Shown here: piece by piece, positions 1 through 64,000 of the stretch
Layout of the letters: each line of letters opens with the position of its first letter
Position numbering within the stretch: position 1 is the stretch's first letter
From: Calothrix brevissima NIES-22
GTDB taxonomy: Bacteria > Cyanobacteriota > Cyanobacteriia > Cyanobacteriales > Nostocaceae
Assembly: GCF_002367995.1 (NCBI RefSeq)
Contig: NZ_AP018207.1
Coordinates: 992,001 to 1,056,000 of the forward strand
Reading direction: 5' to 3'
DNA: 64,000 nt
Made by a program: the position numbers and the translations under genes
Notes under the pieces: model-generated
Seen by the model: the letters and a program-made list of their open reading frames with translations, nothing else
What the model was told of the DNA's origin: nothing
Database searches by the model: none

Positions 1-365
1 CGCGCAACTTGCTGCTGGGGACGTGCTTTTGTGGCTGCTTTCGGCGGTGCTGTCTTTTTCCCTTGGGTATTATTAGCAGGCGCTGGACTATTAGCTTGGT
101 TATTAGCTATATTTGGCTGTTGTCCGGGAACATCCACCAACTTTTGTAACCGCAGACAAGATTGAATCAATTTAGTCATTTCCTGACGTAGTAGTTGATT
201 TTCTTGTGTTAATTGCTGGTTTTTAGTAGATAGGCTTTTTAATTGTGCTTGTGCTGTTTGTAACTCATCTGCTAATTCCCGATATACAGACAGGGGTACA
301 GAGGGGGGATAAGTGGGTGTATTTTGTGTATTTGGATTGCTGTAAATAGAATTTGTTGCTTGCAT
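1..365 (-). CDS. Hypothetical coiled-coil protein, C-terminus cut by window edge
   Basis: An open minus-strand frame starts at an ATG at 363-365 and runs off the left edge with no stop, giving at least 121 residues. The N-terminus (about 25 residues) is rich in Asn, Thr and Pro. A clearly amphipathic coiled-coil stretch follows at about 26-75, rich in Gln, Leu, Lys and Glu (for example ELADELQTAQAQLKSL). After it comes a low-complexity Ala/Pro/Asn/Lys tail that continues past the edge. No catalytic motif or membrane segment is visible. I do not recognise the family. The next gene, thiD, is on the same strand and ends 191 bp upstream of this start, so the two could be co-transcribed, but nothing proves it. 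Coding status rests on the sustained open frame and its coherent composition. Confidence 0.6.
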   Translation of the reverse strand, partial: MQATNSIYSNPNTQNTPTYPPSVPLSVYRELADELQTAQAQLKSLSTKNQQLTQENQLLRQEMTKLIQSCLRLQKLVDVPGQQPNIANNQANSPAPANNTQGKKTAPPKAATKARPQQQVA

Positions 366-556
366 AGGTTACTTAGCATGAAAAATTAGAGTAGGTTATG
401 GTTTTAGAGATACTATCAGAGATAGTCAACACTGAAACTATGCCCAAGAATAATAGAAAAATGATAACAGGGCAAAGATTTTTGCAGGAGATGATGAAAT
501 AATTACATACTAAGTACCTTAAAGCCCTATTGGCTTGAAGTACAGCAGATAACATA

Positions 557-1384
557 CTAATTGTTATTTTGCAGTAAAGGGAAAAAATGTCCTACAGGGC
601 CTTGTCCTTGACCAATATCAAGAGAGTAAGTAAGGGCAGTTGTAACATAGTTCTTTGCCTGTTGTACTGCTGTAAATATATCCTGGTTTTTAGCTAGGTT
701 AGCCGCGATCGCAGCTGATAAAGTACAACCAGTACCATGAGTATTTTTTGTATCTATCAACTGAGTTGACAAGGTTGATAATCTTTCGCCATCAAACCAG
801 ATATCAACACCATGTGCTTTTCCCTTCATTCCACCACCCTTTACCAAAACCGCTTTCGCGCCTAATTTCTGGTGAATAATTTGCGCTGCTGCTTGCATAT
901 CATCCAGGCTATCAATAGTTAACCCACTCATAATTTGCGCTTCATAACGGTTTGGCGTCACAATAGCCGCCTGGGGGATTAAAGCATGGCAAAGAGTATA
1001 TACTGCATCATCATCAATTAATTGTGCCCCAGTGCGTGACACCATGACTGGATCTACTACCAAATTCTGAATTTGCAAAGCCTCTACCTGCTGCGCCACA
1101 GCTAAAATAATTTCCTGATTGAGTAACATTCCTGTTTTTGCAGCTTGCACACCAATATCTTCAACCACAGCTTGTATTTGCGCCACTACAGCCTCAGGAG
1201 CGATCGCATCAACTCGCCTGACACCCAAAGTATTTTGTGCCGTAATGCAGGTTATAGCACTAGTACCGTGAACGCAGTGAAACGCAAAAGTACGTAAATC
1301 AGTTTGAATTCCCGCACCACCACCACTATCAGAACCAGCAATCGTTAAGGCAACAGGTATCCTAGATTTTGTCACAGCATTCAT
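557..1384 (-). CDS. thiD: Hydroxymethylpyrimidine/phosphomethylpyrimidine kinase ThiD
   Basis: The 275-residue protein has the usual ThiD length and the ribokinase-like fold signatures. The N-terminal substrate loop reads AGSDSGGGAGIQTDL (about residues 16-30), and the C-terminal anion-hole motif reads NTHGTGCTLSAAIAA. VKGGG lies mid-protein. ThiD phosphorylates 4-amino-5-hydroxymethyl-2-methylpyrimidine twice to give HMP-PP, the pyrimidine half of thiamine pyrophosphate, in the cytoplasm. The start is the ATG at 1382-1384. No other thiamine gene lies nearby, so it appears to stand alone, as is common in cyanobacteria. The family assignment is very secure. A pyridoxal-kinase side activity is possible, as in some ThiD proteins, but cannot be judged from sequence. 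Confidence 0.95.
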   Translation of the reverse strand: MNAVTKSRIPVALTIAGSDSGGGAGIQTDLRTFAFHCVHGTSAITCITAQNTLGVRRVDAIAPEAVVAQIQAVVEDIGVQAAKTGMLLNQEIILAVAQQVEALQIQNLVVDPVMVSRTGAQLIDDDAVYTLCHALIPQAAIVTPNRYEAQIMSGLTIDSLDDMQAAAQIIHQKLGAKAVLVKGGGMKGKAHGVDIWFDGERLSTLSTQLIDTKNTHGTGCTLSAAIAANLAKNQDIFTAVQQAKNYVTTALTYSLDIGQGQGPVGHFFPLLQNNN

Positions 1385-1768
1385 CTGATTAATTTTTTAC
1401 CTGCATTGATTGTAAATAATTACCACAATCAAAACCTATTTCTAAGATACAAGGTTGGGTTGAGGAACGTAGACGCGGAGCGGCTTCCCGTAGGGTAACC
1501 CAACACCCGAAAACTTTGGTATTGTTGGGTTTCACTCTGTTCAACCCAACCTACATTTATTTTTCTTTTCCCAAAGTGATAGAAGAAGGTTAATCGTGTT
1601 AATTCTTAAGCCAAAGCAATCAAACAACAAATTTTAACAAAAGCTTGTGTAGTCTTGCGGATTTTTGGGCATTCTAACTAAAGTTACTTCTAAAAATCAG
1701 TTCTGCTGGGCGCAAAAAGTATTGTGAAGACAAATATATAAATATACAGTGAAAAAACATAAAGCAGT
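1385..1768. other. Intergenic gap between divergent thiD and histidine kinase
   Basis: This 384-bp gap holds a terminal-inverted-repeat element (1452-1552, listed separately) and AT-rich DNA on both sides that should carry the two divergent promoters. I see no further open frame or RNA gene. Confidence 0.6.
1452..1552. repeat. MITE-like element, AGGTTGGGTTGA terminal inverted repeats
   Basis: AGGTTGGGTTGA at 1452-1463 is the exact reverse complement of TCAACCCAACCT at 1541-1552. A second, inner inverted pair (AACCCAAC and GTTGGGTT) lies inside, so the element can fold into a double-stemmed hairpin. The left arm also carries a GC-rich segment (about 1470-1495, GCGGAGCGGCTTCCCGTAGGG) of a kind often seen scattered in Nostoc-type genomes. 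Related copies lie at 8375-8472 and 32788-32820. There is no coding capacity. Confidence 0.75.
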
Positions 1769-4000
1769 ATGTCTACTGAAGCTATATACGAAGAGCTAAC
1801 AACTTTACGCCAACGCACTGAGCAGTTAGAGAAAGCTTTCTCCTCAGCAACTCGTGCTGTTAAACAGCAATATCGATTGTGGATAGATTCTCAACGTGCA
1901 GGGGAAACTGTAACGGAACTGCGGCATAGATTGTCATTTATGATACAGCGTCATCCATTAGGAGTAATTTCTTGGAATTTGGCTTTTGAGGTGACAGACT
2001 GGAATCCAGCAGCAGAGAAAATATTTGGCTATAGCGAGCGGGAAGTACTAGGACGCCATGCAGCCGATATTATAGTAGCTGAAGGTGATAAACAGGAAAC
2101 AAACGCTGCTTTTAACGAATTTACTCAGCAAAAACAGGTAATACCTAATACTAGCCAGAATTGTACTAAAGATGGCAAAATTATCACTTGTAAGTGGTAT
2201 CACACACCTCTGACTGATTTGCATGGCAAGCTGATTGGTTTATTATCAATCGTTGAAAATATCACTGTAGCGCCTGTCACAGAAGTTACCACGATGGCTT
2301 CTGTGACTGACGATCAACAATTAATTGCCAATCTACCTGCTATGGTTTACCAGTTTCAACTGGAACCAGATAATAGCGCTTCTTTCGTGAAAATCTTGTC
2401 TGGTTCTCAAGGAATTTACGGTATCAAACCAGAAGTAGGACAACAAAATTGTAAATTATTAACAGAAGCAGTTCATCCTTGCGATCGCCAATCTTTTTTA
2501 GAGTCTATTGCTATTTCTGCCCAAACATTACAAACTTGGCATTGGGAAGGACGGATTTTATCTAGTTGCGGTCAGTGGAAGTGGGTACAAGGTCTTTCCC
2601 AACCAGAGGTACAATCAACAGGTAAAATTCTTTGGGATGGGTTATTGATTGATATCACTAATCGCAAAACAGCATTCACAGAAGCACCAGCAACTACTTT
2701 TCCAGCACAAACCGAAGCTATGTTTCGCAGCTTAGTAGAAAATGCTGATGATATAATTTATACCTTATCTTTGGATGGTAAGTTTACTTACCTTTCCCCT
2801 AGCTTCACCGAGATGTTTGGCTATGAAATCTCAGAATTCATCGATAAATCTTTTGCTTCGATAATTAATCCTGAAGATATCACCATTTATGAAACAATTC
2901 TGCAAAAAATTCTCGCAATAGGTAAAAAACAAGCTGGAATAGAAGTGAGGATTAAACGTGAAGATGGTAGTACTTGCTGGATTGTCTTTAACGCTTCACC
3001 GATAAAAAATGCTGCTAGTAAAGTAGTAGGTTTTCAGGGGAATATGCGAGATATTACGGAGAGAAAAATTACCGAAGCAGATTTAGTGCGATCGCAAACT
3101 CAACTCCAACAGCAAACCTCTGAATTAGAGCAAACTCTCCAAGAATGTCAACGCATTCAATCCCAGCTAATCCAGAGTGAAAAAATGTCTTCTATTGGTC
3201 AATTAGTAGCTGGAGTTGCCCACGAAATCAATAATCCTGTAAATTTTATTTACGGTAACCTAGCTCACGCTAACAACTATACTCAGGACTTATTAAATTT
3301 TCTCCAGCTTTACCAAAAATACTACCCCAATCCTCCGGCAGAAATTACAGAAGAAGCCGAAGCTATCGACCTCGATTTTCTCTTACAAGACCTACCACAT
3401 CTTTTATCTTCCATGAAAGTAGGTGCTGACCGTATCCGGAAAATCGTCGCTTCTCTACGTACCTTCTCCCGATTCGATGAAGCCGATTTAAAATTTGCGG
3501 ATATTCATGAAGGTATAGATAGCACCTTAACCATCCTAGATTACCGTTTAAAAGCCAAACCCAACCGCCCCACCATTCAAGTAATCAAAGAATACGGCGA
3601 TTTACCTTTAATTCAGTGCTACGCCGGACAACTTAACCAAGTATTTATGAACATCTTAGCTAATGCTATCGATGCTCTCGAAGAAAGTTATGAGTCACAA
3701 AAGTCAGCTTATGATTGTCTTAATATCCGCATTTATACTGAAAAAATCAACGCTCAACATATCACCATCCGAATTGCTGACAACGGCCCTGGAATCACAG
3801 AACAAGTTATAAATCGGTTATTTGACCCCTTTTATACAACCAAGGCTGTAGATAAAGGTACAGGTATGGGTCTATCAATTAGTTACCAAATTATCACCGA
3901 ACGTCACAACGGCTCAATCAAATGCATCTCATCACCAGGACAAGGTGCTGAATTCATCATTGAAATTCCGATTGAACAGTCAATAGTCAATGGTCAATAG
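1769..4000 (+). CDS. PAS-domain sensor histidine kinase
   Basis: The 743-residue protein begins with a short coiled coil (1-50). Three PAS-like sensor modules follow, at about 55-170, 190-300 and 313-437, the third ending in the PAC-type phrase MRDITERK. A coiled-coil linker leads to the HisKA dimerisation domain with the phospho-acceptor His at about residue 485 (GVAHEINNP). The HATPase domain shows an N-box (NILANAIDAL, about 629-638), DNGPGI and GTGMGLSIS. It should autophosphorylate and pass phosphate to a response regulator that is not encoded nearby. No membrane helix is evident, so it is probably cytosolic and senses a ligand or redox state through a PAS pocket. The HEINNPVNF variant is typical of cyanobacterial hybrid-less kinases. 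The last residues and the stop codon are encoded inside a heptanucleotide repeat that begins near 3977. Confidence 0.9.
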   Translation: MSTEAIYEELTTLRQRTEQLEKAFSSATRAVKQQYRLWIDSQRAGETVTELRHRLSFMIQRHPLGVISWNLAFEVTDWNPAAEKIFGYSEREVLGRHAADIIVAEGDKQETNAAFNEFTQQKQVIPNTSQNCTKDGKIITCKWYHTPLTDLHGKLIGLLSIVENITVAPVTEVTTMASVTDDQQLIANLPAMVYQFQLEPDNSASFVKILSGSQGIYGIKPEVGQQNCKLLTEAVHPCDRQSFLESIAISAQTLQTWHWEGRILSSCGQWKWVQGLSQPEVQSTGKILWDGLLIDITNRKTAFTEAPATTFPAQTEAMFRSLVENADDIIYTLSLDGKFTYLSPSFTEMFGYEISEFIDKSFASIINPEDITIYETILQKILAIGKKQAGIEVRIKREDGSTCWIVFNASPIKNAASKVVGFQGNMRDITERKITEADLVRSQTQLQQQTSELEQTLQECQRIQSQLIQSEKMSSIGQLVAGVAHEINNPVNFIYGNLAHANNYTQDLLNFLQLYQKYYPNPPAEITEEAEAIDLDFLLQDLPHLLSSMKVGADRIRKIVASLRTFSRFDEADLKFADIHEGIDSTLTILDYRLKAKPNRPTIQVIKEYGDLPLIQCYAGQLNQVFMNILANAIDALEESYESQKSAYDCLNIRIYTEKINAQHITIRIADNGPGITEQVINRLFDPFYTTKAVDKGTGMGLSISYQIITERHNGSIKCISSPGQGAEFIIEIPIEQSIVNGQ

Positions 4001-4031
4001 TCAATGGTCAATGGTCAATGGTCAATGGTCA
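3977..4031. repeat. Heptanucleotide STRR (TCAATAG/TCAATGG) overlapping the kinase 3' end
   Basis: About seven head-to-tail heptamers, alternating TCAATAG and TCAATGG. The repeat begins inside the kinase gene and supplies its last seven or so codons and its stop. It matches the short tandemly repeated repetitive sequences described from heterocystous cyanobacteria. Confidence 0.9.
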
Positions 4032-4049
4032 AAAATATAGTCTTTTTAT

Positions 4050-4092
4050 CTTCCTTGTCCTCCTTGTCCTCCTTGTCCCCCTTGTCCCCCCC
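4050..4092. repeat. Nonamer STRR (CTTGTCCTC / CTTGTCCCC)
   Basis: Four to five copies of a pyrimidine-rich nonamer, CTTGTCC followed by TC or CC. The same family recurs near 25709-25778 and 38897-38925, and as its complement near 37118-37155. Confidence 0.9.
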
Positions 4093-4102
4093 AATGCCCA
4101 AT

Positions 4103-4510
4103 TTACAATATCCCTTGTAAAAACTTGCCCCATTCCGCAGCTAAAGGAATTTCTGTAAACGGAACGCGTGCTGATTGAGGTTTTTCTGCAAAAATAAATT
4201 CCAACTCAATCTGACGACCTTTTTCTGGTGGATTGTCTATCTCTACTATTTTGTCATCCACTAAAAGTTGGATTTGTTGCACATCAACTAAAGAAAAAGT
4301 TTCCAGTTTAATCGGCCCTTTCGGCGTGGGTTTTCCCCAAGTTATATCTTGACCCTTTTGACCCAATACCGCATAAATATCATATTTAGCTCGTTCAAAT
4401 TGTTCTGCCCAAGCGCGGTAAGCCTCAACTTTTTGATACTCTTTTGAGCCTTGCCAAGCCAACCAGAAAAACATGAATAATAAGGGTAACCACAAAAGAC
4501 CGCGTTCCAT
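4103..4510 (-). CDS. Conserved-type hypothetical protein with N-terminal membrane anchor
   Basis: 135 residues. Residues about 4-20 form one hydrophobic segment (LLWLPLLFMFFWLAWQG), which would act as a signal anchor. The remainder is soluble and mixed alpha/beta. It starts with a charged amphipathic helix (KEYQKVEAYRAWAEQFERAKYD split across 24-45), followed by beta-rich sequence. No known motif was recognised. The ATG at 4508-4510 is the natural start because the hydrophobic anchor follows it directly. The gene is convergent with the kinase upstream and divergent from the subtilase gene at 4620, so a shared 109-bp promoter region is likely. Function is unknown. Stable reading frame and sensible membrane topology support it as real. 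Confidence 0.7.
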   Translation of the reverse strand: MERGLLWLPLLFMFFWLAWQGSKEYQKVEAYRAWAEQFERAKYDIYAVLGQKGQDITWGKPTPKGPIKLETFSLVDVQQIQLLVDDKIVEIDNPPEKGRQIELEFIFAEKPQSARVPFTEIPLAAEWGKFLQGIL

Positions 4511-4619
4511 TGTTGAAAAATCCTGAGTACAAATTTTAACTTACGTGCAAAATACACCAATCGGAGCCAGAGATAAGTTATGTTAGTGAGCAACTGGCAA
4601 AAAGCGGTGATGACTTTAT

Positions 4620-6473
4620 ATGAGAAGGCTTATATTATTTTGCTTGTTTGTCATTGGGTTAGTAGCTGCTGTATTTGGGTTCCTCAATTTTCAGGGACTA
4701 GCAGCTAAAGGCGAGTTTGAGACGATTTTGCTAGATTTTCGCGAAGATATACCGAAAGAGGTAGTAGAGAAAGATCTGCAAGCGATCGCTCAACAATACC
4801 AGGTTACACCCCAATTGGATAATAAATTTTCAGCAAAAGATAATGTGTATATTATCAAAGGCGATCGCCAACGGCTGAAAGAACTGCAAAAATCTCAATT
4901 CAAATCGGCTACAGAGTTTATCGAGCCAAATTATATTTACAAAAAGATTCCCCAACCGGGTGAAGCTGCTTTCTTGGGCGAATTTTTAAAACCCAACGAA
5001 AACGAAGACGATGTTAGTCCTTCCTTAACTGGCCCTAACGATCAGTATTACAGCAAGCAGTGGAACTTGCACCAAATTGGCATTGAAGCGGCGTGGAATC
5101 AAACTAAAGGTAGTGGCGTGACAGTCGCCGTTATCGACACAGGAATTACTCGCGTCCGCGACTTATACGAAACGAAATTTGTCAAAGGTTACGATTTCGT
5201 CAACGATAGAGAAGACGCCAAAGACGATAACGGACATGGTACCCATGTAGCAGGTACCATCGCTCAAGCCACTAACAACAAATATGGTGTAGCTGGTATT
5301 GCCTACGAAGCCAATCTCATGCCTTTAAAGGTACTGAATGATTATGGTGGCGGTACAGTAGCCGATATTGCCGAAGCAATTAAATTTGCTGCTGATAAAG
5401 GCGCAGATGTGATTAACATGAGCTTAGGTGGTGGCGGTGAAAGTCAGTTAATGAAACAAGCCATTGACTACGCCCACAACAAAGGCGTTGTCATTGTCGC
5501 CGCAGCTGGTAACGAAAATGCCAATGGAGCCAGCTATCCCGCCCGTTATCCCCATGTTATCGGCGTTTCTGCATATGGCCCCGATGGTGAAAAAGCCCCC
5601 TATTCTAACTTTGGTGCAGGGGTAGATATCTCCGCCCCTGGTGGTAGTGAAGCAGGAAAGATTCTCCAAGAGACAATCAACGAAAATGGCGAAGGTGTGT
5701 TTCTTGGCTTCCAAGGAACAAGTATGGCATCTCCTCACGTGGCTGGCGTAGCTGCACTTATCAAAGCCAAAGGCGTTCAAAATCCCGATGAGGTTTTACA
5801 AATCCTCAAACAGTCATCGCGAGTTATCCAAGACGACAGTTTAAATTATTACGGCGCTGGACAACTCAACGCTGATGCAGCAGTTAAACTCGCCACTGAA
5901 GGTCAAATAAGTTTCTCCGATTTCTTCCGTTGGTTGCGGGATAACGGCTATCTTAACCCCGGCTTTTGGATTGATGGCGGTGCTGTTGCACTCCTACCCA
6001 AGATTTTGATGGTATTAGGTTCCTATCTATTAGCTTGGTTTTTACGAGTTTACTTTCCCTTCTCCTGGAGTTGGTCATTATCCAGTGGTTTAATTTTTGG
6101 CAGTTCGGGATTATTCTTCCTCAAAGGATTTTATATCTTTGATCTGCCTCAATGGCCGTTCCGCCTTTTAGGCAGTTCGATTCCGGAATTAGGTAATGCT
6201 ATTCAAGGAACCGATGCTTTAAATCCCCTATTTGCTAGCGTTTTAATTCCCTTTGTGCTTATCGCCTTATTGTTGGGACATCCTAGCGGTAAATGGTTTG
6301 CAATTGGTTCAACTTTAGGTGTCGCTGCATGTTTAACCATCAGTGCAGTTTACGACCCTACAGTTTGGGGATTGGGTGATAGTTACTTAGCACGAACATT
6401 TCTGATTGCTAATGCCCTACTCTGTTACGGACTAGCCCAGTTATCGTTGAAAAATGAAAGACAAGTAGCTTAA
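4620..6473 (+). CDS. Membrane-anchored S8 family serine peptidase (subtilase)
   Basis: 617 residues. A signal peptide or anchor (residues 1-26) is followed by an I9-like propeptide region (about 30-100). The catalytic domain shows the full triad: Asp173 in VAVIDTGI, His206 in NGHGTHVAG and Ser368 in GTSMASPHVAG, with the oxyanion Asn298 in AAGNENA. After the peptidase domain (ending about 425), a C-terminal part of about 190 residues holds four or five hydrophobic helices, so the enzyme is probably held in a membrane with its catalytic domain on the outer or periplasmic side. Subtilases with several C-terminal helices occur in cyanobacteria, and their substrates are mostly unknown. A strong terminator-like hairpin lies just downstream at 6490-6518. 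The subtilase assignment is certain; its physiological role is not. Confidence 0.93.
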   Translation: MRRLILFCLFVIGLVAAVFGFLNFQGLAAKGEFETILLDFREDIPKEVVEKDLQAIAQQYQVTPQLDNKFSAKDNVYIIKGDRQRLKELQKSQFKSATEFIEPNYIYKKIPQPGEAAFLGEFLKPNENEDDVSPSLTGPNDQYYSKQWNLHQIGIEAAWNQTKGSGVTVAVIDTGITRVRDLYETKFVKGYDFVNDREDAKDDNGHGTHVAGTIAQATNNKYGVAGIAYEANLMPLKVLNDYGGGTVADIAEAIKFAADKGADVINMSLGGGGESQLMKQAIDYAHNKGVVIVAAAGNENANGASYPARYPHVIGVSAYGPDGEKAPYSNFGAGVDISAPGGSEAGKILQETINENGEGVFLGFQGTSMASPHVAGVAALIKAKGVQNPDEVLQILKQSSRVIQDDSLNYYGAGQLNADAAVKLATEGQISFSDFFRWLRDNGYLNPGFWIDGGAVALLPKILMVLGSYLLAWFLRVYFPFSWSWSLSSGLIFGSSGLFFLKGFYIFDLPQWPFRLLGSSIPELGNAIQGTDALNPLFASVLIPFVLIALLLGHPSGKWFAIGSTLGVAACLTISAVYDPTVWGLGDSYLARTFLIANALLCYGLAQLSLKNERQVA

Positions 6474-6489
6474 CTTAAGAGGGAATACA

Positions 6490-6518
6490 GGGAGAGTAAT
6501 TCAAAATATTACTCTCCC
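6490..6518 (+). terminator. Hairpin terminator after the subtilase gene
   Basis: GGGAGAGTAAT at 6490-6500 pairs perfectly with ATTACTCTCCC at 6508-6518 around a 7-nt loop and is followed by a T-rich tail. It sits 17 bp after the subtilase stop and before the next start at 6553. Confidence 0.75.
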
Positions 6519-6552
6519 TCATATTTTAATCCTCTCAACATTCAGCAATTTT

Positions 6553-6786
6553 ATGAGTACTACAGTTACAGGCACAATCCAACATCGTGACATTGGTACT
6601 GGTGCATGGGCGCTAGTTACCGATGATGGCATCACCTATGAACTACCCAGAAGTACAGACAAACAGCTACTCAAGTCAGGACAAACAGCCAAAGTAACAG
6701 GAAAAGTTCGTGACGATGTTATGACAGCCGCCATGATTGGCCCTGTCCTAGAAGTACAATCCTTTGAGGTAATTAGTTCTGACTAG
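6553..6786 (+). CDS. Small beta-rich protein, OB-fold-like, function unknown
   Basis: 77 residues, with alternating hydrophobic beta-strand pattern and many Gly, Thr and Val: GTIQHRDIGTGAWALV, then ITYELP, then AKVTGKVRDDVMTAAMIGP. This spacing suggests a small beta-barrel of the OB or SH3 type, as in short nucleic-acid- or metal-binding cyanobacterial proteins, but no defining motif is present. The ATG at 6553 is the only reasonable start. The gene follows the subtilase terminator, so it probably has its own promoter. Its 3' end overlaps the 3' end of the convergent thioredoxin-like gene by 14 bp. I do not assign a function. Confidence 0.65.
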   Translation: MSTTVTGTIQHRDIGTGAWALVTDDGITYELPRSTDKQLLKSGQTAKVTGKVRDDVMTAAMIGPVLEVQSFEVISSD

Positions 6787-7096
6787 CTGTGGAATTGACT
6801 ACTTCTTGTAAACGACTTCTAAATTCTCCTTTGGGATGACCTCCTTTCACCTCACCGATAATTTGAAACTCTCCTTCAGGAGAATCACAAACAATGTAAG
6901 TAGGCCATCCCATTTCTGATTTATCAGGATACTGAGTTAATAAAATTTTGCGATACTTGCGGTAAGTAGCTGTATCCTGCATCTTGACATCAATAAATTG
7001 CAAATTCAACTCCTCAGCCACTGTTTTGTCATAGAAAGACATTTTGTGGCAAATTCCACATTCTTCTGAGGAAAATTTAATTACCGCTAAATTCAT
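6773..7096 (-). CDS. Thioredoxin-family protein with CGIC active-site motif
   Basis: 107 residues from the ATG at 7094-7096. The sequence MNLAVIKFSSEECGICHKM places a CxxC redox pair (CGIC) after the first beta strand, as in thioredoxin-like folds. The cis-Pro region appears as GWPTYIV, and the C-terminal helix is intact. An in-frame ATG 51 bp upstream would add 17 residues with no resemblance to the fold, so I prefer the inner start. The CGIC motif differs from the classic CGPC, which usually alters redox potential, so a reductase, isomerase or sensing role are all possible. The 3' end overlaps the convergent 77-residue gene by 14 bp. Its upstream side faces the long NsiR1/hetF intergenic region. 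Confidence 0.8.
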   Translation of the reverse strand: MNLAVIKFSSEECGICHKMSFYDKTVAEELNLQFIDVKMQDTATYRKYRKILLTQYPDKSEMGWPTYIVCDSPEGEFQIIGEVKGGHPKGEFRSRLQEVVNSTASQN

Positions 7097-7697
7097 TGGA
7101 CTTTGCGACTCTTGAAGATATAAGCAAGCAAATCTAGTATAAAACATTCAAGATTGGCATCTTACCGCCACAGGTAAGACTTACCCCAGTAGCCGATTAA
7201 CGTAAATCTCATAGCCAAAGTTTTAGTCTGCAAATCCTCACAAAATCAGACAATAAAAGTTGCCAGAGCCGAAAAGTTGTGTAAAACTGTGAATGGGCTT
7301 AAGAGCTTTATTAAGTAATGGAACTTCCGTTACAGGCAAACGTCTTATGAGGTTGAAAGTATATTCTTCCTTAAAGACAAGCTACAAACGGTTTAGTTCA
7401 AGGGGCAAAATTATAAAGAAATAATTAAAATTTTGCAGCATATATTAGTGGAATATCTATTGCATCAGCCTTCTAGCAAATATAAGGTTAAAAATTTAGT
7501 CAATAACTGACATCAAGACCTAGCAAAAACAATGGTAAAATAGATTCACTTAACAGTTAACGCCAGGTAAGCGATCGCGAAACTGAAAAAATCAGTATTT
7601 AGTTGGGCAGTGGCAAGAAGATAACAACACAATTGTTGTGTTAAGATATTGCCCTCACTACCTAAATAATCGGCAGCTAACCGCCAACTATCTCCTC
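7097..7697. other. Intergenic region upstream of the NsiR1 array
   Basis: About 600 bp without a supported gene. It contains a short palindrome GGTAAGACTTACC near 7172-7184, and a hairpin made of AACACAA and TTGTGTT around a 3-nt loop near 7627-7645. It should hold the promoter of the thioredoxin-like gene and possibly a distal hetF promoter. I cannot locate either with confidence. Confidence 0.5.
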
Positions 7698-7756
7698 AAA
7701 AAATCCCCAGTAGGTATAAGCCTACTAGGGGAGTTAGTTATCAGGGTGCATCTACC
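7698..7756 (-). ncRNA. nsiR1: NsiR1 copy 1 (distal to hetF)
   Basis: Predicted RNA of about 59 nt from 7756 down to the T-tract at 7698-7703. The DIF1 box is at 7787-7792. The terminator stem uses CCTACTAGGGG against CCCCAGTAGG, with an unusual TATAAG loop. This is the unit farthest from hetF. Confidence 0.82.
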
Positions 7757-7830
7757 ACTTCACTGTTCTTAGGTTCAAGGCCATCCTCCGGATAAATTTT
7801 GAGCGAGGATATTCCTCTGGTTTCAAAAAT

Positions 7831-7888
7831 AAAAAACCCTAGTAAGTATAAACCTACTAGGGGAGTTAGTTATCAGGGTGCATCTACC
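7831..7888 (-). ncRNA. nsiR1: NsiR1 copy 2
   Basis: The predicted RNA runs from 7888 to the T-tract at 7831-7836, with the DIF1 box at 7919-7924. Its loop resembles that of copy 1, so copies 1 and 2 form a subgroup. Confidence 0.82.
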
Positions 7889-7962
7889 ATTTACTTGTTC
7901 TCGAATAAATCTAGGCAATCCGGATAAAATTGTCACAAATACAGTAACTAGAAAATGACCAG

Positions 7963-8021
7963 AAAAAACCCCCCAATGGTGGCAGCCAATGAGGGGAGTT
8001 AGTTATCAGGGTGCATCTACT
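7963..8021 (-). ncRNA. nsiR1: NsiR1 copy 3 (variant)
   Basis: DIF1 box at 8052-8057 (TCCGGA), predicted RNA from 8021 to 7963. The 5' end reads AGTAGATGC instead of GGTAGATGC. The stem is changed to CCCCTCATTGG paired with CCAATGGGG-like sequence, a compensatory change that keeps the hairpin. Confidence 0.78.
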
Positions 8022-8097
8022 AGTTTATGTATTCTTCACTGAGAGACTAAATCCGGACAAAATAGGCACATAAAATTAACCAGTGCAAAACCAAAAT

Positions 8098-8154
8098 AAA
8101 ACCCCTAATGAGTTTGAGCAAATTAGGGGAGTTAGTTATCAGGGTGCATCTACC
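8098..8154 (-). ncRNA. nsiR1: NsiR1 copy 4
   Basis: DIF1 box at 8185-8190, predicted RNA from 8154 to about 8098. The stem is CCCCTAA with TTAGGGG, again a paired change from the consensus CTAG. The T-tract is shorter than in other units. Confidence 0.78.
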
Positions 8155-8231
8155 TCTTCACTATTCTCAGTGCAGCTACTACAATCCGGATAAAAATCAG
8201 AAAGCAGGGTGTAATACCAGTGAATCATGAC

Positions 8232-8290
8232 AAAAACCCCCTAGTGAGTTTGAGTCAACTAGGGGAGTGGATTATCAGGGTGCATCTACC
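8232..8290 (-). ncRNA. nsiR1: NsiR1 copy 5
   Basis: DIF1 box at 8321-8326, predicted RNA from 8290 to 8232. Copies 5, 6 and 7 share GTGGATTATCAGGG in place of GTTAGTTATCAGGG on the plus strand and are almost identical, so they look like the most recent duplications. An inverted-repeat element sits in the spacer after this copy. Confidence 0.82.
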
Positions 8291-8374
8291 TCTTCACTAT
8301 TCTCAGTGCAGCTACTACAATCCGGAATAAAATCAGAACGCAGTGGCGTGGCAAGGCTAAAATGTTGCCAAAAA

Positions 8375-8472
8375 ATGTAGGTTGGGTTGACGTAAGGAAA
8401 CCCAACACCAGCATCTATATTGAGTTTCTGAAATTCATGTTGGGTTTCGCAAAGCCTCAACCCAACCTACAT
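8375..8472. repeat. MITE-like element inserted within the NsiR1 array
   Basis: ATGTAGGTTGGGTTGA (8375-8390) and its perfect 16-bp reverse complement (8457-8472) bound a 98-bp element. An inner 11-bp pair, GAAACCCAACA (8397-8407) and TGTTGGGTTTC (8438-8448), makes a second stem. It lies in the spacer between NsiR1 copies 5 and 6. Thirty bases of its right arm (8438-8467) recur exactly, inverted, at 32791-32820. Confidence 0.85.
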
Positions 8473-8521
8473 CTCATGCACTATTTTAGTTATGTCAGTC
8501 CAGTAGGGTGTAAATCATGAC

Positions 8522-8580
8522 AAAAATCCCCTAGTGAGTTTGAGTCAACTAGGGGAGTGGATTATCAGGGTGCATCTACC
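8522..8580 (-). ncRNA. nsiR1: NsiR1 copy 6
   Basis: DIF1 box at 8611-8616, predicted RNA from 8580 to 8522. It is nearly identical to copies 5 and 7 through the transcribed part. It lies 290 bp from copy 5 because of the inserted 98-bp element and flanking sequence. Confidence 0.82.
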
Positions 8581-8659
8581 TCTTAATTATTCCCAGTGCA
8601 GCTACTACAATCCGGATAAAATTTTTACCTAATCAGGTGTGAAAATAGCAAGTAATCAT

Positions 8660-8718
8660 AAAAATCCCCTAGTGAGTTTGAGTCAACTAGGGGAGTGGAT
8701 TATCAGGGTGCATCTACC
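8660..8718 (-). ncRNA. nsiR1: NsiR1 copy 7
   Basis: DIF1 box at 8749-8754, predicted RNA from 8718 to 8660. The transcribed region matches copy 6 and the spacer differs slightly (AACTACTAAAATCCGG). Confidence 0.82.
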
Positions 8719-8801
8719 TCTTAATTATTCCCAGTGCAACTACTAAAATCCGGATAAAATTTTTATCAAGGTGCGATCGAGGTGTGTTCTACGAAACAAT
8801 C

Positions 8802-8861
8802 AAAAAATCCCCTAATGGGTAGCAACCAGCTAGGGAATTTTACTCTGATGGTGCATCTACC
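8802..8861 (-). ncRNA. nsiR1: NsiR1 copy 8 (divergent body)
   Basis: DIF1 box at 8892-8897, predicted RNA from 8861 to 8802. The middle of the RNA departs from consensus: the plus strand reads GGAATTTTACTCTGATGG instead of GGAGTTAGTTATCAGGG, and one stem base is lost. The 5' GGTAGATGCACC end is kept. It may be a decaying copy or a sequence variant with other targets. Confidence 0.7.
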
Positions 8862-8938
8862 ATTATTATTTTTCTCAAAAAAATAAGTAGCTCCGGACAA
8901 AATTGCCACAATCATGATGATTATGTGGTTTCAACCAG

Positions 8939-8999
8939 AAAAAAATCCCCTAGAAGGTTTGAGCCAGCTAGGGGAGTTAGTTATCAGGGTGCATCTACC
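8939..8999 (-). ncRNA. nsiR1: NsiR1 copy 9
   Basis: DIF1 box at 9030-9035, predicted RNA of about 61 nt from 8999 to 8939 with a strong 7-base T-tract. It has the consensus body and an AACAAT -10-like element. Confidence 0.83.
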
Positions 9000-9074
9000 A
9001 TTTCATTGTTCTCAAAAAAAATAAGTAGCTCCGGATGAAATTGTCACAATCATCATGATTATGTTGTATCAACC

Positions 9075-9138
9075 AAAAAAAAATCCCCTAGAGGGTTTGA
9101 GCCGACTAGGGGGAGTTAGTTATCAGGGTGCATCTACC
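9075..9138 (-). ncRNA. nsiR1: NsiR1 copy 10 (altered promoter box)
   Basis: The body and terminator are consensus, with a long T-tract (9075-9083). The box expected 31 bp upstream (9169-9174) reads TCAGGA, the only unit where TCCGGA is broken. The RNA may therefore be poorly expressed or expressed differently. Confidence 0.72.
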
Positions 9139-9238
9139 ATTTCATTGTTCTCTAGGTAACTGGCATCATCAGGATAAATTTTTTATCTATTCAGCTAATC
9201 ACGAAAAAATTCACAACCAAACATCAAAATCTCGCTTA

Positions 9239-9295
9239 AGAGTCAACACTTCGACAAGCTCAGTGCGGCGCAGTCAACAGTCAACAGTCAACTCT
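9239..9295. repeat. Heptamer STRR and dispersed repeat inside NsiR1 spacer
   Basis: This spacer between NsiR1 copies 10 and 11 holds CTTCGACAAGCTCAGTGCGG, of a kind found dispersed in many genomes, next to three GTCAACA heptamers. The insertion accounts for most of the extra length between these copies. Confidence 0.65.
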
Positions 9296-9319
9296 ATTTT
9301 CAAGTTAGTTGACAAACAT

Positions 9320-9378
9320 AAAAAACCCCCAGAAGGCGTTAGCCAACTAGGGGAGTTAGTTATCAGGGTGCATCTACC
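9320..9378 (-). ncRNA. nsiR1: NsiR1 copy 11
   Basis: DIF1 box at 9409-9414, predicted RNA from 9378 to 9320. The 5' half is consensus. The stem is slightly weakened (CCCCCAGAAGG on the plus strand) but still pairs with CTAGGGG. Confidence 0.78.
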
Positions 9379-9555
9379 ATTTCATTGTTCCCAGATAAAC
9401 CACCAAGATCCGGATAAATTGACTAAAATGTTTATTTTAGTTAGATGTCCAAAAAAATAATGGATGCTAGCGAGAAAATATGACAGATGAGGAGTTCTAG
9501 ACTTAAACATTTGTTAAAAATACCTATATGAAATTTTGTTGCTATTCGTCAACAT

Positions 9556-9616
9556 AAAAAAATCCCCAAGTCAGCATCAGCCAACTAGGGGAGTCGAAGA
9601 TCAAGGTGCATCTACC
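9556..9616 (-). ncRNA. nsiR1: NsiR1 copy 12 (closest to hetF, most divergent)
   Basis: DIF1 box at 9647-9652, predicted RNA from 9616 to 9556. The body reads GTCGAAGATCAAGGTGC on the plus strand, against the consensus GTTAGTTATCAGGGTGC, and the stem has a mismatch. The 31-bp spacing and the TTGGTAGATGCACC start are intact. Its promoter is only 145 bp from the hetF start codon and points away from hetF. Confidence 0.72.
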
Positions 9617-9787
9617 AATAAAGTGTTCTATTGTGATGCCAGCTAATCCGGACAAAGTTATAAAGCCAAAAACGTAAAATCACGAAGATTGAGAAACATC
9701 TCAGTGGCAAGATGCATCTAAGGTATCAGAAAGAGCGAAAAATCGACTTGAAACTTTCGCGTTTCAAACCTGATTTAGGAGGCTAAT

Positions 9788-9792
9788 AGGAG
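9788..9792 (+). promoter_or_regulatory. Shine-Dalgarno site fixing the hetF GTG start
   Basis: AGGAG at 9788-9792 lies 5 nt before GTG at 9798-9800, the only well-placed ribosome site near the start of the CHAT protein frame. It supports a GTG initiation codon. Confidence 0.75.
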
Positions 9793-9797
9793 AAGTT

Positions 9798-12299
9798 GTG
9801 ACCCAGGAATTTCAAATTTCCGTAACCCCAGTAGGGCAAAATGACTACTTGGTACGCACGGAACAAGTTGCGCCTGGGGTGCCATTGGCAGAAGAACTGG
9901 TGACTTGGCCTGTAGCTGATTGGTTAGCAGCTGCTGGACATCTAATGAATGACCCTTTGATGTCAGTTTTACAGGGGGATGCGTTTGCAAGAAACTCTGT
10001 TAACCTGGTGGCTTTGGGTCAACAACTGTATAATGCACTGTTTCAAGGCACTCTCAGGGATAGTTGGATTACGGCACAGGGTATAGCCCAAAACCAGCAA
10101 CAGGTATTGCGTTTACGTTTAGGGCTAAAAGACACGAGGTTAGCACGTCTACCTTGGGAAGTAATGCACGCAGGGGATCGGCCTCTAGCTACCGGGCCTT
10201 ACGTTACTTTTTCTCGCTATCAAACTGGAATTTTGCCAGCTTCTCGCCTGCAATCGCACAACATACCACAACCACTAGAAGCCTCTGGGATCAAAGTTTT
10301 GATGGTAATTGCTTCGCCTACGGATCAGACTCGTCTGGAGTTGCTGAAACATGAAGCCATCAAACTACAAATGGAACTGAATCGCCATGTCCCGCGAGTT
10401 GGGGAAAGTGGCAATTATATTCCTGATATAGAACTGACGGTACTAGATCAACCAGGGCGGGAAGAATTAACTCAGGCTCTGGAACAAGGAAGATATCATG
10501 TACTGCACTACTCTGGCCATAGTAATTTAGGTGCCAATGGTGGTGAAATTTATTTAGTTAGTAACAGAACTGGTTTAACAGAAACTTTAACTGGGGACGA
10601 TTTGGCAGGCTTGCTTGTCAATAATAATATTCAAATGGCTGTGTTTAACTCCTGTTTAGGAGCATACAGTGCTAACGCCGATCGCACTGAAGAAACAGGA
10701 GAACGTAACCTTACAGAAAGTTTGGTGAAACGCGGGCTGAGAAGTGTATTAGCTATGTCAGAGCGCATTCCTGATGAAGTAGCGCTGACTTTGACTCAAT
10801 TGTTTTACCGCAATTTGAATCAGGGATACTCTGTGGATTTGTGTCTGAGTCGAGTGCGTCAGGGATTAATTTCTGCCTATGGTTCTCACCAGATGTACTG
10901 GGCTTTACCAATTCTCTATCAACAACCGGAATTTGACGGTTTTCTGAGTCCAGAAATTCCCGATAGTGGGGAAGCAAATGAGTATAATCCGCCTTTAAGA
11001 CCCAATGCAACGGCGATGTACTCTGCTGTAGATGAACCTGATATGCCTTTACCAATAGAGGAGATGATCCCTAATAGTTTGGCACGGGAATCTTCAGGGC
11101 TGGATTGGCTGGGAGAAGAGACTTGGGGCGATTTGGTTGATGAAATTGAATATGACGATCCATCCTATGCAGAAGATTCGGCTTTGGTTTCCGATTTGTT
11201 TCGCCAACTAGATCGTCAAAATGTCTTATCTGACGATTCGCCAATGACTGCGGAACTGGTACAACATTTAAATGATAGCGGTGCGCGATCGCGATCTGTT
11301 CCCCAAGATGTCAATGAATCAGACCAAGAAATTAGTTTTTGGGAAGAAGAGCCAATCGCATCCGATGAAACCACTGCAAATACTTCAAATTATGCGAGAA
11401 ATTGGCAGAATGCTGCTGTTGGAACTTCAACCCCAAATTCCCGCAAAAACCCCAAAAAACGCCAACTTTTGCCAATTTTCGGGATGGTGGGAGCAGGGGC
11501 GATCGCAATTGTTGCCGGTGTTTTTTGGTGGCAAAATCACCAACTATCCAAGTTACCTGATATTCCTCCCATTCCTACCCAGCCAATCACTGCCGAAAAT
11601 CATCCGCCTATCGATTTAAAAACTGCCCCTACGGGTATTGTTAGCGCTACTGCTACGGAAAAAATCAGCCAAGGCGATTTACAAAGCGGACTGGAGGCTG
11701 TGGAAGAATTACTTAACCGTGGGGTTATTCCAGCTGCACAAGCCGCTTTAAATCTTGTACCAAAACAACAAGTTAATAATCCATCTGTGAATTTTCTCAA
11801 AGGACGATTAGCTTGGCAATCAGTTCAACTTCAAGATCCAAAATACAGCGTTGATGATGCTCGCCGTTTTTGGGAAAGTGCTGTGAAAGCCGATCCCGAT
11901 TCTTTTTTATATAACAATGCTTTAGGGTTTGCTTACTACGCCGAAGACAATTTAAATCGAGCTAATGATTCTTGGTTTAAGGCTTTGAATTTAGCTTTGA
12001 AAAAACAAAATATTGCTAGTACTACATCAATAGCTATCAGCGCCGCCGCAACTACACCTAAAGATGCTTTAACTTCCTATGCTGGCTTGGCTTTAGGACT
12101 TTATAAATCTTCATATAAACAAACATCTACTAAACAATCTCAATATCTCAATGAGGCTATTAAACTCCGCCAAATGGTGATTAAGGACGATCCGGTAAAT
12201 TTCCAGGTAGATAAATTAAGTCATAATTGGTTGTGGACGCCAAAGGCAATTGACGATTGGCGATCGCTGCTGCAAGAAAAAGGTCAGCAGCAGCTATGA
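9798..12299 (+). CDS. hetF: HetF, CHAT-domain protease required for heterocyst differentiation
   Basis: 833 residues from a GTG start with a good AGGAG site. The CHAT (caspase HetF-associated with TPRs) domain spans about 60-380, with the catalytic dyad His241 in HYSGHSNLGANGG and Cys286 in VFNSCLGAY. An acidic, low-complexity linker follows (about 395-545). A single membrane helix sits near 556-577 (FGMVGAGAIAIVAGVFWW), and a C-terminal TPR-like helical region runs about 620-830. This order matches HetF of heterocystous cyanobacteria, a divisome-associated protease needed for heterocyst formation and reported to cleave PatU3. The NsiR1 array lies directly upstream, as described for hetF loci, which strengthens the identification. 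Regulation by NsiR1 through the leader is plausible. An AT-rich heptamer STRR follows the stop codon. Confidence 0.93.
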   Translation: MTQEFQISVTPVGQNDYLVRTEQVAPGVPLAEELVTWPVADWLAAAGHLMNDPLMSVLQGDAFARNSVNLVALGQQLYNALFQGTLRDSWITAQGIAQNQQQVLRLRLGLKDTRLARLPWEVMHAGDRPLATGPYVTFSRYQTGILPASRLQSHNIPQPLEASGIKVLMVIASPTDQTRLELLKHEAIKLQMELNRHVPRVGESGNYIPDIELTVLDQPGREELTQALEQGRYHVLHYSGHSNLGANGGEIYLVSNRTGLTETLTGDDLAGLLVNNNIQMAVFNSCLGAYSANADRTEETGERNLTESLVKRGLRSVLAMSERIPDEVALTLTQLFYRNLNQGYSVDLCLSRVRQGLISAYGSHQMYWALPILYQQPEFDGFLSPEIPDSGEANEYNPPLRPNATAMYSAVDEPDMPLPIEEMIPNSLARESSGLDWLGEETWGDLVDEIEYDDPSYAEDSALVSDLFRQLDRQNVLSDDSPMTAELVQHLNDSGARSRSVPQDVNESDQEISFWEEEPIASDETTANTSNYARNWQNAAVGTSTPNSRKNPKKRQLLPIFGMVGAGAIAIVAGVFWWQNHQLSKLPDIPPIPTQPITAENHPPIDLKTAPTGIVSATATEKISQGDLQSGLEAVEELLNRGVIPAAQAALNLVPKQQVNNPSVNFLKGRLAWQSVQLQDPKYSVDDARRFWESAVKADPDSFLYNNALGFAYYAEDNLNRANDSWFKALNLALKKQNIASTTSIAISAAATTPKDALTSYAGLALGLYKSSYKQTSTKQSQYLNEAIKLRQMVIKDDPVNFQVDKLSHNWLWTPKAIDDWRSLLQEKGQQQL

Positions 12300-12301
12300 T
12301 T

Positions 12302-12339
12302 AATAATTCGTAATTCGTAATTTGTAATTCGTAATTTAG
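12302..12339. repeat. Heptamer STRR (TAATTCG)
   Basis: Five copies of a TAATTCG/TAATTTG heptamer directly after the hetF stop codon. Confidence 0.85.
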
Positions 12340-12536
12340 AGCGATCGCACTTTTTTGTCTGGAGATGGCGATCGCTTCCATGCTAGGATGAATTTTTAGT
12401 GTATTTTCATACATTTTTCTGCGATCCATCAGTTATCATACCCCCTACCTATCAGCACAATTAATCGGGGATCGCTTGCTGTATTGTTCACAATTTGTTA
12501 CAAAAGTACAAAGAACTTCTAGAGACCCAAAAGCTC

Positions 12537-13331
12537 ATGTTCGGCGGACTTACTGGTTTCACAGATCCAAAAAGCACAGATTGGGGTGAGCGGATGCTCA
12601 ACACAGTCGCCAGCCAAACGATTCGCCACCTGTTTACCCAAAGCGAGTCAGTAGAAGTCTTTGTGCGCTGCTATCCCTCCAGCAAACTGTTGCAAGGCAG
12701 CATTGATAGTTTCAAAATGAGCGGACGTGGCTTAGTCATCCGTAGAGAATTTGCTGTAGAGGAGATGTCTTTTGAAACGGATGCAGTCGCTATTGATTTC
12801 GGCTCGGTTTTAAGTGGCAAATTAACTCTCAAACAACCTACTCAAGCGATCGCCCAAGTCGTATTATCAGAAACTGGTATTAATCAAGCTTTTAATGCTG
12901 AACTGGTAAAAAAACGGTTAGTAAACCTGTCTTTACCTGCTTTAACAGAGTTATCTGGCGGTAAACCAGTTTCTTTCCCAGAAATTCAGGTACAGCTACT
13001 ACCAGAAAATCGCCTGCGGATTTTAGCCAAGGCAGATTTAGATAATGGGGAACTTGTACCCTTAATTATGACTGTCAGTTTAGCTGTGGAACGGCGGCGA
13101 CGGGTTTCTTTCAAAGATCCGAAACTAGAGTTAGACTCTGTTCCCGAAGCTCAAAAGGAAACTTCGCGCACTTTAAGCCTGGCATTGGTAGAAATTTTAG
13201 ATAATATGGTTGATTTAGATCGCTTTGACCTTGATGGGGTGAAAATGCGACTCAATCGTTTAGAAACTGAAGGACAAAGATTAATTTTCAGTGGCTATGC
13301 TGAGATTGAGCGGATACCTAGTACTTCTTGA
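12537..13331 (+). CDS. DUF2993 (LmeA-like) protein
   Basis: 264 residues from the ATG at 12537 (MFGGLTGFTDPKSTDWGERM). A TTG 42 bp upstream would add 14 residues, but cyanobacterial relatives as I know them begin MFGGLTG, so I use the ATG. The protein is beta-rich, with the repeated amphipathic strands typical of DUF2993 proteins, which are related to LmeA and bind phospholipid. No signal peptide is evident. It carries a basic patch VERRRRVSF (about 200-208) and a helical C-terminus. Function in cyanobacteria is not established; lipid binding is inferred from the family only. It is convergent with the MlaE-like lipid permease gene, an association that may be coincidental. Confidence 0.82.
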   Translation: MFGGLTGFTDPKSTDWGERMLNTVASQTIRHLFTQSESVEVFVRCYPSSKLLQGSIDSFKMSGRGLVIRREFAVEEMSFETDAVAIDFGSVLSGKLTLKQPTQAIAQVVLSETGINQAFNAELVKKRLVNLSLPALTELSGGKPVSFPEIQVQLLPENRLRILAKADLDNGELVPLIMTVSLAVERRRRVSFKDPKLELDSVPEAQKETSRTLSLALVEILDNMVDLDRFDLDGVKMRLNRLETEGQRLIFSGYAEIERIPSTS

Positions 13332-13360
13332 TTGCAAAATATAAGCACCCCACGAGGGGG

Positions 13361-13398
13361 AAGTCAAAAGTCAAAAGTCAACAGTCAACAGTCAACAG
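13361..13398. repeat. Heptamer STRR (GTCAAAA / GTCAACA)
   Basis: Five head-to-tail heptamers between the convergent DUF2993 and MlaE-like genes. The first two read AGTCAAA and the others AGTCAAC. Confidence 0.85.
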
Positions 13399-13402
13399 CT
13401 AT

Positions 13403-14188
13403 TTAAAGTGTAGGTTTTTCAAACAATACTAAAGATAAAAAGAAATCCATCATAAAAATTGCTACCCAAGTGGTGACAACTGCTGTTGTTGCCGATTCTC
13501 CTACTTCCTTAGCTCCACCTCTGGTAGTTAGACCCCAACTACAGCCATTAACAGCAACTATAGCGCCGAAAATAAATCCTTTAAGCAAAACAATCCATAA
13601 ATCAGATGGCTGTAAAAAACTTCTAACCGACTCTAAAAATGAGTCGGGAGTAATTTGATAAAACTGCGATGCGACAAAAATTCCGCCCATGATGCCTGTG
13701 ACTAAACCAAAAATTGTTAATAATGGAGTCATCAAACAGCAAGCAATGACTCGCGGAAGTACTAAATAATCAATGGGATCGGTTCTGAGCATGTGCAGTG
13801 CATCAATTTGGTCTGTGACTCGCATTGCACCTATCTCGGCTGCAAATGCTGAACCAACTTGACCGGCAATAATACTAGCGGACAATATAGGCCCTAATTC
13901 TCTGCAAAAAGCTAAAGCAAATGCACCGCCAACAGTGTGCAAAGCGCCATATTTCACTAGTTCTCTAGCTGTTTGAATAGTAAAAATCATCCCAGCAAAT
14001 CCACCGACTAAAAGCACGGGAGACAGTGAAGCCGGGCCAGCAGTCACCATATGTTCGAGAATTTTTCGGTGATAAGTTTTTCCTTGGAGTAAACGCAGCA
14101 ATACTTGACCCAAAAGAAACATTACAGAAAAACAGCGAGAAATTGAAAATTGCTGGGTATGTTTTCTATGTTGTACTTTTAATACCAT
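13403..14188 (-). CDS. MlaE/YrbE-type ABC transporter permease
   Basis: 261 residues from the ATG at 14186-14188, which has GAGGGATAAAGAG just upstream. A TTG 15 bp farther upstream is possible but unneeded. Five or six membrane helices are present. The family signature is clear: RELGPILSASIIAGQVGS followed by AEIGAMRVTDQIDAL (about residues 100-135), the EQ-type loop of MlaE permeases. These proteins form the membrane channel of phospholipid transport ABC systems (MlaFEDB in enterics, TGD1 in chloroplasts, Slr1045-type in cyanobacteria) that keep outer-envelope lipid balance. The ATPase and MCE substrate-binding partners are not in this window, as is usual in cyanobacteria, where the subunits are scattered. 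Confidence 0.92.
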   Translation of the reverse strand: MVLKVQHRKHTQQFSISRCFSVMFLLGQVLLRLLQGKTYHRKILEHMVTAGPASLSPVLLVGGFAGMIFTIQTARELVKYGALHTVGGAFALAFCRELGPILSASIIAGQVGSAFAAEIGAMRVTDQIDALHMLRTDPIDYLVLPRVIACCLMTPLLTIFGLVTGIMGGIFVASQFYQITPDSFLESVRSFLQPSDLWIVLLKGFIFGAIVAVNGCSWGLTTRGGAKEVGESATTAVVTTWVAIFMMDFFLSLVLFEKPTL

Positions 14189-14387
14189 CTCTTTATCCCT
14201 CAAAATGATTGTTCAAAGTTTCTGATTGCAGACAATTTGCCTAATATATAGGCGATTGAGGGAGATAATCTTGACTCTATACATTTAAAGCAATCAACTA
14301 TCAAAATCATCTACAAATTACTGAGAACGTTAAAAGAATAACTCATTCTAGTTGTTTATGAACATTTTGGATATGTAGCTTGAAAAT

Positions 14388-14419
14388 GGGGGCTAGGAGC
14401 TAGGGGCTAGAGGCTAGGA
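14388..14419. repeat. Heptamer STRR (GGGGCTA)
   Basis: Four copies of GGGGCTA with variants GGAGCTA and GAGGCTA. The same family occurs after cruF (24338-24386) and at 57549-57613. Confidence 0.88.
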
Positions 14420-14480
14420 AAGAGAGATTTTCATGTTTGGTTGTGGGTTTTTCCGATGAGGGGCTGTCTTGAAAATAGCT

Positions 14481-14514
14481 TTGACTGTTGACTGTTGACT
14501 GTTGACTGTTGACT
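14481..14514. repeat. Heptamer STRR (TTGACTG)
   Basis: Five copies of TTGACTG. The family recurs at 37842-37921. Confidence 0.9.
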
Positions 14515-14772
14515 CTTAAGAGAGAGTTTTATGTTTGTAATGAGATTTTTTCGCGATCAGCTGATTTATTGGCGTTGTGAGGGAATAAGGAACAGAAAAG
14601 AAGGAAAATTCTGTATTCAGTTTTTTGCAAAAATTGCATAGGCGTCTGCGAGAAATTGGTATGGATTCTATGTTGACAATAGAAACTTAAAAAAAAAATG
14701 AGCGGCTGGGATCGGTTGCATCTCACTTACACAAACTAGACGGAAATAGAATAGAAATAAACACGCTCAAAC

Positions 14773-15759
14773 ATGAACCAGGTAGATTACCTCAGAATTA
14801 GCTTAATCGATCGCTGCAATTTCCGGTGTCAGTACTGTATGCCGGAAGGTGCAGAAATAGACTATATTCTCCAGCAGCAACTTTTAACTGATGCGGAACT
14901 CCTGACTCTGATTCAAGAGGTATTTATCCCTGTGGGTTTTACCCGATTTCGTTTGACTGGGGGGGAACCTTTGCTACGTCCCCATCTAGTGGAATTAGTG
15001 AGAGCGATCGCTTCTTTTCCCCAAACTCAAGATTTATCGATGACAACTAACGGCTTTCTCCTCGCCCCCATCGCTCAAAATCTCTACGATGCTGGTTTGC
15101 GGCGGATTAATATTAGCCTCGATTCCCTAGAACCAGAAATTTTTGACCAAATTATTGGGAATCGTGGACGGGGAAAGTGGGAGCAAGTTTGGCAGGGTAT
15201 CCAAGCGGCTTATAGTGTTGGTTTTGACCCCTTAAAGCTGAATGTAGTGGTGATTCCTGGGGTAAATGACCATGAAGTCATAAATTTAGCTGCGCTGACT
15301 CTTGAGCGCAACTGGCATATCAGATTTATTGAGTTTATGCCAATTGGGAACTGGCAATTATTTGGCGATCGCGGATGGGTTTCTTCTGCTGAATTACGGC
15401 AACAAATCCGCGATCGCTGGGGCTTGACAGAATCTCAAGTTTGTGGTGCTGGCCCTGCTGATGTGTTTCAAATTCCTGGAGCGAAAGGAACATTGGGATT
15501 CATCAGTCAGATGTCCGAGTGTTTTTGCGATCGCTGTAATCGAATGCGCTTGAGTGCAGATGGTTGGCTGCGTCCTTGCTTATTAAATGAAAATGGTCAA
15601 ATTGATTTAAAAACTGCTCTCCGGGCTGGTATTAGCACCGCACAATTACAAGAGCAAGTCAGAGAATTATTGGCAATTAAGCCAGAAATTAACTTTAAAC
15701 AGCGAGAATCTGGGACTGAAGGCAGTTATACCCGAACTATGTCACAAATTGGCGGTTAG
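14773..15759 (+). CDS. moaA: GTP 3',8-cyclase MoaA (molybdenum cofactor biosynthesis)
   Basis: 328 residues, the normal MoaA length. The radical-SAM cluster ligands are Cys15, Cys19 and Cys22 in [12 protein letters not shown]. The SAM-binding TGGEPLLR motif and the C-terminal second cluster ([15 protein letters not shown], then RPCLL) are present, but the usual C-terminal double glycine appears as IGG at the very end, as expected. MoaA converts GTP to 3',8-cyclo-7,8-dihydro-GTP, the first step of molybdopterin synthesis. Mo cofactor supports nitrate reductase, which fits a nitrogen-flexible cyanobacterium. No other moa gene is adjacent. Four HIP1 octamers lie within the gene (near 15003, 15364, 15411 and 15527), so it looks native. 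An inverted repeat separates it from the convergent rpsD. Confidence 0.96.
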
Positions 15760-15765
15760 TCAATA

Positions 15766-15799
15766 GTCATTTGTCCTTTACAAACTCAGGACAAATGAC
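15766..15799. terminator. Symmetric hairpin between convergent moaA and rpsD
   Basis: GTCATTTGTCCT (15766-15777) pairs perfectly with AGGACAAATGAC (15788-15799) around a 10-nt loop. It lies between convergent genes and could end transcription from both, although neither side has a strong T-tract. It overlaps STRR-like TGACAAA sequence. Confidence 0.6.
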
Positions 15800-15815
15800 C
15801 AAAGACAAATGACTA

Positions 15816-16424
15816 TTACGCTTGGCGTGAGTAGTATTCCACAACCAGCAGTTCGTTAACTTGTAGCGCCACCCATTCTCTTTCAATAACACCGTTGACT
15901 TTACCAACCAGTTTGGCTTTATCAAACTCCAGATGACTGGGAAGGTTAGCTAGTCCCGGATATTGGAGGTTGGTTTCTACCAATTTCCGCGATGCTTCTT
16001 TATTCCTGACAGCAATTTCTTCACCAGGACGGCACTGATAGCTGGCAATATTAACTACACGTCCATTGATAGTGATATGACCGTGATTTACCAATTGACG
16101 CGCTGCGGGAATAGTGGGAGCTAAACCCAAGCGAAAAACGGTATTATCTAGGCGCATTTCTAGCAGTTGTAACAGTGCTTGTCCGGTAGAACCAGTAACA
16201 CGTCTGGCTTTGCGCACATAGCGTAACAATTGCTTTTCGGTCAAACCGTAGTTTAAGCGCAGCTTTTGTTTTTCTTCTAGACGGATAGCATATTCAGAAC
16301 GTTTTTTGCGGTTCTGACCATGCTGACCAGGGGGATAAGCGCGTCTAGCACTTTTACGAGTTAATCCTGGTAAGTCACCTAAGCGGCGTACAATTCTGAG
16401 GCGAGGCCCTCTATATCGGGACAT
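15816..16424 (-). CDS. rpsD: 30S ribosomal protein S4
   Basis: 202 residues, the bacterial S4 length. It begins [21 protein letters not shown], with the S4 N-terminal domain (about 1-90), followed by the S4 RNA-binding domain from [17 protein letters not shown] through [12 protein letters not shown]. The N-terminus lacks the zinc-binding cysteines found in C+ forms. S4 initiates 30S assembly by binding 16S rRNA. In cyanobacteria rpsD usually stands apart from the alpha operon, as here. A long leader (16425 upward) with a perfect 12-bp hairpin could be an autoregulatory site, but this is inference. The identification is certain. Confidence 0.97.
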
Positions 16425-17098
16425 GTGTTTCCTTAATCTAATCCTGTTTCAACTTTACCCAGACATTTTATTTTGACACTTCCCCAACGAAACAAATAAA
16501 GCGATCGCTGATTTGTTTCGTTAAGTCGGGGAATTCTTGGTTTGATGAAAATCTTTCCTCTAGCAGAATCAATTCCACCAGAATCAAAGTATTTTCTGCA
16601 CCAGTTGCTTGAGTTCGGTACAACCGACAGCCATCGCTTCCACTTTAGCAAGCAAAGCGATACTTTCCTAAAGCACTAGTTTCCAAGCTTAAACTCCCCA
16701 GTGCCCCTGGGTACTCAGACCCATTGTTTTTTGTTTGCTAGTTTCGTAGACTACTCAATCACTAGATTGATTCACGTAGTATTTCCCACAAGAAATACTT
16801 TTTATGTTGCCTACTTATCTTCGATCAAAATATATTAGCACATTGAAACCAGAGAAATCCTCTTGCCAGAGGTGCGATCCCTAAATCTAGCGCTGTTTAG
16901 GCGAAAAAAGCTGATTAGCAAAAAGACGCAATGAGACAGAGAAATCACAAATGCCCCAAGCCCCTTGTAGAATTTTATGTTACTGCGTTATGCTCAAAAA
17001 TGCTGCGAAAATTACCCAGAACTACAGGTGCGATCGCGCTGATTGAGTTAGCATAAGCTTGGTGTTTGGAGAATGGGAATCTTAAGGAGTAAAAATCG
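16425..17098. other. rpsD leader/promoter region and upstream gap
   Basis: About 670 bp between divergent rpsD and the cysteine-repeat protein gene. It contains a strong hairpin at 16486-16522, AT-rich DNA near 16820-16840 that could hold the rpsD promoter, and TAAGGAG (17083-17089) upstream of the next start. A 72-codon minus-strand open frame (16433-16651) crosses the hairpin and is not accepted as a gene. Confidence 0.55.
16486..16522 (-). promoter_or_regulatory. Perfect 12-bp hairpin in the rpsD 5' leader
   Basis: AACGAAACAAAT (16486-16497) pairs exactly with ATTTGTTTCGTT (16511-16522) around a 13-nt loop that contains a HIP1 octamer, itself self-complementary. It lies 62 bp upstream of the rpsD start codon. 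It could be an S4 feedback site, an attenuator or a dispersed palindrome; the sequence does not decide. Confidence 0.45.
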
Positions 17099-17698
17099 AT
17101 GAGCAAAAAAGGCGGTTCTGACTATAAAATATTGTCGGCTAAAACAGTTAAGGTCACAGCGCCAGTTTTAGCGATCGCCGGATGGTTAGCAACGATGGTT
17201 CCCACTATGGCTATCAATGCGTCCTACAGTAATAATGATTTCCGTGCCTGTGCCGGTCAGCTATCGTACGTTAATATCAATGCGGACGCTGCTTCACAAG
17301 CTTGTGCTGGTGCGCTACGTCCCAGAGAGTTGTCTTCCTGTGTAGTTTCCATTAGCAGACAGACAAAAATAAATGCTGTAGATGCTCTCAATACCTGTAG
17401 ACAGGTACGACGCCCTGAGGAATTAGCAAGCTGTGTAGTTGGTATTAGTCGCATTCCCACACAGGAACAACCTAACCTCAATATTGTGAACTACTGTGGT
17501 CGGAGTTTGTTACCTATTCGCTTTGGTCAGTGTGTGGTTGGCTTGCGTAGTGAACTGAAATTAGCACTCGATCGAGCATTAGATACTTGTATCAGTGGTA
17601 GCGATACAATTAGTACTTCAACATCTGTAGTTATTCCGCAGACTCCTAGTGCTACAGAATCCCTTCCTAATGTGGAACGGGTTCCAGCCACTAGGTAG
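17099..17698 (+). CDS. Secreted cysteine-repeat protein, unknown function, convergent with hetR
   Basis: 199 residues from ATG 17099 with an AAGGAG site 9 bp upstream. A signal peptide is likely: basic N-terminus, then a hydrophobic segment (APVLAIAGWLATMVPTMA, about 22-39). The mature part carries an imperfect repeat of about 35 residues, C-x-x-x-L-(R)-P-x-E-L-x-S-C-V-V-x-I, seen as ACAGALRPRELSSCVVSIS, TCRQVRRPEELASCVVGIS and YCGRSLLPIRFGQCVVGLR, with half repeats at either end. Paired cysteines suggest periplasmic disulfides. The C-terminal 35 residues are Ser/Thr/Pro rich. I do not recognise an enzyme family. It is convergent with hetR, about 90 bp away. Confidence 0.75.
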   Translation: MSKKGGSDYKILSAKTVKVTAPVLAIAGWLATMVPTMAINASYSNNDFRACAGQLSYVNINADAASQACAGALRPRELSSCVVSISRQTKINAVDALNTCRQVRRPEELASCVVGISRIPTQEQPNLNIVNYCGRSLLPIRFGQCVVGLRSELKLALDRALDTCISGSDTISTSTSVVIPQTPSATESLPNVERVPATR

Positions 17699-17788
17699 CA
17701 ATTAAAGCTCCCATCTAGAAGCTAGGGGGGAGCAGGGCGCACGAGCAGACAAATTTCGTAAATGGCTCTCGCTCCTTAAGTTGATTTA

Positions 17789-19753
<1,965 letters not shown>

Positions 19754-20845
19754 TTATTCCCATCCTTGCATTTCTACTAATTCCATACATAAGTTGTTAA
19801 TTTGCTCCAAGTTAGGTTTATGAGGGAGAGTTGATTGTGCATAAGCAGTTTCCATTTTTGCAACTAATTCTTCCGCCATTTTCATTACTTGCTCGTATGT
19901 ATATGCACCTTGAAGAATCGCTTTTAAATCATCTGCATCACCAGCGATTCTTCTATCAACAGTAATTTCTCCTTGTTGTAAAATTTCCAGTCCACTACGC
20001 AATAGTCGAATACAATGCATCCCATGCTTTAAATCAAATCCAGATTTTCTTTCCATTTCTGCTCTGGCTGGATTGCGATTTTTCTGCCATGATAAGTAAG
20101 CTTGCCATTCTCTTAAAGCTATTTGATAGCTTTGACTTTTTTGCAGCAGACGGATAAAATCTTTGCGGCTGTTGGTGAGCTTTTGCGTGTATTCCATAGT
20201 TTCGTCGGGTAGGGTGTACTGTTTGAGTACGCCTTTGAAATCTATATCTGCTGTCAGTAGTTTATATAACTGTTCGGCTTCTTCTAAAAATTCGATTCTT
20301 CCTCTAATTAACAGATAAAGATACTCTAAAAATGCATTAAGGTCTTCTTTAACTAGTGGTAATTCATCTTCTATACCAAAATCGGATGGTAGTGGCTTCT
20401 TTTGGGGAGGATTTAATAACCACTTACGATGGGTTTCCATTTTTTTTATTTGAGCGAAAGCATAACCAGAATAAGTATGCTTAACTTTTTTGCTTAAAAA
20501 TATCTGTTTACGCTCAATTAAATACTTACCAATATCTGTAAGTATGGGATAGTTATGCAACCAGAGTAATTCTAATACATTGGGATTTGCTCCAGCTAAT
20601 AAATGTAGGATTTTCCTTAATTCATAAATAACTGTATCTTGATTATTATCTAAAAAAGAAAATATTCCTGGCTCGTCCCAACCATTTTCTTTTTGTTCTA
20701 TGTTATCGAACCCCAAATAATATCTTTTAGGGGCGATAAAAATTCCTCGGTAGTCAAAATCAGAATCGGGACGGTTTAACCCATAGCCATGACTACCAGC
20801 TAAACCTATGAGAATTGTTCTTTGTTCTACATCTATTCTTTTCAT
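19754..20845 (-). CDS. Predicted nucleotidyltransferase (Pol beta superfamily)
   Basis: 363 residues. The N-terminal nucleotidyltransferase signature is GSHGYGLNRPDSDFDYRG (about residues 17-34): a Gly-Ser pair, followed by an Asp-x-Asp metal-binding pair at about 29 and 31. The remaining 300 residues are mostly helical and contain a basic stretch with QKKPLPSDF. This layout matches the uncharacterised nucleotidyltransferases of the COG3541 type, long single proteins rather than the small minimal nucleotidyltransferase/HEPN pairs. Phage-encoded and plasmid-encoded members exist, but the substrate is unknown. No partner toxin or antitoxin gene is adjacent. The start is the ATG at 20843-20845. 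Confidence 0.82.
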   Translation of the reverse strand: MKRIDVEQRTILIGLAGSHGYGLNRPDSDFDYRGIFIAPKRYYLGFDNIEQKENGWDEPGIFSFLDNNQDTVIYELRKILHLLAGANPNVLELLWLHNYPILTDIGKYLIERKQIFLSKKVKHTYSGYAFAQIKKMETHRKWLLNPPQKKPLPSDFGIEDELPLVKEDLNAFLEYLYLLIRGRIEFLEEAEQLYKLLTADIDFKGVLKQYTLPDETMEYTQKLTNSRKDFIRLLQKSQSYQIALREWQAYLSWQKNRNPARAEMERKSGFDLKHGMHCIRLLRSGLEILQQGEITVDRRIAGDADDLKAILQGAYTYEQVMKMAEELVAKMETAYAQSTLPHKPNLEQINNLCMELVEMQGWE

Positions 20846-21437
20846 GTCATTGAGTTAATATAAGTTAATGTCGGTAAATTTATGAAAGGTTATGGTTTTG
20901 GCTGTTGACGAGCAACAACCATAAATGTAATATTTCACAAATAATTGAGGATGGCTATAAATTACAAGCGATCGCTCTTTACAACTGTGAATAGCTAATA
21001 GTTATTTTTTAAAAGTTTAAATATTTTAAAGTTTTGCAAAATTTATCAATAATCTCCCTGGTTTGTAGTGCTGTAACCGGAGAATAGAGAAAATCTGAGC
21101 AACTATGATCTGCTGCTCAGACTTTTCGGTGCTGTTCTGTGTCTCATTGATCTACATCAGCGCAAATCTCAATTTCGCCAAATCAGCAAAAATTTTTCGT
21201 AAAAATCTATTATTTAATTTGGCGATCGCGTAAATATCTTGTTCGTTAAGACTTTTAGCCTGAAAATAGTTGTGTTATGTTGCTCTATAGCAGTCAATCA
21301 GATACAATTTTAGATTGTCTGTCTAATTCCTGCTCGGATCAGGTAGACATACCGCAAAAGCTGGCAAAAGCGTAAAAACCGCTTATCTCAAAGTAAGCAA
21401 GGCCAGCTACCTGTACGGCAACCTCAAGGACAATTCG
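20846..21437. other. Gap and rplU leader
   Basis: About 590 bp separating the nucleotidyltransferase gene from rplU. It contains a hairpin (21094-21121) and the rplU leader, ending in CAAGGAC a few bases before the rplU start. No further gene is visible. Confidence 0.55.
21094..21121 (+). terminator. Hairpin in the rplU leader, attenuator-like
   Basis: TCTGAGCA (21094-21101) pairs with TGCTCAGA (21114-21121) and is followed by CTTTTC. It lies over 300 bp upstream of rplU. It may terminate a leader transcript, but the T-tract is short. Confidence 0.4.
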
Positions 21438-21833
21438 ATGACTTACGCAATTATTGAAACTGGCGGTAAACAACTAAAAGTTGAAGCTGGCCGCTTTTAC
21501 GATATTGAGCTATTGGCTGCTCAACCTGATGAGAAAGTTACAATAGACAAGGTATTACTAATCCAACACGACGGCGAACTCAACATTGGTCAGCCACTAG
21601 TAGCAGGCGCGACTGTAGAAGGGACTGTATTACGACATCTGAGAGGTCGTAAAGTCCTGGTATACAAAATGAAGCCGAAGAAGAAAACCCGCAAAAAACG
21701 CGGACATCGCCAGGAAATCACTAGACTGTTGATTAATTCAATTAACCTCAATGGTGCAGTTCTAGCTTTGGAAGAAGCAGCAATAACTGCTCAAGCTTCC
21801 CCTGAAGAAACCACTGCTGAGAATAATCAATAA
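21438..21833 (+). CDS. rplU: 50S ribosomal protein L21
   Basis: 131 residues. It begins [24 protein letters not shown], the standard L21 start, and contains [20 protein letters not shown], the conserved basic region that contacts 23S rRNA. Most bacterial L21 proteins have about 103 residues; the extra C-terminal part (about 105-131) is rich in Ala, Glu and Thr, typical of cyanobacterial forms. It is followed 194 bp later by rpmA, the usual L21-L27 pair, with a terminator-like hairpin and an STRR between them. Confidence 0.97.
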
Positions 21834-21864
21834 AAAACTCCACCCACAAGGGGATGGAGTTTTG
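21834..21864 (+). terminator. Terminator-like hairpin between rplU and rpmA
   Basis: AAAACTCCACCC pairs with GGG-A-TGGAGTTTT around ACAAG, starting immediately after the rplU stop codon. The U-run suggests partial termination, so rpmA may have reduced read-through or its own promoter. Confidence 0.7.
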
Positions 21865-21950
21865 TTAGTAGTCAGTGGTAAGTAGTCAGTAGCAAAGACA
21901 TTTAAAAACCACCCCACTTGCGGGTTGGGGTTATAAGACTAAATCTTTTT

Positions 21951-21990
21951 AACAACTGACAACTGACAACTGACAACTGACAACTGACAA
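21951..21990. repeat. Heptamer STRR (ACTGACA) upstream of rpmA
   Basis: Five copies of AACTGAC, ending 38 bp before the rpmA start. The same family, with the same AACAACTGACAAC opening, lies at 37926-37955 upstream of purU and at 37176-37208. Confidence 0.9.
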
Positions 21991-22027
21991 GCGCAGCGCA
22001 ATAAAAGTTAAGTCACAAAAGGAAATT

Positions 22028-22306
22028 ATGGCTCATAAGAAAGGAACAGGTAGTACACGCAACGGTCGTGACTCTAATGCTCAACGTCTAGGCGTAAAAC
22101 GCTATGGCGGTCAAGTTGTCCGTGCTGGAAATATTCTGGTACGTCAACGCGGTACTAAATTCCACCCTGGTAACAATGTTGGTATTGGTAGCGATGACAC
22201 CTTATTTGCGTTAATCGACGGTGTTGTTACCTTTGAAAGAAAGGGTAAAACTCGGAAAAAAGTGAGTGTTTACGCACCTGCGGCGGCTGAACCGGTTGCT
22301 AGCTAA
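22028..22306 (+). CDS. rpmA: 50S ribosomal protein L27
   Basis: 92 residues, beginning [20 protein letters not shown], the classic L27 N-terminus that reaches the peptidyl-transferase centre. It has the usual C-terminal region ([14 protein letters not shown]) and a short Ala/Pro tail. It starts at ATG 22028 with AAAGGAAATT upstream. The protein lacks the extra N-terminal extension cleaved in Firmicutes. It pairs with rplU upstream. Identification is certain. Confidence 0.97.
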
Positions 22307-22332
22307 GAAATAGCTGAAAAAATAGGGTGGTA

Positions 22333-22448
22333 ATACCAATTCTTTGTGAGGCTGCACATTAACGCCCTCACCCTATAAGGGTGGGGCTATAATTACAAAG
22401 CCTGCCTGCGCAGGCTAAATTATAGGCATCTTGATATTGAATTGGTAT
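22333..22448. repeat. MITE-like element, ATACCAATTC terminal inverted repeats
   Basis: ATACCAATTC (22333-22342) and GAATTGGTAT (22439-22448) bound a 116-bp element. Inside are two palindromic blocks, GCCCTCACCCTATAAGGG with GTGGGGC, and AGCCTGCCTGCGCAGGCT. The same blocks recur, in reverse order, in the element at 27079-27239. No clear target duplication was found. Confidence 0.7.
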
Positions 22449-22589
22449 AAGCTATTACGCACTTAGGTTGTCAAAAGTTAATAGTCCAAGCTAGCTTTTG
22501 ACAGTGCTAACGCCAAAATATTTAATTTAGGTGTGTATTAGCTGATTTACACCCTATTTTTTTATGAGAAAATTGTCCGTCAAGGAAAA

Positions 22590-23036
22590 TTAAGGAATTG
22601 CCCAGTGGCGGAGATAGAAAATTTGCATTACTGCGCCTAAGGCTACACCTGCTAATGAAAGTGCAGATGTAATCCAAAAAGCTTGCCCTTCTTTGTATCC
22701 AGCTGCTTGAAAGTCTATTCTGGCTAAGATAGCCGCAGCTATGATTAGCAATGTGTCAAGGAACATGCGAAACCAAGCAAGCATGACAAAGAATAAGAAG
22801 GCTGCCAAAACTGAAAATAAAAAAGTCCTAGTATTGGATTTAAAAACGACAATAGATAATTGTGTCATCCTTGTCCAGGGAACAGTTAAGCTGCCTACAA
22901 ATAGTAAGATACCTAACACAGTAATTCCCCAAATAAACAAAGGGGCTTTGGTCTCAGATATTACCCAGCCCAAGGTACTGTAGCTCAATAGTAATAGTGT
23001 GAGAGAAACCCAAGGGATACGTTGCAAAATCGGCAT
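22590..23036 (-). CDS. Small four-helix membrane protein, function unknown
   Basis: 148 residues with four predicted membrane helices at about 9-25, 31-50, 70-97 and 121-140 (examples LTLLLLSYSTLGWVI and AFLFFVMLAWFRMFL). A short basic cytoplasmic loop is present between helices 2 and 3. No cofactor-binding or catalytic motif is visible. The ATG at 23034-23036 is followed directly by the first helix. The gene is convergent with rpmA and divergent from cruF. I recognise it only as a cyanobacterial-type membrane protein; there is no basis for a function. Confidence 0.72.
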   Translation of the reverse strand: MPILQRIPWVSLTLLLLSYSTLGWVISETKAPLFIWGITVLGILLFVGSLTVPWTRMTQLSIVVFKSNTRTFLFSVLAAFLFFVMLAWFRMFLDTLLIIAAAILARIDFQAAGYKEGQAFWITSALSLAGVALGAVMQIFYLRHWAIP

Positions 23037-23433
23037 GGGTTATATTTTTGTAGCAAGTGAAACTATGATTCCTCAAGTATGAGGAGGTAATTACAGTCTT
23101 GATTCAATGGGTTTTATGAGTTTGTTTATACATAACTCCTATCAACCATAAATTGGCTTGTTGATGCTAAAACTTGATTTTGCTTTAGCTAGGAGCTGAT
23201 AGCACTGTGAATAAAGGTCTGAGTCAGAGGTATAGATTTTTTATTTCATGCCTTAGACTGTTACTCTATCATCTTATATTTTCTCGGTTCTAGCAATCGT
23301 TGATTATGCTCGTGCCGAAACAGTTCGATAAGTTTACAGAGAATTTGTGGATAACTAGTTAAATTTTTTCTTAAACATTTGTAAACTGTTAGCAGCCGAG
23401 TAGCCGAATGTCACATCTTGTTAAGGAACGATC
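23037..23433. other. Gap upstream of cruF
   Basis: About 400 bp between divergent genes. AAGGA (23422-23426) lies before the cruF start. I see no other gene, repeat or RNA. Confidence 0.5.
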
Positions 23434-24339
23434 ATGAGACAACTTGTTATTGCAGAGCGCGTATGCCTGATTGGTCATATCGTGTCTATGGTATTTGGGC
23501 TTGTAGGTATACTACTAGTCGTGCCGAATGCCGAAATTATTATGAACCTCACTGAGGTTGGACAAACCGCTATGCAGTGGAGTATGGCTGGAGGCGGTGT
23601 GGTTTATATGATTTTGGGTGCGACGGCTGTATTTTTGTATGCCTACCGGACTTTGGGATTGGGTCGCGCTTTGGCATTTTTGCTGCCCTCAGTGTTTATT
23701 TCTTTAGGAAGTGAACTGTCGGGAACCAGTACTGGCTTTCCTTTTGGTCACTATAGTTATCTAAGTGGACTGGGCTATAAAATTGCTGGTTTAGTTCCGT
23801 TCACAATTCCTTTGTCATGGTTTTATGTGGGATGTGTTTCTTACCTGTTGGCGCGTGCTGGTTTAGAAGTAGACAAAAAACCCACCTTGTTACGTCATGT
23901 AGGTGCGATCGCCTTAGGTGCTTTATTATTAACTTCTTGGGATTTTGTACTTGACCCAGCAATGAGTCAAACTTCTCTGCCCTTCTGGTATTGGCAACAG
24001 CCTGGTGCTTTCTTTGGTATGCCTTACCAAAACTTTGCTGGCTGGATGGGTACAGGATCGGTATTTATGACTGTGGCTGCATTTTTATGGAGAAATAACC
24101 CCATTAAATTAGAGCGATCGCAGCTGAATGTACCTTTGATTGTTTACTTAAGCAACTTTGGCTTTGCTACTGTTATGAGTTTGGCTGCTGGCTTCTCTAT
24201 CCCTGTATTACTGGGTTTATTGCTAGGTGTAGCTCCGGCTGTAGCACTATGGTGGCAAGGTACAAATGGACAAGCTGTGGCTGTAGATGCTGGAACTCCA
24301 GAAATTTCCGTAGCAAAAGTCAAGGTGGCTTTGAAGTAG
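23434..24339 (+). CDS. cruF: CruF, gamma-carotene 1',2'-hydratase
   Basis: 301 residues with seven or so membrane helices. It matches the cyanobacterial carotenoid hydratase CruF family (DUF422-type): conserved stretches include SLGSELSGTSTGFPFGHYSY and SWDFVLDPAMSQ (about 88-107 and 169-180). CruF adds water to the psi end of gamma-carotene in the membrane, an early step toward myxol and its glycosides. The next gene, 113 bp downstream on the same strand, is the GT2 enzyme CruG, and this gene pair is typical of cyanobacteria, supporting both names. The stop codon TAG is the first triplet of a GGGGCTA STRR. Confidence 0.9.
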   Translation: MRQLVIAERVCLIGHIVSMVFGLVGILLVVPNAEIIMNLTEVGQTAMQWSMAGGGVVYMILGATAVFLYAYRTLGLGRALAFLLPSVFISLGSELSGTSTGFPFGHYSYLSGLGYKIAGLVPFTIPLSWFYVGCVSYLLARAGLEVDKKPTLLRHVGAIALGALLLTSWDFVLDPAMSQTSLPFWYWQQPGAFFGMPYQNFAGWMGTGSVFMTVAAFLWRNNPIKLERSQLNVPLIVYLSNFGFATVMSLAAGFSIPVLLGLLLGVAPAVALWWQGTNGQAVAVDAGTPEISVAKVKVALK

Positions 24340-24386
24340 GGGCTAGGGGCTAGGGGCTAGGGGCTAGGGATTAGGGGCTAGGGGAC
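24338..24386. repeat. Heptamer STRR (GGGGCTA) starting at the cruF stop codon
   Basis: Six or so copies of TAGGGGC; the cruF stop is part of the first. It is followed by GGGGACAAGG-type sequence. Confidence 0.9.
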
Positions 24387-24426
24387 AAGGAAGACAAATT
24401 GTACAGACGCGATTCATCGCGTCTCT

Positions 24427-24459
24427 GACCAATGACCAATGACAAATGACAAATGACAG
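24427..24459. repeat. Heptamer STRR (CAAATGA/CCAATGA) covering the cruG start
   Basis: Four or five copies of a heptamer, ACCAATG then ACAAATG. The cruG start codon (24453-24455) is one of the ATG triplets inside the array. Confidence 0.88.
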
Positions 24460-25658
24460 CCCTTGCCAATTTATATTTAATTACGCTGACCTATTTATCG
24501 CTTTTATTACTATTACTGCAAATACCAGCGACAGCGATTTTACTTTCACGGTTATTTAAGGGGCCGACACGCCAACGGCCTATTCAACCCCAACAGCCGA
24601 CACCGGAAATTTTTGGTAGTGTCAGCGTGGTGGTGCCAACATTGAATGAAGCTTTGCGGATTAGCCCACTGTTGCAAGGCTTAAGTCAGCAAAGCTATGA
24701 AATGCGGGAAGCAATTGTTGTAGACAGCAGATCGCAAGATGGTACAGCTGATTTGGTAAGGGCTGCACAACAGCAAGATCCTCGCTTTCGCGTGTTTACA
24801 GATGACCCCTTACCTGCTGGTTGGGTGGGTCGTCCTTGGGCTTTACATAATGGCTTTTTGCAGATTTCCCCAGGAAGCGAATGGTTTTTAGGGATGGATG
24901 CAGATACTGTACCTCATCCTGGTTTGATTGCTGGGTTGGTACAGACAGCCGAAAAAGAGGGCTATGATTTGGTATCTCTGTCACCTCAGTTTATTCTCAA
25001 ATATCCTGGGGAATGTTGGCTACAACCGGCTTTGTTAATGACTTTGCTGTATCGCTTTGACCCAGCCGGTGTGAATACAGAACAGCCAGAACGGGTAATG
25101 GCTAATGGTCAGTGCTTTTTATGTCGGCGTTCTGTGTTATCTGCGGTCAATGGTTATACAAGTGCAAGTAGTTCTTTTTGTGATGATGTTACCTTAGCTC
25201 GTTATATTGCTGCACAAGGATTTAAGGTGGGTTTTTTGGATGGGGCAAAGGTGCTAAAAGTACGGATGTATGAGGGTGCAATTGAAACATGGAAAGAATG
25301 GGGGCGCAGCCTCGACCTTAAAGATGCATCACCGCGCGCTCAGATTTGGGGGGATTTATGGCTACTTTCAGCAGTTCAAGGTTTACCCCTGGTAATTTTA
25401 CTGAGTTATGGTTTGCTTATCGCTCAACCTGCCGAGCTTCCCATTCTCTTGTTATTGGGACTAAATATATTTTTGCTGGCGATTCGCTTTGCAATGTTAT
25501 TAGCGATCGCTCCCTCCTACGATCGCAAAACAGCTAAAGGTGGCTGGTTGTTCTGGCTTTCGCCTTTAGCCGATCCTCTAGCCGTGCTGCGAATTTTCCT
25601 TTCTGCATTCCGCCAGCCTAAAGAATGGCGTGGAAGAAAGTATAGTAATGGGGCATAG
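24453..25658 (+). CDS. cruG: CruG, glycosyltransferase (myxol 2'-O-glycosyltransferase type)
   Basis: 401 residues. An N-terminal hydrophobic segment (about 5-30) is followed by a GT2 (GT-A fold) domain: SVVVPTLNEALRISPLL (about 51-67), VVDSRSQDGTADLV, and the metal-binding DADTVPHP near residue 150. Two hydrophobic C-terminal helices (about 305-350) complete the membrane association. In cyanobacteria with cruF next door this enzyme transfers fucose or another sugar to the 2'-hydroxyl of myxol. Donor specificity cannot be read from sequence. The gmd and fcl genes at 60.3-62.4 kb could supply GDP-fucose. The start ATG sits within a heptamer STRR and has no obvious Shine-Dalgarno site, so another start a little downstream is possible. 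The last codons lie in the next STRR. Confidence 0.85.
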   Translation: MTALANLYLITLTYLSLLLLLLQIPATAILLSRLFKGPTRQRPIQPQQPTPEIFGSVSVVVPTLNEALRISPLLQGLSQQSYEMREAIVVDSRSQDGTADLVRAAQQQDPRFRVFTDDPLPAGWVGRPWALHNGFLQISPGSEWFLGMDADTVPHPGLIAGLVQTAEKEGYDLVSLSPQFILKYPGECWLQPALLMTLLYRFDPAGVNTEQPERVMANGQCFLCRRSVLSAVNGYTSASSSFCDDVTLARYIAAQGFKVGFLDGAKVLKVRMYEGAIETWKEWGRSLDLKDASPRAQIWGDLWLLSAVQGLPLVILLSYGLLIAQPAELPILLLLGLNIFLLAIRFAMLLAIAPSYDRKTAKGGWLFWLSPLADPLAVLRIFLSAFRQPKEWRGRKYSNGA

Positions 25659-25778
25659 GGCATTGGGCATGGGGCATTGGGCTTTGGGCTTTGGATTGGG
25701 CTTTGGTCTCCCTTGTCCTCCTTGTCCTCCTTGTCTTCCTTGTCTTCCTTGTCCCCCTGCTCCCTGCTCCCTGCCCCC
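25649..25778. repeat. Composite STRR: GGGCATT/GGGCTTT then CTTGTCCTC-type
   Basis: Two adjoining arrays. 25649-25706 carries heptamers GGGCATT, GGGCATG and GGGCTTT. 25709-25778 carries pyrimidine-rich nonamers CTTGTCCTC or CTTGTCTTC followed by TGCTCCC heptamers. Together they fill the gap between convergent cruG and the RNase H gene. Confidence 0.9.
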
Positions 25779-25790
25779 TTACCTCTTTAC

Positions 25791-26693
25791 CTAATCGTCC
25801 TCACCTCCTACTTGATCGGCGCGTTCTAGTTCCCAGAGAATTTGATTACCTTCTCGTCTGACTCGTGAAACTATCCAGTTGCGCCAGCGCCATTGGTCTC
25901 CGCGACTGGTAACTGCACTAGCATGAACATCCATTAAATCAGCAAGTTCCGAACTCGTGATTAAGTAACCTTTAGTGGCTATTTCGTCGGCAATACGTAA
26001 TGTTTCCACCAGAGCGCGCAGTTGTGCCACTCTCATTTCTGGTGGCTTATCATCAATAGGAACAGAAGAGTTTATGATAGTTGGCTCCATTGTGGTTATA
26101 TGCGATCCAGAATTGTTTTCTGGTTGAGTTGTCTCAATTATTGTCAAGGTTGCTGGAGATTCAGTTATTTTTGCTACATTTATTTGATTTAGTTGTGGTA
26201 ATGCTTGGTGAGGATCTGTCAGGGACGATTGTGTAAGTGTTGGAACTTTGCCAGTAGCAAAAGTCCGAGCAATGACATCGCACCGCTCGTTACCTATATT
26301 ACCAGAATGACCCCGAACATATTCCCAATTTACTATATAACTATTCAGTTTGTCTAAAGTTTCTAAAAGGTCTTGGTTTTGTACGGGTTTACCATCGGCT
26401 TTTACCCATCCTTTCTTTTTCCAGCCTTTTATCCACTTGGTAACTGAGTTAATGAGGTATTCGCTATCGGTATAAAGAGTGATGGGTTTTTGTTGTCCAG
26501 AAGTTTGCAGAAATTCGAGAGCTGCGATCGCAGCTTGCATTTCCATTTTATTGTTGGTGGTGTGGGATGATGCACCGCCTAACTCGTGAACTGAGCCATC
26601 ACTGAAGTAAACGACGACACCCCAACCACCAGGGCCGGGATTTCCCGTACAAGCGCCATCTGTATATATGCTTTGGATTGTGCGTTGGGACAT
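25791..26693 (-). CDS. rnhA: Ribonuclease HI with long C-terminal extension
   Basis: 300 residues, about twice the length of a normal RNase HI (about 155). Residues 1-148 form the RNase HI domain, with the catalytic carboxylates Asp12 (YTDGACTGNPGPGGWG), Glu51 (NKMEMQAAI), Asp76 (LYTDSEYL) and Asp139 (NERCDVIAR), and His129 in VRGHSGN. The enzyme cleaves the RNA strand of RNA-DNA hybrids. A variable Ser/Thr/Pro linker (150-215) leads to a helical domain of about 75 residues (MRVAQLRALVETLRIADEIA, ITSSELADLMDVHASAVTSR) that resembles a winged-helix or HTH fold. The extra domain could be for nucleic-acid binding. Its start at 26691-26693 is clear. Confidence 0.9.
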   Translation of the reverse strand: MSQRTIQSIYTDGACTGNPGPGGWGVVVYFSDGSVHELGGASSHTTNNKMEMQAAIAALEFLQTSGQQKPITLYTDSEYLINSVTKWIKGWKKKGWVKADGKPVQNQDLLETLDKLNSYIVNWEYVRGHSGNIGNERCDVIARTFATGKVPTLTQSSLTDPHQALPQLNQINVAKITESPATLTIIETTQPENNSGSHITTMEPTIINSSVPIDDKPPEMRVAQLRALVETLRIADEIATKGYLITSSELADLMDVHASAVTSRGDQWRWRNWIVSRVRREGNQILWELERADQVGGEDD

Positions 26694-26977
26694 GATTAAC
26701 TAACCGCATTGGTACTTTCAGTAATTTAGCGGCGAAAGATGGGAAGAACTATATAGGTTAGTACAGTAAAAATCAAGCCTATTCTGACAATAAATAGAGT
26801 AATTGCAAGTTGCAAATTTAAACAGAAACTTTGAGGAGTTAGTTACAAATGCTTTGATGTTCTTTCTGTATCAGTTGAGGTTTGAATGCCAGCTGTTGAG
26901 AAAGTGTTTATAAATTGTATTGGTTGTTCATCAGCATACCAGTAAGTGCTTATGCGGGCAATGGGATACTTATACCA

Positions 26978-27006
26978 TTTTGGATTTTAGATTTTAGATT
27001 TTGGAT
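26978..27006. repeat. Heptamer STRR (TTTTAGA/TTTTGGA)
   Basis: Four copies, TTTTGGA, TTTTAGA, TTTTAGA and TTTTGGA. A related family lies at 38820-38892. Confidence 0.85.
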
Positions 27007-27070
27007 TGTGAAACATCTATTGGATAAGCGTTTCAGATTTCCATCTGTCGCAATCATTTTTCAAACTGGT

Positions 27071-27247
27071 ATTAAATTGGGAGCATCCCAATTTTGACGC
27101 AATACCCTAGAAGGGTATTGCTATACCAACAAAGCCTGCCTTCTTTTGCTAAAAGTTTGATAGCCTGCGAAGGCAGGCTTCGTATTTCTAGCCCCACCCT
27201 TATAGGGTGAGGGCGTTTTTGCACATTTGGGATGCTCCCATTAAATT
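27071..27247. repeat. MITE with 13-bp TIRs and 8-bp target duplication
   Basis: The element occupies 27079-27239 (161 bp). GGGAGCATCCCAA (27079-27091) is the exact reverse complement of TTGGGATGCTCCC (27227-27239). ATTAAATT lies immediately on both sides (27071-27078 and 27240-27247), an 8-bp direct repeat expected of target-site duplication. The interior is made of three hairpins: CAATACCCT/AGGGTATTG, AAGCCTGCCTTC/GAAGGCAGGCTT and GCCCCACCCT/AGGGTGAGGGC. No transposase is encoded, so it would need a helper in trans. Confidence 0.88.
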
Positions 27248-27321
27248 TGCATATCTTGAGATTAACCAGAGATATATATTTTTGAACTTCTGTTTGATGG
27301 AAATTGGGACGGCGAACAGCT

Positions 27322-29790
27322 ATGATTTATCGAAATCTGAGTTTAATTGCATTTATTACCCTCATCCTGACAATTTTCTCGCCAACGGCTAACTTTCTAG
27401 CATTCTTGCAAATGTCGCAGGTATTGGCGCAACCAGCCAATGCACAGAAAGCAGAAGCAGACCGATTGTATCAGCAAGGCGATCGCCAAATTCAGACTAG
27501 TCAATATACAGCAGCATTACAGTCATTTCAACAAGCGCTAGCAATCTATCGACAACTTAAAGACCGTCCAGGTGAAGCATTGAGCCTGAACTACATTGCC
27601 ATAGTTCAACGCACCCTTGGCGATTATATCCAAGCGCTAGAATTTTACAAACAAGCCTTAGATATATTTAGAGAATTAGGCGATCGCTTGAATGAAGGAA
27701 CTGCTCTGAATAATATTGGCAAAGTTTATGAAGGTTTAGGACAGTATCCGCAGGCTTTAGACTTTTATCAACAGGCTTTAGCTATTCGCAAACAGGTAGG
27801 CGATCGCTCTGGCGAAGCTTTTACTCTGGCTGACCTGGGTTCAATTTACATTAGTTTAGGGCAGTATCCGCAAGTATTAGGTTATTTACAGCAATCTTTA
27901 GATATTTTTAGAAAAATTGGCGATCGCAAACAAGAAGCATTGATTCTTAACGCTATTGGCTTGTATTACCGCACTATAGATGAATATGCTCAAGCTGTTG
28001 AATATTATCAACAAGCCTTGGTTATTTTTAAACAATCAGGAAATCGGCGAGGAGAAGCAACTTGTCTCAACAATATTGGAGATTTTTGGCGTAATCAAGG
28101 CGAATATTCCCAAGCACAAGAGTTATTTCAACAAGTTTTAACTATTTTTCGAGAAGTTAACGATCGCGGTGGACAAGGAGTTGCTCTGAGTAATATTGGC
28201 AGAGTTTACGCCTATCAAAAACAATATCCGCAAGCGTTAGAATCTTTTGCTCAAGCCTTAGCTATTTTTCAAGAAGTTGGTGATAAACCTGCTCAAGCGC
28301 GAACTTTTAGATATATAGGTAGCGCCTTCTATCAATCGGGGAAATTGCCAGAAGCAGAACAAGCTTTACGCAAGGGCATAGATATTTTAGAATCTCTCAG
28401 ACCAAAATTAAGCGATGCTAATAAAGTTTCCCTGTTTGAAACCCAACTTGCTACTTACCAACTGTTGCAACAGGTTTTGATTGCTCAAAATAAACCTGAA
28501 GCTGCACTAGAAATATCAGAACGTGGTCGTGCTAGAGCGTTTTTAGAGTTATTAACATCTCGCTTATCTACGAATAATAATGTTACCAAAGCGCCTCAAT
28601 TACCCTCAATTTTGGAGATGCAAGAAATTGCCAAAAGGCAAAATTCTCACTTGGTTCAATATTCCATAATTAAAGAGGAATTTTTAGTTGCAGGTAAACC
28701 CCAAATTAAAGAATCAGAACTTTATATTTGGGTAATCAAACCTACAGGTGAAGTTAGCTTTCGCAAAACTGACCTTAAACCATTGTGGCAAAAAGATAAG
28801 ACAACTTTAAATGAGTATATAATTACCAGCCGTAATTCCATCGGTACAAGAGGTACAGCTTTTCGTGGCGTTAATGTAGTTTACAATCCCAATGCACCCG
28901 CAGCAAAAAACAATTTAAAGCATCTCTACCAATTACTAATTAATCCGATTGCTGACTTATTACCGCAAAACCCGAATGAAAGAGTGACTTTCATTCCTCA
29001 AGGTGGATTATTTCTTGTGCCATTTCCGGCGTTACAAGATGAGCAAGGTAAATATTTAATTGAAAAGCACACGATTCTCACATCGCCATCAATTCAGGTT
29101 TTAGACTTAACTCACAAACAACTGCAACGCATAGGAAAGCAACCGATACAGGGAAATAATACCTTGATTGTGGGTAATCCGACCATGCCTTTTATCTCCC
29201 CGAAAATTGGCGACAAACCGCAACAACTAACATCTTTACCTGGTGCAGAAAAAGAAGCAAATGCGATCGCCAAATTACTCAAAACCCAACCGCTCATCGG
29301 TAGCAAAGCCACGAAAGCCGCAGTACTTGGGCGTTTAACCCAAGCGCGATTTGCGCATTTAGCAACTCACGGTATCTTTGATGATATCCAAGGTTTAAAT
29401 AGTGCGATCGCTCTTGCGCCAAACTCACCCGGTAGCAAGGGAAATCAAAAAGGTGATGGTTTATTAACAGCAGCAGAAATCCTCGATTTAAAACTCAACG
29501 CGGAATTAGTAGTTTTAAGCGCTTGCGACACTGGACGCGGACGCATTTCTGGGGATGGGGTAATTGGTTTATCTCGTTCGTTAATTTCTGCTGGTGTACC
29601 CAGTGTTTTAGTATCCTTGTGGTCGGTTCCAGATGCGCCTACAGCATCATTAATGACGGAATTTTATCAAAATCTGCAAAAAAACCCTGACAAGGCGCAA
29701 GCACTCCGACAGGCGATGCTGACGACGATGAAAAACAATCCAAATCCCGTTGATTGGGCTGCTTTTACTTTAATTGGCGAAGCTGAGTAA
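27322..29790 (+). CDS. TPR-CHAT protein A (secreted-type, caspase-like)
   Basis: 822 residues from ATG 27322 (MIYRNLSL). A TTG 18 bp upstream is less likely because the paralogue begins MGYRNLSL. A signal peptide (about 1-38) ends near QVLAQ. Seven or eight TPR repeats of exactly 40 residues follow (about 45-350), most with the phrase A-(L/Q)-x-x-Y-x-Q-A-L-x-I-F-R. The C-terminal CHAT domain (about 440-822) has the catalytic pair His683 (LATHGIFDD) and Cys735 (LSACDTGRG). CHAT proteins are caspase-like proteases that work with TPR partners, and here both are in one chain. The substrate is unknown. The gene is followed 89 bp later by a close paralogue. HIP1 octamers recur every 120 bp in the TPR region. 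Confidence 0.92.
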   Translation: MIYRNLSLIAFITLILTIFSPTANFLAFLQMSQVLAQPANAQKAEADRLYQQGDRQIQTSQYTAALQSFQQALAIYRQLKDRPGEALSLNYIAIVQRTLGDYIQALEFYKQALDIFRELGDRLNEGTALNNIGKVYEGLGQYPQALDFYQQALAIRKQVGDRSGEAFTLADLGSIYISLGQYPQVLGYLQQSLDIFRKIGDRKQEALILNAIGLYYRTIDEYAQAVEYYQQALVIFKQSGNRRGEATCLNNIGDFWRNQGEYSQAQELFQQVLTIFREVNDRGGQGVALSNIGRVYAYQKQYPQALESFAQALAIFQEVGDKPAQARTFRYIGSAFYQSGKLPEAEQALRKGIDILESLRPKLSDANKVSLFETQLATYQLLQQVLIAQNKPEAALEISERGRARAFLELLTSRLSTNNNVTKAPQLPSILEMQEIAKRQNSHLVQYSIIKEEFLVAGKPQIKESELYIWVIKPTGEVSFRKTDLKPLWQKDKTTLNEYIITSRNSIGTRGTAFRGVNVVYNPNAPAAKNNLKHLYQLLINPIADLLPQNPNERVTFIPQGGLFLVPFPALQDEQGKYLIEKHTILTSPSIQVLDLTHKQLQRIGKQPIQGNNTLIVGNPTMPFISPKIGDKPQQLTSLPGAEKEANAIAKLLKTQPLIGSKATKAAVLGRLTQARFAHLATHGIFDDIQGLNSAIALAPNSPGSKGNQKGDGLLTAAEILDLKLNAELVVLSACDTGRGRISGDGVIGLSRSLISAGVPSVLVSLWSVPDAPTASLMTEFYQNLQKNPDKAQALRQAMLTTMKNNPNPVDWAAFTLIGEAE

Positions 29791-29879
29791 AAAACTTAAC
29801 TTTGCATATGTTTCGACTAACCAGAGATATATAGTTTTGAACTCCTGTTGTATGAGAAATTGGACTGCGAATAACAGCT

Positions 29880-32711
29880 ATGGGTTATCGAAATCTGAGT
29901 TTAGGCGCATTTATCACTTTAATTTTGACAATTTTTCTGCCCGTAACTGCCAACTTACCAGCACTATTGCAAATGTCGCAGGTATTGGCGCAAACAACAA
30001 ACCCCCGCAAAGCTGAAGCAGATAGATTATTTCAGCAAGGTTTTGAGCAGTTTAAAACTGGTCAACTTGAAGCAGCAATACAGTCTTGGGAACAGCAACT
30101 AAAAATAAGCCGAGAAATTAAAGACCGTACAGCAGAGGGTTCAGCACTTTCCAATATCGGTTATGCCTACAAAGCCTTAGAAAATTACCAGAAAGTTATC
30201 GAATACCAACAACAGTACTTAGCGATCGCCCGTGAAACAAAAAACCGTGAAGGTGAGAAGGGTGCGCTTTTTGAGATCGGACTTGCTTACAGTGAACTGG
30301 GAGATTATGCCAAAGCCATTGATTACTACAAGCTGGGATTGCCTATTGCACGAGAAGTTAAAGACCAGGAAAAAGAATTTTACATCATAGGAAATCTCAG
30401 TAATGCTTACATGGTATTAAAAGACTACCCCAAAGCTATTGAGTATGGAGAACAGTACTTGGTAATAGCACGGAAAAATAAAGACCGCAAATGGCAGGGT
30501 GAGGCATTAAAAAGACTCGGTTTTGACTACTTAAACTTGGGAAATATTCCCAAAGCTGTGGAGTACTTGCAGCCAGGTTTGGCTATGGCGCGAGAACTAA
30601 AAGACCGGAATGGAGAAAGTCAAATACTGGGATTTCTTGGTTTTGCCTATTTCAGTTTAGGAGACTACCCCAAAGCGATTGAGTCTAATGAGCAAGCTTT
30701 AGCGATCGCCCGCGAACTTAAATACCGCGATCGCGAGGGTGATGTCCTAAATAGTCTCGGTAGTGTCTACATGGTATTGGCAGACTACCCTAAAGCCACT
30801 GAGTATTATCAACAGAGTTTAGCGATCGCCCGTGAAATTAAAGACCGCGAGGCAGAAAGTATATCACTAAATAGCGTCGGCAATGCCTATCTAGTTTTAG
30901 GAGACTACCCTAAAGCCATTGATTACTATGAGCAAAGATTGGCGATTGTACGAGAAATTAAAGATGATCTAAGGGAGATTGATGCACTGCGAAATCTAAG
31001 TAGTGCCTACATATTATTGGAAAACTACCCTAAAGGTACTGAATACTCACAGCAAGCGTTAACTATCGCCAGGAAAATAAAAGACCGTTTCGGCGAGGGA
31101 GGGGCTTTGAGAAATCTCGGTGTGGTCTACCAGTTATCGGGAGACTACCCCAAAGCAATTGAGTACTTCCAGCAAGCTTGGGCAATCATACGAGAATTTC
31201 ACGATGTTGGGAGTAAGCAACTTGCACTAAATAATCTAGGATATGCTTTCTACAAACAAGGAAATTTGACTCTGGCAGAAAGTCATCTAATTGAGCTTAT
31301 AAATTTTCAAGAATCTTTACAAGTAAAGGAATTAAACGATAAAGACAAAATTTCATTTTATGACACGCAAAGAAATCCCTACGAAACTCTACAAAAAATC
31401 TTTATTGCCCAGAATAAAAATGACGCAGCTTTAGAAATATCTGAACGAGGAAGGGGACGCGCTTTTGTGGAGTTACTTGCTTCTAAGTTATCTTCTAACG
31501 CTAAGGAACAATCCGCCACACCTCCAAGGATTGGAGAGATTAAACAAATCGCTAAGGCACAAAATTCTACTCTTGTTGAATATTCAATAATTACAGATTA
31601 TTTTAAAATCGGAGGTAAACAGCAAAATAAAGAATCAGAACTTTATATTTGGGTAATCAAACCTACAGGTGAAGTTAGCTTTCGTAAAGTAGACCTAAAA
31701 CCATTGTGGCAAAAAGAAAATACAACTTTAGATAACCTCATCACTACCAGCCGAAACTCAATCGGTACAAGAGGTACAGCTTTCCGTGGCATTAATGTAG
31801 TTTACAACCCCAATGCAGCCAAAGCAAAAAACAATTTAAAGCATCTACACGAATTACTCATCAATCCCATCGCTGATTTATTATCCAAAAACCCGAATGA
31901 TAGAGTGACTTTCATTCCTCAAGGTCAATTATTCCTCGTACCATTTCCCGCTTTACAAGATGAGCAAGGTAAGTATTTAATTGAAAAACACACGATTTTG
32001 ACATCGCCATCAATTCAAGTTTTAGACTTAACTCACAAACAACTGCAACGCATAGGTAAGCAAGCGATACAGGGGAATAATACCCTGATTGTGGGTAATC
32101 CGACTATGCCTTTTATCTCCCCGAAAATTGGCGACAAACCGCAACAATTAACATCTTTACCTGGTGCAGAACAAGAAGCAAATGCGATCGCCAAATTACT
32201 CAAAACCCAACCTCTCATCGGTAGCAAAGCCACGAAAGCCGCAGTACTTGGGCGTTTAACCCAAGCGCGATTTGCGCATTTAGCAACTCACGGTATCTTT
32301 GATGATATCCAAGGTTTAAATAGTGCGATCGCGCTTGCACCAAACTCACCCGGTAGCCAGGGAAATCAAAAAGGTGATGGTTTATTAACAGCAGCAGAAA
32401 TCCTCGATTTAAAACTCAATGCGGAATTAGTAGTTTTAAGCGCTTGCGACACTGGACGCGGACGCATTTCTGGGGATGGGGTAATTGGTTTATCTCGTTC
32501 GTTAATTTCTGCTGGTGTACCCAGTGTTTTAGTATCCTTGTGGTCGGTTCCAGATGCGCCTACAGCATCATTAATGACGGAATTTTATCAAAATCTGCAA
32601 AAAAACCTTGACAAGGCGCAAGCACTGCGACAGGCGATGCTAACGACGATGAAAAACAATCCAAATCCCGTTGATTGGGCTGCTTTTACTTTAATTGGCG
32701 AAGCTGAGTAA
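29880..32711 (+). CDS. TPR-CHAT protein B, tandem paralogue
   Basis: 943 residues. Layout is as in the upstream paralogue: signal peptide (1-39, ending QVLAQ), then about eleven 40-residue TPR repeats (about 45-480, typical phrase LGDYPKAIEYYQQ), then the CHAT domain (about 570-943) with His804 (LATHGIFDD) and Cys856 (LSACDTGRG). The CHAT half is almost identical in protein and DNA to protein A, while the TPR halves differ in repeat number and sequence. It is likely to act in the periplasm or be exported. The 74-bp stretch upstream resembles that before gene A, so both may be controlled alike. A truncated MITE lies about 77 bp downstream. Confidence 0.92.
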   Translation: MGYRNLSLGAFITLILTIFLPVTANLPALLQMSQVLAQTTNPRKAEADRLFQQGFEQFKTGQLEAAIQSWEQQLKISREIKDRTAEGSALSNIGYAYKALENYQKVIEYQQQYLAIARETKNREGEKGALFEIGLAYSELGDYAKAIDYYKLGLPIAREVKDQEKEFYIIGNLSNAYMVLKDYPKAIEYGEQYLVIARKNKDRKWQGEALKRLGFDYLNLGNIPKAVEYLQPGLAMARELKDRNGESQILGFLGFAYFSLGDYPKAIESNEQALAIARELKYRDREGDVLNSLGSVYMVLADYPKATEYYQQSLAIAREIKDREAESISLNSVGNAYLVLGDYPKAIDYYEQRLAIVREIKDDLREIDALRNLSSAYILLENYPKGTEYSQQALTIARKIKDRFGEGGALRNLGVVYQLSGDYPKAIEYFQQAWAIIREFHDVGSKQLALNNLGYAFYKQGNLTLAESHLIELINFQESLQVKELNDKDKISFYDTQRNPYETLQKIFIAQNKNDAALEISERGRGRAFVELLASKLSSNAKEQSATPPRIGEIKQIAKAQNSTLVEYSIITDYFKIGGKQQNKESELYIWVIKPTGEVSFRKVDLKPLWQKENTTLDNLITTSRNSIGTRGTAFRGINVVYNPNAAKAKNNLKHLHELLINPIADLLSKNPNDRVTFIPQGQLFLVPFPALQDEQGKYLIEKHTILTSPSIQVLDLTHKQLQRIGKQAIQGNNTLIVGNPTMPFISPKIGDKPQQLTSLPGAEQEANAIAKLLKTQPLIGSKATKAAVLGRLTQARFAHLATHGIFDDIQGLNSAIALAPNSPGSQGNQKGDGLLTAAEILDLKLNAELVVLSACDTGRGRISGDGVIGLSRSLISAGVPSVLVSLWSVPDAPTASLMTEFYQNLQKNLDKAQALRQAMLTTMKNNPNPVDWAAFTLIGEAE

Positions 32712-32787
32712 AAGTTAGCGGCGACGGAAGCGGAGTAAAAAATATGCGATCGCAATAGTATTGTTGAGAGTAGAATCGCATCGATTC

Positions 32788-32820
32788 GTAGGTTGGGTTG
32801 AGGCTTTGCGAAACCCAACA
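32788..32820. repeat. Half copy of the GTAGGTTGGGTTGA MITE
   Basis: One arm only: GTAGGTTGGGTTGAGG runs to GAAACCCAACA. Bases 32791-32820 are an exact 30-base inverted match to 8438-8467, the right arm of the element in the NsiR1 array. The matching second arm is absent. Confidence 0.8.
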
Positions 32821-32950
32821 TTTTACTACGATGGCGATCGCAATTACTCCCAACTTCATCAACAAAACATATAAAAACCAACTTTTTTAGCAAAATTTTA
32901 ATTTACTGGCTGATTTTGCTGTGTTGAGAAGGCAAAATACCTTATCGCTT

Positions 32951-33209
32951 ACTCATTAAGCCTTAACACCTTCTCAAAAGACATTATTGCCTACTCATTT
33001 TGGTGTTTTCCGCAAGCAAAATACTTTAACGCTTACTCGTTAAGCCTTAACGCTTACTCATTTTGGTAAATCACGCACTCATTTTCCTGTTTTATGCACA
33101 TGAAAAGCCTTAACGCTGACTCATTTCGGTAAATCACGCACTCATTTTAGTGTTTTCCGCAGACGAAAAGCTTTAATGCTGACTCATTTCAGTAAATGAC
33201 GCACTCATC
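32951..33209. repeat. ACTCATT repeat array phased at multiples of 21 bp
   Basis: ACTCATT, or a one-base variant, occurs at 32951, 32993, 33035, 33056, 33077, 33119, 33140, 33182 and 33203. All nine start positions are separated by 21 or 42 bp, so they lie on one 21-bp register. In the right half a 63-bp unit made of three 21-bp parts repeats, with GCTGACTCATTTCGG, TCACGCACTCATTTTAG and TTCCGCAGACGAAAAGC as typical parts. Read on the minus strand the core is AATGAGT. I know of no named family for it. Confidence 0.75.
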
Positions 33210-33377
33210 AACCAACAAGACATATATAGCAATCCGTTAAAGATTTGTGAAATATGACAAACAGGGCTGTCAACAGTCACCCGTCAACAATCAACAATCA
33301 ACCCCCAGTCCGTATTTTTCCAACATGGTGATCTAATATTGTTGGGTATTCTTTAAAAATGCGATCGCCTGAGAACG

Positions 33378-34382
33378 ATGATTGAAGTTGAGCATCTGAG
33401 TAAAATATACGGTTCTACCCCAGCGATTACTGATGTGACTTTTAATGTCGAACCTGGGGAGATTCTAGGGTTTTTAGGCCCTAATGGCGCTGGTAAAACT
33501 ACGACTATGCGTATTTTAGCTGGCTATTTACCAGCAACTAAGGGCACGGCGAAGATAGCAGGCTTTGATGTCCATGAAAATTCTTTAGCTGTGCGTCAAC
33601 GAATTGGTTATTTACCGGAAACGCCGCCTTTATATCCCGATATGACGGTGGAGGGATTTTTGCATTTTGTGGCGAGAATTAAGGGAGTATCCGCAGGCGA
33701 TCGCCATAATAAAGTGCAAGGTGCGATCGCGCGGTGTAATTTAGACGATAAGCGCAAAGTACTAATCCACAAGCTATCTAAAGGATATCGGCAACGGGTA
33801 GGAATTGCTCAGGCGATCGTCCACGATCCCCCAGCAATTATTTTAGACGAACCCACCGTAGGACTAGACCCCCGGCAAATTATCGAAGTGCGGAATTTAA
33901 TTAAAAGTCTCGCCGGCACTCATACCATTATTCTATCTACCCACATTCTCCCCGAAGTTAGCATGACTTGTAGCCGCGTTGCCATTATTAATCGCGGTAA
34001 AGTAGTCGCCACCAACACACCAGAAAATCTCATGACACAGTTGACAGGTGGCTCAGGATATGAGTTAGAGATTGAGGGAGAACCAGCCCTAGCAAAACAA
34101 GTCTTGCAAAATATATCCGGCGTCAGTCTGGTAGAATCAATGCCGACAGTCGGGAGTCATCAGCCAGAGTCAGAAAACCGCGCTTATTTGCGGGTAATAT
34201 CTCAACCAGGAACCGAACCCGGAAAAGATATTGCGACAGCATTAGTCCGTTCTGGCTTTGCTTTGCATGAAATGCGCCGTGTCAGCGCTACCTTAGAAGA
34301 TGTATTCTTGCAACTCACCACAGCCGAAAAAAATGTAGAGTCGATAGAAGACTCGGAAACCACAGAAGGAGAAGCCGCGTAA
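33378..34382 (+). CDS. ABC transporter ATP-binding protein (GldA-like)
   Basis: 334 residues. The ABC ATPase core has Walker A GPNGAGKTT (Lys40), the Q-loop, the signature LSKGYRQRVGIAQ and Walker B AIILDEPTVGLD with a downstream switch His (STHILPE). The C-terminal 100 residues (about 230-334) form the small extra domain found in ABC-2-type ATPases. The gene is joined end to end with the permease gene (stop TAA at 34380-34382, next ATG at 34383), followed by a GldG-like and a DUF4340 protein. That gene order is common in cyanobacteria and resembles the gliding-motility GldA-F-G set of Bacteroidetes, although a motility role is unproven here. The substrate is unknown. Confidence 0.9.
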   Translation: MIEVEHLSKIYGSTPAITDVTFNVEPGEILGFLGPNGAGKTTTMRILAGYLPATKGTAKIAGFDVHENSLAVRQRIGYLPETPPLYPDMTVEGFLHFVARIKGVSAGDRHNKVQGAIARCNLDDKRKVLIHKLSKGYRQRVGIAQAIVHDPPAIILDEPTVGLDPRQIIEVRNLIKSLAGTHTIILSTHILPEVSMTCSRVAIINRGKVVATNTPENLMTQLTGGSGYELEIEGEPALAKQVLQNISGVSLVESMPTVGSHQPESENRAYLRVISQPGTEPGKDIATALVRSGFALHEMRRVSATLEDVFLQLTTAEKNVESIEDSETTEGEAA

Positions 34383-35195
34383 ATGGGTATAGTACTGAGT
34401 AATATTATTGCTATTTATCGCCGGGAATTGCAAAGTTACTTTGTATCGCCCTTAGCTTATGTAATTGCTGGCATATTCTGGTTTTTATCTGGGTTATTCC
34501 TCATCATGATCTTGATGGGGCCAGATGGAATTTTACCCACCATCGCCGCCATCGATTTACAAGGACAACAAATGGGCGTACCCGTACCGCCAATTGATGT
34601 ACCCTATGAATTTATCAGGGCATTTTTAGACAGAATGGGCTGGTTATTATTATTTGTTTTGCCGATTCTTTCAATGGGATTGTATGCTGAAGAACGCAAA
34701 CGGGGCACTTTAGAACTATTAGCTACGTCACCAATCACAAACTGGGCAGTTGCTGTAGGTAAATTATTAGGCGTGCTAACCTTCTTTATTACAATGATTG
34801 TGCCCTTAATTGCACTAGAAGTTTTCGTCATCAGCCAATCAAATCCACCCATGTCACTCACAATTTTATTGTTGGGTCATTTAGGCTTAATCTTGCTAGC
34901 AGCCGCAATTTTATCATTAGGAATGTTTATTTCATCCTTAACAGACAGTACAATTATCTCTGCCGTCTTCACTTTTGCAGTGATTTTACTCCTGTTATTC
35001 GTTGATTTAATTTCTAAAGCTATCCCCGGTTTTATCGGCGAAGCTTTAAGTTATATTTCCTTACTCAAGCATTTTAATACACTTATTCAAGGCATCTTTG
35101 ACACCAGCGCCATTCTGTTATTTGCAACTTACATATTTCTTGGTGTCTTTTTGACATCACAATCCATTGATACATTGCGCTTTCAGAGGCAATAG
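34383..35195 (+). CDS. ABC-2 type transporter permease (GldF-like)
   Basis: 270 residues with six membrane helices, for example AYVIAGIFWFLSGLFLIMIL (about 26-45) and the C-terminal pair. The conserved phrase MGLYAEERKRGTLELLATSP (about 98-117) is typical of ABC-2 permeases and GldF relatives. It starts directly after the ATPase stop codon, so translation is probably coupled. It forms the membrane channel for the ATPase at 33378. An STRR block separates it from the GldG-like gene. Confidence 0.9.
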   Translation: MGIVLSNIIAIYRRELQSYFVSPLAYVIAGIFWFLSGLFLIMILMGPDGILPTIAAIDLQGQQMGVPVPPIDVPYEFIRAFLDRMGWLLLFVLPILSMGLYAEERKRGTLELLATSPITNWAVAVGKLLGVLTFFITMIVPLIALEVFVISQSNPPMSLTILLLGHLGLILLAAAILSLGMFISSLTDSTIISAVFTFAVILLLLFVDLISKAIPGFIGEALSYISLLKHFNTLIQGIFDTSAILLFATYIFLGVFLTSQSIDTLRFQRQ

Positions 35196-35306
35196 TTGAT
35201 AGTCAATAGTCCATAGTCAATAGTCAAAAGTCCATAGTCCAAATTTAAAACCATTGACCATTGACCATTGACCGTTGACTCTTAACCATTGACTCTTAAC
35301 CATTGA
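35190..35306. repeat. Heptamer STRR (AGTCAAT/ CCATTGA / TTGACCA types)
   Basis: A mixed array of about fifteen heptamers, first ATAGTCA variants, then ATTGACC variants on the opposite sense, between the permease and GldG-like genes. The two halves are partly complementary and could pair. Confidence 0.85.
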
Positions 35307-35322
35307 CAATTTGACAAATCAC

Positions 35323-37110
35323 ATGAAAATCGTCGCTAAAAAGAAACTTTGGAAATATTTATTTTGGCTAGGCCCTTTTTTCTTAGTTGCGGGTTTAACT
35401 GCGGGATTAGTGTCATCAACATGGGGGCCGATTTCCTTAGCATTTCTGATTACTGGATTAGTAATCATTGGCTTATGGGCGTTTGTCCAAAGCCAAGAAA
35501 GTCAATGGTGGGGGCGGCGTTCAACCCAAGCTGGTACTAATGCTTTAGTCGCCACAATTGCATTATTAGTAATTTTGGGATTGATCAACTTTTTAGGTAC
35601 TCGCTACCACTATCGCGCCGATTTTACAGAAACCCAATTATTTACCTTAGCGCCCCAGTCGCGGGAATTAGTAGATAAGCTGACACAGCCTGTAAAAGTT
35701 TGGATTTTTGATAAAAGCCAAAATCCCCAAGACAGAGATTTATTAGATAATTATCGGCGACAAAATTCTAAGTTTCAATATGAATATGTTGATCCCGATG
35801 CGAGACCAGGATTAGCTAGACAATTTGGTTATCAAGATAAAGATAACGGGGAAATTTATTTAGAATATCAAGGTAAAAGACAGTTAGTCCAGGCAGTTTC
35901 TGATAGAGACAGACTCTCAGAAATCAGATTAACTAATCGCTTGCAACAAATTACTACCGCTAACGCCGCTAAAGTTTATTTTCTCCAAGGTCATGGCGAA
36001 CATCAACTAGCAGCAGCACAAGATTCTATTTCCCAAGCAGTTCAGGAATTAACTGATAAAAATTTCACAACTGCACCTTTAAATTTAACCGAACAGCCAA
36101 AAGTTCCCGATGATGCAACGGCTGTAGTCGTCGCCGGGCCGAAACGTGGATTATTTGATAGTGAAGTCAAAGCTTTGCAAGATTACCTCAATCGTGGCGG
36201 TAATTTAATGCTCATGATTGACTTAGGTACAGAACCCAAACTAGATAACTTACTCAAAGATTGGGGTGTACGTGTAGATAATCGGTTAGCGGTGGATTTA
36301 TCAAAAAGAAATTCCGAAATTGGCCCCGCAGTTTCCATCGTTACCGACTACGGACAACATCCAATTACCAAAGATTTCGCCAATGGTATTTCTTTTTATC
36401 AGTTAGCAAGACCGATAGAAGTCACGCCAGTACCGGGAATTGAATCTACACCTTTACTGCGAACTAAACCTTATCCTGACAGTTGGGCAGAAAGTGACCT
36501 GAAAAGTGAAAAATTAGAGTTTAACGCCGATAAAGATTTAAAAGGGCCGTTAACTTTAGGCGTAGCCTTGAAAAAGAAAATTTCCGCCCCATCTCCGACT
36601 CAAACCCAACCTAGTCCCACACCATCACCCTTACCATCGCCCACAACCCAAGGAAAAGCAACACCATCACCATCACCATCCCCTATTCCAACAGGACAAG
36701 CAAAACCCACTCCAACACCTTCACCGACTGCATTACCATCACCAACCACCGCTAATCAAGCTAGTCCCAGTCCGACAATTTCACCCAGTCCCGCTAATTC
36801 TGCACCGCCAACCGACAAGCAACCAGAAACAACGGCGACGGAATCCAGATTAGTAGTATTTGGTAATTCGGAATTTGCCAAAGATGGCTTATTTCAACAA
36901 CAACTTAACGGTGATGTCTTCTTAAATTCAGTCACTTGGCTAAGTCAGCAAGAAGATAAACAACCCTTATCCATTCGTCCCAAAGAAGCCAAAAACCGCC
37001 GCTTAAACATCAACGCCGCCCAAGCTAGTGTTTTAGCTTTATCATCGCTGCTACTTTTACCCCTGTTTGGTTTGGTAGGCGCGGCGGTGATGTGGTGGCG
37101 CAGGAGGTAG
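35323..37110 (+). CDS. GldG-like ABC transporter auxiliary protein
   Basis: 595 residues from ATG 35323 (MKIVAKKKLWKYLFW). An upstream TTG lies in the STRR and is disfavoured. Two or three N-terminal helices (about 12-75) are followed by a long extracytoplasmic domain of the ABC_transp_aux or GldG type, with NFLGTRYHYRADFTETQ (about 93-109) and FLQGHGEHQL. A Pro/Ser/Thr-rich segment (about 425-505, such as SPTPSPLPSP) acts as a flexible spacer. The C-terminus ends in one more helix (LALSSLLLLPLFGLVGAAVM, about 571-590) and an Arg-rich tail. The protein probably connects the ABC transporter with envelope partners. Function is unknown in cyanobacteria. Confidence 0.85.
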   Translation: MKIVAKKKLWKYLFWLGPFFLVAGLTAGLVSSTWGPISLAFLITGLVIIGLWAFVQSQESQWWGRRSTQAGTNALVATIALLVILGLINFLGTRYHYRADFTETQLFTLAPQSRELVDKLTQPVKVWIFDKSQNPQDRDLLDNYRRQNSKFQYEYVDPDARPGLARQFGYQDKDNGEIYLEYQGKRQLVQAVSDRDRLSEIRLTNRLQQITTANAAKVYFLQGHGEHQLAAAQDSISQAVQELTDKNFTTAPLNLTEQPKVPDDATAVVVAGPKRGLFDSEVKALQDYLNRGGNLMLMIDLGTEPKLDNLLKDWGVRVDNRLAVDLSKRNSEIGPAVSIVTDYGQHPITKDFANGISFYQLARPIEVTPVPGIESTPLLRTKPYPDSWAESDLKSEKLEFNADKDLKGPLTLGVALKKKISAPSPTQTQPSPTPSPLPSPTTQGKATPSPSPSPIPTGQAKPTPTPSPTALPSPTTANQASPSPTISPSPANSAPPTDKQPETTATESRLVVFGNSEFAKDGLFQQQLNGDVFLNSVTWLSQQEDKQPLSIRPKEAKNRRLNINAAQASVLALSSLLLLPLFGLVGAAVMWWRRR

Positions 37111-37212
37111 GGGATAAGGGAAGGGGGACAAGGGGGACAAGGAGGACAAGGGAAGGGCGACGAATGACAAATAGCAACTGACAACTGACAACTGACAACT
37201 GACAACTGACTA
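37110..37212. repeat. STRR block (GGGACAAGG then ACTGACA)
   Basis: 37118-37155 holds GGACAAGGGG/GGACAAGGAG nonamers, the complement of the CTTGTCC family. 37170-37212 holds five AACTGAC heptamers, ending 10 bp before the next start codon. Confidence 0.88.
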
Positions 37213-37222
37213 TTGACGAAAA

Positions 37223-37837
37223 ATGAAATTTTCGCGAACGACTTTAATATTGCTATTGCTGGCGCTGGGTTTGGGCACGTTTGTTTACTTTTATGAGATT
37301 CGCGGGGGAAGTCAGCGCGAAGAAGTGAAGGAGAAACAGCAGCAAATTTTCTCTTTTACTGCGGATGATGTGCAATCTTTGACGGTGACAACTCAAAAGC
37401 TGAGTTTGTCTTTAGAACGCAATCCCCAAGGAAACCAGCCGAAGTGGTTACTGAAATCGCCAGTGTCAGAACCGGCGAATGATGCTATTGTTTCTTACTT
37501 GATGGATTTGTTAGTTAAGGGAAAAAGCGATCGCACTTTCTCAATTCCACCCAATCAAAAAGCAGAATTCGGTCTAGATCAACCCCAAGCCACAATTAAC
37601 ATCCAGCTAAAAAATCAACAAAGCCAGCAATTATTGTTAGGAAAACTTAACCCTAACGGTAGTTCTTTATACGTCCAAGCTAATCCAACAGTCAAACCCG
37701 ATGGTAATATAGATGTGCTATTGGTATCTAAAGACTTTGAAAATGCCGTAAATCGCGAATTATCAGAATGGCAACAACCCAAAAATAATAGCGAACAACC
37801 AACCCCAACTCCAACTCCAACTCCAACTGGTAAGTAA
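37223..37837 (+). CDS. DUF4340 domain protein, ABC-operon partner
   Basis: 204 residues with a single N-terminal membrane helix (about 7-23, LILLLLALGLGTFVYFYE), followed by a soluble beta-rich domain containing DDVQSLTVTTQKLSL and SPVSEPANDAIVSYLMDLL, which matches DUF4340. Proteins of this family often sit after GldG-like genes in cyanobacteria, as here. The C-terminal PTPTPTPTPTG is encoded by a CCAACT hexamer run, followed directly by a TTGACTG STRR. It is likely a membrane-anchored periplasmic subunit. Function is unknown. Confidence 0.82.
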   Translation: MKFSRTTLILLLLALGLGTFVYFYEIRGGSQREEVKEKQQQIFSFTADDVQSLTVTTQKLSLSLERNPQGNQPKWLLKSPVSEPANDAIVSYLMDLLVKGKSDRTFSIPPNQKAEFGLDQPQATINIQLKNQQSQQLLLGKLNPNGSSLYVQANPTVKPDGNIDVLLVSKDFENAVNRELSEWQQPKNNSEQPTPTPTPTPTGK

Positions 37838-37841
37838 ATGA

Positions 37842-37921
37842 TGTTGACTGTTGACTGTTGACTGTTGACTGTTGACTGTTGACTGTTGACTGTTGACTGT
37901 TGACTGTTGACTGTTGACTCT
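37842..37921. repeat. Long perfect heptamer STRR (TGTTGAC, about 11 copies)
   Basis: About eleven perfect tandem TGTTGAC units (37852 onward), one of the two longest arrays in the window. It lies between the DUF4340 gene and purU. Confidence 0.95.
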
Positions 37922-37925
37922 TAGC

Positions 37926-37955
37926 TTTTTAACAACTGACAACTAACAAATGACT
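37926..37955. repeat. Heptamer STRR reaching into the purU start codon
   Basis: AACAACTGACAACTAACAAATGAC, as split heptamers, precedes and includes the purU ATG (37950-37952). Confidence 0.75.
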
Positions 37956-38804
37956 AATCCAACAGCCACATTGCTGATTTCTTGTCCCGATCAACAGGGA
38001 TTGGTGGCGAAAATTGCTAATTTTATCTACTCGAATGGTGGCAATATTATCCATGCCGATCAGCATACAGATTTTGCGGCTGGATTGTTTCTCACCCGGA
38101 TTGAATGGCAATTAGCAGGGTTTAATTTACCACGAGATTTAATCGGCCCGGCATTTAATGCGATCGCTCAACCTCTAGGCGCTAAATGGGAACTACATTT
38201 TTCTGATACCATACCCCGAATTGCTATTTGGGTAAGTCGTCAAGACCATTGTTTATTTGATTTAATTTGGCGACACCGCGCCAAAGAATTTATCGCGGAA
38301 ATTCCTTTAATTATTAGTAATCATAATTCTTTAAAACCAATAGCCGAGCAATTTGGCATTAATTATCACTATATTTCCATCACCAAAGAAAACAAAGCCG
38401 AACAGGAAATTCAGCAATTAGAATTACTGCAACAATACAACATTGATTTAGTTGTATTGGCAAAATATATGCAAATTGTCAGCGAAGATTTTATTACTAA
38501 ATTCCCGCAAATTATTAATATTCATCATTCATTTTTACCTGCATTTATTGGCGCAAATCCCTACCACCGCGCTTTTGAACGTGGCGTGAAAATTATCGGT
38601 GCTACCGCCCATTATGCAACTACAGATTTAGATGCCGGGCCAATTATTGAACAGGATGTAGTGCGAGTTAGCCACCGAGATACAGTAGAAGATTTAATTA
38701 GAAAAGGCAAAGATTTAGAAAGAATTGTACTAGCCAGAGCAGTGCGATCGCATTTACAAAATCGCGTATTAGTCTATGGCAATCGCACAGTAGTATTTGA
38801 ATGA
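37950..38804 (+). CDS. purU: Formyltetrahydrofolate deformylase PurU
   Basis: 284 residues. An N-terminal ACT domain (about 6-80, LLISCPDQQGLVAKIANFIY) is followed by the formyl-transferase-like hydrolase domain. That domain shows the conserved IHHSFLPAFIGANPYHRAFE (about 191-210), the catalytic Asp in TTDLDAGPIIEQDV and the end signature RAVRSHL. PurU hydrolyses 10-formyl-THF to formate and THF, balancing one-carbon pools, and the ACT domain may bind methionine or glycine. It stands apart from purine genes. The ATG sits in a heptamer STRR, leaving no clear Shine-Dalgarno site. A different GTG or TTG start nearby gives a poorer match to the family. Confidence 0.94.
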   Translation: MTNPTATLLISCPDQQGLVAKIANFIYSNGGNIIHADQHTDFAAGLFLTRIEWQLAGFNLPRDLIGPAFNAIAQPLGAKWELHFSDTIPRIAIWVSRQDHCLFDLIWRHRAKEFIAEIPLIISNHNSLKPIAEQFGINYHYISITKENKAEQEIQQLELLQQYNIDLVVLAKYMQIVSEDFITKFPQIINIHHSFLPAFIGANPYHRAFERGVKIIGATAHYATTDLDAGPIIEQDVVRVSHRDTVEDLIRKGKDLERIVLARAVRSHLQNRVLVYGNRTVVFE

Positions 38805-38816
38805 TGGGCATTGGGC

Positions 38817-38925
38817 AATTCAATTTTAGATTTTGGATTTGCGATTTTGGATTGGGTTTGAATCTAAAATCTAAAATCTAAAATCTAAAATTCTTTGTCC
38901 CCCTTGTCCTCCTTGTCCCCCTTCC
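38817..38925. repeat. STRR block (TTTTGGA, ATCTAAA, CTTGTCC)
   Basis: TTTTAGA/TTTTGGA-type heptamers at 38824-38860, four ATCTAAA heptamers at 38863-38890, which are their complement, and pyrimidine-rich CTTGTCC nonamers at 38897-38925. Confidence 0.85.
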
Positions 38926-38936
38926 CTACCCCCTCT

Positions 38937-39452
38937 ATGACTCTACCTAACTGGATTACCTTTTCGCGCTTATTAGGAATACCATTTTTGCTTTATGGCT
39001 TATACAACCCTACACCTCAAGCAAAATGGATATGTTTAGCAATATTTTTAGTCGCAGCATTAACTGATTGGTTAGACGGCTATTTAGCACGCAAACTCAA
39101 CCAAATTAGCGATTTAGGTAAGTTTCTTGACCCTTTAGTCGATAAATTTCTCGTGCTTGCACCGTTGATGGTGTTGATTGAATTAAATAGAGTCCCCGCT
39201 TGGGGAGTGTTTCTAATTTTAGCGCGAGAATTAGCGATCGCAGGTTGGCGCGTCAATCAAACTCAAATTACCGGAGCGAATATTTGGGGTAAACTCAAAA
39301 CCGTCAGTCAAATTATAGCGATCGCACTTTTAATTGCACCCTTATCACCCGATTGGCAATTCCCAGCCTTAATAGCTTTTTGGGTTTCTGTAATTCTGAC
39401 ATTAATCTCTGGGGCAATTTATCTCTTACCAGCACCCGCATCAGCCGATTAG
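38937..39452 (+). CDS. pgsA: CDP-alcohol phosphatidyltransferase (PgsA-type)
   Basis: 171 residues from ATG 38937 (MTLPNWITFSRLLGIPFLL). An in-frame TTG 42 bp upstream lies in an STRR and would add a low-complexity leader. The CDP-alcohol phosphatidyltransferase signature is D-G-x2-A-R-x8-G-x3-D-x3-D, seen in DWLDGYLARKLNQISDLGKF and then LDPLVDK. Four or five membrane helices are present. PgsA joins CDP-diacylglycerol with glycerol-3-phosphate to give phosphatidylglycerophosphate, the precursor of phosphatidylglycerol, an essential thylakoid lipid. The length and start motif fit PgsA better than a cardiolipin synthase. Confidence 0.9.
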   Translation: MTLPNWITFSRLLGIPFLLYGLYNPTPQAKWICLAIFLVAALTDWLDGYLARKLNQISDLGKFLDPLVDKFLVLAPLMVLIELNRVPAWGVFLILARELAIAGWRVNQTQITGANIWGKLKTVSQIIAIALLIAPLSPDWQFPALIAFWVSVILTLISGAIYLLPAPASAD

Positions 39453-39476
39453 TCCCCAATTCTACATCACACAACA

Positions 39477-39507
39477 TCAATGCCCCATGCCCAATGCCCA
39501 ATGCCCA
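39477..39507. repeat. Heptamer STRR (TGCCCAA)
   Basis: Four copies of ATGCCCA or GCCCAAT-type heptamer between convergent pgsA and the sugar-transferase gene. Confidence 0.85.
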
Positions 39508-39517
39508 CTTACTATTT

Positions 39518-40933
39518 TTATCTCCCTTTACCCAACAAAACCACGCGGATAGTTTTAAATGCGATCGCAATATCTAACCACAGAGAATAATTCTTAATAT
39601 AGTAAAGGTCGTAAGCTAGCTTTTCCGAAGCATCCTCCACTGAAGCACCATAGGGATACAATACCTGGGCCCAACCTGTAATACCTGGTTTCACTAAATA
39701 ACGCAGTTCGTAGTAAGGAATCGATTCTTTCAGCTTGACATCAAACTCAGGTCTTTCTGGCCTGGGGCCTATCAGACTCATATCACCCCGAATCACATTA
39801 AAAATCTGTGGTAATTCATCAATGCGCAGCACTCGCAGCAAGTACCCAACTCTAGTAATGCGCGGATCGCGTTGACTAGCCCATTGTGCCCCCAATTTTT
39901 CTGCATCCTTATACATCGAGCGAAATTTGTAAACCCTAAATGGCTTACCATAAAGCCCTGTACGTACTTGGCTGTAGAACACAGAACCAGGACTATCTAA
40001 CTTAATCGCCACCATTGCCAATAACATCAGTGGAAATAAAAGTATTAATAACAGCCCTGCCAATATCAAGTCTACCAAGCGTTTCAACTTCAAACTAATA
40101 CCGCTAGAGACTAAGTTAAAACCACTACTAAAAGCCCACCAACTGTCTTCTAGTAGGCAAGAAGGCAGTTTATACCATAATGTCTCGCAAATATCTGGTA
40201 ATCGATAAATAGGGACACCTTGCAGTCTTAATTGCATTAACTGCTGCAACTGGATCTCAGAAAAATCTATTTGCTTGGCGACTACCACCCCTGACCAATG
40301 ATTCTGACTCAAAGCTGGTAAATCTTGAATACTACCGCCATACCTTAAATTAGATGAGGTTTTTGCCAAGTTAGCGATCTCTTGACTAGTTTCAGCCAGA
40401 ACTACCAAACGTCCCAGTGGGTTTTGTTCTAAGAACATTTGCGCAAATTTGATCCCGCTATCGCCAGCACCCAGCATTAACCACAAACTTTGTTCGGCGT
40501 GCGATCGCAACCACCTTACAGCCAGTAACCTAGAAATTACAGCCCAGATGGTAAATATCCCCAAACTCACAGGCAAAATTGCTCGCCCTAGAAAAGGATA
40601 CTGTCCCCAAGTTCCAGATAAGTAAATTAGCGAAGAAGCGATACAAGCAATAATAGAATTGCTAATCACAATCCGCGCTGGAGCACGCAAACCTGCGATT
40701 TGTGTATCCGGATGATAAGTATCAGCTAAATACAGTCCCGCCAAAACTAGTAGTATAAATCCAGAAGCTTCTGTATCAAAACCAACAGGTTGTCCCAAGC
40801 GTAACCAAAATGAAATTTGTAAACAGAGAAATAAGCCAAAAACATCTCCTACCAAAAGTAATACAGGCATGAAGCGTGGAATTTTGTGAACCTGAATGCT
40901 TCCCCTGTAACAATGAAATGGTATATTGAACAT
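39518..40933 (-). CDS. Polyprenyl-phosphate sugar-phosphotransferase (WcaJ/WbaP-type) A
   Basis: 471 residues. Four N-terminal membrane helices (about 22-130) are followed by a Rossmann-like CoA-binding-type region (about 145-250, GAGDSGIKFAQ), a fifth helix (about 280-305), then the bacterial sugar-transferase domain: KFRSMYKDAEKLGAQW, DELPQIFNVIRGDMSLIGPR and PGITGWAQV. Enzymes of this class transfer a sugar-1-phosphate from a nucleotide sugar to undecaprenyl phosphate, the first membrane step of polysaccharide assembly. Sequence does not tell whether Glc, Gal or another sugar is used. The gene is on the minus strand, opposite the polysaccharide cluster that begins at 41638, and a second enzyme of the class lies at 59118. 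A role in exopolysaccharide or heterocyst envelope polysaccharide is plausible but not shown. Confidence 0.9.
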   Translation of the reverse strand: MFNIPFHCYRGSIQVHKIPRFMPVLLLVGDVFGLFLCLQISFWLRLGQPVGFDTEASGFILLVLAGLYLADTYHPDTQIAGLRAPARIVISNSIIACIASSLIYLSGTWGQYPFLGRAILPVSLGIFTIWAVISRLLAVRWLRSHAEQSLWLMLGAGDSGIKFAQMFLEQNPLGRLVVLAETSQEIANLAKTSSNLRYGGSIQDLPALSQNHWSGVVVAKQIDFSEIQLQQLMQLRLQGVPIYRLPDICETLWYKLPSCLLEDSWWAFSSGFNLVSSGISLKLKRLVDLILAGLLLILLFPLMLLAMVAIKLDSPGSVFYSQVRTGLYGKPFRVYKFRSMYKDAEKLGAQWASQRDPRITRVGYLLRVLRIDELPQIFNVIRGDMSLIGPRPERPEFDVKLKESIPYYELRYLVKPGITGWAQVLYPYGASVEDASEKLAYDLYYIKNYSLWLDIAIAFKTIRVVLLGKGR

Positions 40934-41637
40934 AAGTATTTTATACTACTCTTAAATTTTCCAGTAAACAATCTCTAGGTAGTAGATTTTTTGCACTCTC
41001 CGATCTTTTAATCAAGTAATTTTCGCGTTAAATTATATATATAAAGTTGTTAACTCTTGTTTTGTAAATCAGGCAAAGTTAGGTAGCCGATTTTTAGTTT
41101 CAAAGAATAGTCAGTGTTTACGCGATCGCAACAAGTCCTTTTTACCACAAAAAAATTCACACAACTAAAGTTATTTTGATTACAAGTATTTTATATATCA
41201 TGTAATCGGTTAGCAGATTATTTTTACCAGAACATAGTCAATGCTACATAGCAGAGGTAAAACCCGAATCCAGTCAGCAAAAAATTGACTACCATCTCTG
41301 TAGACTCAGTATCGACAATAATTGATTCCAGACAATGTTAAAAATATATCCCAGTAATCAATAAGTTTTGTTTGTAAGCAAAATTAATCTTGATAATTTT
41401 TTTTTATAAAAACTATTAATTTTGTCAAAAGTGGTAACTTAAATAAATAAAGCCAAAAAATTAGTATAAAATTATCCATACGTTTTAAGAATCAGGGAAT
41501 TCTCAGAGTATTTCTTAATCAATGCCGCAACAAAACTTATCATCAGTTGCTTTTGTTGAGGTAATAATTATGTTGGCAAGTTGGGAAATAAAGTAGCGCC
41601 AGCCCAAATAGTTTGTGGTTTTTTAGTATATTATTTT
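40934..41637. other. AT-rich divergent promoter region
   Basis: About 700 bp between the divergent sugar transferase and Wzc-type genes. It is very AT-rich with poly-T runs near 41399-41406. It should hold both promoters. A TTG-started upstream extension (41581) of the Wzc frame is rejected. Confidence 0.55.
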
Positions 41638-43833
41638 ATGCCTACTAAGCAAGAAGACCGTGATTCCATTGATTTCCAACAATACTGGCTAATTCTCAAA
41701 AGGCGTTGGCTATTAACCTCATTTGTAACTGGCTCCGTGTTTGGGCTAGCAGCATTATTAACGTTCCTGCAAAAACCAGCTTACGAATCACCAGCCAAGT
41801 TAATTTTTAATAAGCAAAATGGTATTTCCTCTTTCTCGGATATCGCCGCCAAAGCCGGAGAACTACGCGGACTCACTAGCTTCAGTAACCCAGTAGATAC
41901 AGAAGCTGAAGTTATTCGCTCATATCCGATTATTCAAAAAACTATTACCACCCTCAAATTAAAAGATAAAAAAGGCCAACCCCTCTCCATCGAAGATTTT
42001 CTCAAAAATCTCAAGCTGAAGACCATCCGAGGTACGGATGTCATGCAAATTAGCTATCGCAGCAAAAATCCCCAAGAATCAGCAGATGTTGTCAATTTTC
42101 TGATGAAATCTTACATAGAGAGTAATATTAGCAACAACCGTACCGAAGCTAGATCCTTAAGAGAATTCTTAAGCAAACAATTACCCGAAGTCGAAAACAG
42201 AGTCTTACGCGCAGAAATGGCCTTGCGTCGGTTTAAAGAAAAAAACCGGGTAGTAGCTCTAGACGAAGAAGCAAAAGTAGGGGTAGAAGGACTAAATCAA
42301 CTCAGTCAAGAAATTATTAGTACCCAAGGACAATTAGTAGCTGCGAAAACATGGTCTGTTGGTTTGCAAGACCAAATGGCATTGAGTACAAAGCAAGCCG
42401 TAGAATTGACCACATTAAGCCAATCTCCCGGCATACAATCAGTCCTCAAAGAATATCAAAAAGCCGAAGATGATTTAGCAGTCGCCAAAACCAGATATAC
42501 CAACGACAACCCAACAATTATCAATTTAGAGCAGAAAGCACAAGCTTTAAGAAGTCAACTAGAAGGAAGAGTCTCTCAAACTATCGGGACATCAGCAGAC
42601 GTACCCGAGCAAAACTTGCAGATAGGAGATCTCAAACAAAACTTAAGCCAAGATTTAGTTAAAGCAGAGGTAGAACGTTTAGCCTTAGCCAACCGAGTCA
42701 TGGAATTACAAAGAGCGTACTTATTAAACAAAAGGCGCTTAGATATATTACCTGCCTTAGAACAACAACAACTACAACTAGAGCGACAATTAAAGGTAGC
42801 GCGAATTACTTACGAACAAGTATCAAAGCAGTTACAAGAATCTGAAATTATAGAGAACCAGAAAGTTGGTAATGCGCGAGTTCTTTCTGAAGCTTTAGTT
42901 CCTGACAAGCCCATCTCTCCCATAATTGCCATAAACTTAGCATTAGGCGGAGCTTTAGGAATTTTGCTAGGCATTGGCGTAGCAATTTTACTAGAAGCAA
43001 TGGACAGTTCCCTCAAGACTGTAGAGCAAGCTCAGGATCTTTTAGACTATCCTTTATTGGGAATTATACCCAAGGTTGAAACAGCTAAGGGAAATCATGA
43101 TGAGAGAACAGCTGCATTACCAGTACTTCACAACCCATACTCCCCTGCTGCTGTAGCCTTTGAGATGTTTCAAACCAACCTGGGTTTTAGCATTTGCGAG
43201 CAAAAACTCAAAGTAATTGTTGTCAGCAGCGCGGTTCCTGGTGAAGGTAAATCTTTCATTGCAGCTAACTTAGCAACAGCTACAGCACAACTAGGAAAGA
43301 AAGTACTTTTGCTCGATGCAGATATGCGTCGCTCCCGTCAGCACAAAATTTGGCAGCAATCGCACCTCATGGGTTTAAGTAATATCCTCGTAGGTCAAGC
43401 TGACTTACAAAGTACCAGCAAAGAAGTTTTAATCAATTTAGATTTACTCACCTCTGGAATCATTCCACCAAATCCTGTAGCACTACTAAATTCACCACGC
43501 ATAGCAGCATTGCTTCATCAGGCTAGCAATGATTATGACTTTGTCATTATTGACGCTCCACCCTTAAGTGCAGTAGCTGATGCACAAATATTAGGCAAGT
43601 TAGCAGATGGAATATTGCTGGTTGTACGTCCTGGATTAGTAGATTCTACTGCGGCTAATGCGACCAGGAAGCTACTAGCACAGTCCAGTCAACGAGTTTT
43701 AGGAATTGTGGTGAATGGTGTTACTGCCAACAATAGTTATCATGAATCTTACTTTAAAGAAAATCACAGCCAAAATGGGCATTCAAAAAATGGTAAAGTA
43801 GATGCAAAAATGCCTAATATTCAGATTCCATAA
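41638..43833 (+). CDS. Wzc-type polysaccharide co-polymerase with BY-kinase domain
   Basis: 731 residues from ATG 41638 (MPTKQEDRDSIDFQQYW). The Wzz chain-length domain (about 10-110) has a first membrane helix near 27-47. A long coiled-coil periplasmic region (about 170-410) and a second helix (about 425-450, INLALGGALGILLGIG) follow. The cytoplasmic BY-kinase domain has Walker A GEGKS (Lys538), Walker A' VLLLDADMR and Walker B FVIIDAPP. Such proteins set chain length and control export of Wzy-type polysaccharide by cycles of tyrosine autophosphorylation. The tail after the kinase has only two tyrosines near NNSYHESYF, fewer than the usual cluster. It heads the plus-strand polysaccharide cluster. 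Confidence 0.92.
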   Translation: MPTKQEDRDSIDFQQYWLILKRRWLLTSFVTGSVFGLAALLTFLQKPAYESPAKLIFNKQNGISSFSDIAAKAGELRGLTSFSNPVDTEAEVIRSYPIIQKTITTLKLKDKKGQPLSIEDFLKNLKLKTIRGTDVMQISYRSKNPQESADVVNFLMKSYIESNISNNRTEARSLREFLSKQLPEVENRVLRAEMALRRFKEKNRVVALDEEAKVGVEGLNQLSQEIISTQGQLVAAKTWSVGLQDQMALSTKQAVELTTLSQSPGIQSVLKEYQKAEDDLAVAKTRYTNDNPTIINLEQKAQALRSQLEGRVSQTIGTSADVPEQNLQIGDLKQNLSQDLVKAEVERLALANRVMELQRAYLLNKRRLDILPALEQQQLQLERQLKVARITYEQVSKQLQESEIIENQKVGNARVLSEALVPDKPISPIIAINLALGGALGILLGIGVAILLEAMDSSLKTVEQAQDLLDYPLLGIIPKVETAKGNHDERTAALPVLHNPYSPAAVAFEMFQTNLGFSICEQKLKVIVVSSAVPGEGKSFIAANLATATAQLGKKVLLLDADMRRSRQHKIWQQSHLMGLSNILVGQADLQSTSKEVLINLDLLTSGIIPPNPVALLNSPRIAALLHQASNDYDFVIIDAPPLSAVADAQILGKLADGILLVVRPGLVDSTAANATRKLLAQSSQRVLGIVVNGVTANNSYHESYFKENHSQNGHSKNGKVDAKMPNIQIP

Positions 43834-44126
43834 ACAACTTGCATGTAATAATTCCAACAATTTCAACTTAATATTCTCCAAACTAGTATAGTAATGATTA
43901 TTCAGTAATAATTACTATACTAGTTTGCTATGATTGGCTTAAAAAACCCTAAATTTCAAAACATTACTGAACATTAATTAAAAATTTGCCTGCATAATTT
44001 ATGTATTCTATCTTCAGAGTAATTCCTATCTAGAATTATTTAATTATGACAACAAATTATTCTTATCTGAAGATTTTATGTTACACAAGTTCAGGAATAT
44101 TTATCTAATGAAAGCTAATAATTTGC
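43834..44126. other. Gap between Wzc-type kinase and flippase genes
   Basis: About 290 bp, highly AT-rich, with no recognised repeat or RNA. It contains a short inverted pair AAACTAGTATAGTAATGA and ATTACTATACTAGTTT (about 43881-43926) that could form a terminator-like hairpin. Confidence 0.5.
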
Positions 44127-45575
44127 ATGAAACAAAACTTATTTTCTAACCAGATACGTCGAGGTGTTATAGGACTTTTTGCCTCAAACCTTATAACTTT
44201 TTTAGTAATAGGTTTATCTTATATTGTTTACTCTAAATCATTAATACCTGCTGAATTTGGACTTTACTCTATCGGGTTAGGAATTGCCACCTTTGGTAAT
44301 TTAGTACTCGATGGAGGTTTGAAAAACACTATTATCAAATCACCAATTAATCTCAATAATAAGGAAGAAGGTTCACTTTTATTCTTAATGATCGGTTCCT
44401 CCTTACTGGTAAATCTGATTATTTTGATAATAGGATTAATTATATATAATTACTTTCCAGCTACAATTCAAGACTATAATTTCTTAGCTCTTTTTAGCAG
44501 CGCTTATTGGCTTTCATATCCTTGGATTGCTATTCCTACTGCTTCACTAGAACGTAGATTAGATTATGCTAAAATTGCCGGTATAGAATCATTTGGGACT
44601 ATAATTGAAAGAAGTTTACCAGCAATCTTCATTTTAGTCTTTCACACAGGAATTTATTCCTTTATTTGGGCAGTTGTTTTAGGACGTTTATTCCGAGTAA
44701 TTGGCATAAATTTATTTTACAAACCTTATTTTTGTATACCTTCTTGGCAAGAAATTAAAGCAATATTTTATTTATTGTCAGAAGGAGGTTGGTTACAAAT
44801 TGCTACCTGTTTTTCTTTGCTACGCGATAACTTACATATTTTATTAGTAGGTACAATGTTCGGCAAAGATTGGGTTGGCTACTATGCTTGGGGATTACAG
44901 ATATGTTTGATAGCTTCCCAAATTTTTGTGCAAATCTCAGCCAGAATATCTATTCCCATGTTTGCTCAAGCCAGCAGTTTTGAACAACGCTGGCAATGGT
45001 GTTTATATCAAGTCAAACTATTAACTATATTTACTGCTCCTTTATTATCTGTAATTTTGCTAGTTATTCCCAGTATTAACCAGTCTTTATTTCAAGATAA
45101 ATGGACAACTGCAATAACTTTTTTACCCCTACTCTTTTTAAGAATGATACCTGGTTTAGCAACAACACCTATAGGATCTTTACTTATGGTGCATCAGGGT
45201 GGGCGTAAATTTGCACAAGCCACAATTATTTGGACTCTTGTAGAAATTATAGGTGCTGCTTTATTGCTGAGTCTTTTAGGGCCTACAGGTTTAGCATGGA
45301 GTTACTCGTTAGCAGTTTGGCCAGGATTATGGATATTATTAATATTTACAGGTGAAGATAGTCAAAAATTAGGCTTGGAAGTAAATAGAATCATTTTTCA
45401 ACGTTCTAGCTTGCTCATTGCAGGTATATTATCAGTCTTACTATATTTTTCACATTTCATCTTAGAAGTCAGCCTGAAAGATAGTTATATCAATTTATTT
45501 TTACTAATACCAATTGTGTTAATTTCTTATCTTTCAGAAAAAGATATTCGCAAATTATTAAGGCTAAAAATATGA
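44127..45575 (+). CDS. Wzx-type polysaccharide flippase
   Basis: 482 residues with twelve or more predicted membrane helices and few charged residues, typical of the MATE-superfamily polysaccharide transporters (Polysacc_synt). N-terminal RRGVIGLFASNLITFLVIGL and the early loop with EFGLYSIGLG are family-like. It should flip undecaprenyl-linked repeat units from the cytoplasmic to the periplasmic face. Its last codons overlap the next gene by 4 bp (ATGA), so translation is coupled. The region is AT-rich and almost free of HIP1. Confidence 0.88.
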   Translation: MKQNLFSNQIRRGVIGLFASNLITFLVIGLSYIVYSKSLIPAEFGLYSIGLGIATFGNLVLDGGLKNTIIKSPINLNNKEEGSLLFLMIGSSLLVNLIILIIGLIIYNYFPATIQDYNFLALFSSAYWLSYPWIAIPTASLERRLDYAKIAGIESFGTIIERSLPAIFILVFHTGIYSFIWAVVLGRLFRVIGINLFYKPYFCIPSWQEIKAIFYLLSEGGWLQIATCFSLLRDNLHILLVGTMFGKDWVGYYAWGLQICLIASQIFVQISARISIPMFAQASSFEQRWQWCLYQVKLLTIFTAPLLSVILLVIPSINQSLFQDKWTTAITFLPLLFLRMIPGLATTPIGSLLMVHQGGRKFAQATIIWTLVEIIGAALLLSLLGPTGLAWSYSLAVWPGLWILLIFTGEDSQKLGLEVNRIIFQRSSLLIAGILSVLLYFSHFILEVSLKDSYINLFLLIPIVLISYLSEKDIRKLLRLKI

Positions 45576-46237
45576 ATCAAGATAGATTAAAAAAGAGAGA
45601 ACTAAAAATTTGGCATCAGTTTTATTTGACTAATTTATATTTATGGTCAAATATTGAATGGGCTGTATCTGAAGCTATCAGAGAAACTGCTCATCATCCA
45701 CCCTTTGTTTTAGATGTTGGTTGTGGACATAAACCTTATGCAGATTTATTTATAGAATGTAATTATAAAGGGCTTGATTGTACTAGAGAAAATTCTTCAC
45801 CAGATATTCTGGGAGATGCAACAAATATTCCTCTAGAAACAGCTACTGTTGATATTGTCTTCACTACCCAAGTAATTGAACATGTTACCGATCCAAAAGC
45901 GATGATTTGTGAATGTTATAGAGTTTTAAAGCCAGGAGGTTTTTTAATATTAACAGGCCCGTTTTATTGGCCATTACATGAGGAACCTTTTGATTACCAC
46001 CGATTCACCAAGTATGGATTTGAAAATCTGCTAAAACAGGCGGGTTTTGTTAGCTGGGAGATGAAAGCAGATGGAGGTAGCTGGGCCCAAGTATTTTTAG
46101 CTATCAATCTTCAACTACGTAGTAGATGGTTTATCCCTTTATGGGTAATATTTAATTTAATTGGGCAATTCATGGATAAAATTGATCATACGGAATTATC
46201 TCCTAGTAACTATACAATGTTAGCTAGAAAAAATTAG
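45572..46237 (+). CDS. SAM-dependent methyltransferase A
   Basis: 221 residues. The class I methyltransferase motif I reads VLDVGCGHKPYADLF (about 50-64). A second acidic strand end and motif IV-type sequence TTQVIEHVTDPKAMICEC follow, then YRVLKPGGFLIL. It lies in a polysaccharide cluster and overlaps the flippase gene by 4 bp, so methylation of a sugar residue or chain end is likely. The acceptor is unknown. A terminal-methylating chain-length role (as in some O-antigens) is only one option. Confidence 0.85.
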   Translation: MNQDRLKKRELKIWHQFYLTNLYLWSNIEWAVSEAIRETAHHPPFVLDVGCGHKPYADLFIECNYKGLDCTRENSSPDILGDATNIPLETATVDIVFTTQVIEHVTDPKAMICECYRVLKPGGFLILTGPFYWPLHEEPFDYHRFTKYGFENLLKQAGFVSWEMKADGGSWAQVFLAINLQLRSRWFIPLWVIFNLIGQFMDKIDHTELSPSNYTMLARKN

Positions 46238-46264
46238 GAATTTGCATTTTATTTTTTATTTGAT

Positions 46265-46981
46265 ATGAACACAGATATTACCAATATAAATTATAGTCTG
46301 GAATTATTAGAAAGAGATAAAAGCGACCGAGGTCATATTATCAATGAATTACTCCGTATCAAAGAAAAATTCCATATTCAAAAATGTAATATTTTAGAAG
46401 TAGGATGCGGTTTAGGGCAAAATTTATCAATCTTTCAAGCAGATAATTCGGTCAAAGGAATTGAAGGTTTACCTGATGTTGTTAGGGTAGCTAATTCATT
46501 AGGCTTAGATGTGACTCAGTCCGATTTAGAGCAGCCACTAGTAAATCTTGCTAATGCATCTCAAGATTGGATTTTATGTCTTGATGTTCTTGAACATTTG
46601 GTTAATCCTTTGAATTTAATGCTCGAAATCCATAGAATTCTTAAGCAAGATGGTAAAGCCATTATCAATGTACCAAATCACTTTACATGGAGAGGTCGCT
46701 TAAAGATATTGATGGGTTCTGGCTTAGATGTTCATAATTTCTTTCCTGATAGTGATGACTGGAATAATCCTCACATACGCTTTTTTACCTTTTCTGGATA
46801 TAGAAGATTAATAGAAAAATCTGGTTTTGAAGTAATTGATAACCGATGTTCCCTATTACCTACAGTTCCCCTAGCTAAATATTTTAATAGGCTCGGCTTG
46901 CATCAATTGATGAATAATTTAGCTAGAAAACAACCATCTTTATTTGCTGCTAGTTTTTGTGTTGTGCTGCAAAAGATTTAA
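46265..46981 (+). CDS. SAM-dependent methyltransferase B
   Basis: 238 residues with motif I NILEVGCGLGQNLSIF (about 43-58), later DVLEHLVNPLNLMLEI and HRILKQDGKAIINVPN. It resembles class I methyltransferases of the UbiE/COQ5 type seen in polysaccharide loci. It begins 27 bp after methyltransferase A, and its stop overlaps the next start by one base (TAATG). The two methyltransferases differ clearly in sequence and probably act on different positions. The acceptor is unknown. Confidence 0.84.
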   Translation: MNTDITNINYSLELLERDKSDRGHIINELLRIKEKFHIQKCNILEVGCGLGQNLSIFQADNSVKGIEGLPDVVRVANSLGLDVTQSDLEQPLVNLANASQDWILCLDVLEHLVNPLNLMLEIHRILKQDGKAIINVPNHFTWRGRLKILMGSGLDVHNFFPDSDDWNNPHIRFFTFSGYRRLIEKSGFEVIDNRCSLLPTVPLAKYFNRLGLHQLMNNLARKQPSLFAASFCVVLQKI

Positions 46982-48120
46982 TGATGAACCATATACTCTT
47001 TTATGATGATGTTTATACATTTGGGGGACATCAAGTAACTGCCGTTGATGCAGCCAAATATTTACTGGAAAATACAGATATCAATCTCAGCTTTATTTTT
47101 TATAAAGGTAATACCAGGCTGCAAGAGCGCTTAATTAATCTGAATCAAGGTAAAAGACAGATTAATCTGTACACTATACCTTACTCAACTCCCATTAAAT
47201 ATCAAAGTTTAGAACTATTTACTTGGGTATCTAAAATTAATCATCTTCAAAAGCTGATTCAAGGTATAAACCCAGATATTGTATTAGTTGTTCAAGGTAA
47301 TGTCGAAATATCAGCACCTGGGTTAATTGCTGCAAAAAAAGCCGGAATAAAAACTTTGAGCTTTATCCCAATGGCAACAATCATATCTGGAAAAGGTATT
47401 AAAGCAAGTATCCGTAAAGATATTAATAAATATATTTATAGCCTACCAGATAAATTTATAACTACTAGTATTAATGCAAAATATAAACTTCATTTATGTC
47501 AACCCAATTCAGATATTGCTGTTGTTTACTACGGGCCGGAAATTAATTCATTAAAAATTCAAGATAAAAAATCTGCTCGTCGCCATTATGGTATGTCAGA
47601 AGATGATTATATATTCGCGATAGTAGGTAGAATCCAATTTGTACATAAAGCTCATGATTTTTTAGTGCAAACATTTTCAGATTATCGGCATAAATTCAAA
47701 AATATTAAGCTCTATATTGTGGGAGATGGCCCAGATGAAGCAGCAATTAGGCAAATTGTTGACTTAAATAATATGAGTGATATTGTTAAATTTATCCCTT
47801 GGGATAGTGATTTATCTTATCTTTATTCAGCGATAGATATGTTAGTAATTCCTTCTTGGTATGAGGGATTGCCTTTAGTTATGTTAGAAGCTATGTACTA
47901 TAGTATTCCTATCGTAGCTTCCAATGTAGATGGTATGGCAGAAGTGTTGCCCAAAGAATGGCTTTTTAATTGTGGTAACAGTGCTGACTTGGTGGAAACT
48001 ATTTTAAAAGTAATGCAAGCTGACAATTTAGCTTTTATCAGTGAAAATAAGCAGCGCATAGTTAGAGAATTTAATGTTAATGTTTTTGGGCAAAAATTTT
48101 ATGAGGCTGTGGTTAGTTAA
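46981..48120 (+). CDS. GT4-family glycosyltransferase A
   Basis: 379 residues from ATG 46981 (tandem ATG at 46984; either could be used). GT-B fold: an N-terminal domain beginning HILFYDDVYTFGGHQ, and the C-terminal domain with FAIVGRIQFVHKAHDFL and the nucleotide-sugar-binding E-x7-E region YEGLPLVMLEAMYYSIPIV (about 300-318). GT4 retaining enzymes use UDP-, GDP- or ADP-sugars. The TAATG junction with the upstream gene suggests coupled translation. Sugar specificity cannot be read from sequence. Confidence 0.88.
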   Translation: MMNHILFYDDVYTFGGHQVTAVDAAKYLLENTDINLSFIFYKGNTRLQERLINLNQGKRQINLYTIPYSTPIKYQSLELFTWVSKINHLQKLIQGINPDIVLVVQGNVEISAPGLIAAKKAGIKTLSFIPMATIISGKGIKASIRKDINKYIYSLPDKFITTSINAKYKLHLCQPNSDIAVVYYGPEINSLKIQDKKSARRHYGMSEDDYIFAIVGRIQFVHKAHDFLVQTFSDYRHKFKNIKLYIVGDGPDEAAIRQIVDLNNMSDIVKFIPWDSDLSYLYSAIDMLVIPSWYEGLPLVMLEAMYYSIPIVASNVDGMAEVLPKEWLFNCGNSADLVETILKVMQADNLAFISENKQRIVREFNVNVFGQKFYEAVVS

Positions 48121-48147
48121 GGTTGATTATATGAGGTCATTTAGAAA

Positions 48148-49248
48148 ATGAAACTAGTTTACGATTATCAAGCATTCTCTTGGACAAAATATGGTGGGAT
48201 TTCCCGCTACATATATGAAATTGCTACTCGTATATTTAATTATGATGATTTTGAAGTCAATATTTTGGCTGGTTTGTATGTCAATAAGTATTTAGAACAA
48301 TGCAATTCTGATTTAGTCAAAGGTTGGCAAATACCTTTTATTCCTAAGTCTGCAAAAATTATCGGATTGATTGATGCCGAAATTTCGCAAATATGGTTAA
48401 AGCAAAACAAGCCGGATATTGTGCATGAAACTTACTATTCTCAGAGAAATGTTGTACCTAAAGACTGCAAAACAGTTATTACAGTTTATGATATGATCCA
48501 TGAAAAATTTAGTCATTTAATGCCTGCAAGAAATAGAGGCTTTGCTCAAGTTAAAGCTTCAGCAATTAAACGCGCCGATCGCGTAATTTGTATTTCCGAA
48601 AATACGAGACAAGATTTATTAAATCTCGTAGATGTTAACCCAGATAAAGTAGCTACAATTTATCTAGGTTACGCTTTACAAAATAGTCTCAATATGACTC
48701 AATCACCGCTAGTAAGTTCTCCCTATATTCTCTATGTGGGGGAACGAGCAATATATAAAAATTTTACGAGGCTACTAGAAGGCTATGCAACTAGTAAAAA
48801 TATTAACGATAATTTTTATTTAGTATGTTGTGGTTCTCGACCTTTTTCTAGTTCCGAAATATCGATAATCAAAGAGTTAGAACTTGATGAACGTAAAATT
48901 ATTTATCTTTCTGGTAATGATGCAACTTTAGCAAATCTTTATACCCATGCATCTGCATTTGTTTATCCTTCACTGTATGAGGGTTTTGGAATTCCGCCAT
49001 TAGAGGCAATGTCTTTTAATTGTCCGGTGGTTTGTAGTAATTCTAGTTCGATTCCTGAAGTAGTGTCAGATGCTGGTGAATATTTTGATCCTTATGAAGT
49101 TGATAGTATTGTCGCAGCTTTAGAAAAGGTGCTGTTTTCTGAAGTTAGAGTGCAAGAACTTGTGTTAAAAGGTAAAGAAAGAATCAAGTGTTTCTCTTGG
49201 GAAGATTGCGCGGAGAAAACAAGTATGATCTATCGCTCTTTAGTTTAG
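48148..49248 (+). CDS. GT4-family glycosyltransferase B
   Basis: 366 residues. The N-terminus is KLVYDYQAFSWTKYGGISRY, with the Gly-rich acceptor loop. The C-terminal domain has ILYVGERAIYKNFTRLLEG, and the E-x7-E motif YEGFGIPPLEAMSFNCPVV (about 278-296). It is close to the mannosyltransferase-like GT4 group, but donor choice is not certain. It follows glycosyltransferase A at a 27-bp gap on the same strand. The gene is AT-rich and lacks HIP1 octamers. Confidence 0.88.
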   Translation: MKLVYDYQAFSWTKYGGISRYIYEIATRIFNYDDFEVNILAGLYVNKYLEQCNSDLVKGWQIPFIPKSAKIIGLIDAEISQIWLKQNKPDIVHETYYSQRNVVPKDCKTVITVYDMIHEKFSHLMPARNRGFAQVKASAIKRADRVICISENTRQDLLNLVDVNPDKVATIYLGYALQNSLNMTQSPLVSSPYILYVGERAIYKNFTRLLEGYATSKNINDNFYLVCCGSRPFSSSEISIIKELELDERKIIYLSGNDATLANLYTHASAFVYPSLYEGFGIPPLEAMSFNCPVVCSNSSSIPEVVSDAGEYFDPYEVDSIVAALEKVLFSEVRVQELVLKGKERIKCFSWEDCAEKTSMIYRSLV

Positions 49249-49294
49249 GGGAGTTATGGAATTAAATATCGTGGATTATTGAGGGTGGAAATTT

Positions 49295-49370
49295 AAACGC
49301 ATAGGCGCTTCGCCTTCCCGCAGGGTAGGTTTGCAAAGGTAAGCGCGGAGGTACGCAGAGAATTTGCGAC
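49295..49370. repeat. Dispersed palindromic repeat (GGCGCTTCGCCTTCCCGCAGGG type)
   Basis: A GC-rich block, GGCGCTTCGCC then TTCCCGCAGGGTAGG, stands out from the AT-rich surroundings and continues as GGTAAGCGCGGAGGTACGCAG. It resembles short dispersed repeats seen in Nostoc-type genomes and the segment at 1470-1495. It separates two glycosyltransferase genes. Confidence 0.65.
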
Positions 49371-49443
49371 TAACCAATAAAGTGTTGTAATAAGATATGG
49401 AGAGAGAAGGGTATTTTCGTATGGTGTGTGAGTATAAATAATT

Positions 49444-50319
49444 ATGGATAATGTCAATAATTGCTTGCCAAGAAACACTGATATATATCTAAGAGAAGGT
49501 GGCTTAAGAACAAGAAATATATTTAAGAATAGTGACAATAATTTACCTTTATTATCAATAGTGACTGTGGTTTTTAATGGAGAAAAATCCTTAGAAGAGA
49601 CGATTATTTCTGTTGTTAATCAATCTTATTTGAATATAGAGTATATTATTATTGATGGCGCTTCTCAAGACAGGACTCTCGATATTGTTTGTCAGTATCA
49701 AGATAAAATTGATTATTGGTTAAGCGAGCCAGATAAAGGTGTATATGATGCTATGAATAAAGCTATATCTCTTGCTAGTGGAGATTGGCTATTGTTTTTG
49801 GGTTCTGATGATATTTTAGCTGATAATGATGTGATTAATAATGTTTTTTCACAAGTTAATCAAGCACAGCAAATAAACAAAACTAATATTGATGCGATCG
49901 CAGCTAATGTTAAGTATCTCAATAATAAACAAATTAATAGCAAATTTAGCAATTTATTAAAATTGAAAAATACTGTACATCATCAAGCTGCTTTTTATAA
50001 AAAAGAATTATTTAGCGATTTTAGTTATAATTCTGAATTTAAAATATCTTCTGATTACGAATTAAATTTAAAACTTTTTGTAGAAAAAATAACTTACTTA
50101 CAAGTAGATGAATTAGTCACAATCTGCTCTCCTGATGGCTTGTCTGGGTTGTGTTATTGGTCAGGATATTTAGAAGAAATTAAAATTAGAAATAAGTATT
50201 TACCTCTCCCAGAGTCAACAGTTTATAACTTTTTAACGATATTAAGGTTTTTAGCAAAAAAAATTACTCTCAGCACAACAAGAATATTTACTAATAGTTT
50301 AAACAGGATTTGGAAATGA
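49444..50319 (+). CDS. GT2-family glycosyltransferase C
   Basis: 291 residues. GT-A fold of the GT2 type: LPLLSIVTVVFNGEKSLEET (about 34-53), YIIIDGASQDRTLDI and the DxD-like SDDI. The phrase GGLRTRNIFK (about 19-28), before the catalytic domain, is commonly seen in cyanobacterial GT2 proteins. It overlaps the next gene by 4 bp (ATGA at 50316-50319). Usual length. The sugar transferred is unknown. The single HIP1 octamer of the 8-kb segment lies here (near 49894). Confidence 0.87.
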   Translation: MDNVNNCLPRNTDIYLREGGLRTRNIFKNSDNNLPLLSIVTVVFNGEKSLEETIISVVNQSYLNIEYIIIDGASQDRTLDIVCQYQDKIDYWLSEPDKGVYDAMNKAISLASGDWLLFLGSDDILADNDVINNVFSQVNQAQQINKTNIDAIAANVKYLNNKQINSKFSNLLKLKNTVHHQAAFYKKELFSDFSYNSEFKISSDYELNLKLFVEKITYLQVDELVTICSPDGLSGLCYWSGYLEEIKIRNKYLPLPESTVYNFLTILRFLAKKITLSTTRIFTNSLNRIWK

Positions 50320-51635
50320 TTGAGTTCGTCAATGAATATATTTTGCCTTATCTGATATGTATGACAATAACTTTTATTGTCGTTCGGTTTTTAAGTTCAA
50401 AGTTGATGACAACAGAGTTAGATGTTTTAGCTACTGTAAATGTCAATGTCGCCTTATCAACCTCTTTATTATTTATTTTTTATCTTTTAGAGTTGGTGGA
50501 TTTCAACAATTTATTACAAATAATAGTATTATATTTATCATTTTATTTAGGAATTTATTTAAGTTCTATATTCTGGCAGAATAAGTTTAGGTTTTATTTT
50601 AATCAAAGCCAGCATCAAGATAATTTAATTAAAAAAGTCTTTATTATTGATAATTTAGGTAAAAATAATATATTAACTATAGGCATAATTTTATTTATTA
50701 TTTCAGCATTCTTCGCAGTTATTTTGTTATTACAAGGCGGAGCATCAGACGATAGGATAGTTTTTGCTAAAGCTTTTAGATGGATAAATATCGTGTTAAC
50801 TGGATCGCAAACGATATTTGTTCCCTATGCAATTGGTCACTATTTGGTTAAGAAAACGCCAAGGGTGGGGATAATTATTTTACTCAATGTAATCTGCGGT
50901 TTCTTTTCTGGCTCTAAAGGCTTTTTAATTCAATATATAACTACCTTTTTTATGTTGAATACTATTATTAATGGAAAAAAAGGTTTACTGAAAAAGCTGA
51001 AAATTAAATATATATTATTGTTGAGTATATTAATAGTTAGTCCTATTACATTGATAATGTTCTGGCGGGGTGAAGGTTTTTATGATGCTTGGATACTGCT
51101 GTTAGATAGGCTGTTTTCAAGCGGAGATATTTACTATTACAGTTTTGTGGCTGGTGATTATACGAAATTATTTGGAGAATATAATTTTATTACTTATTTA
51201 TTGCATCCGTTTATAAGTATTATAGGTATTCGCGGATACGAATGGCCGATTGGTTCTGAACTGTTTGCAATGGCTAATAACCAAGCGGAAGTCTTAGGTT
51301 ACGGGCCAAATCCACATTTACCTATATTATCTTTGGTAATACTCAATGGTAATTTCTTGTTGGCGATGTTATTTTGTTTTTTTGTGGGTATATTTGTGAG
51401 TTGGTCTAGACTATTTTCTTTGAGAATGATGCAAATTAAAAATATCCCACCTTTTTGGCGAATTGCCATTTTTTCATTATTTTTTATGTTCTCACCTTTA
51501 GTCGTAATTGATATAGCACAATTTCAGTTTATGCTCGTGGGGGTGCTATTTGTTATGATTATTTTGAGCATGATATATAAAGTCATGGGTTTAAAATATA
51601 GTAAAGAAAATGAGTATCAAGAATATATTAATTAG
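50316..51635 (+). CDS. Wzy-like polysaccharide polymerase
   Basis: 439 residues from ATG 50316, which overlaps the upstream TGA; a TTG six bases earlier is less likely. Ten to eleven membrane helices, a long extracytoplasmic loop around residues 250-330 (with FSSGDIYYYSFVAGDYTKLF), and low sequence conservation are typical of O-antigen polymerases (Wzy). With the Wzx-type flippase and Wzc-type kinase it completes a Wzy-dependent system. The assignment rests on topology and context, as Wzy sequences are poorly conserved. Confidence 0.75.
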   Translation: MIEFVNEYILPYLICMTITFIVVRFLSSKLMTTELDVLATVNVNVALSTSLLFIFYLLELVDFNNLLQIIVLYLSFYLGIYLSSIFWQNKFRFYFNQSQHQDNLIKKVFIIDNLGKNNILTIGIILFIISAFFAVILLLQGGASDDRIVFAKAFRWINIVLTGSQTIFVPYAIGHYLVKKTPRVGIIILLNVICGFFSGSKGFLIQYITTFFMLNTIINGKKGLLKKLKIKYILLLSILIVSPITLIMFWRGEGFYDAWILLLDRLFSSGDIYYYSFVAGDYTKLFGEYNFITYLLHPFISIIGIRGYEWPIGSELFAMANNQAEVLGYGPNPHLPILSLVILNGNFLLAMLFCFFVGIFVSWSRLFSLRMMQIKNIPPFWRIAIFSLFFMFSPLVVIDIAQFQFMLVGVLFVMIILSMIYKVMGLKYSKENEYQEYIN

Positions 51636-51777
51636 TGATATGTAATTAAAGATCGGTGGTAAAGGCTGTCATTTGTCAGTTTTAATTGGTAAGAGTTTTA
51701 AGCTTATTTATATTCTTATATATAGTCGTGTTCATTTTGTCCGACTTATTTAATTAAATAGATTATCAAATTAATTT

Positions 51778-52560
51778 ATGGAACAAGAAATGAAAATTAG
51801 TGCTTCGCTAGTTTTATATAAAAATAACCCGGAAATTATTCGCGAAACAGTATTATCAATAATAAATACTCCATTAAAGATAAATTTATTAATTGTAGAT
51901 AACTCGCCTACTTCCGATTTAGAATATTTATTTAAAAACTTAAATGTAGATTATTATTACAATAATGGTAATAATGTAGGCTTTGGTAAAGCGCATAATC
52001 TAGCTATCTCTAAAGCGGGAAAATCGGATTATCATATTTTACTCAACCCGGATGTTTACTTTGATAAAGATGTCATACCAAAATTAATAAATTATCTAGA
52101 CAACCATCGGGATGTAGGTTTAATTCAACCTTTAATCCGCTTTCCTAATGGAGAGATTCAATATTTATGTAAACGGTATCCTACATTATTTGCTTTGTTT
52201 GCTAGGCGCTTTTTGCCAAAAAAATTGCATTTTATGATTAAAAGGTATCTTGATTGGTATGAAATGCGAGATATGGGTTACGATAAAATCACCGATGTTT
52301 TATATCTATCTGGTTGCTTTATGATTTTTCGGAAGAAGTATTTAGATGAAATTGGGTACTTCGATGAAAAAATATTTATGTATCTTGAAGATGCAGATAT
52401 AACTTTGAGAATGGCGAAAAAATATAAAACAGTATTTTATCCTGATGTAGAGATTTTCCATCATTGGGCTAAAGGCTCATATAATTCTCTAAAACTGACA
52501 ATAATTAATATTCAGTCAGCTATATATTTCTTTAATAAGCATGGATGGAAAATTTTTTAA
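51778..52560 (+). CDS. GT2-family glycosyltransferase D (rhamnosyltransferase-like)
   Basis: 260 residues. N-terminal ISASLVLYKNNPEIIRETVL, VDNSPTSDL, NVGFGKAHNLAI and the DxD-type LLNPDVYF (about 95-102), then GCFMIFRKKYLDEIGYFDE and MYLEDADITLRM. This arrangement is typical of the WbbL/RfbF-like GT2 group that often transfers rhamnose, and the dTDP-rhamnose genes lie directly downstream on the other strand. The role is inferred. The start may be ATG 51778 or the one at 51790. Confidence 0.86.
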   Translation: MEQEMKISASLVLYKNNPEIIRETVLSIINTPLKINLLIVDNSPTSDLEYLFKNLNVDYYYNNGNNVGFGKAHNLAISKAGKSDYHILLNPDVYFDKDVIPKLINYLDNHRDVGLIQPLIRFPNGEIQYLCKRYPTLFALFARRFLPKKLHFMIKRYLDWYEMRDMGYDKITDVLYLSGCFMIFRKKYLDEIGYFDEKIFMYLEDADITLRMAKKYKTVFYPDVEIFHHWAKGSYNSLKLTIINIQSAIYFFNKHGWKIF

Positions 52561-52578
52561 TTGATAAATGCTAGCTTC

Positions 52579-53478
52579 TCAGCGTTCGGCGATCGCTAAT
52601 TCTAAATTCCTTTGCCAATCGGGTAAGATTAAGCCAAAGGTTTGTGATAATTTTTGGCTGTCTAGTAAGGAATAAGCTGGTCTGCTGGCTGGTGTAGGGT
52701 ATTCTTTAGTGGTAATGGGAGTTAACTTTTGCAATTTGCGATCGCTCTTTTTCTCATCAATTTCAAAAATTGCTTTGGCGAATCCATACCAACTTGTCTT
52801 ACCGCTAGCTGTTAAATGATATAATCCACCCCGATTTGCTAAAAAATCAGAGATATTCCCTGGTGCTTGCGCTACAATTTGGGCTGTAGCTTCAGCAATC
52901 ATCCGATTCCAAGTCGGTGCGCCAATTTGATCGTCAACTACTTTAATTTCTTCTCGTTCTTGCGCTAGCCTGAGCATAGTTAATAAAAAGTTTTTACCCT
53001 GCAGGCTGTAAACCCAACTGGTACGTAAAATTAAATGGGGTACACCCACAGATGCGATCGCTTGTTCCCCAGCAAGTTTAGTTTTACCGTAAATATTTTG
53101 GGGGTTAGGTTGGTCTAGCTCTGTGTATGCAGTATTTTTATTGCCATCAAATACATAATCTGTAGAATAATGTATCATGGCTGCGCCTATTTCTTTAGCT
53201 GCTTCGGCGATCGCACCTGGCGCAATTCCGTTAATCGTCATTGCTAATTCTGGTTCGGTTTCGGCTTTATCTACTGCTGTGTAAGCCGCAGGGTTGATAA
53301 TTAAGTCTGGTTTGATTTCTTTAATTGTGCGGCGAATAGTATCTATTTGCGCTAAATCCATTTGTAAATTTGGATTATTAAAATGACGCCCTACAGCTAT
53401 AACTTCACCGATAGTCATCAGGGTACGTTGTAATTCCCAACCTACTTGTCCGGTGACACCTGTTAAGAGAATTTTCAT
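52579..53478 (-). CDS. rfbD: dTDP-4-dehydrorhamnose reductase RfbD
   Basis: 299 residues. Rossmann motif GVTGQVGWELQ (about 7-17), STDYVFDG and YGKTKLAGEQ give the short-chain dehydrogenase core and the RmlD signature; the C-terminus has the substrate-binding SKRPAYSLLDS-like SRPAYSLLDSQKL. RfbD is the final enzyme of dTDP-L-rhamnose synthesis, reducing dTDP-4-keto-L-rhamnose with NADPH. Its start overlaps the rfbC stop by 4 bp, so these two are coupled. rfbB, rfbA, rfbC and rfbD run in that order on the minus strand. Confidence 0.95.
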   Translation of the reverse strand: MKILLTGVTGQVGWELQRTLMTIGEVIAVGRHFNNPNLQMDLAQIDTIRRTIKEIKPDLIINPAAYTAVDKAETEPELAMTINGIAPGAIAEAAKEIGAAMIHYSTDYVFDGNKNTAYTELDQPNPQNIYGKTKLAGEQAIASVGVPHLILRTSWVYSLQGKNFLLTMLRLAQEREEIKVVDDQIGAPTWNRMIAEATAQIVAQAPGNISDFLANRGGLYHLTASGKTSWYGFAKAIFEIDEKKSDRKLQKLTPITTKEYPTPASRPAYSLLDSQKLSQTFGLILPDWQRNLELAIAER

Positions 53479-54020
53479 ATATACACCTCTGCATCTTGCA
53501 ATCTTGTCCCTACTTTATCTTTAGCTGATAAGATTGGTTCTGATTGTATTGGCCAGGCGATCGCTAAATCTGGATCGTTCCATAAAAGAGTGCGTTCGTG
53601 TTGGGGTGCATAATAATTTGTAGTTTTATATAAAAATTCTGCATATTCAGACAACACTAAAAAACCATGTGCAAAACCTACTGGTATCCACAATTGTCTT
53701 TTATTCTCTGCACTTAAATTTGTTCCCACCCATTGACCAAAAGTTGGGGAACTTTTACGTAAATCTACAGCGACATCAAACACTTCTCCGACTACCACCC
53801 GCACGAGTTTTCCTTGAGGTTGCTGGATTTGATAGTGCAAACCACGCAAGATATTTTTAGCAGAACGGGAATGATTATCTTGGACAAAATGCTCGATAAT
53901 ACCTGTCTTTTCTCGCCAAGTTTTTTCGTTATAACTTTCGTAAAAGTAACCGCGTTCATCGCCAAATACTTGGGGTTCAATTACTAATAAATCAGGAATT
54001 TCTGTGGGTGTAACTCGCAT
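53475..54020 (-). CDS. rfbC: dTDP-4-dehydrorhamnose 3,5-epimerase RfbC
   Basis: 181 residues, the usual length. A cupin-type epimerase with RGLHYQIQQPQGKLV (catalytic His about 63-64) and YKTTNYYAPQHE; also GVAFNDP-like LLWNDPDLAI. It converts dTDP-4-keto-6-deoxyglucose to dTDP-4-keto-L-rhamnose. Start ATG at 54018-54020. The end overlaps rfbD by 4 bp. A gap of 184 bp separates it from rfbA. Confidence 0.95.
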   Translation of the reverse strand: MRVTPTEIPDLLVIEPQVFGDERGYFYESYNEKTWREKTGIIEHFVQDNHSRSAKNILRGLHYQIQQPQGKLVRVVVGEVFDVAVDLRKSSPTFGQWVGTNLSAENKRQLWIPVGFAHGFLVLSEYAEFLYKTTNYYAPQHERTLLWNDPDLAIAWPIQSEPILSAKDKVGTRLQDAEVYI

Positions 54021-54204
54021 TGAATACCTTATATTGACAAAATCGAATTGATTTTTTATATTTAACGCGCTTAGTATATCATTAAATCTACACTAATTTT
54101 GAGATTTTTACTGATTTAATTTTTCTACTTAATTGGTCAATGAATTTAAATTTAAATATGACTGTTTTATCCCATTATTTGGTGATATATGTACAGGTTT
54201 TTGT

Positions 54205-55071
54205 TCATTTTTCTAACACCGACATCAGGTAACGTCCATAACTACTTTTTGCCATAGATTCAGCTAATTGTCTCAATTGAGATGAGTTAATATATCCTTG
54301 GTTATAAGCAATTTCTTCAATACAAGCTATTTTTAATCCTTGCCTTTCTTCTAGCGTTTGAATGAAATTACCCGCCTGATGTAAGGATTCATGAGTTCCT
54401 GTATCTAACCAAGCATAGCCTCGTCCTAAAATTTCTGCGCGGAGTTTTCCTTGCTGTAAATATACAGTATTTAAATCAGTAATTTCTAACTCATTCCGAC
54501 CAGATGGTTGTAGATGAGCAGCGATTTCTACTACTTGAGAGTCATAAAAATAGATTCCCGGAACAGCATACTTTGACTTGGGAACTAAGGGTTTTTCTTC
54601 AATACTAATTACTCGCCCTTCGCTATCAAATTCAATTACTCCATATTGACTGGGGTCTTTGACTTGATAGCCAAAAACTAATCCGCCTTCTTGAAGATTT
54701 GCAGCCCTAGATAACACTTCTGTTAAACCATGACCGTAAAAAATGTTATCGCCTAAAATTAAGCAGACTGGCTCGTTCGCAATAAAATCTTTCCCTAAAA
54801 TAAAAGCTTGTGCTAATCCTTCAGGGCGAGGCTGTTCGACATAACTAAATTGTAAACCCCACTGACTACCATCTTTGAGTATTTTCTCAAATAATGGTAA
54901 ATCATTAGGCGTAGAAATAATCAATATTTCTCGAATTCCTGCCAACATTAATACAGATAAGGGATAGTAAATCATCGGCTTATCGTACACTGGCATTAAC
55001 TGTTTACTAACAGCGTATGTTAGAGGGTAAAGACGAGTACCAGAGCCACCTGCTAAAATAATTCCTTTCAT
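54205..55071 (-). CDS. rfbA: Glucose-1-phosphate thymidylyltransferase RfbA
   Basis: 288 residues. The N-terminal nucleotide-binding signature is [20 protein letters not shown], followed by [17 protein letters not shown], and the catalytic region has LGDNIFYG and EEKPLVPKS. RfbA joins dTTP and glucose-1-phosphate to dTDP-glucose, the entry step of dTDP-rhamnose synthesis. The gene lies between rfbB and rfbC. Upstream, towards rfbB, is an STRR and a MITE with target duplication, so it may have its own promoter or a long leader. Confidence 0.95.
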
Positions 55072-55078
55072 GATATTT

Positions 55079-55131
55079 AGTAATTAGTCATTGGTCATTG
55101 GTCATTGGTCATTTGTCATTTGTCATTTGGG
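55079..55131. repeat. Heptamer STRR (TCATTGG/TCATTTG)
   Basis: Six or seven heptamers between rfbA and the MITE, first GTCATTG then GTCATTT. Confidence 0.9.
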
Positions 55132-55163
55132 TAAATTTACAAATGATTTATGTTAATCAAGGC

Positions 55164-55317
55164 TAAATTATAGGACTTACGCACCGAACACAAAAATTCT
55201 CACAAGGGTGGTCAAAAGTCAAAAGTCAATGGTCAAAATTCAGGTTTTTAGACTATGGACTATTGACAATTGACAAAAAGCATGAAAAATATATGACACT
55301 GCGTAAGTCCTAAATTA
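55164..55317. repeat. MITE with TAGGACTTACGCA ends and 7-bp target duplication
   Basis: TAGGACTTACGCA (55171-55183) is the exact reverse complement of TGCGTAAGTCCTA (55300-55312). TAAATTA flanks the element on both sides (55164-55170 and 55311-55317), so the two end bases TA are shared between repeat and terminus. The inserted unit is about 140 bp. Its interior contains GTCAAAA and GTCAATG heptamers and GACTATG/GACTATT blocks. It ends exactly against the rfbB stop codon (55318-55320). No transposase is present. Confidence 0.85.
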
Positions 55318-56388
55318 TTAAGAGTTTCTATTTTCATAGTTCTGTTTTAACCAGTTTTTGTATGCGCCTGAACGTACTTGTTCGACCCAAAGAGAATTAT
55401 GCAGATACCATTGAACTGTTTTCAATAATCCACTGTCAAAATTTTCTTGAGGTTCCCAGCCTAAATCTCGGTGGATTTTACTACAATCAATTGCATATCG
55501 TCGGTCGTGACCTGGACGGTCTTTAACAAAGGTAATTAAAGATGAGTAGTGAAAATCTGATTTAGGAGCTAAGTCATCTAAAATAGCACAGATTTTTTCC
55601 ACAACTGTTAAATTAGCTTGTTCGTTTAGACCGCCAATATTATAAGTTTCACCAACTTTACCTTGTTGGAGAACAAGATAAATAGCTTCGCAATGGTCGA
55701 TAACATAAAGCCAATCGCGAATATTTTGTCCATCACCATATATAGGTAATGGCTGACGATCTAGTGCGTTGAGAATAGTTAAAGGAATAAGTTTTTCGGG
55801 AAACTGTCTCGGCCCGTAATTATTTGAGCAATTGGTGGTTAAAGTCGGTAATCCGTAGGTGTGATAATAGGCGCGGACAAAATGGTCTGATGCAGCTTTA
55901 GATGCGGCGTAGGGACTATTAGGTGCGTAAGGAGTATCTTCTCTAAAAGCTGGGTCTTGGGGTTGGAGTGAGCCGTATACTTCATCTGTAGACACGTGCA
56001 AAAAGCGAAATTGCTGTTGCTTTGGCGATGATAATTTTTGCCAGTAAAGTCTACTTGCTTCTAATAACTGAAATGTACCGACAACGTTAGTTTGAATAAA
56101 GTCCTGGGGATTCAAAATTGACCTATCTACATGACTTTCGGCGGCAAAATTGATAATTGCATCTGGCTGATACTGTTCTAAAAGGTAATTGATTAACTCC
56201 AAGTTACCAATGTCTCCTTGAACAAAATGATAGTTGGGGTCAGTTTCTAGTTCTGCTAAGTTTTGGAGATTACTAGCGTAAGTTAATTTATCTAAATTAA
56301 TTACATTAGCCCATTGCTCCTTTCTTGCTTGGAGAATAAAATTTGCGCCAATAAATCCGGCTCCTCCGGTAACCAAAATTGTTTGCAT
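55318..56388 (-). CDS. rfbB: dTDP-glucose 4,6-dehydratase RfbB
   Basis: 356 residues from ATG at 56386-56388 ([14 protein letters not shown]). An in-frame TTG seven codons upstream lies in an STRR and is unlikely. Extended SDR enzyme: [27 protein letters not shown] and the catalytic YxxxK in [14 protein letters not shown]. It converts dTDP-glucose to dTDP-4-keto-6-deoxyglucose, the second step of the rhamnose pathway. It is the first of the rfbBACD group and is separated from rfbA by a repeat block. A very long STRR lies upstream. Confidence 0.95.
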
Positions 56389-56398
56389 ATTTTTTGTG

Positions 56399-56575
56399 TC
56401 AATGGTCAATGGTCAATAGTCAATGGTCAATAGTCAATGGTCAATAGTCAATGGTCAATGGTCAATAGTCAATGGTCAATAGTCAATAGTCAATGGTCAA
56501 TAGTCAATAGTCAATGGTCAATAGTTTTGACATTGGACTCTGGACTATTGACTCTTGACTTTGGACTTTAAACTA
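56399..56575. repeat. Longest STRR block, TCAATGG/TCAATAG, upstream of rfbB
   Basis: About 18 head-to-tail heptamers mixing TCAATGG and TCAATAG (56399-56525), followed by degenerate ATTGACT/GGACTAT-type units to about 56575. It fills all DNA between rfbB and the CSP41-like gene. Confidence 0.93.
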
Positions 56576-57517
56576 TTAACTCTGGACTTGTAAAATCTCT
56601 TCATCCACTGAGAAATCAATCTCAGCTTTGTCGCGACCAGATGTTAAATAATCATTATTGAAGGCGTCAGTTAGCCCAGAAATTAAATCATACTCAGGTT
56701 TCCAAGCTAATTCGCTCTGAGCTTTATTGACTGATGCGAAGAAATGTTGTGTCCGCATCGGGAAAGCTTTACGTTTACCGAAATCAAATTTTTTTGGATC
56801 GTAATGGACTATTTTGATGTCATCGACTGATTTACCAGCAGCTTGCGCACAAGCGCGGGCTAAACCATCAAAAGTGACATAGCGATCGCCTGAGATATTA
56901 TAAATTTGCCCTATGGCTTGCTGATTACCAATAACCTGAGTCATGGCTTGGGCTAAGTCTTTCACATGACCGAGTTGGGTGATGTGTAAACCATGACCGG
57001 GGATGACTATGGGGCGATCGCGGACAATTCTATCAAAAAACCAGGCTTCCAAATCGTTATAGTTACGCGGCCCGTAGATATAAGTGGGGCGAATTGAGGT
57101 AAAAGGAATACCGATTTGTTCTAAGTACGCTTCTGTTTCATGTTTACCCCGGTGGCGACTTTTAGGATCGACTAGATCGCCTTCTACATGGGGCATTTGG
57201 TCGGATTTAAGATATACTCCAGCAGAACTCATATAAACAAAATGCTGTACCCGACCTTGAAAAATTTCTGCTAGTGGTTGGGTATCAGAGAGTTCTCGCC
57301 CATTATTGTCAAAAATGACATCAAACTGTTCCTGTGATAATTTTGCTTTTAACTGAGTCGGGTCAGTGCGATCGCCTATAATTTGTCCTACTCCCTGTAA
57401 AGCAGGCGCAGGACGATTACCGCGATTGAACAGTACCACCTCATGTCCTTGTTCTACTAGCAATTGAGTTAGGTAAACGCCAATGAACCGAGTCCCACCC
57501 ATGATCAAAATGCGCAT
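56576..57517 (-). CDS. CSP41-like NAD-dependent epimerase/dehydratase (atypical SDR)
   Basis: 313 residues. Rossmann nucleotide motif MGGTRFIGVYL (about 6-16), FDNNGRE, YMSSAGVYL (catalytic-type Ser) and RPTYIYGPRNYND. The usual YxxxK is not present: the corresponding segment reads SRHRGKHETE, with a Lys but no Tyr in place. This is the pattern of atypical SDRs such as the chloroplast stem-loop-binding protein CSP41, and many cyanobacteria carry one homologue. Chloroplast CSP41 binds RNA and ribosomes, so an RNA-related role is as likely as sugar modification. The start is ATG 57515-57517. Its location beside sugar genes may be coincidental. Confidence 0.85.
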   Translation of the reverse strand: MRILIMGGTRFIGVYLTQLLVEQGHEVVLFNRGNRPAPALQGVGQIIGDRTDPTQLKAKLSQEQFDVIFDNNGRELSDTQPLAEIFQGRVQHFVYMSSAGVYLKSDQMPHVEGDLVDPKSRHRGKHETEAYLEQIGIPFTSIRPTYIYGPRNYNDLEAWFFDRIVRDRPIVIPGHGLHITQLGHVKDLAQAMTQVIGNQQAIGQIYNISGDRYVTFDGLARACAQAAGKSVDDIKIVHYDPKKFDFGKRKAFPMRTQHFFASVNKAQSELAWKPEYDLISGLTDAFNNDYLTSGRDKAEIDFSVDEEILQVQS

Positions 57518-57862
57518 AAATTCCCCTGTAATCTCTGTTATTCATCAAGGGGCTAGAGGACAAGGCTAGGGGCTAGGAGCTAGGGGCTAGAGGCTAGGGG
57601 CTAGGGGCTAGTGTAAAAAATATTAATGCTTTATCTTCCCTAGCCCCTCATCCCTCATTCCCTAGTCCCTAGTCCCTAGTCCCTCATCCCTAGTTCTCCC
57701 TATTTGAGGTTATCAGGTTGCTGCATTCCTCTGGAACCTGTTTTCGGAGAATAGCGTCTTCATTAACACCTGGGTTGCTTTCCATTTCTTAATTAAAAAG
57801 GGAAAGTTTTCAGTTAACCTCATCACTTAAATTGCTGTATTTTCCATTTATTTACGTTAGCT
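57518..57862. other. Gap with opposing STRRs, upstream of GT4 gene
   Basis: About 345 bp between divergent genes. It holds the two opposing GGGGCTA-type arrays listed at 57549-57692, followed by AT-rich DNA with no gene seen. Confidence 0.6.
57549..57692. repeat. Pair of inverted STRRs (GGGGCTA and CTAGTCC/CTAGCCC)
   Basis: 57549-57613 has about eight GGGGCTA-type heptamers (GAGGCTA, GGAGCTA variants), and 57646-57692 has about seven CCCTAGT/CCCTCAT-type units on the opposite strand. The two arrays are largely complementary, so they can form a long stem around about 30 nt. Confidence 0.88.
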
Positions 57863-59023
57863 GTGCCCTTAAAATATGCTCTGGTTCATGAATGGCTGAC
57901 ACCTAAAGCCACGGGAGGTTCAGAACTAGTTGTACGTGAAATTCTGAATCATATAAATGCTGACTTATTTGCACTCATTGATTTTGAATCTAGCAATCCA
58001 GAAAGCTATTTATATCAGCGTCAGATTGGTACAACTTTTCTCCAAGGCTTTCCCTTGGCACGCAATGGTGTACAAAAATACTTACCTTTGTTACCGTTAG
58101 CCATTGAACAATTGGATTTACGGCAATATGACGTGATTTTATCTTCATCTCATGCTGTAGCTAAAGGAGTGATTACTAGTCCCGAACAATTACATATTTG
58201 TTATTGTCATAGCCCGATGCGTTATGCTTGGGACTTAACTTTTGATTATCTCCAACAAAGCAAATTAGGCAGTGGTTTACCTGGATGGATAACGCGATAT
58301 TTATTACATCGCTTGCGCCAATGGGATGTATTATCAGCTAATCGCGTTGACTATTTTATTGCCAATTCCCAGCATACAGCTCGGCGAATTTGGCGCTGTT
58401 ATCGACGCCAGGCAGAAGTAATTTATCCCCCGGTTAATGTCGATGCTATGCCTTTTGTCACTGAGAAAGAAGATTTTTATCTGATAGTTTCCCGGTTAGT
58501 CAGTTACAAGCAAGTATCCCTAATTATCCAAGCTTTTAATCAACTGCAAAAACAGTTGGTAGTTATTGGTACAGGCCCGCAGATGGAATATCTTCGGAAA
58601 ATAGCAAACTCTAATATCAAAATACTAGGATGGCAACCTGATGATGTAGTTAAAAAATACATGGCAAAAGCCAAGGCATTTGTGTACGCAGCTTGTGAAG
58701 ATTTTGGCATTGCCTTAGTAGAAGCCCAAGCTTGTGGTACTCCAGTAATTGCCTATGGTGCAGGAGGAGCATTAGAAACTGTCAGAGATATTCGCCTATG
58801 TGGCGATACAGGAACAGGAATCTTCTTTAAAGCCCAAACGGAGGCTGCTTTAGTGGAAACAGTAGAAAAGTTTGCAATGTATAAAAATGCATTTAATCCG
58901 GAGTATTTGCGATCGCACGCTACTCACTTTTCTACAGTAGCATTTGCCCAGCGCTATCTCAATTTTGTTGAGCAGTGCAGCAAACAAAAGCAATCCTTGG
59001 AGTCAAATTCAAAATTTTTGTAA
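57863..59023 (+). CDS. GT4-family glycosyltransferase E
   Basis: 386 residues from a GTG start at 57863. The phrase YALVHEWLTPKATGGSE (about 5-21), with the acceptor loop, and YCHSPMRYAWDLTFDYLQ in the middle identify the WcaI-like GT4 group common in cyanobacterial exopolysaccharide loci. The C-terminal domain has LIVSRLVSYKQVSLII and the E-x7-E region CEDFGIALVEAQACGTPVI. It should transfer a sugar to a lipid-linked acceptor. It is followed 94 bp later by a sugar-phosphate transferase gene, which suggests they act on the same repeat unit. Confidence 0.88.
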   Translation: MPLKYALVHEWLTPKATGGSELVVREILNHINADLFALIDFESSNPESYLYQRQIGTTFLQGFPLARNGVQKYLPLLPLAIEQLDLRQYDVILSSSHAVAKGVITSPEQLHICYCHSPMRYAWDLTFDYLQQSKLGSGLPGWITRYLLHRLRQWDVLSANRVDYFIANSQHTARRIWRCYRRQAEVIYPPVNVDAMPFVTEKEDFYLIVSRLVSYKQVSLIIQAFNQLQKQLVVIGTGPQMEYLRKIANSNIKILGWQPDDVVKKYMAKAKAFVYAACEDFGIALVEAQACGTPVIAYGAGGALETVRDIRLCGDTGTGIFFKAQTEAALVETVEKFAMYKNAFNPEYLRSHATHFSTVAFAQRYLNFVEQCSKQKQSLESNSKFL

Positions 59024-59117
59024 TTCTTTTGTATGCTTTTGGCAATTTCAACCCAGAAGCACCTCGTTTTAGCTTTAAGATTGGGACTATGTGTGGTGTG
59101 GATTGTTAAGGAGTATG

Positions 59118-59876
59118 ATGACTGCCCAGAGCTCACTCCTCTCCGGCAAGCGAGGCTTGCGACGAGATGCTAGCGCGTCTGCGCGTACTTTCTTCAAACG
59201 CGGTCAACAAAAAAAGACTGCTAGGTTAAAACCTAAAGGCTTGTCTTTTCAAGGTTTAAACGGAGAGTTTGCCAAGCGACTGTTTGATATTGTGTTTTCG
59301 CTGTTTGTTTTGATTGTATTTTTCCCTGTTTACCTAATTTTGGCCTTGCTGATTGCATTGAGTTCAGAAGGCCCGATTTTTTATGTCCAAGAAAGGGTCG
59401 GTAAAAACTACAAGCCATTTAATTGTATTAAATTTCGCACAATGGTGAGTAATGCTGATGAAATGCTCGTACAAATGATGGAAACATCCCCCCAAATGCG
59501 ACAGGAATTTGAAAGCAGTTTTAAGCTGAAACAAGACCCGCGAATTACCAAAATTGGGAAATTTTTACGCATCACTAGCTTGGATGAATTTCCGCAATTC
59601 TGGAATGTCTTAAAAGGGGATATGAGCGTTGTCGGCCCGCGACCCTTAGTAGCGGAAGAATTGCCTAAATACGGTTGTCACATCGACCGGGTTTTAACTA
59701 CCCGCCCCGGAATCACCGGATTATGGCAAGTTTCTGGGCGTAATGATATCCCTTATCCCCGCAGAGTTCAAATTGACCTACATTATGTCAAATTTAGGAC
59801 TTTTTGGCTGGATTTGTGGATTATCTTGAAAACTATTGATGTTGTAATTATACCCAAAAATAACGGGGCTTACTGA
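59118..59876 (+). CDS. Polyprenyl-phosphate sugar-phosphotransferase (WcaJ-type) B
   Basis: 252 residues from ATG 59118, four bases after AAGGAG (59108-59113). A tandem ATG at 59115 and a GTG at 59091 are alternatives. The short form of the family: one membrane helix (about 60-85, DIVFSLFVLIVFFPVYLILAL), then the catalytic domain with KFRTMVSNADEML, LDEFPQFWNVLKGDMSVVG and PGITGLWQVSGRNDI. It lacks the four N-terminal helices of the other copy at 39518. The first 35 residues (SGKRGLRRDASASARTFFK) are encoded by a GC-rich dispersed repeat and look recently acquired. The role is initiation of polysaccharide assembly. Confidence 0.88.
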   Translation: MTAQSSLLSGKRGLRRDASASARTFFKRGQQKKTARLKPKGLSFQGLNGEFAKRLFDIVFSLFVLIVFFPVYLILALLIALSSEGPIFYVQERVGKNYKPFNCIKFRTMVSNADEMLVQMMETSPQMRQEFESSFKLKQDPRITKIGKFLRITSLDEFPQFWNVLKGDMSVVGPRPLVAEELPKYGCHIDRVLTTRPGITGLWQVSGRNDIPYPRRVQIDLHYVKFRTFWLDLWIILKTIDVVIIPKNNGAY

Positions 59877-60332
59877 AGAATACAACAGCGAAATCCTCTG
59901 GGGCAGTTAATGTCCCTAGAGTAAAAATTTATACTATTTTAGTCATGTGTCTAGTCAATGCTCTCTAGTGATAGACTAGACATTTTTTATCGCTTGCTAA
60001 CTGAACAAGCGATGAAATGAAAGTGCGATCGCATCTAGACATCTGTATAAATTTAAAGTTTTCGATAAAATTTATGCAAGCTTCATAAAGGCTAAATTTA
60101 TATGAAGTTTTAGTCAAGATTTCCCAATTGTCAACATCAAATTCTGTAGTTTAGATTTCACTGTCATCAAAATTTGAAAATTTTGTCTTTTCAGAGTATA
60201 TTAAATGACTTTAAATTTTAAGTATGAGCTAAGATTACTAAGTTGTCGATTAGGCAATTTAGTAATTAATTGCTAGCTTGTATCAGTTAGACTGTCAATT
60301 TTTTATCAAAAGATCGCAAAGGAATACTAAGC
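59877..60332. other. AT-rich gap upstream of gmd
   Basis: About 455 bp without a supported gene or recognised repeat. AAAGGAA lies 11 bp before the gmd start. The AT-rich DNA probably contains the gmd promoter. Confidence 0.5.
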
Positions 60333-61412
60333 ATGACGCAACAGAAGCGAGCATTGATTACTGGTATTACTGGTCAAGATGGTTCTTATTTGAGTGAGTT
60401 TTTGCTAGAGCAAGGTTATGAGGTTCATGGTATTATCCGTCGTACTTCGACCTTTAACACAGACCGAATCGATCATATTTACGAAGATCCCCATAAAGAG
60501 GGGGTAAGGTTGTTTCTGCACTACGGTGATTTGACCGATGGTACAACCCTGCGCAGAATTTTAGAAGAAGTAAAGCCCATAGAAATTTATAACTTGGGTG
60601 CTCAATCCCATGTCAGAGTTAGCTTTGACTCGCCAGAATACACCGTAGATGCTGTGGGGATGGGTACACTACGTTTGCTGGAAGCAATCCGCGATTACCA
60701 ACAAAGAACAGGAATTCAGGTACGTTTCTATCAAGCTGGTTCTTCAGAAATGTATGGTTTAGTTCAAGCCGTACCTCAAAACGAGACAACGCCTTTTTAT
60801 CCTCGTAGCCCCTATGCTTGTGCTAAAGTTTATGCCCATTGGCAAACAGTAAATTATCGTGAATCTTATTCTTTATTTGCTTGTAATGGTATTCTTTTTA
60901 ACCATGAATCCCCACGCCGTGGTGAAACTTTTGTCACCCGAAAAATTACTAGAGCAGTAGCGCAGATTGTTGCAGATAAGCAGAAAAAACTCTACATGGG
61001 TAATCTAGACGCTAAACGAGATTGGGGTTATGCCAAGGATTATGTCAAAGCCATGTGGTTAATGTTACAGCAAGAGCAACCAGATGATTATGTAATTTCT
61101 ACTGGTGAAACCCATTCAGTCAGAGAATTTTTAGATTTAGCTTTTGGTTATGTGAATCTTAATTGGCAAGACTATGTAGAATTTGATGAGCGCTATCTGC
61201 GTCCGGCTGAAGTAGAGTTATTAATTGGTGATTCTACTAAAGCCAGACAAAAGCTAGGTTGGGCACCATCTGTAAGCTTTAAGGAATTAGTATCGCTAAT
61301 GGTGGAAGCAGATTTACAAGCGTTGGGTGTGACAGCAGCCAATGGTAGTGGTTCTTCTGTATTGGAAGATATGGCGACTGTTCGCCAACAATTAGGCGCT
61401 CTCCACTTTTAA
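60333..61412 (+). CDS. gmd: GDP-mannose 4,6-dehydratase
   Basis: 359 residues. Rossmann motif [20 protein letters not shown] (about 9-28), [13 protein letters not shown], the YxxxK-type [12 protein letters not shown] (Tyr-x3-Lys at about 158-162) and [20 protein letters not shown] converts GDP-mannose to GDP-4-keto-6-deoxymannose, the first step to GDP-L-fucose. Its stop (61410-61412) overlaps a possible start of the next gene, fcl, so these form an operon. GDP-fucose can feed both exopolysaccharide and myxol glycoside synthesis. Confidence 0.95.
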
Positions 61413-61435
61413 TGCCCAAAGCTGAGGATAAAAAT

Positions 61436-62380
61436 ATGGCTGCCTTAGAACTAAAAAATAAGCGAATTCTCGTAACTGGTGGATCGGGTTTCCTCGGTCG
61501 TCAGGTAATCGATCAGCTTTGTCAAGCCGGAGCCGATCGCGAAAAAATTACCATACCGCGATCACGCGATCGCGATTTGCGCGTCTGGGAAAATTGCCAA
61601 CTTGTAGTCGATCAGCAAGATATCATCATTCACTTAGCCGCCCATGTCGGTGGTATCGGACTCAATCGTGAAAAGCCAGCCGAGTTGTTCTACGACAACT
61701 TGATCATGGGAACCCAACTCATCCACGCGGCTTATCAAGCTGGAGTAGAAAAATTCGTCTGTGTTGGGACTATTTGCGCTTATCCCAAATTTACCCCTGT
61801 GCCTTTTCAAGAAGATGACCTGTGGAATGGTTATCCTGAAGAAACTAATGCGCCCTATGGTATCGCTAAAAAAGCGCTGTTAGTGCAGTTGGAAGCTTAT
61901 CGCCAGCAGTACAACTTTAATGGTATTTACCTTTTACCTGTAAATTTATACGGGCCTGAAGATAACTTTGACCCCAAAAGTTCTCACGTGATTCCGGCGC
62001 TAATTCGCAAAGTTCACGAAGCGCAAATCAACGGCGTCAAGCAACTTCCTGTATGGGGTGATGGTAGTCCTACCCGTGAATTTCTCTATTCTGAAGATGC
62101 GGCGAGGGGAATTGTTATGGGTACTCAGTTTTACAACGAAGCTGCACCGATGAATTTGGGAACAGGTTCTGAAATCTCCATTCGCGATTTAATTAATTTA
62201 ATTTGTGAATTGATGGAATTTACAGGTGAAATTGTCTGGGAAACAGATAAACCTAATGGACAGCCTCGCCGTTGTTTGGATACTGAACGAGCAAAGCAAG
62301 CTTTTAATTTTACTGCTCAGGTTAGCTTTCAGCAGGGGCTAAAGAATACTATTGAGTGGTATCGGCAACATGCCGTCTAA
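61436..62380 (+). CDS. fcl: GDP-L-fucose synthase
   Basis: 314 residues from ATG 61436 (MAALELKNKRILVTGGSG), which has GAGGAT a few bases upstream. An in-frame ATG at 61412, overlapping the gmd stop, would add eight residues. SDR enzyme: GGSGFLGRQVI, HVGGIG, YGIAKKALLV (Tyr-x3-Lys) and NLYGPEDNF. It epimerises and reduces GDP-4-keto-6-deoxymannose to GDP-L-fucose. Gene order gmd-fcl is standard. The pathway needs GDP-mannose, whose genes are not in the window. Confidence 0.93.
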   Translation: MAALELKNKRILVTGGSGFLGRQVIDQLCQAGADREKITIPRSRDRDLRVWENCQLVVDQQDIIIHLAAHVGGIGLNREKPAELFYDNLIMGTQLIHAAYQAGVEKFVCVGTICAYPKFTPVPFQEDDLWNGYPEETNAPYGIAKKALLVQLEAYRQQYNFNGIYLLPVNLYGPEDNFDPKSSHVIPALIRKVHEAQINGVKQLPVWGDGSPTREFLYSEDAARGIVMGTQFYNEAAPMNLGTGSEISIRDLINLICELMEFTGEIVWETDKPNGQPRRCLDTERAKQAFNFTAQVSFQQGLKNTIEWYRQHAV

Positions 62381-62556
62381 ATAAATGGGAGTGGATGAGC
62401 AGGATTTTGACTTTTTGACTAACCTCTCTTCGTTTGGGAGAGAGGTTGAATATTTAATGTACTTCCAGAAAATAAACTATCCCAATTTCTCAGAGAAGAT
62501 ATGTTTATTTTCCCCCTGCATACACAGTTATAGTATATCTTTTTAGTTGAAAGTCC

Positions 62557-64000
62557 CTAATGGGCAGCTGCACCACCTGTAGGCTTGACTTTTTTAATAA
62601 AAATAATCGCCAGACCGCTTAATAATAAAGCAATGGCAATAAAGTGAAAACAATCATTAAAAGCCATGACAAAGGCTTCGCGACGGACAATATTAGATAT
62701 AGATGCGATCGCCTGATTTTGCGCTGTACTCAAATCCGCGCCTCGACTGATAAAATATTGGGTCATTTGGTCGATACGCTGTTGAGTTTCGGGATTATAT
62801 AAAGATACGCTATCACCTAATCGATTCGAGTGAAATTGCTCTCGATTAGTTAATAAAGTCGCTAACGCCGCAATCCCTAAAGAACCTCCCATATTCCGCA
62901 TCATATTAAATAAACCGCTTGCCGAACCCGCTTCTTTAGGATTCAATCCTGCCGTAGCGATAGTAGTTAGAGGTACCATAATTAATGGTTGTCCCATCGC
63001 CCTGACTAATTGCGACCATCTTAATTGATCTAATCCTGTTTGAGATGTCATTCCTGCATTCATAAAAGCACTGATGGCAAATAGAGAAACTCCTACAGCC
63101 ACCATAAACCGCACATCAATGCGTTGCATTAATTTAGGAATAAAAGGAATAATAAATAATTGGGGAATCCCTGCCCAAATTAACACTTCACCAATTTGTA
63201 GAGCATTATATTTTTGAATTTGGGCGAGATATAAAGGTAAAATATAAATCGAACCATATAATCCCACACCCAGGGAAATATTAATAATACTCGCTAAACC
63301 AAAATTTCGCTTCAGCACCAATCTTAAATTAATAAACGGTTGCTTGCGAGTTAATTCTATGATTAAAAATAAACTGATAAAAATTACCGCTATTACACTT
63401 AAGCGGACAATTAAAGCTGAACTAAACCAATCTTTCCGGCTACCTTCTTCTAATACAACTTGTAGGGAACCTAAGCCAATCGCCATTGAAATAATTCCCC
63501 ACCAATCGCCTTGTTTTAGCAGTTGTAATTGCAGTTTATCTTGTTTAATGCCATACCATACGCCAGTCAGCATTAATATACCGGGAAATAAATTGATATA
63601 AAAGCTATATTGCCAACTAAAATTTTCTGTTAACCAACCGCCTAATGTGGGGCCAATAGAGGGTGCGAAAACTGCGGTAATTCCAAATGCAGCTAATCCT
63701 ACTGCTTGCTTAGAGGGGGGTAAAGTTGTGAGTACAACTGTCATGGCTGAAGGAATTAAAACCCCACCAGTAAACCCTTGTAAAGCGCGGAAGACAATCA
63801 TAGAGTTGAGATTCCACGCCCAAGCACAACAGATAGAAAAAAAGATAAATAATACTGTATTAACTAATAGATAACGTCGTAAAGAAAACACCCGCGAAAG
63901 CCAACCTGTCAGAGGGATAACGACAATTTCTGCAACTAGATAAGCTGTAGAAATCCAGGAACCTTCTTCTAAAGTTGCACCTAAACTAGCTTGAATTTCT
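62557..64000 (-). CDS. EmrB/QacA-type MFS exporter, N-terminus beyond window edge
   Basis: The minus-strand frame stays open to the right edge, so the start lies beyond it. An internal GTG at 63891 is not the true start, because upstream residues continue the fold (EIQASLGATLEEGSWISTAY, then VAEIVVIPLTGWLSRVF). At least 481 residues are visible, with about 12 of the expected 14 membrane helices. Family motifs: FRALQGFTGGVLIPSAMTVV (motif C-like) and APSIGPTLGGWL. DHA2 (14-helix) exporters of the EmrB/QacA type pump drugs or hydrophobic compounds by proton antiport, often with an EmrA-type partner whose gene would lie outside. The visible C-terminal part is complete. The substrate is unknown. 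Confidence 0.88.
   Translation of the reverse strand, partial: EIQASLGATLEEGSWISTAYLVAEIVVIPLTGWLSRVFSLRRYLLVNTVLFIFFSICCAWAWNLNSMIVFRALQGFTGGVLIPSAMTVVLTTLPPSKQAVGLAAFGITAVFAPSIGPTLGGWLTENFSWQYSFYINLFPGILMLTGVWYGIKQDKLQLQLLKQGDWWGIISMAIGLGSLQVVLEEGSRKDWFSSALIVRLSVIAVIFISLFLIIELTRKQPFINLRLVLKRNFGLASIINISLGVGLYGSIYILPLYLAQIQKYNALQIGEVLIWAGIPQLFIIPFIPKLMQRIDVRFMVAVGVSLFAISAFMNAGMTSQTGLDQLRWSQLVRAMGQPLIMVPLTTIATAGLNPKEAGSASGLFNMMRNMGGSLGIAALATLLTNREQFHSNRLGDSVSLYNPETQQRIDQMTQYFISRGADLSTAQNQAIASISNIVRREAFVMAFNDCFHFIAIALLLSGLAIIFIKKVKPTGGAAAH

Follow-up and report, generated by a model that had tools for sequence, protein, structure and literature searches.

The closest described system is the NsiR1 array of Nostoc 7120, in which 12 copies of a small RNA gene, each with an individual DIF1 promoter, are arranged divergently from hetF (PMC9045159, PMC8406250); 12 NsiR1 repeats were also reported for Nodularia (PMC3610870). 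The promoter of NsiR1, with DIF1 at −35 and an extended −10 element, was already known (PMC6133370). The RNAs of Nostoc 7120 were reported to act themselves on hetF and alr3234, NsiR1.1 and NsiR1.4 having different targets (PMC9045159), and removal of nsiR1.1 led to little change in hetF promoter-gfp (PMC8406250).

The locus described here lies in a 64-kb stretch of Calothrix brevissima NIES-22 DNA, which was analysed as a whole and is called the window below. It is an orthologue of this known system, since the same 12-copy build was published for Nostoc 7120 and 12 repeats for Nodularia; it is not new and shows known biology in a further genome. Searching with the Rfam model RF02399 (gathering score 39) gave 12 matches in the array, at positions 7696-9617 and all on the minus strand, with scores of 43.6–72.7 bits (E 1.7e-12 to 2.8e-5; 12 of 12 above the cut-off), and these were the only Rfam matches in the whole window. 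They are the same 12 minus-strand NsiR1 units that had been named in the original prediction, which had also placed them upstream of hetF. The adjoining gene (9798..12299, plus strand) was identified as hetF by a curated model (NF045509, HetF equivalog; score 1497 bits, cut-off 1200), and the tandem array lies upstream of it in divergent orientation. Every one of the 217 family genomes had NsiR1 matches above the cut-off, and neither the array nor its box spacing is peculiar to the Calothrix brevissima NIES-22 genome.

The predicted first bases of the RNAs were recomputed as 9616, 9378, 9138, 8999, 8861, 8718, 8580, 8290, 8154, 8021, 7888 and 7756, equal to all 12 RNA 5′ ends predicted originally, and are used here as copy names; the start position is uncertain by one base, because Rfam puts the RNA 5′ end one base earlier. 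Copy 9616, nearest hetF (9556..9617; TCCGGA at 9647-9652; Rfam 59.5 bits), is nsiR1.1-like and has the 5′ region CCTTGATCTTCGACTCC. The commonest 5′ region, identical over the first 27 nt, is carried by six copies: 9378 (9318..9379; TCCGGA 9409-9414; 72.7 bits), 9138 (9077..9139; TCCTGA 9169-9174; 66.4 bits), 8999 (8939..9000; TCCGGA 9030-9035; 70.3 bits), 8154 (8094..8155; TCCGGA 8185-8190; 61.6 bits), 7888 (7828..7889; TCCGGA 7919-7924; 63.8 bits) and 7756, the copy farthest from hetF (7696..7757; TCCGGA 7787-7792; 68.8 bits). Copy 8021 (7961..8022; TCCGGA 8052-8057; 63.5 bits), starting AGTAGATGC, differs from these six over the same 27 nt only in its first base. The GATAATCCAC 5′ region is common to copies 8718 (8658..8719; TCCGGA 8749-8754; 59 bits), 8580 (8520..8581; TCCGGA 8611-8616; 57.8 bits) and 8290 (8230..8291; TCCGGA 8321-8326; 56.4 bits), and the most divergent 5′ region, CCATCAGAGTAAAATTC, belongs to copy 8861 (8801..8862; TCCGGA 8892-8897; 43.6 bits). 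The 5′ regions of 9616 and 8861 are each unique within the array; a CCTTGATCTT version nearest hetF, similar to the 9616 copy, was seen again in other loci of other genera. Copies 8290, 8580 and 8718 are 100 % identical over 53 nt, in agreement with the near-identity that had been pointed out for the fifth to seventh copies. Their proposed recent expansion also gained support: among the copies in the stretches examined from two congeneric loci, the GATAATCCAC version accounts for one of 12 at one locus and one of 11 at the other. This version was probably tripled in the present lineage, judging from its single occurrence in each of these two congeners, themselves possibly close relatives.

All 12 units have a TCCGGA-type box. 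It is exact in 11, and unit 9138 has TCCTGA (one mismatch), a correction of detail to the original prediction. In all units (12 of 12), 30 nt separate the box from the predicted first base; the last box base is therefore at −31, and the predicted spacing of 31 bp was reproduced throughout. Unit 8021, with its start AGTAGATGC, is the exception to the proposed common RNA start sequence. Each unit contains a run of 4–9 T beginning at +53 to +56, as anticipated, whereas the accompanying CCCCTAG hairpin motif varies between units (CCCCTCA at 8021, CCCCTAA at 8154, TCCCTAG at 8861). The window holds 15 exact TCCGGA sequences, of which 11 lie in the array; base composition predicts 8.8. Among 170 distinct units from 30 array loci of the family, the box (at most one mismatch) was located at 30 nt in 149, at 29 nt in 15 and at 31 nt in one, and five had none; at random positions of the same 30 loci, an exact box at 30 nt occurred 13 times in 6000. 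As originally proposed, every unit has a single box and a single terminator-like hairpin, the build also published for Nostoc 7120 with its individual DIF1 promoters (PMC9045159). The boxes also agree with the DIF1 element of the promoters that had been called HetR-dependent; that dependence is probably indirect, by analogy with the DIF1 promoters of hetR and patS, which require HetZ and for which HetR was reported to be non-essential (PMC7377430). The HetZ evidence concerns these two promoters, and that paper makes no mention of NsiR1.

Beyond the array, the same Rfam model gave two more matches in this genome, of 50.5 and 36.8 bits. The first (G000:C1:4268899-4268949, minus strand) is a single-copy NsiR1 paralogue between lgt and cobM, referred to as the solo; the second, a ylqF-side copy (C1:1975965-1976022; box TCCCGA), falls below the cut-off of 39. 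The solo points to lgt, is divergent from cobM, and has TCCGGA 29 nt ahead of GGTAGATGCACCCTGGTTAA. It shares the head GGTAGATGCACCCTG and the DIF1 box with the array, has a 20-nt 5′ region of its own, and is shorter than the array NsiR1 (about 42 nt to the end of the hairpin). Being a single copy at lgt–cobM, and neither located at hetF nor in tandem, it was assigned to a class of its own within the family. Searching the genome for the box-plus-head pattern yielded 15 matches and no control matches; 14 were the array, solo and ylqF-side loci, and the remaining one (C1:7855377) was judged to be due to chance, because its head lacks the GG start and no Rfam match accompanies it. Predicted folds have a largely unpaired 5′ region followed by a strong hairpin. 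The covariation test found no pair in the solo hairpin with changes on both sides, and covariation was dropped as proof of its structure, 263 of 500 shuffles having reached the observed score.

Conservation of the solo within the family was very high. A separate solo-type match of 51–52 nt was present in eight of eight genomes of the genus. The lgt–cobM setting was found in every relative of the initial set (17 of 17; L047-L063; the contig of L056 stops before lgt) and at 44 of 44 further loci (L069-L112; the contig of L095 stops before lgt), genomes G101 and G016 being counted in both sets. All 217 family genomes were matched by R1, a covariance model built from the promoter together with the RNA, with a best E of at most 2.1e-15 in 213; the four in which R1 gave no match of the solo class were G080, G108 and G191 (completeness 54, 72 and 84 %) and G185 (rated 100 %, ca. 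320 contigs). When 18 genomes were searched again, 14 R1 matches scored at least 78.8 bits and all others at most 41.1 bits. An identical 20-nt 5′ region occurs at 80 of 80 named cobM loci with one solo each (the best 80 of 317 relatives found; Nostoc 7120 is not among these 80), the gap to TCCGGA being 29 nt in 78 loci and 30 nt in the other two; the same 20-mer was found in 61 of 62 stretches of a second set, with a different last base in the other. Mean pairwise identity of 79 distinct sequences, compared without gaps, was 1.00 at +1..+20, 0.45 at −110..−60 and 0.29 at +61..+110, and the promoter between box and start drifts.

R1 (threshold 1e-5) matched 228 of 388 genomes drawn from the order, 71 in the family of the window and 157 of the 317 others; as weak R1 scores also catch the hetF class, the 157 are to be read as having an NsiR1-type RNA of either class. 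From eight other families, 19 loci of 18 genomes were sampled; they were picked among the best R1 scores, so the sample is biased to the cobM class. Seventeen of these 19 adjoin cobM and/or lgt, the exceptions being L214 and L232, where contigs end nearby, and 18 have a CTGG head, the exception being L226, which lies between lgt and cobM and has CTGAT. Several loci are multi-copy (four copies at L217, five at L219, and at L220 three by lgt plus two approximately 2.7 kb away). Mean identity over +1..+20 was 0.94 for the loci of other families (28 distinct sequences), and divergent copies linked to hetF also exist outside the family (L242, L245, L250). Seven genomes of family f18, of 65–100 % completeness and without a HetR match (1e-20), carry the RNA between lgt and cobM, six with the box TGCGGA and the seventh (L241) with TCCGGA and a changed head. 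The other families tested presumably form no heterocysts, and on that basis NsiR1 also occurs outside heterocyst-formers: RF02399 scored above the cut-off in all 20 genomes of other families that were picked for an earlier R1 match, and the lgt–cobM RNA is present in the seven genomes without a HetR match.

The association between HetR and the RNA is strong: among the 317 genomes outside the family, 145 had both HetR and an R1 match, 12 had R1 only, 20 HetR only and 140 neither. Because the genomes are related, the corresponding Fisher p of 6e-52 cannot be taken as a true probability. Weaker R1 matches (E up to 0.01) were obtained for 17 of the 20 HetR-only genomes, and in 15 of these 17 (not L253 and L260) a GATGCA head follows a box that has no more than one mismatch. 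The 12 R1-only genomes speak against a strict link, and f18 has the RNA without detected HetR.

Distinct units with a box at 28–31 nt were then compared by class. Positions +13..+17 read CTGGT in 118 of 120 units linked to cobM or lgt; among 177 linked to hetF they read CTGAT in 152 and TTGAT in 21. The box gap was 29 nt in 90 of the former 120 and 30 nt in 163 of the latter 177. A further 76 units had no assignable link in the stretches examined (58 CTGAT, 5 CTGGT). These sequence comparisons suggest at least two old classes of NsiR1-type RNA, probably older than heterocysts in view of the cobM/lgt loci in other families and in the seven genomes without a HetR match. On balance we lean towards regarding NsiR1 as an old small RNA family of filamentous cyanobacteria and not as a heterocyst invention, usually tandem where linked to hetF and usually single where linked to lgt–cobM, the cobM class having a conserved, heterocyst-independent regulatory job that was kept in a lineage without detectable hetR. 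The cobM class may have been overlooked on account of its small size, just ca. 42 nt to the end of the hairpin.

What the many copies are for was weighed against other explanations. The original prediction held that the array multiplies RNA dosage, and in its pure form this would mean that all copies do one job and the array merely raises RNA output. The 27-nt 5′ region shared by six of 12 copies, the three copy bodies that are 100 % identical and the seven identical central copies of Nostoc 7120 (PMC9045159) are what such an array should contain, but at least four 5′ versions occur within the window, the hetF-proximal version recurs in other genera, and NsiR1.1 and NsiR1.4 have different targets in Nostoc 7120 (PMC9045159); we consider pure dosage rather doubtful. 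The array is not a matter of simple dosage, given the several different 5′ regions among its copies, and dosage is only part of its role. The variety of versions is probably functional, by analogy with the corresponding versions of Nostoc 7120 and their different targets (PMC9045159).

Very improbable is a reading in which the boxes count for more than the RNAs do and the array is a decoy that titrates the activator of DIF1 promoters, or interferes with hetF transcription. Box spacing is strictly kept while the sequence from box to start drifts in the solo promoters, as this would predict, yet the head and the hairpin are as strongly conserved as the box, the RNAs of Nostoc 7120 act themselves on hetF and alr3234 (PMC9045159), and hetF promoter-gfp was little changed by removal of nsiR1.1 (PMC8406250), which argues against interference. 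For the lgt–cobM copy, a purely cis function as an antisense RNA to the cobM leader, that is, a switch of a B12 gene and not a trans-acting small RNA, is unlikely. Its divergent position, with a median distance of 94 nt between its start and the cobM match (89–227, n=64), reproduces the geometry of nsiR1.1 and hetF; conservation, however, is highest in the unpaired 5′ 20 nt and at background level beyond the terminator, and the head is common to copies without cobM in the stretch. The solo is most likely a trans-acting RNA too, and probably older than heterocysts.

We hold, with good confidence, that the feature is the nsiR1 array orthologue, in which 12 tandem small RNA genes, every one equipped with a DIF1 promoter and a terminator, are arranged divergently from hetF. 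The array belongs to a wider family, of which the lgt–cobM solo is a second member. By analogy with Nostoc 7120, the units would be switched on by the HetR/HetZ pathway in cells beginning heterocyst differentiation (PMC9045159). The hetF-proximal copy, antisense to the hetF 5′ UTR, would lower translation of HetF, and in other versions the unpaired 5′ region may pair with targets in trans, for instance a HetP-family commitment brake (PMC9045159); the solo, too, would act in trans through its 5′ region. Two HetP-family genes, L067 and L068, are present in the same genome. Duplex energies, calculated for whole RNAs with hetF, cobM and the HetP genes as partners, yielded long, interrupted pairings; in their place, the pairing of the 5′ regions was ranked over 258 translation starts from this genome (28 comparisons). 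The ranks of L068 were weak: with the commonest version it came 10th among the 258 starts, with the solo 27th and with the GATAATCCAC version 50th. The predicted pairing is a hint at most; L067 ranked 146 or worse with every version. The best rank, 3 of 258, was that of 9616 with the cobM start, one of the 28 comparisons.

The cobM class matters because NsiR1 has been studied as a heterocyst-specific RNA. If close relatives occupy one fixed locus throughout filamentous cyanobacteria, genomes without a detected hetR included, an older regulator was probably recruited later for the heterocyst role. If Nostoc 7120 has the solo, the RNAs used for NsiR1 overexpression or depletion share its 15-nt head, and through this common head some NsiR1 phenotypes could involve the solo.

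Comparison with published RNAs gave the following picture. The searchable literature contained no description of the lgt–cobM class and no paper joining sRNA, cobM, cyanobacteria and heterocyst; the founding papers lie outside its reach, and a prior description is possible. The sole paper found to name RF02399 concerns Shewanella. Anabaena NsiR2, a nitrogen stress-induced RNA, could in principle be identical to the lgt–cobM RNA (PMC6316151). The 51-nt RNA 4547237r of Nostoc 7120 is unlikely to be the solo, because its homologues were reported in 12 of 27 heterocystous genomes and in none outside (PMC4734099), a patchy range against the near-universal solo; the pipeline of that study had a lower limit of 45 nt without poly-U, and the solo measures 42 nt to the hairpin end. 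RNA162 of Limnospira indica PCC 8005, a 57-nt NsiR1-like RNA in a species without heterocysts (PMC8400943), is in line with the wide spread of NsiR1-type RNAs found here. The nearest counterpart remains the NsiR1 array (RF02399) of Nostoc 7120, which agrees with the present locus in its 12 tandem copies of about 60 nt with individual DIF1 promoters and in its position opposite to hetF, with the divergent nsiR1.1 nearest that gene (PMC9045159, PMC8406250). It differs in that its seven central copies are identical (PMC9045159), whereas the Calothrix copies comprise more versions, one of them tripled.

A third NsiR1-like unit of the Calothrix brevissima NIES-22 genome, counted beside the array and the solo lgt-cobM copy, was located between ylqF and an ATP-grasp gene (G000:C1:1975965-1976022; position 2522, minus strand, of locus L016). 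Its 5′ head is that of NsiR1, its hairpin is different, TCCCGA serves as its box at 29 nt, and its score lies under the Rfam cut-off for RF02399. Loci L064, L065 and L066 contain dispersed units resembling it, in which a DIF1-type box precedes a different body.

In two array loci, the NsiR1 copy most distant from hetF (L035, position 1105, minus strand; L041, position 2625, plus strand) has an intact head and lacks a DIF1 box. Its start is 55 nt away from the previous copy, and both copies look as if they were promoterless.

The two long spacers of the NIES-22 array (window ∼8375-8475 and ∼9240-9285) contain inserted repeats, namely a palindromic GTAGGTTGGGTT...AACCCAACCTAC element and a run of TTGACTG heptamers; the palindromic element also occurs in other parts of the window and in 390 kb sampled from the genome. 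The hetR gene (299 aa; window 17789-18688, minus strand), matched by PF03574 at G000:C1:1010083-1010529, lies ∼5.5 kb beyond the end of hetF.

NsiR1-like matches are numerous in some genomes of other families, selected for their covariance model matches: the 22 of G279 are scattered, and those of G418 (15) and G249 (13) are partly tandem, at G418:C146 and G249:C1:1239911-1241196.
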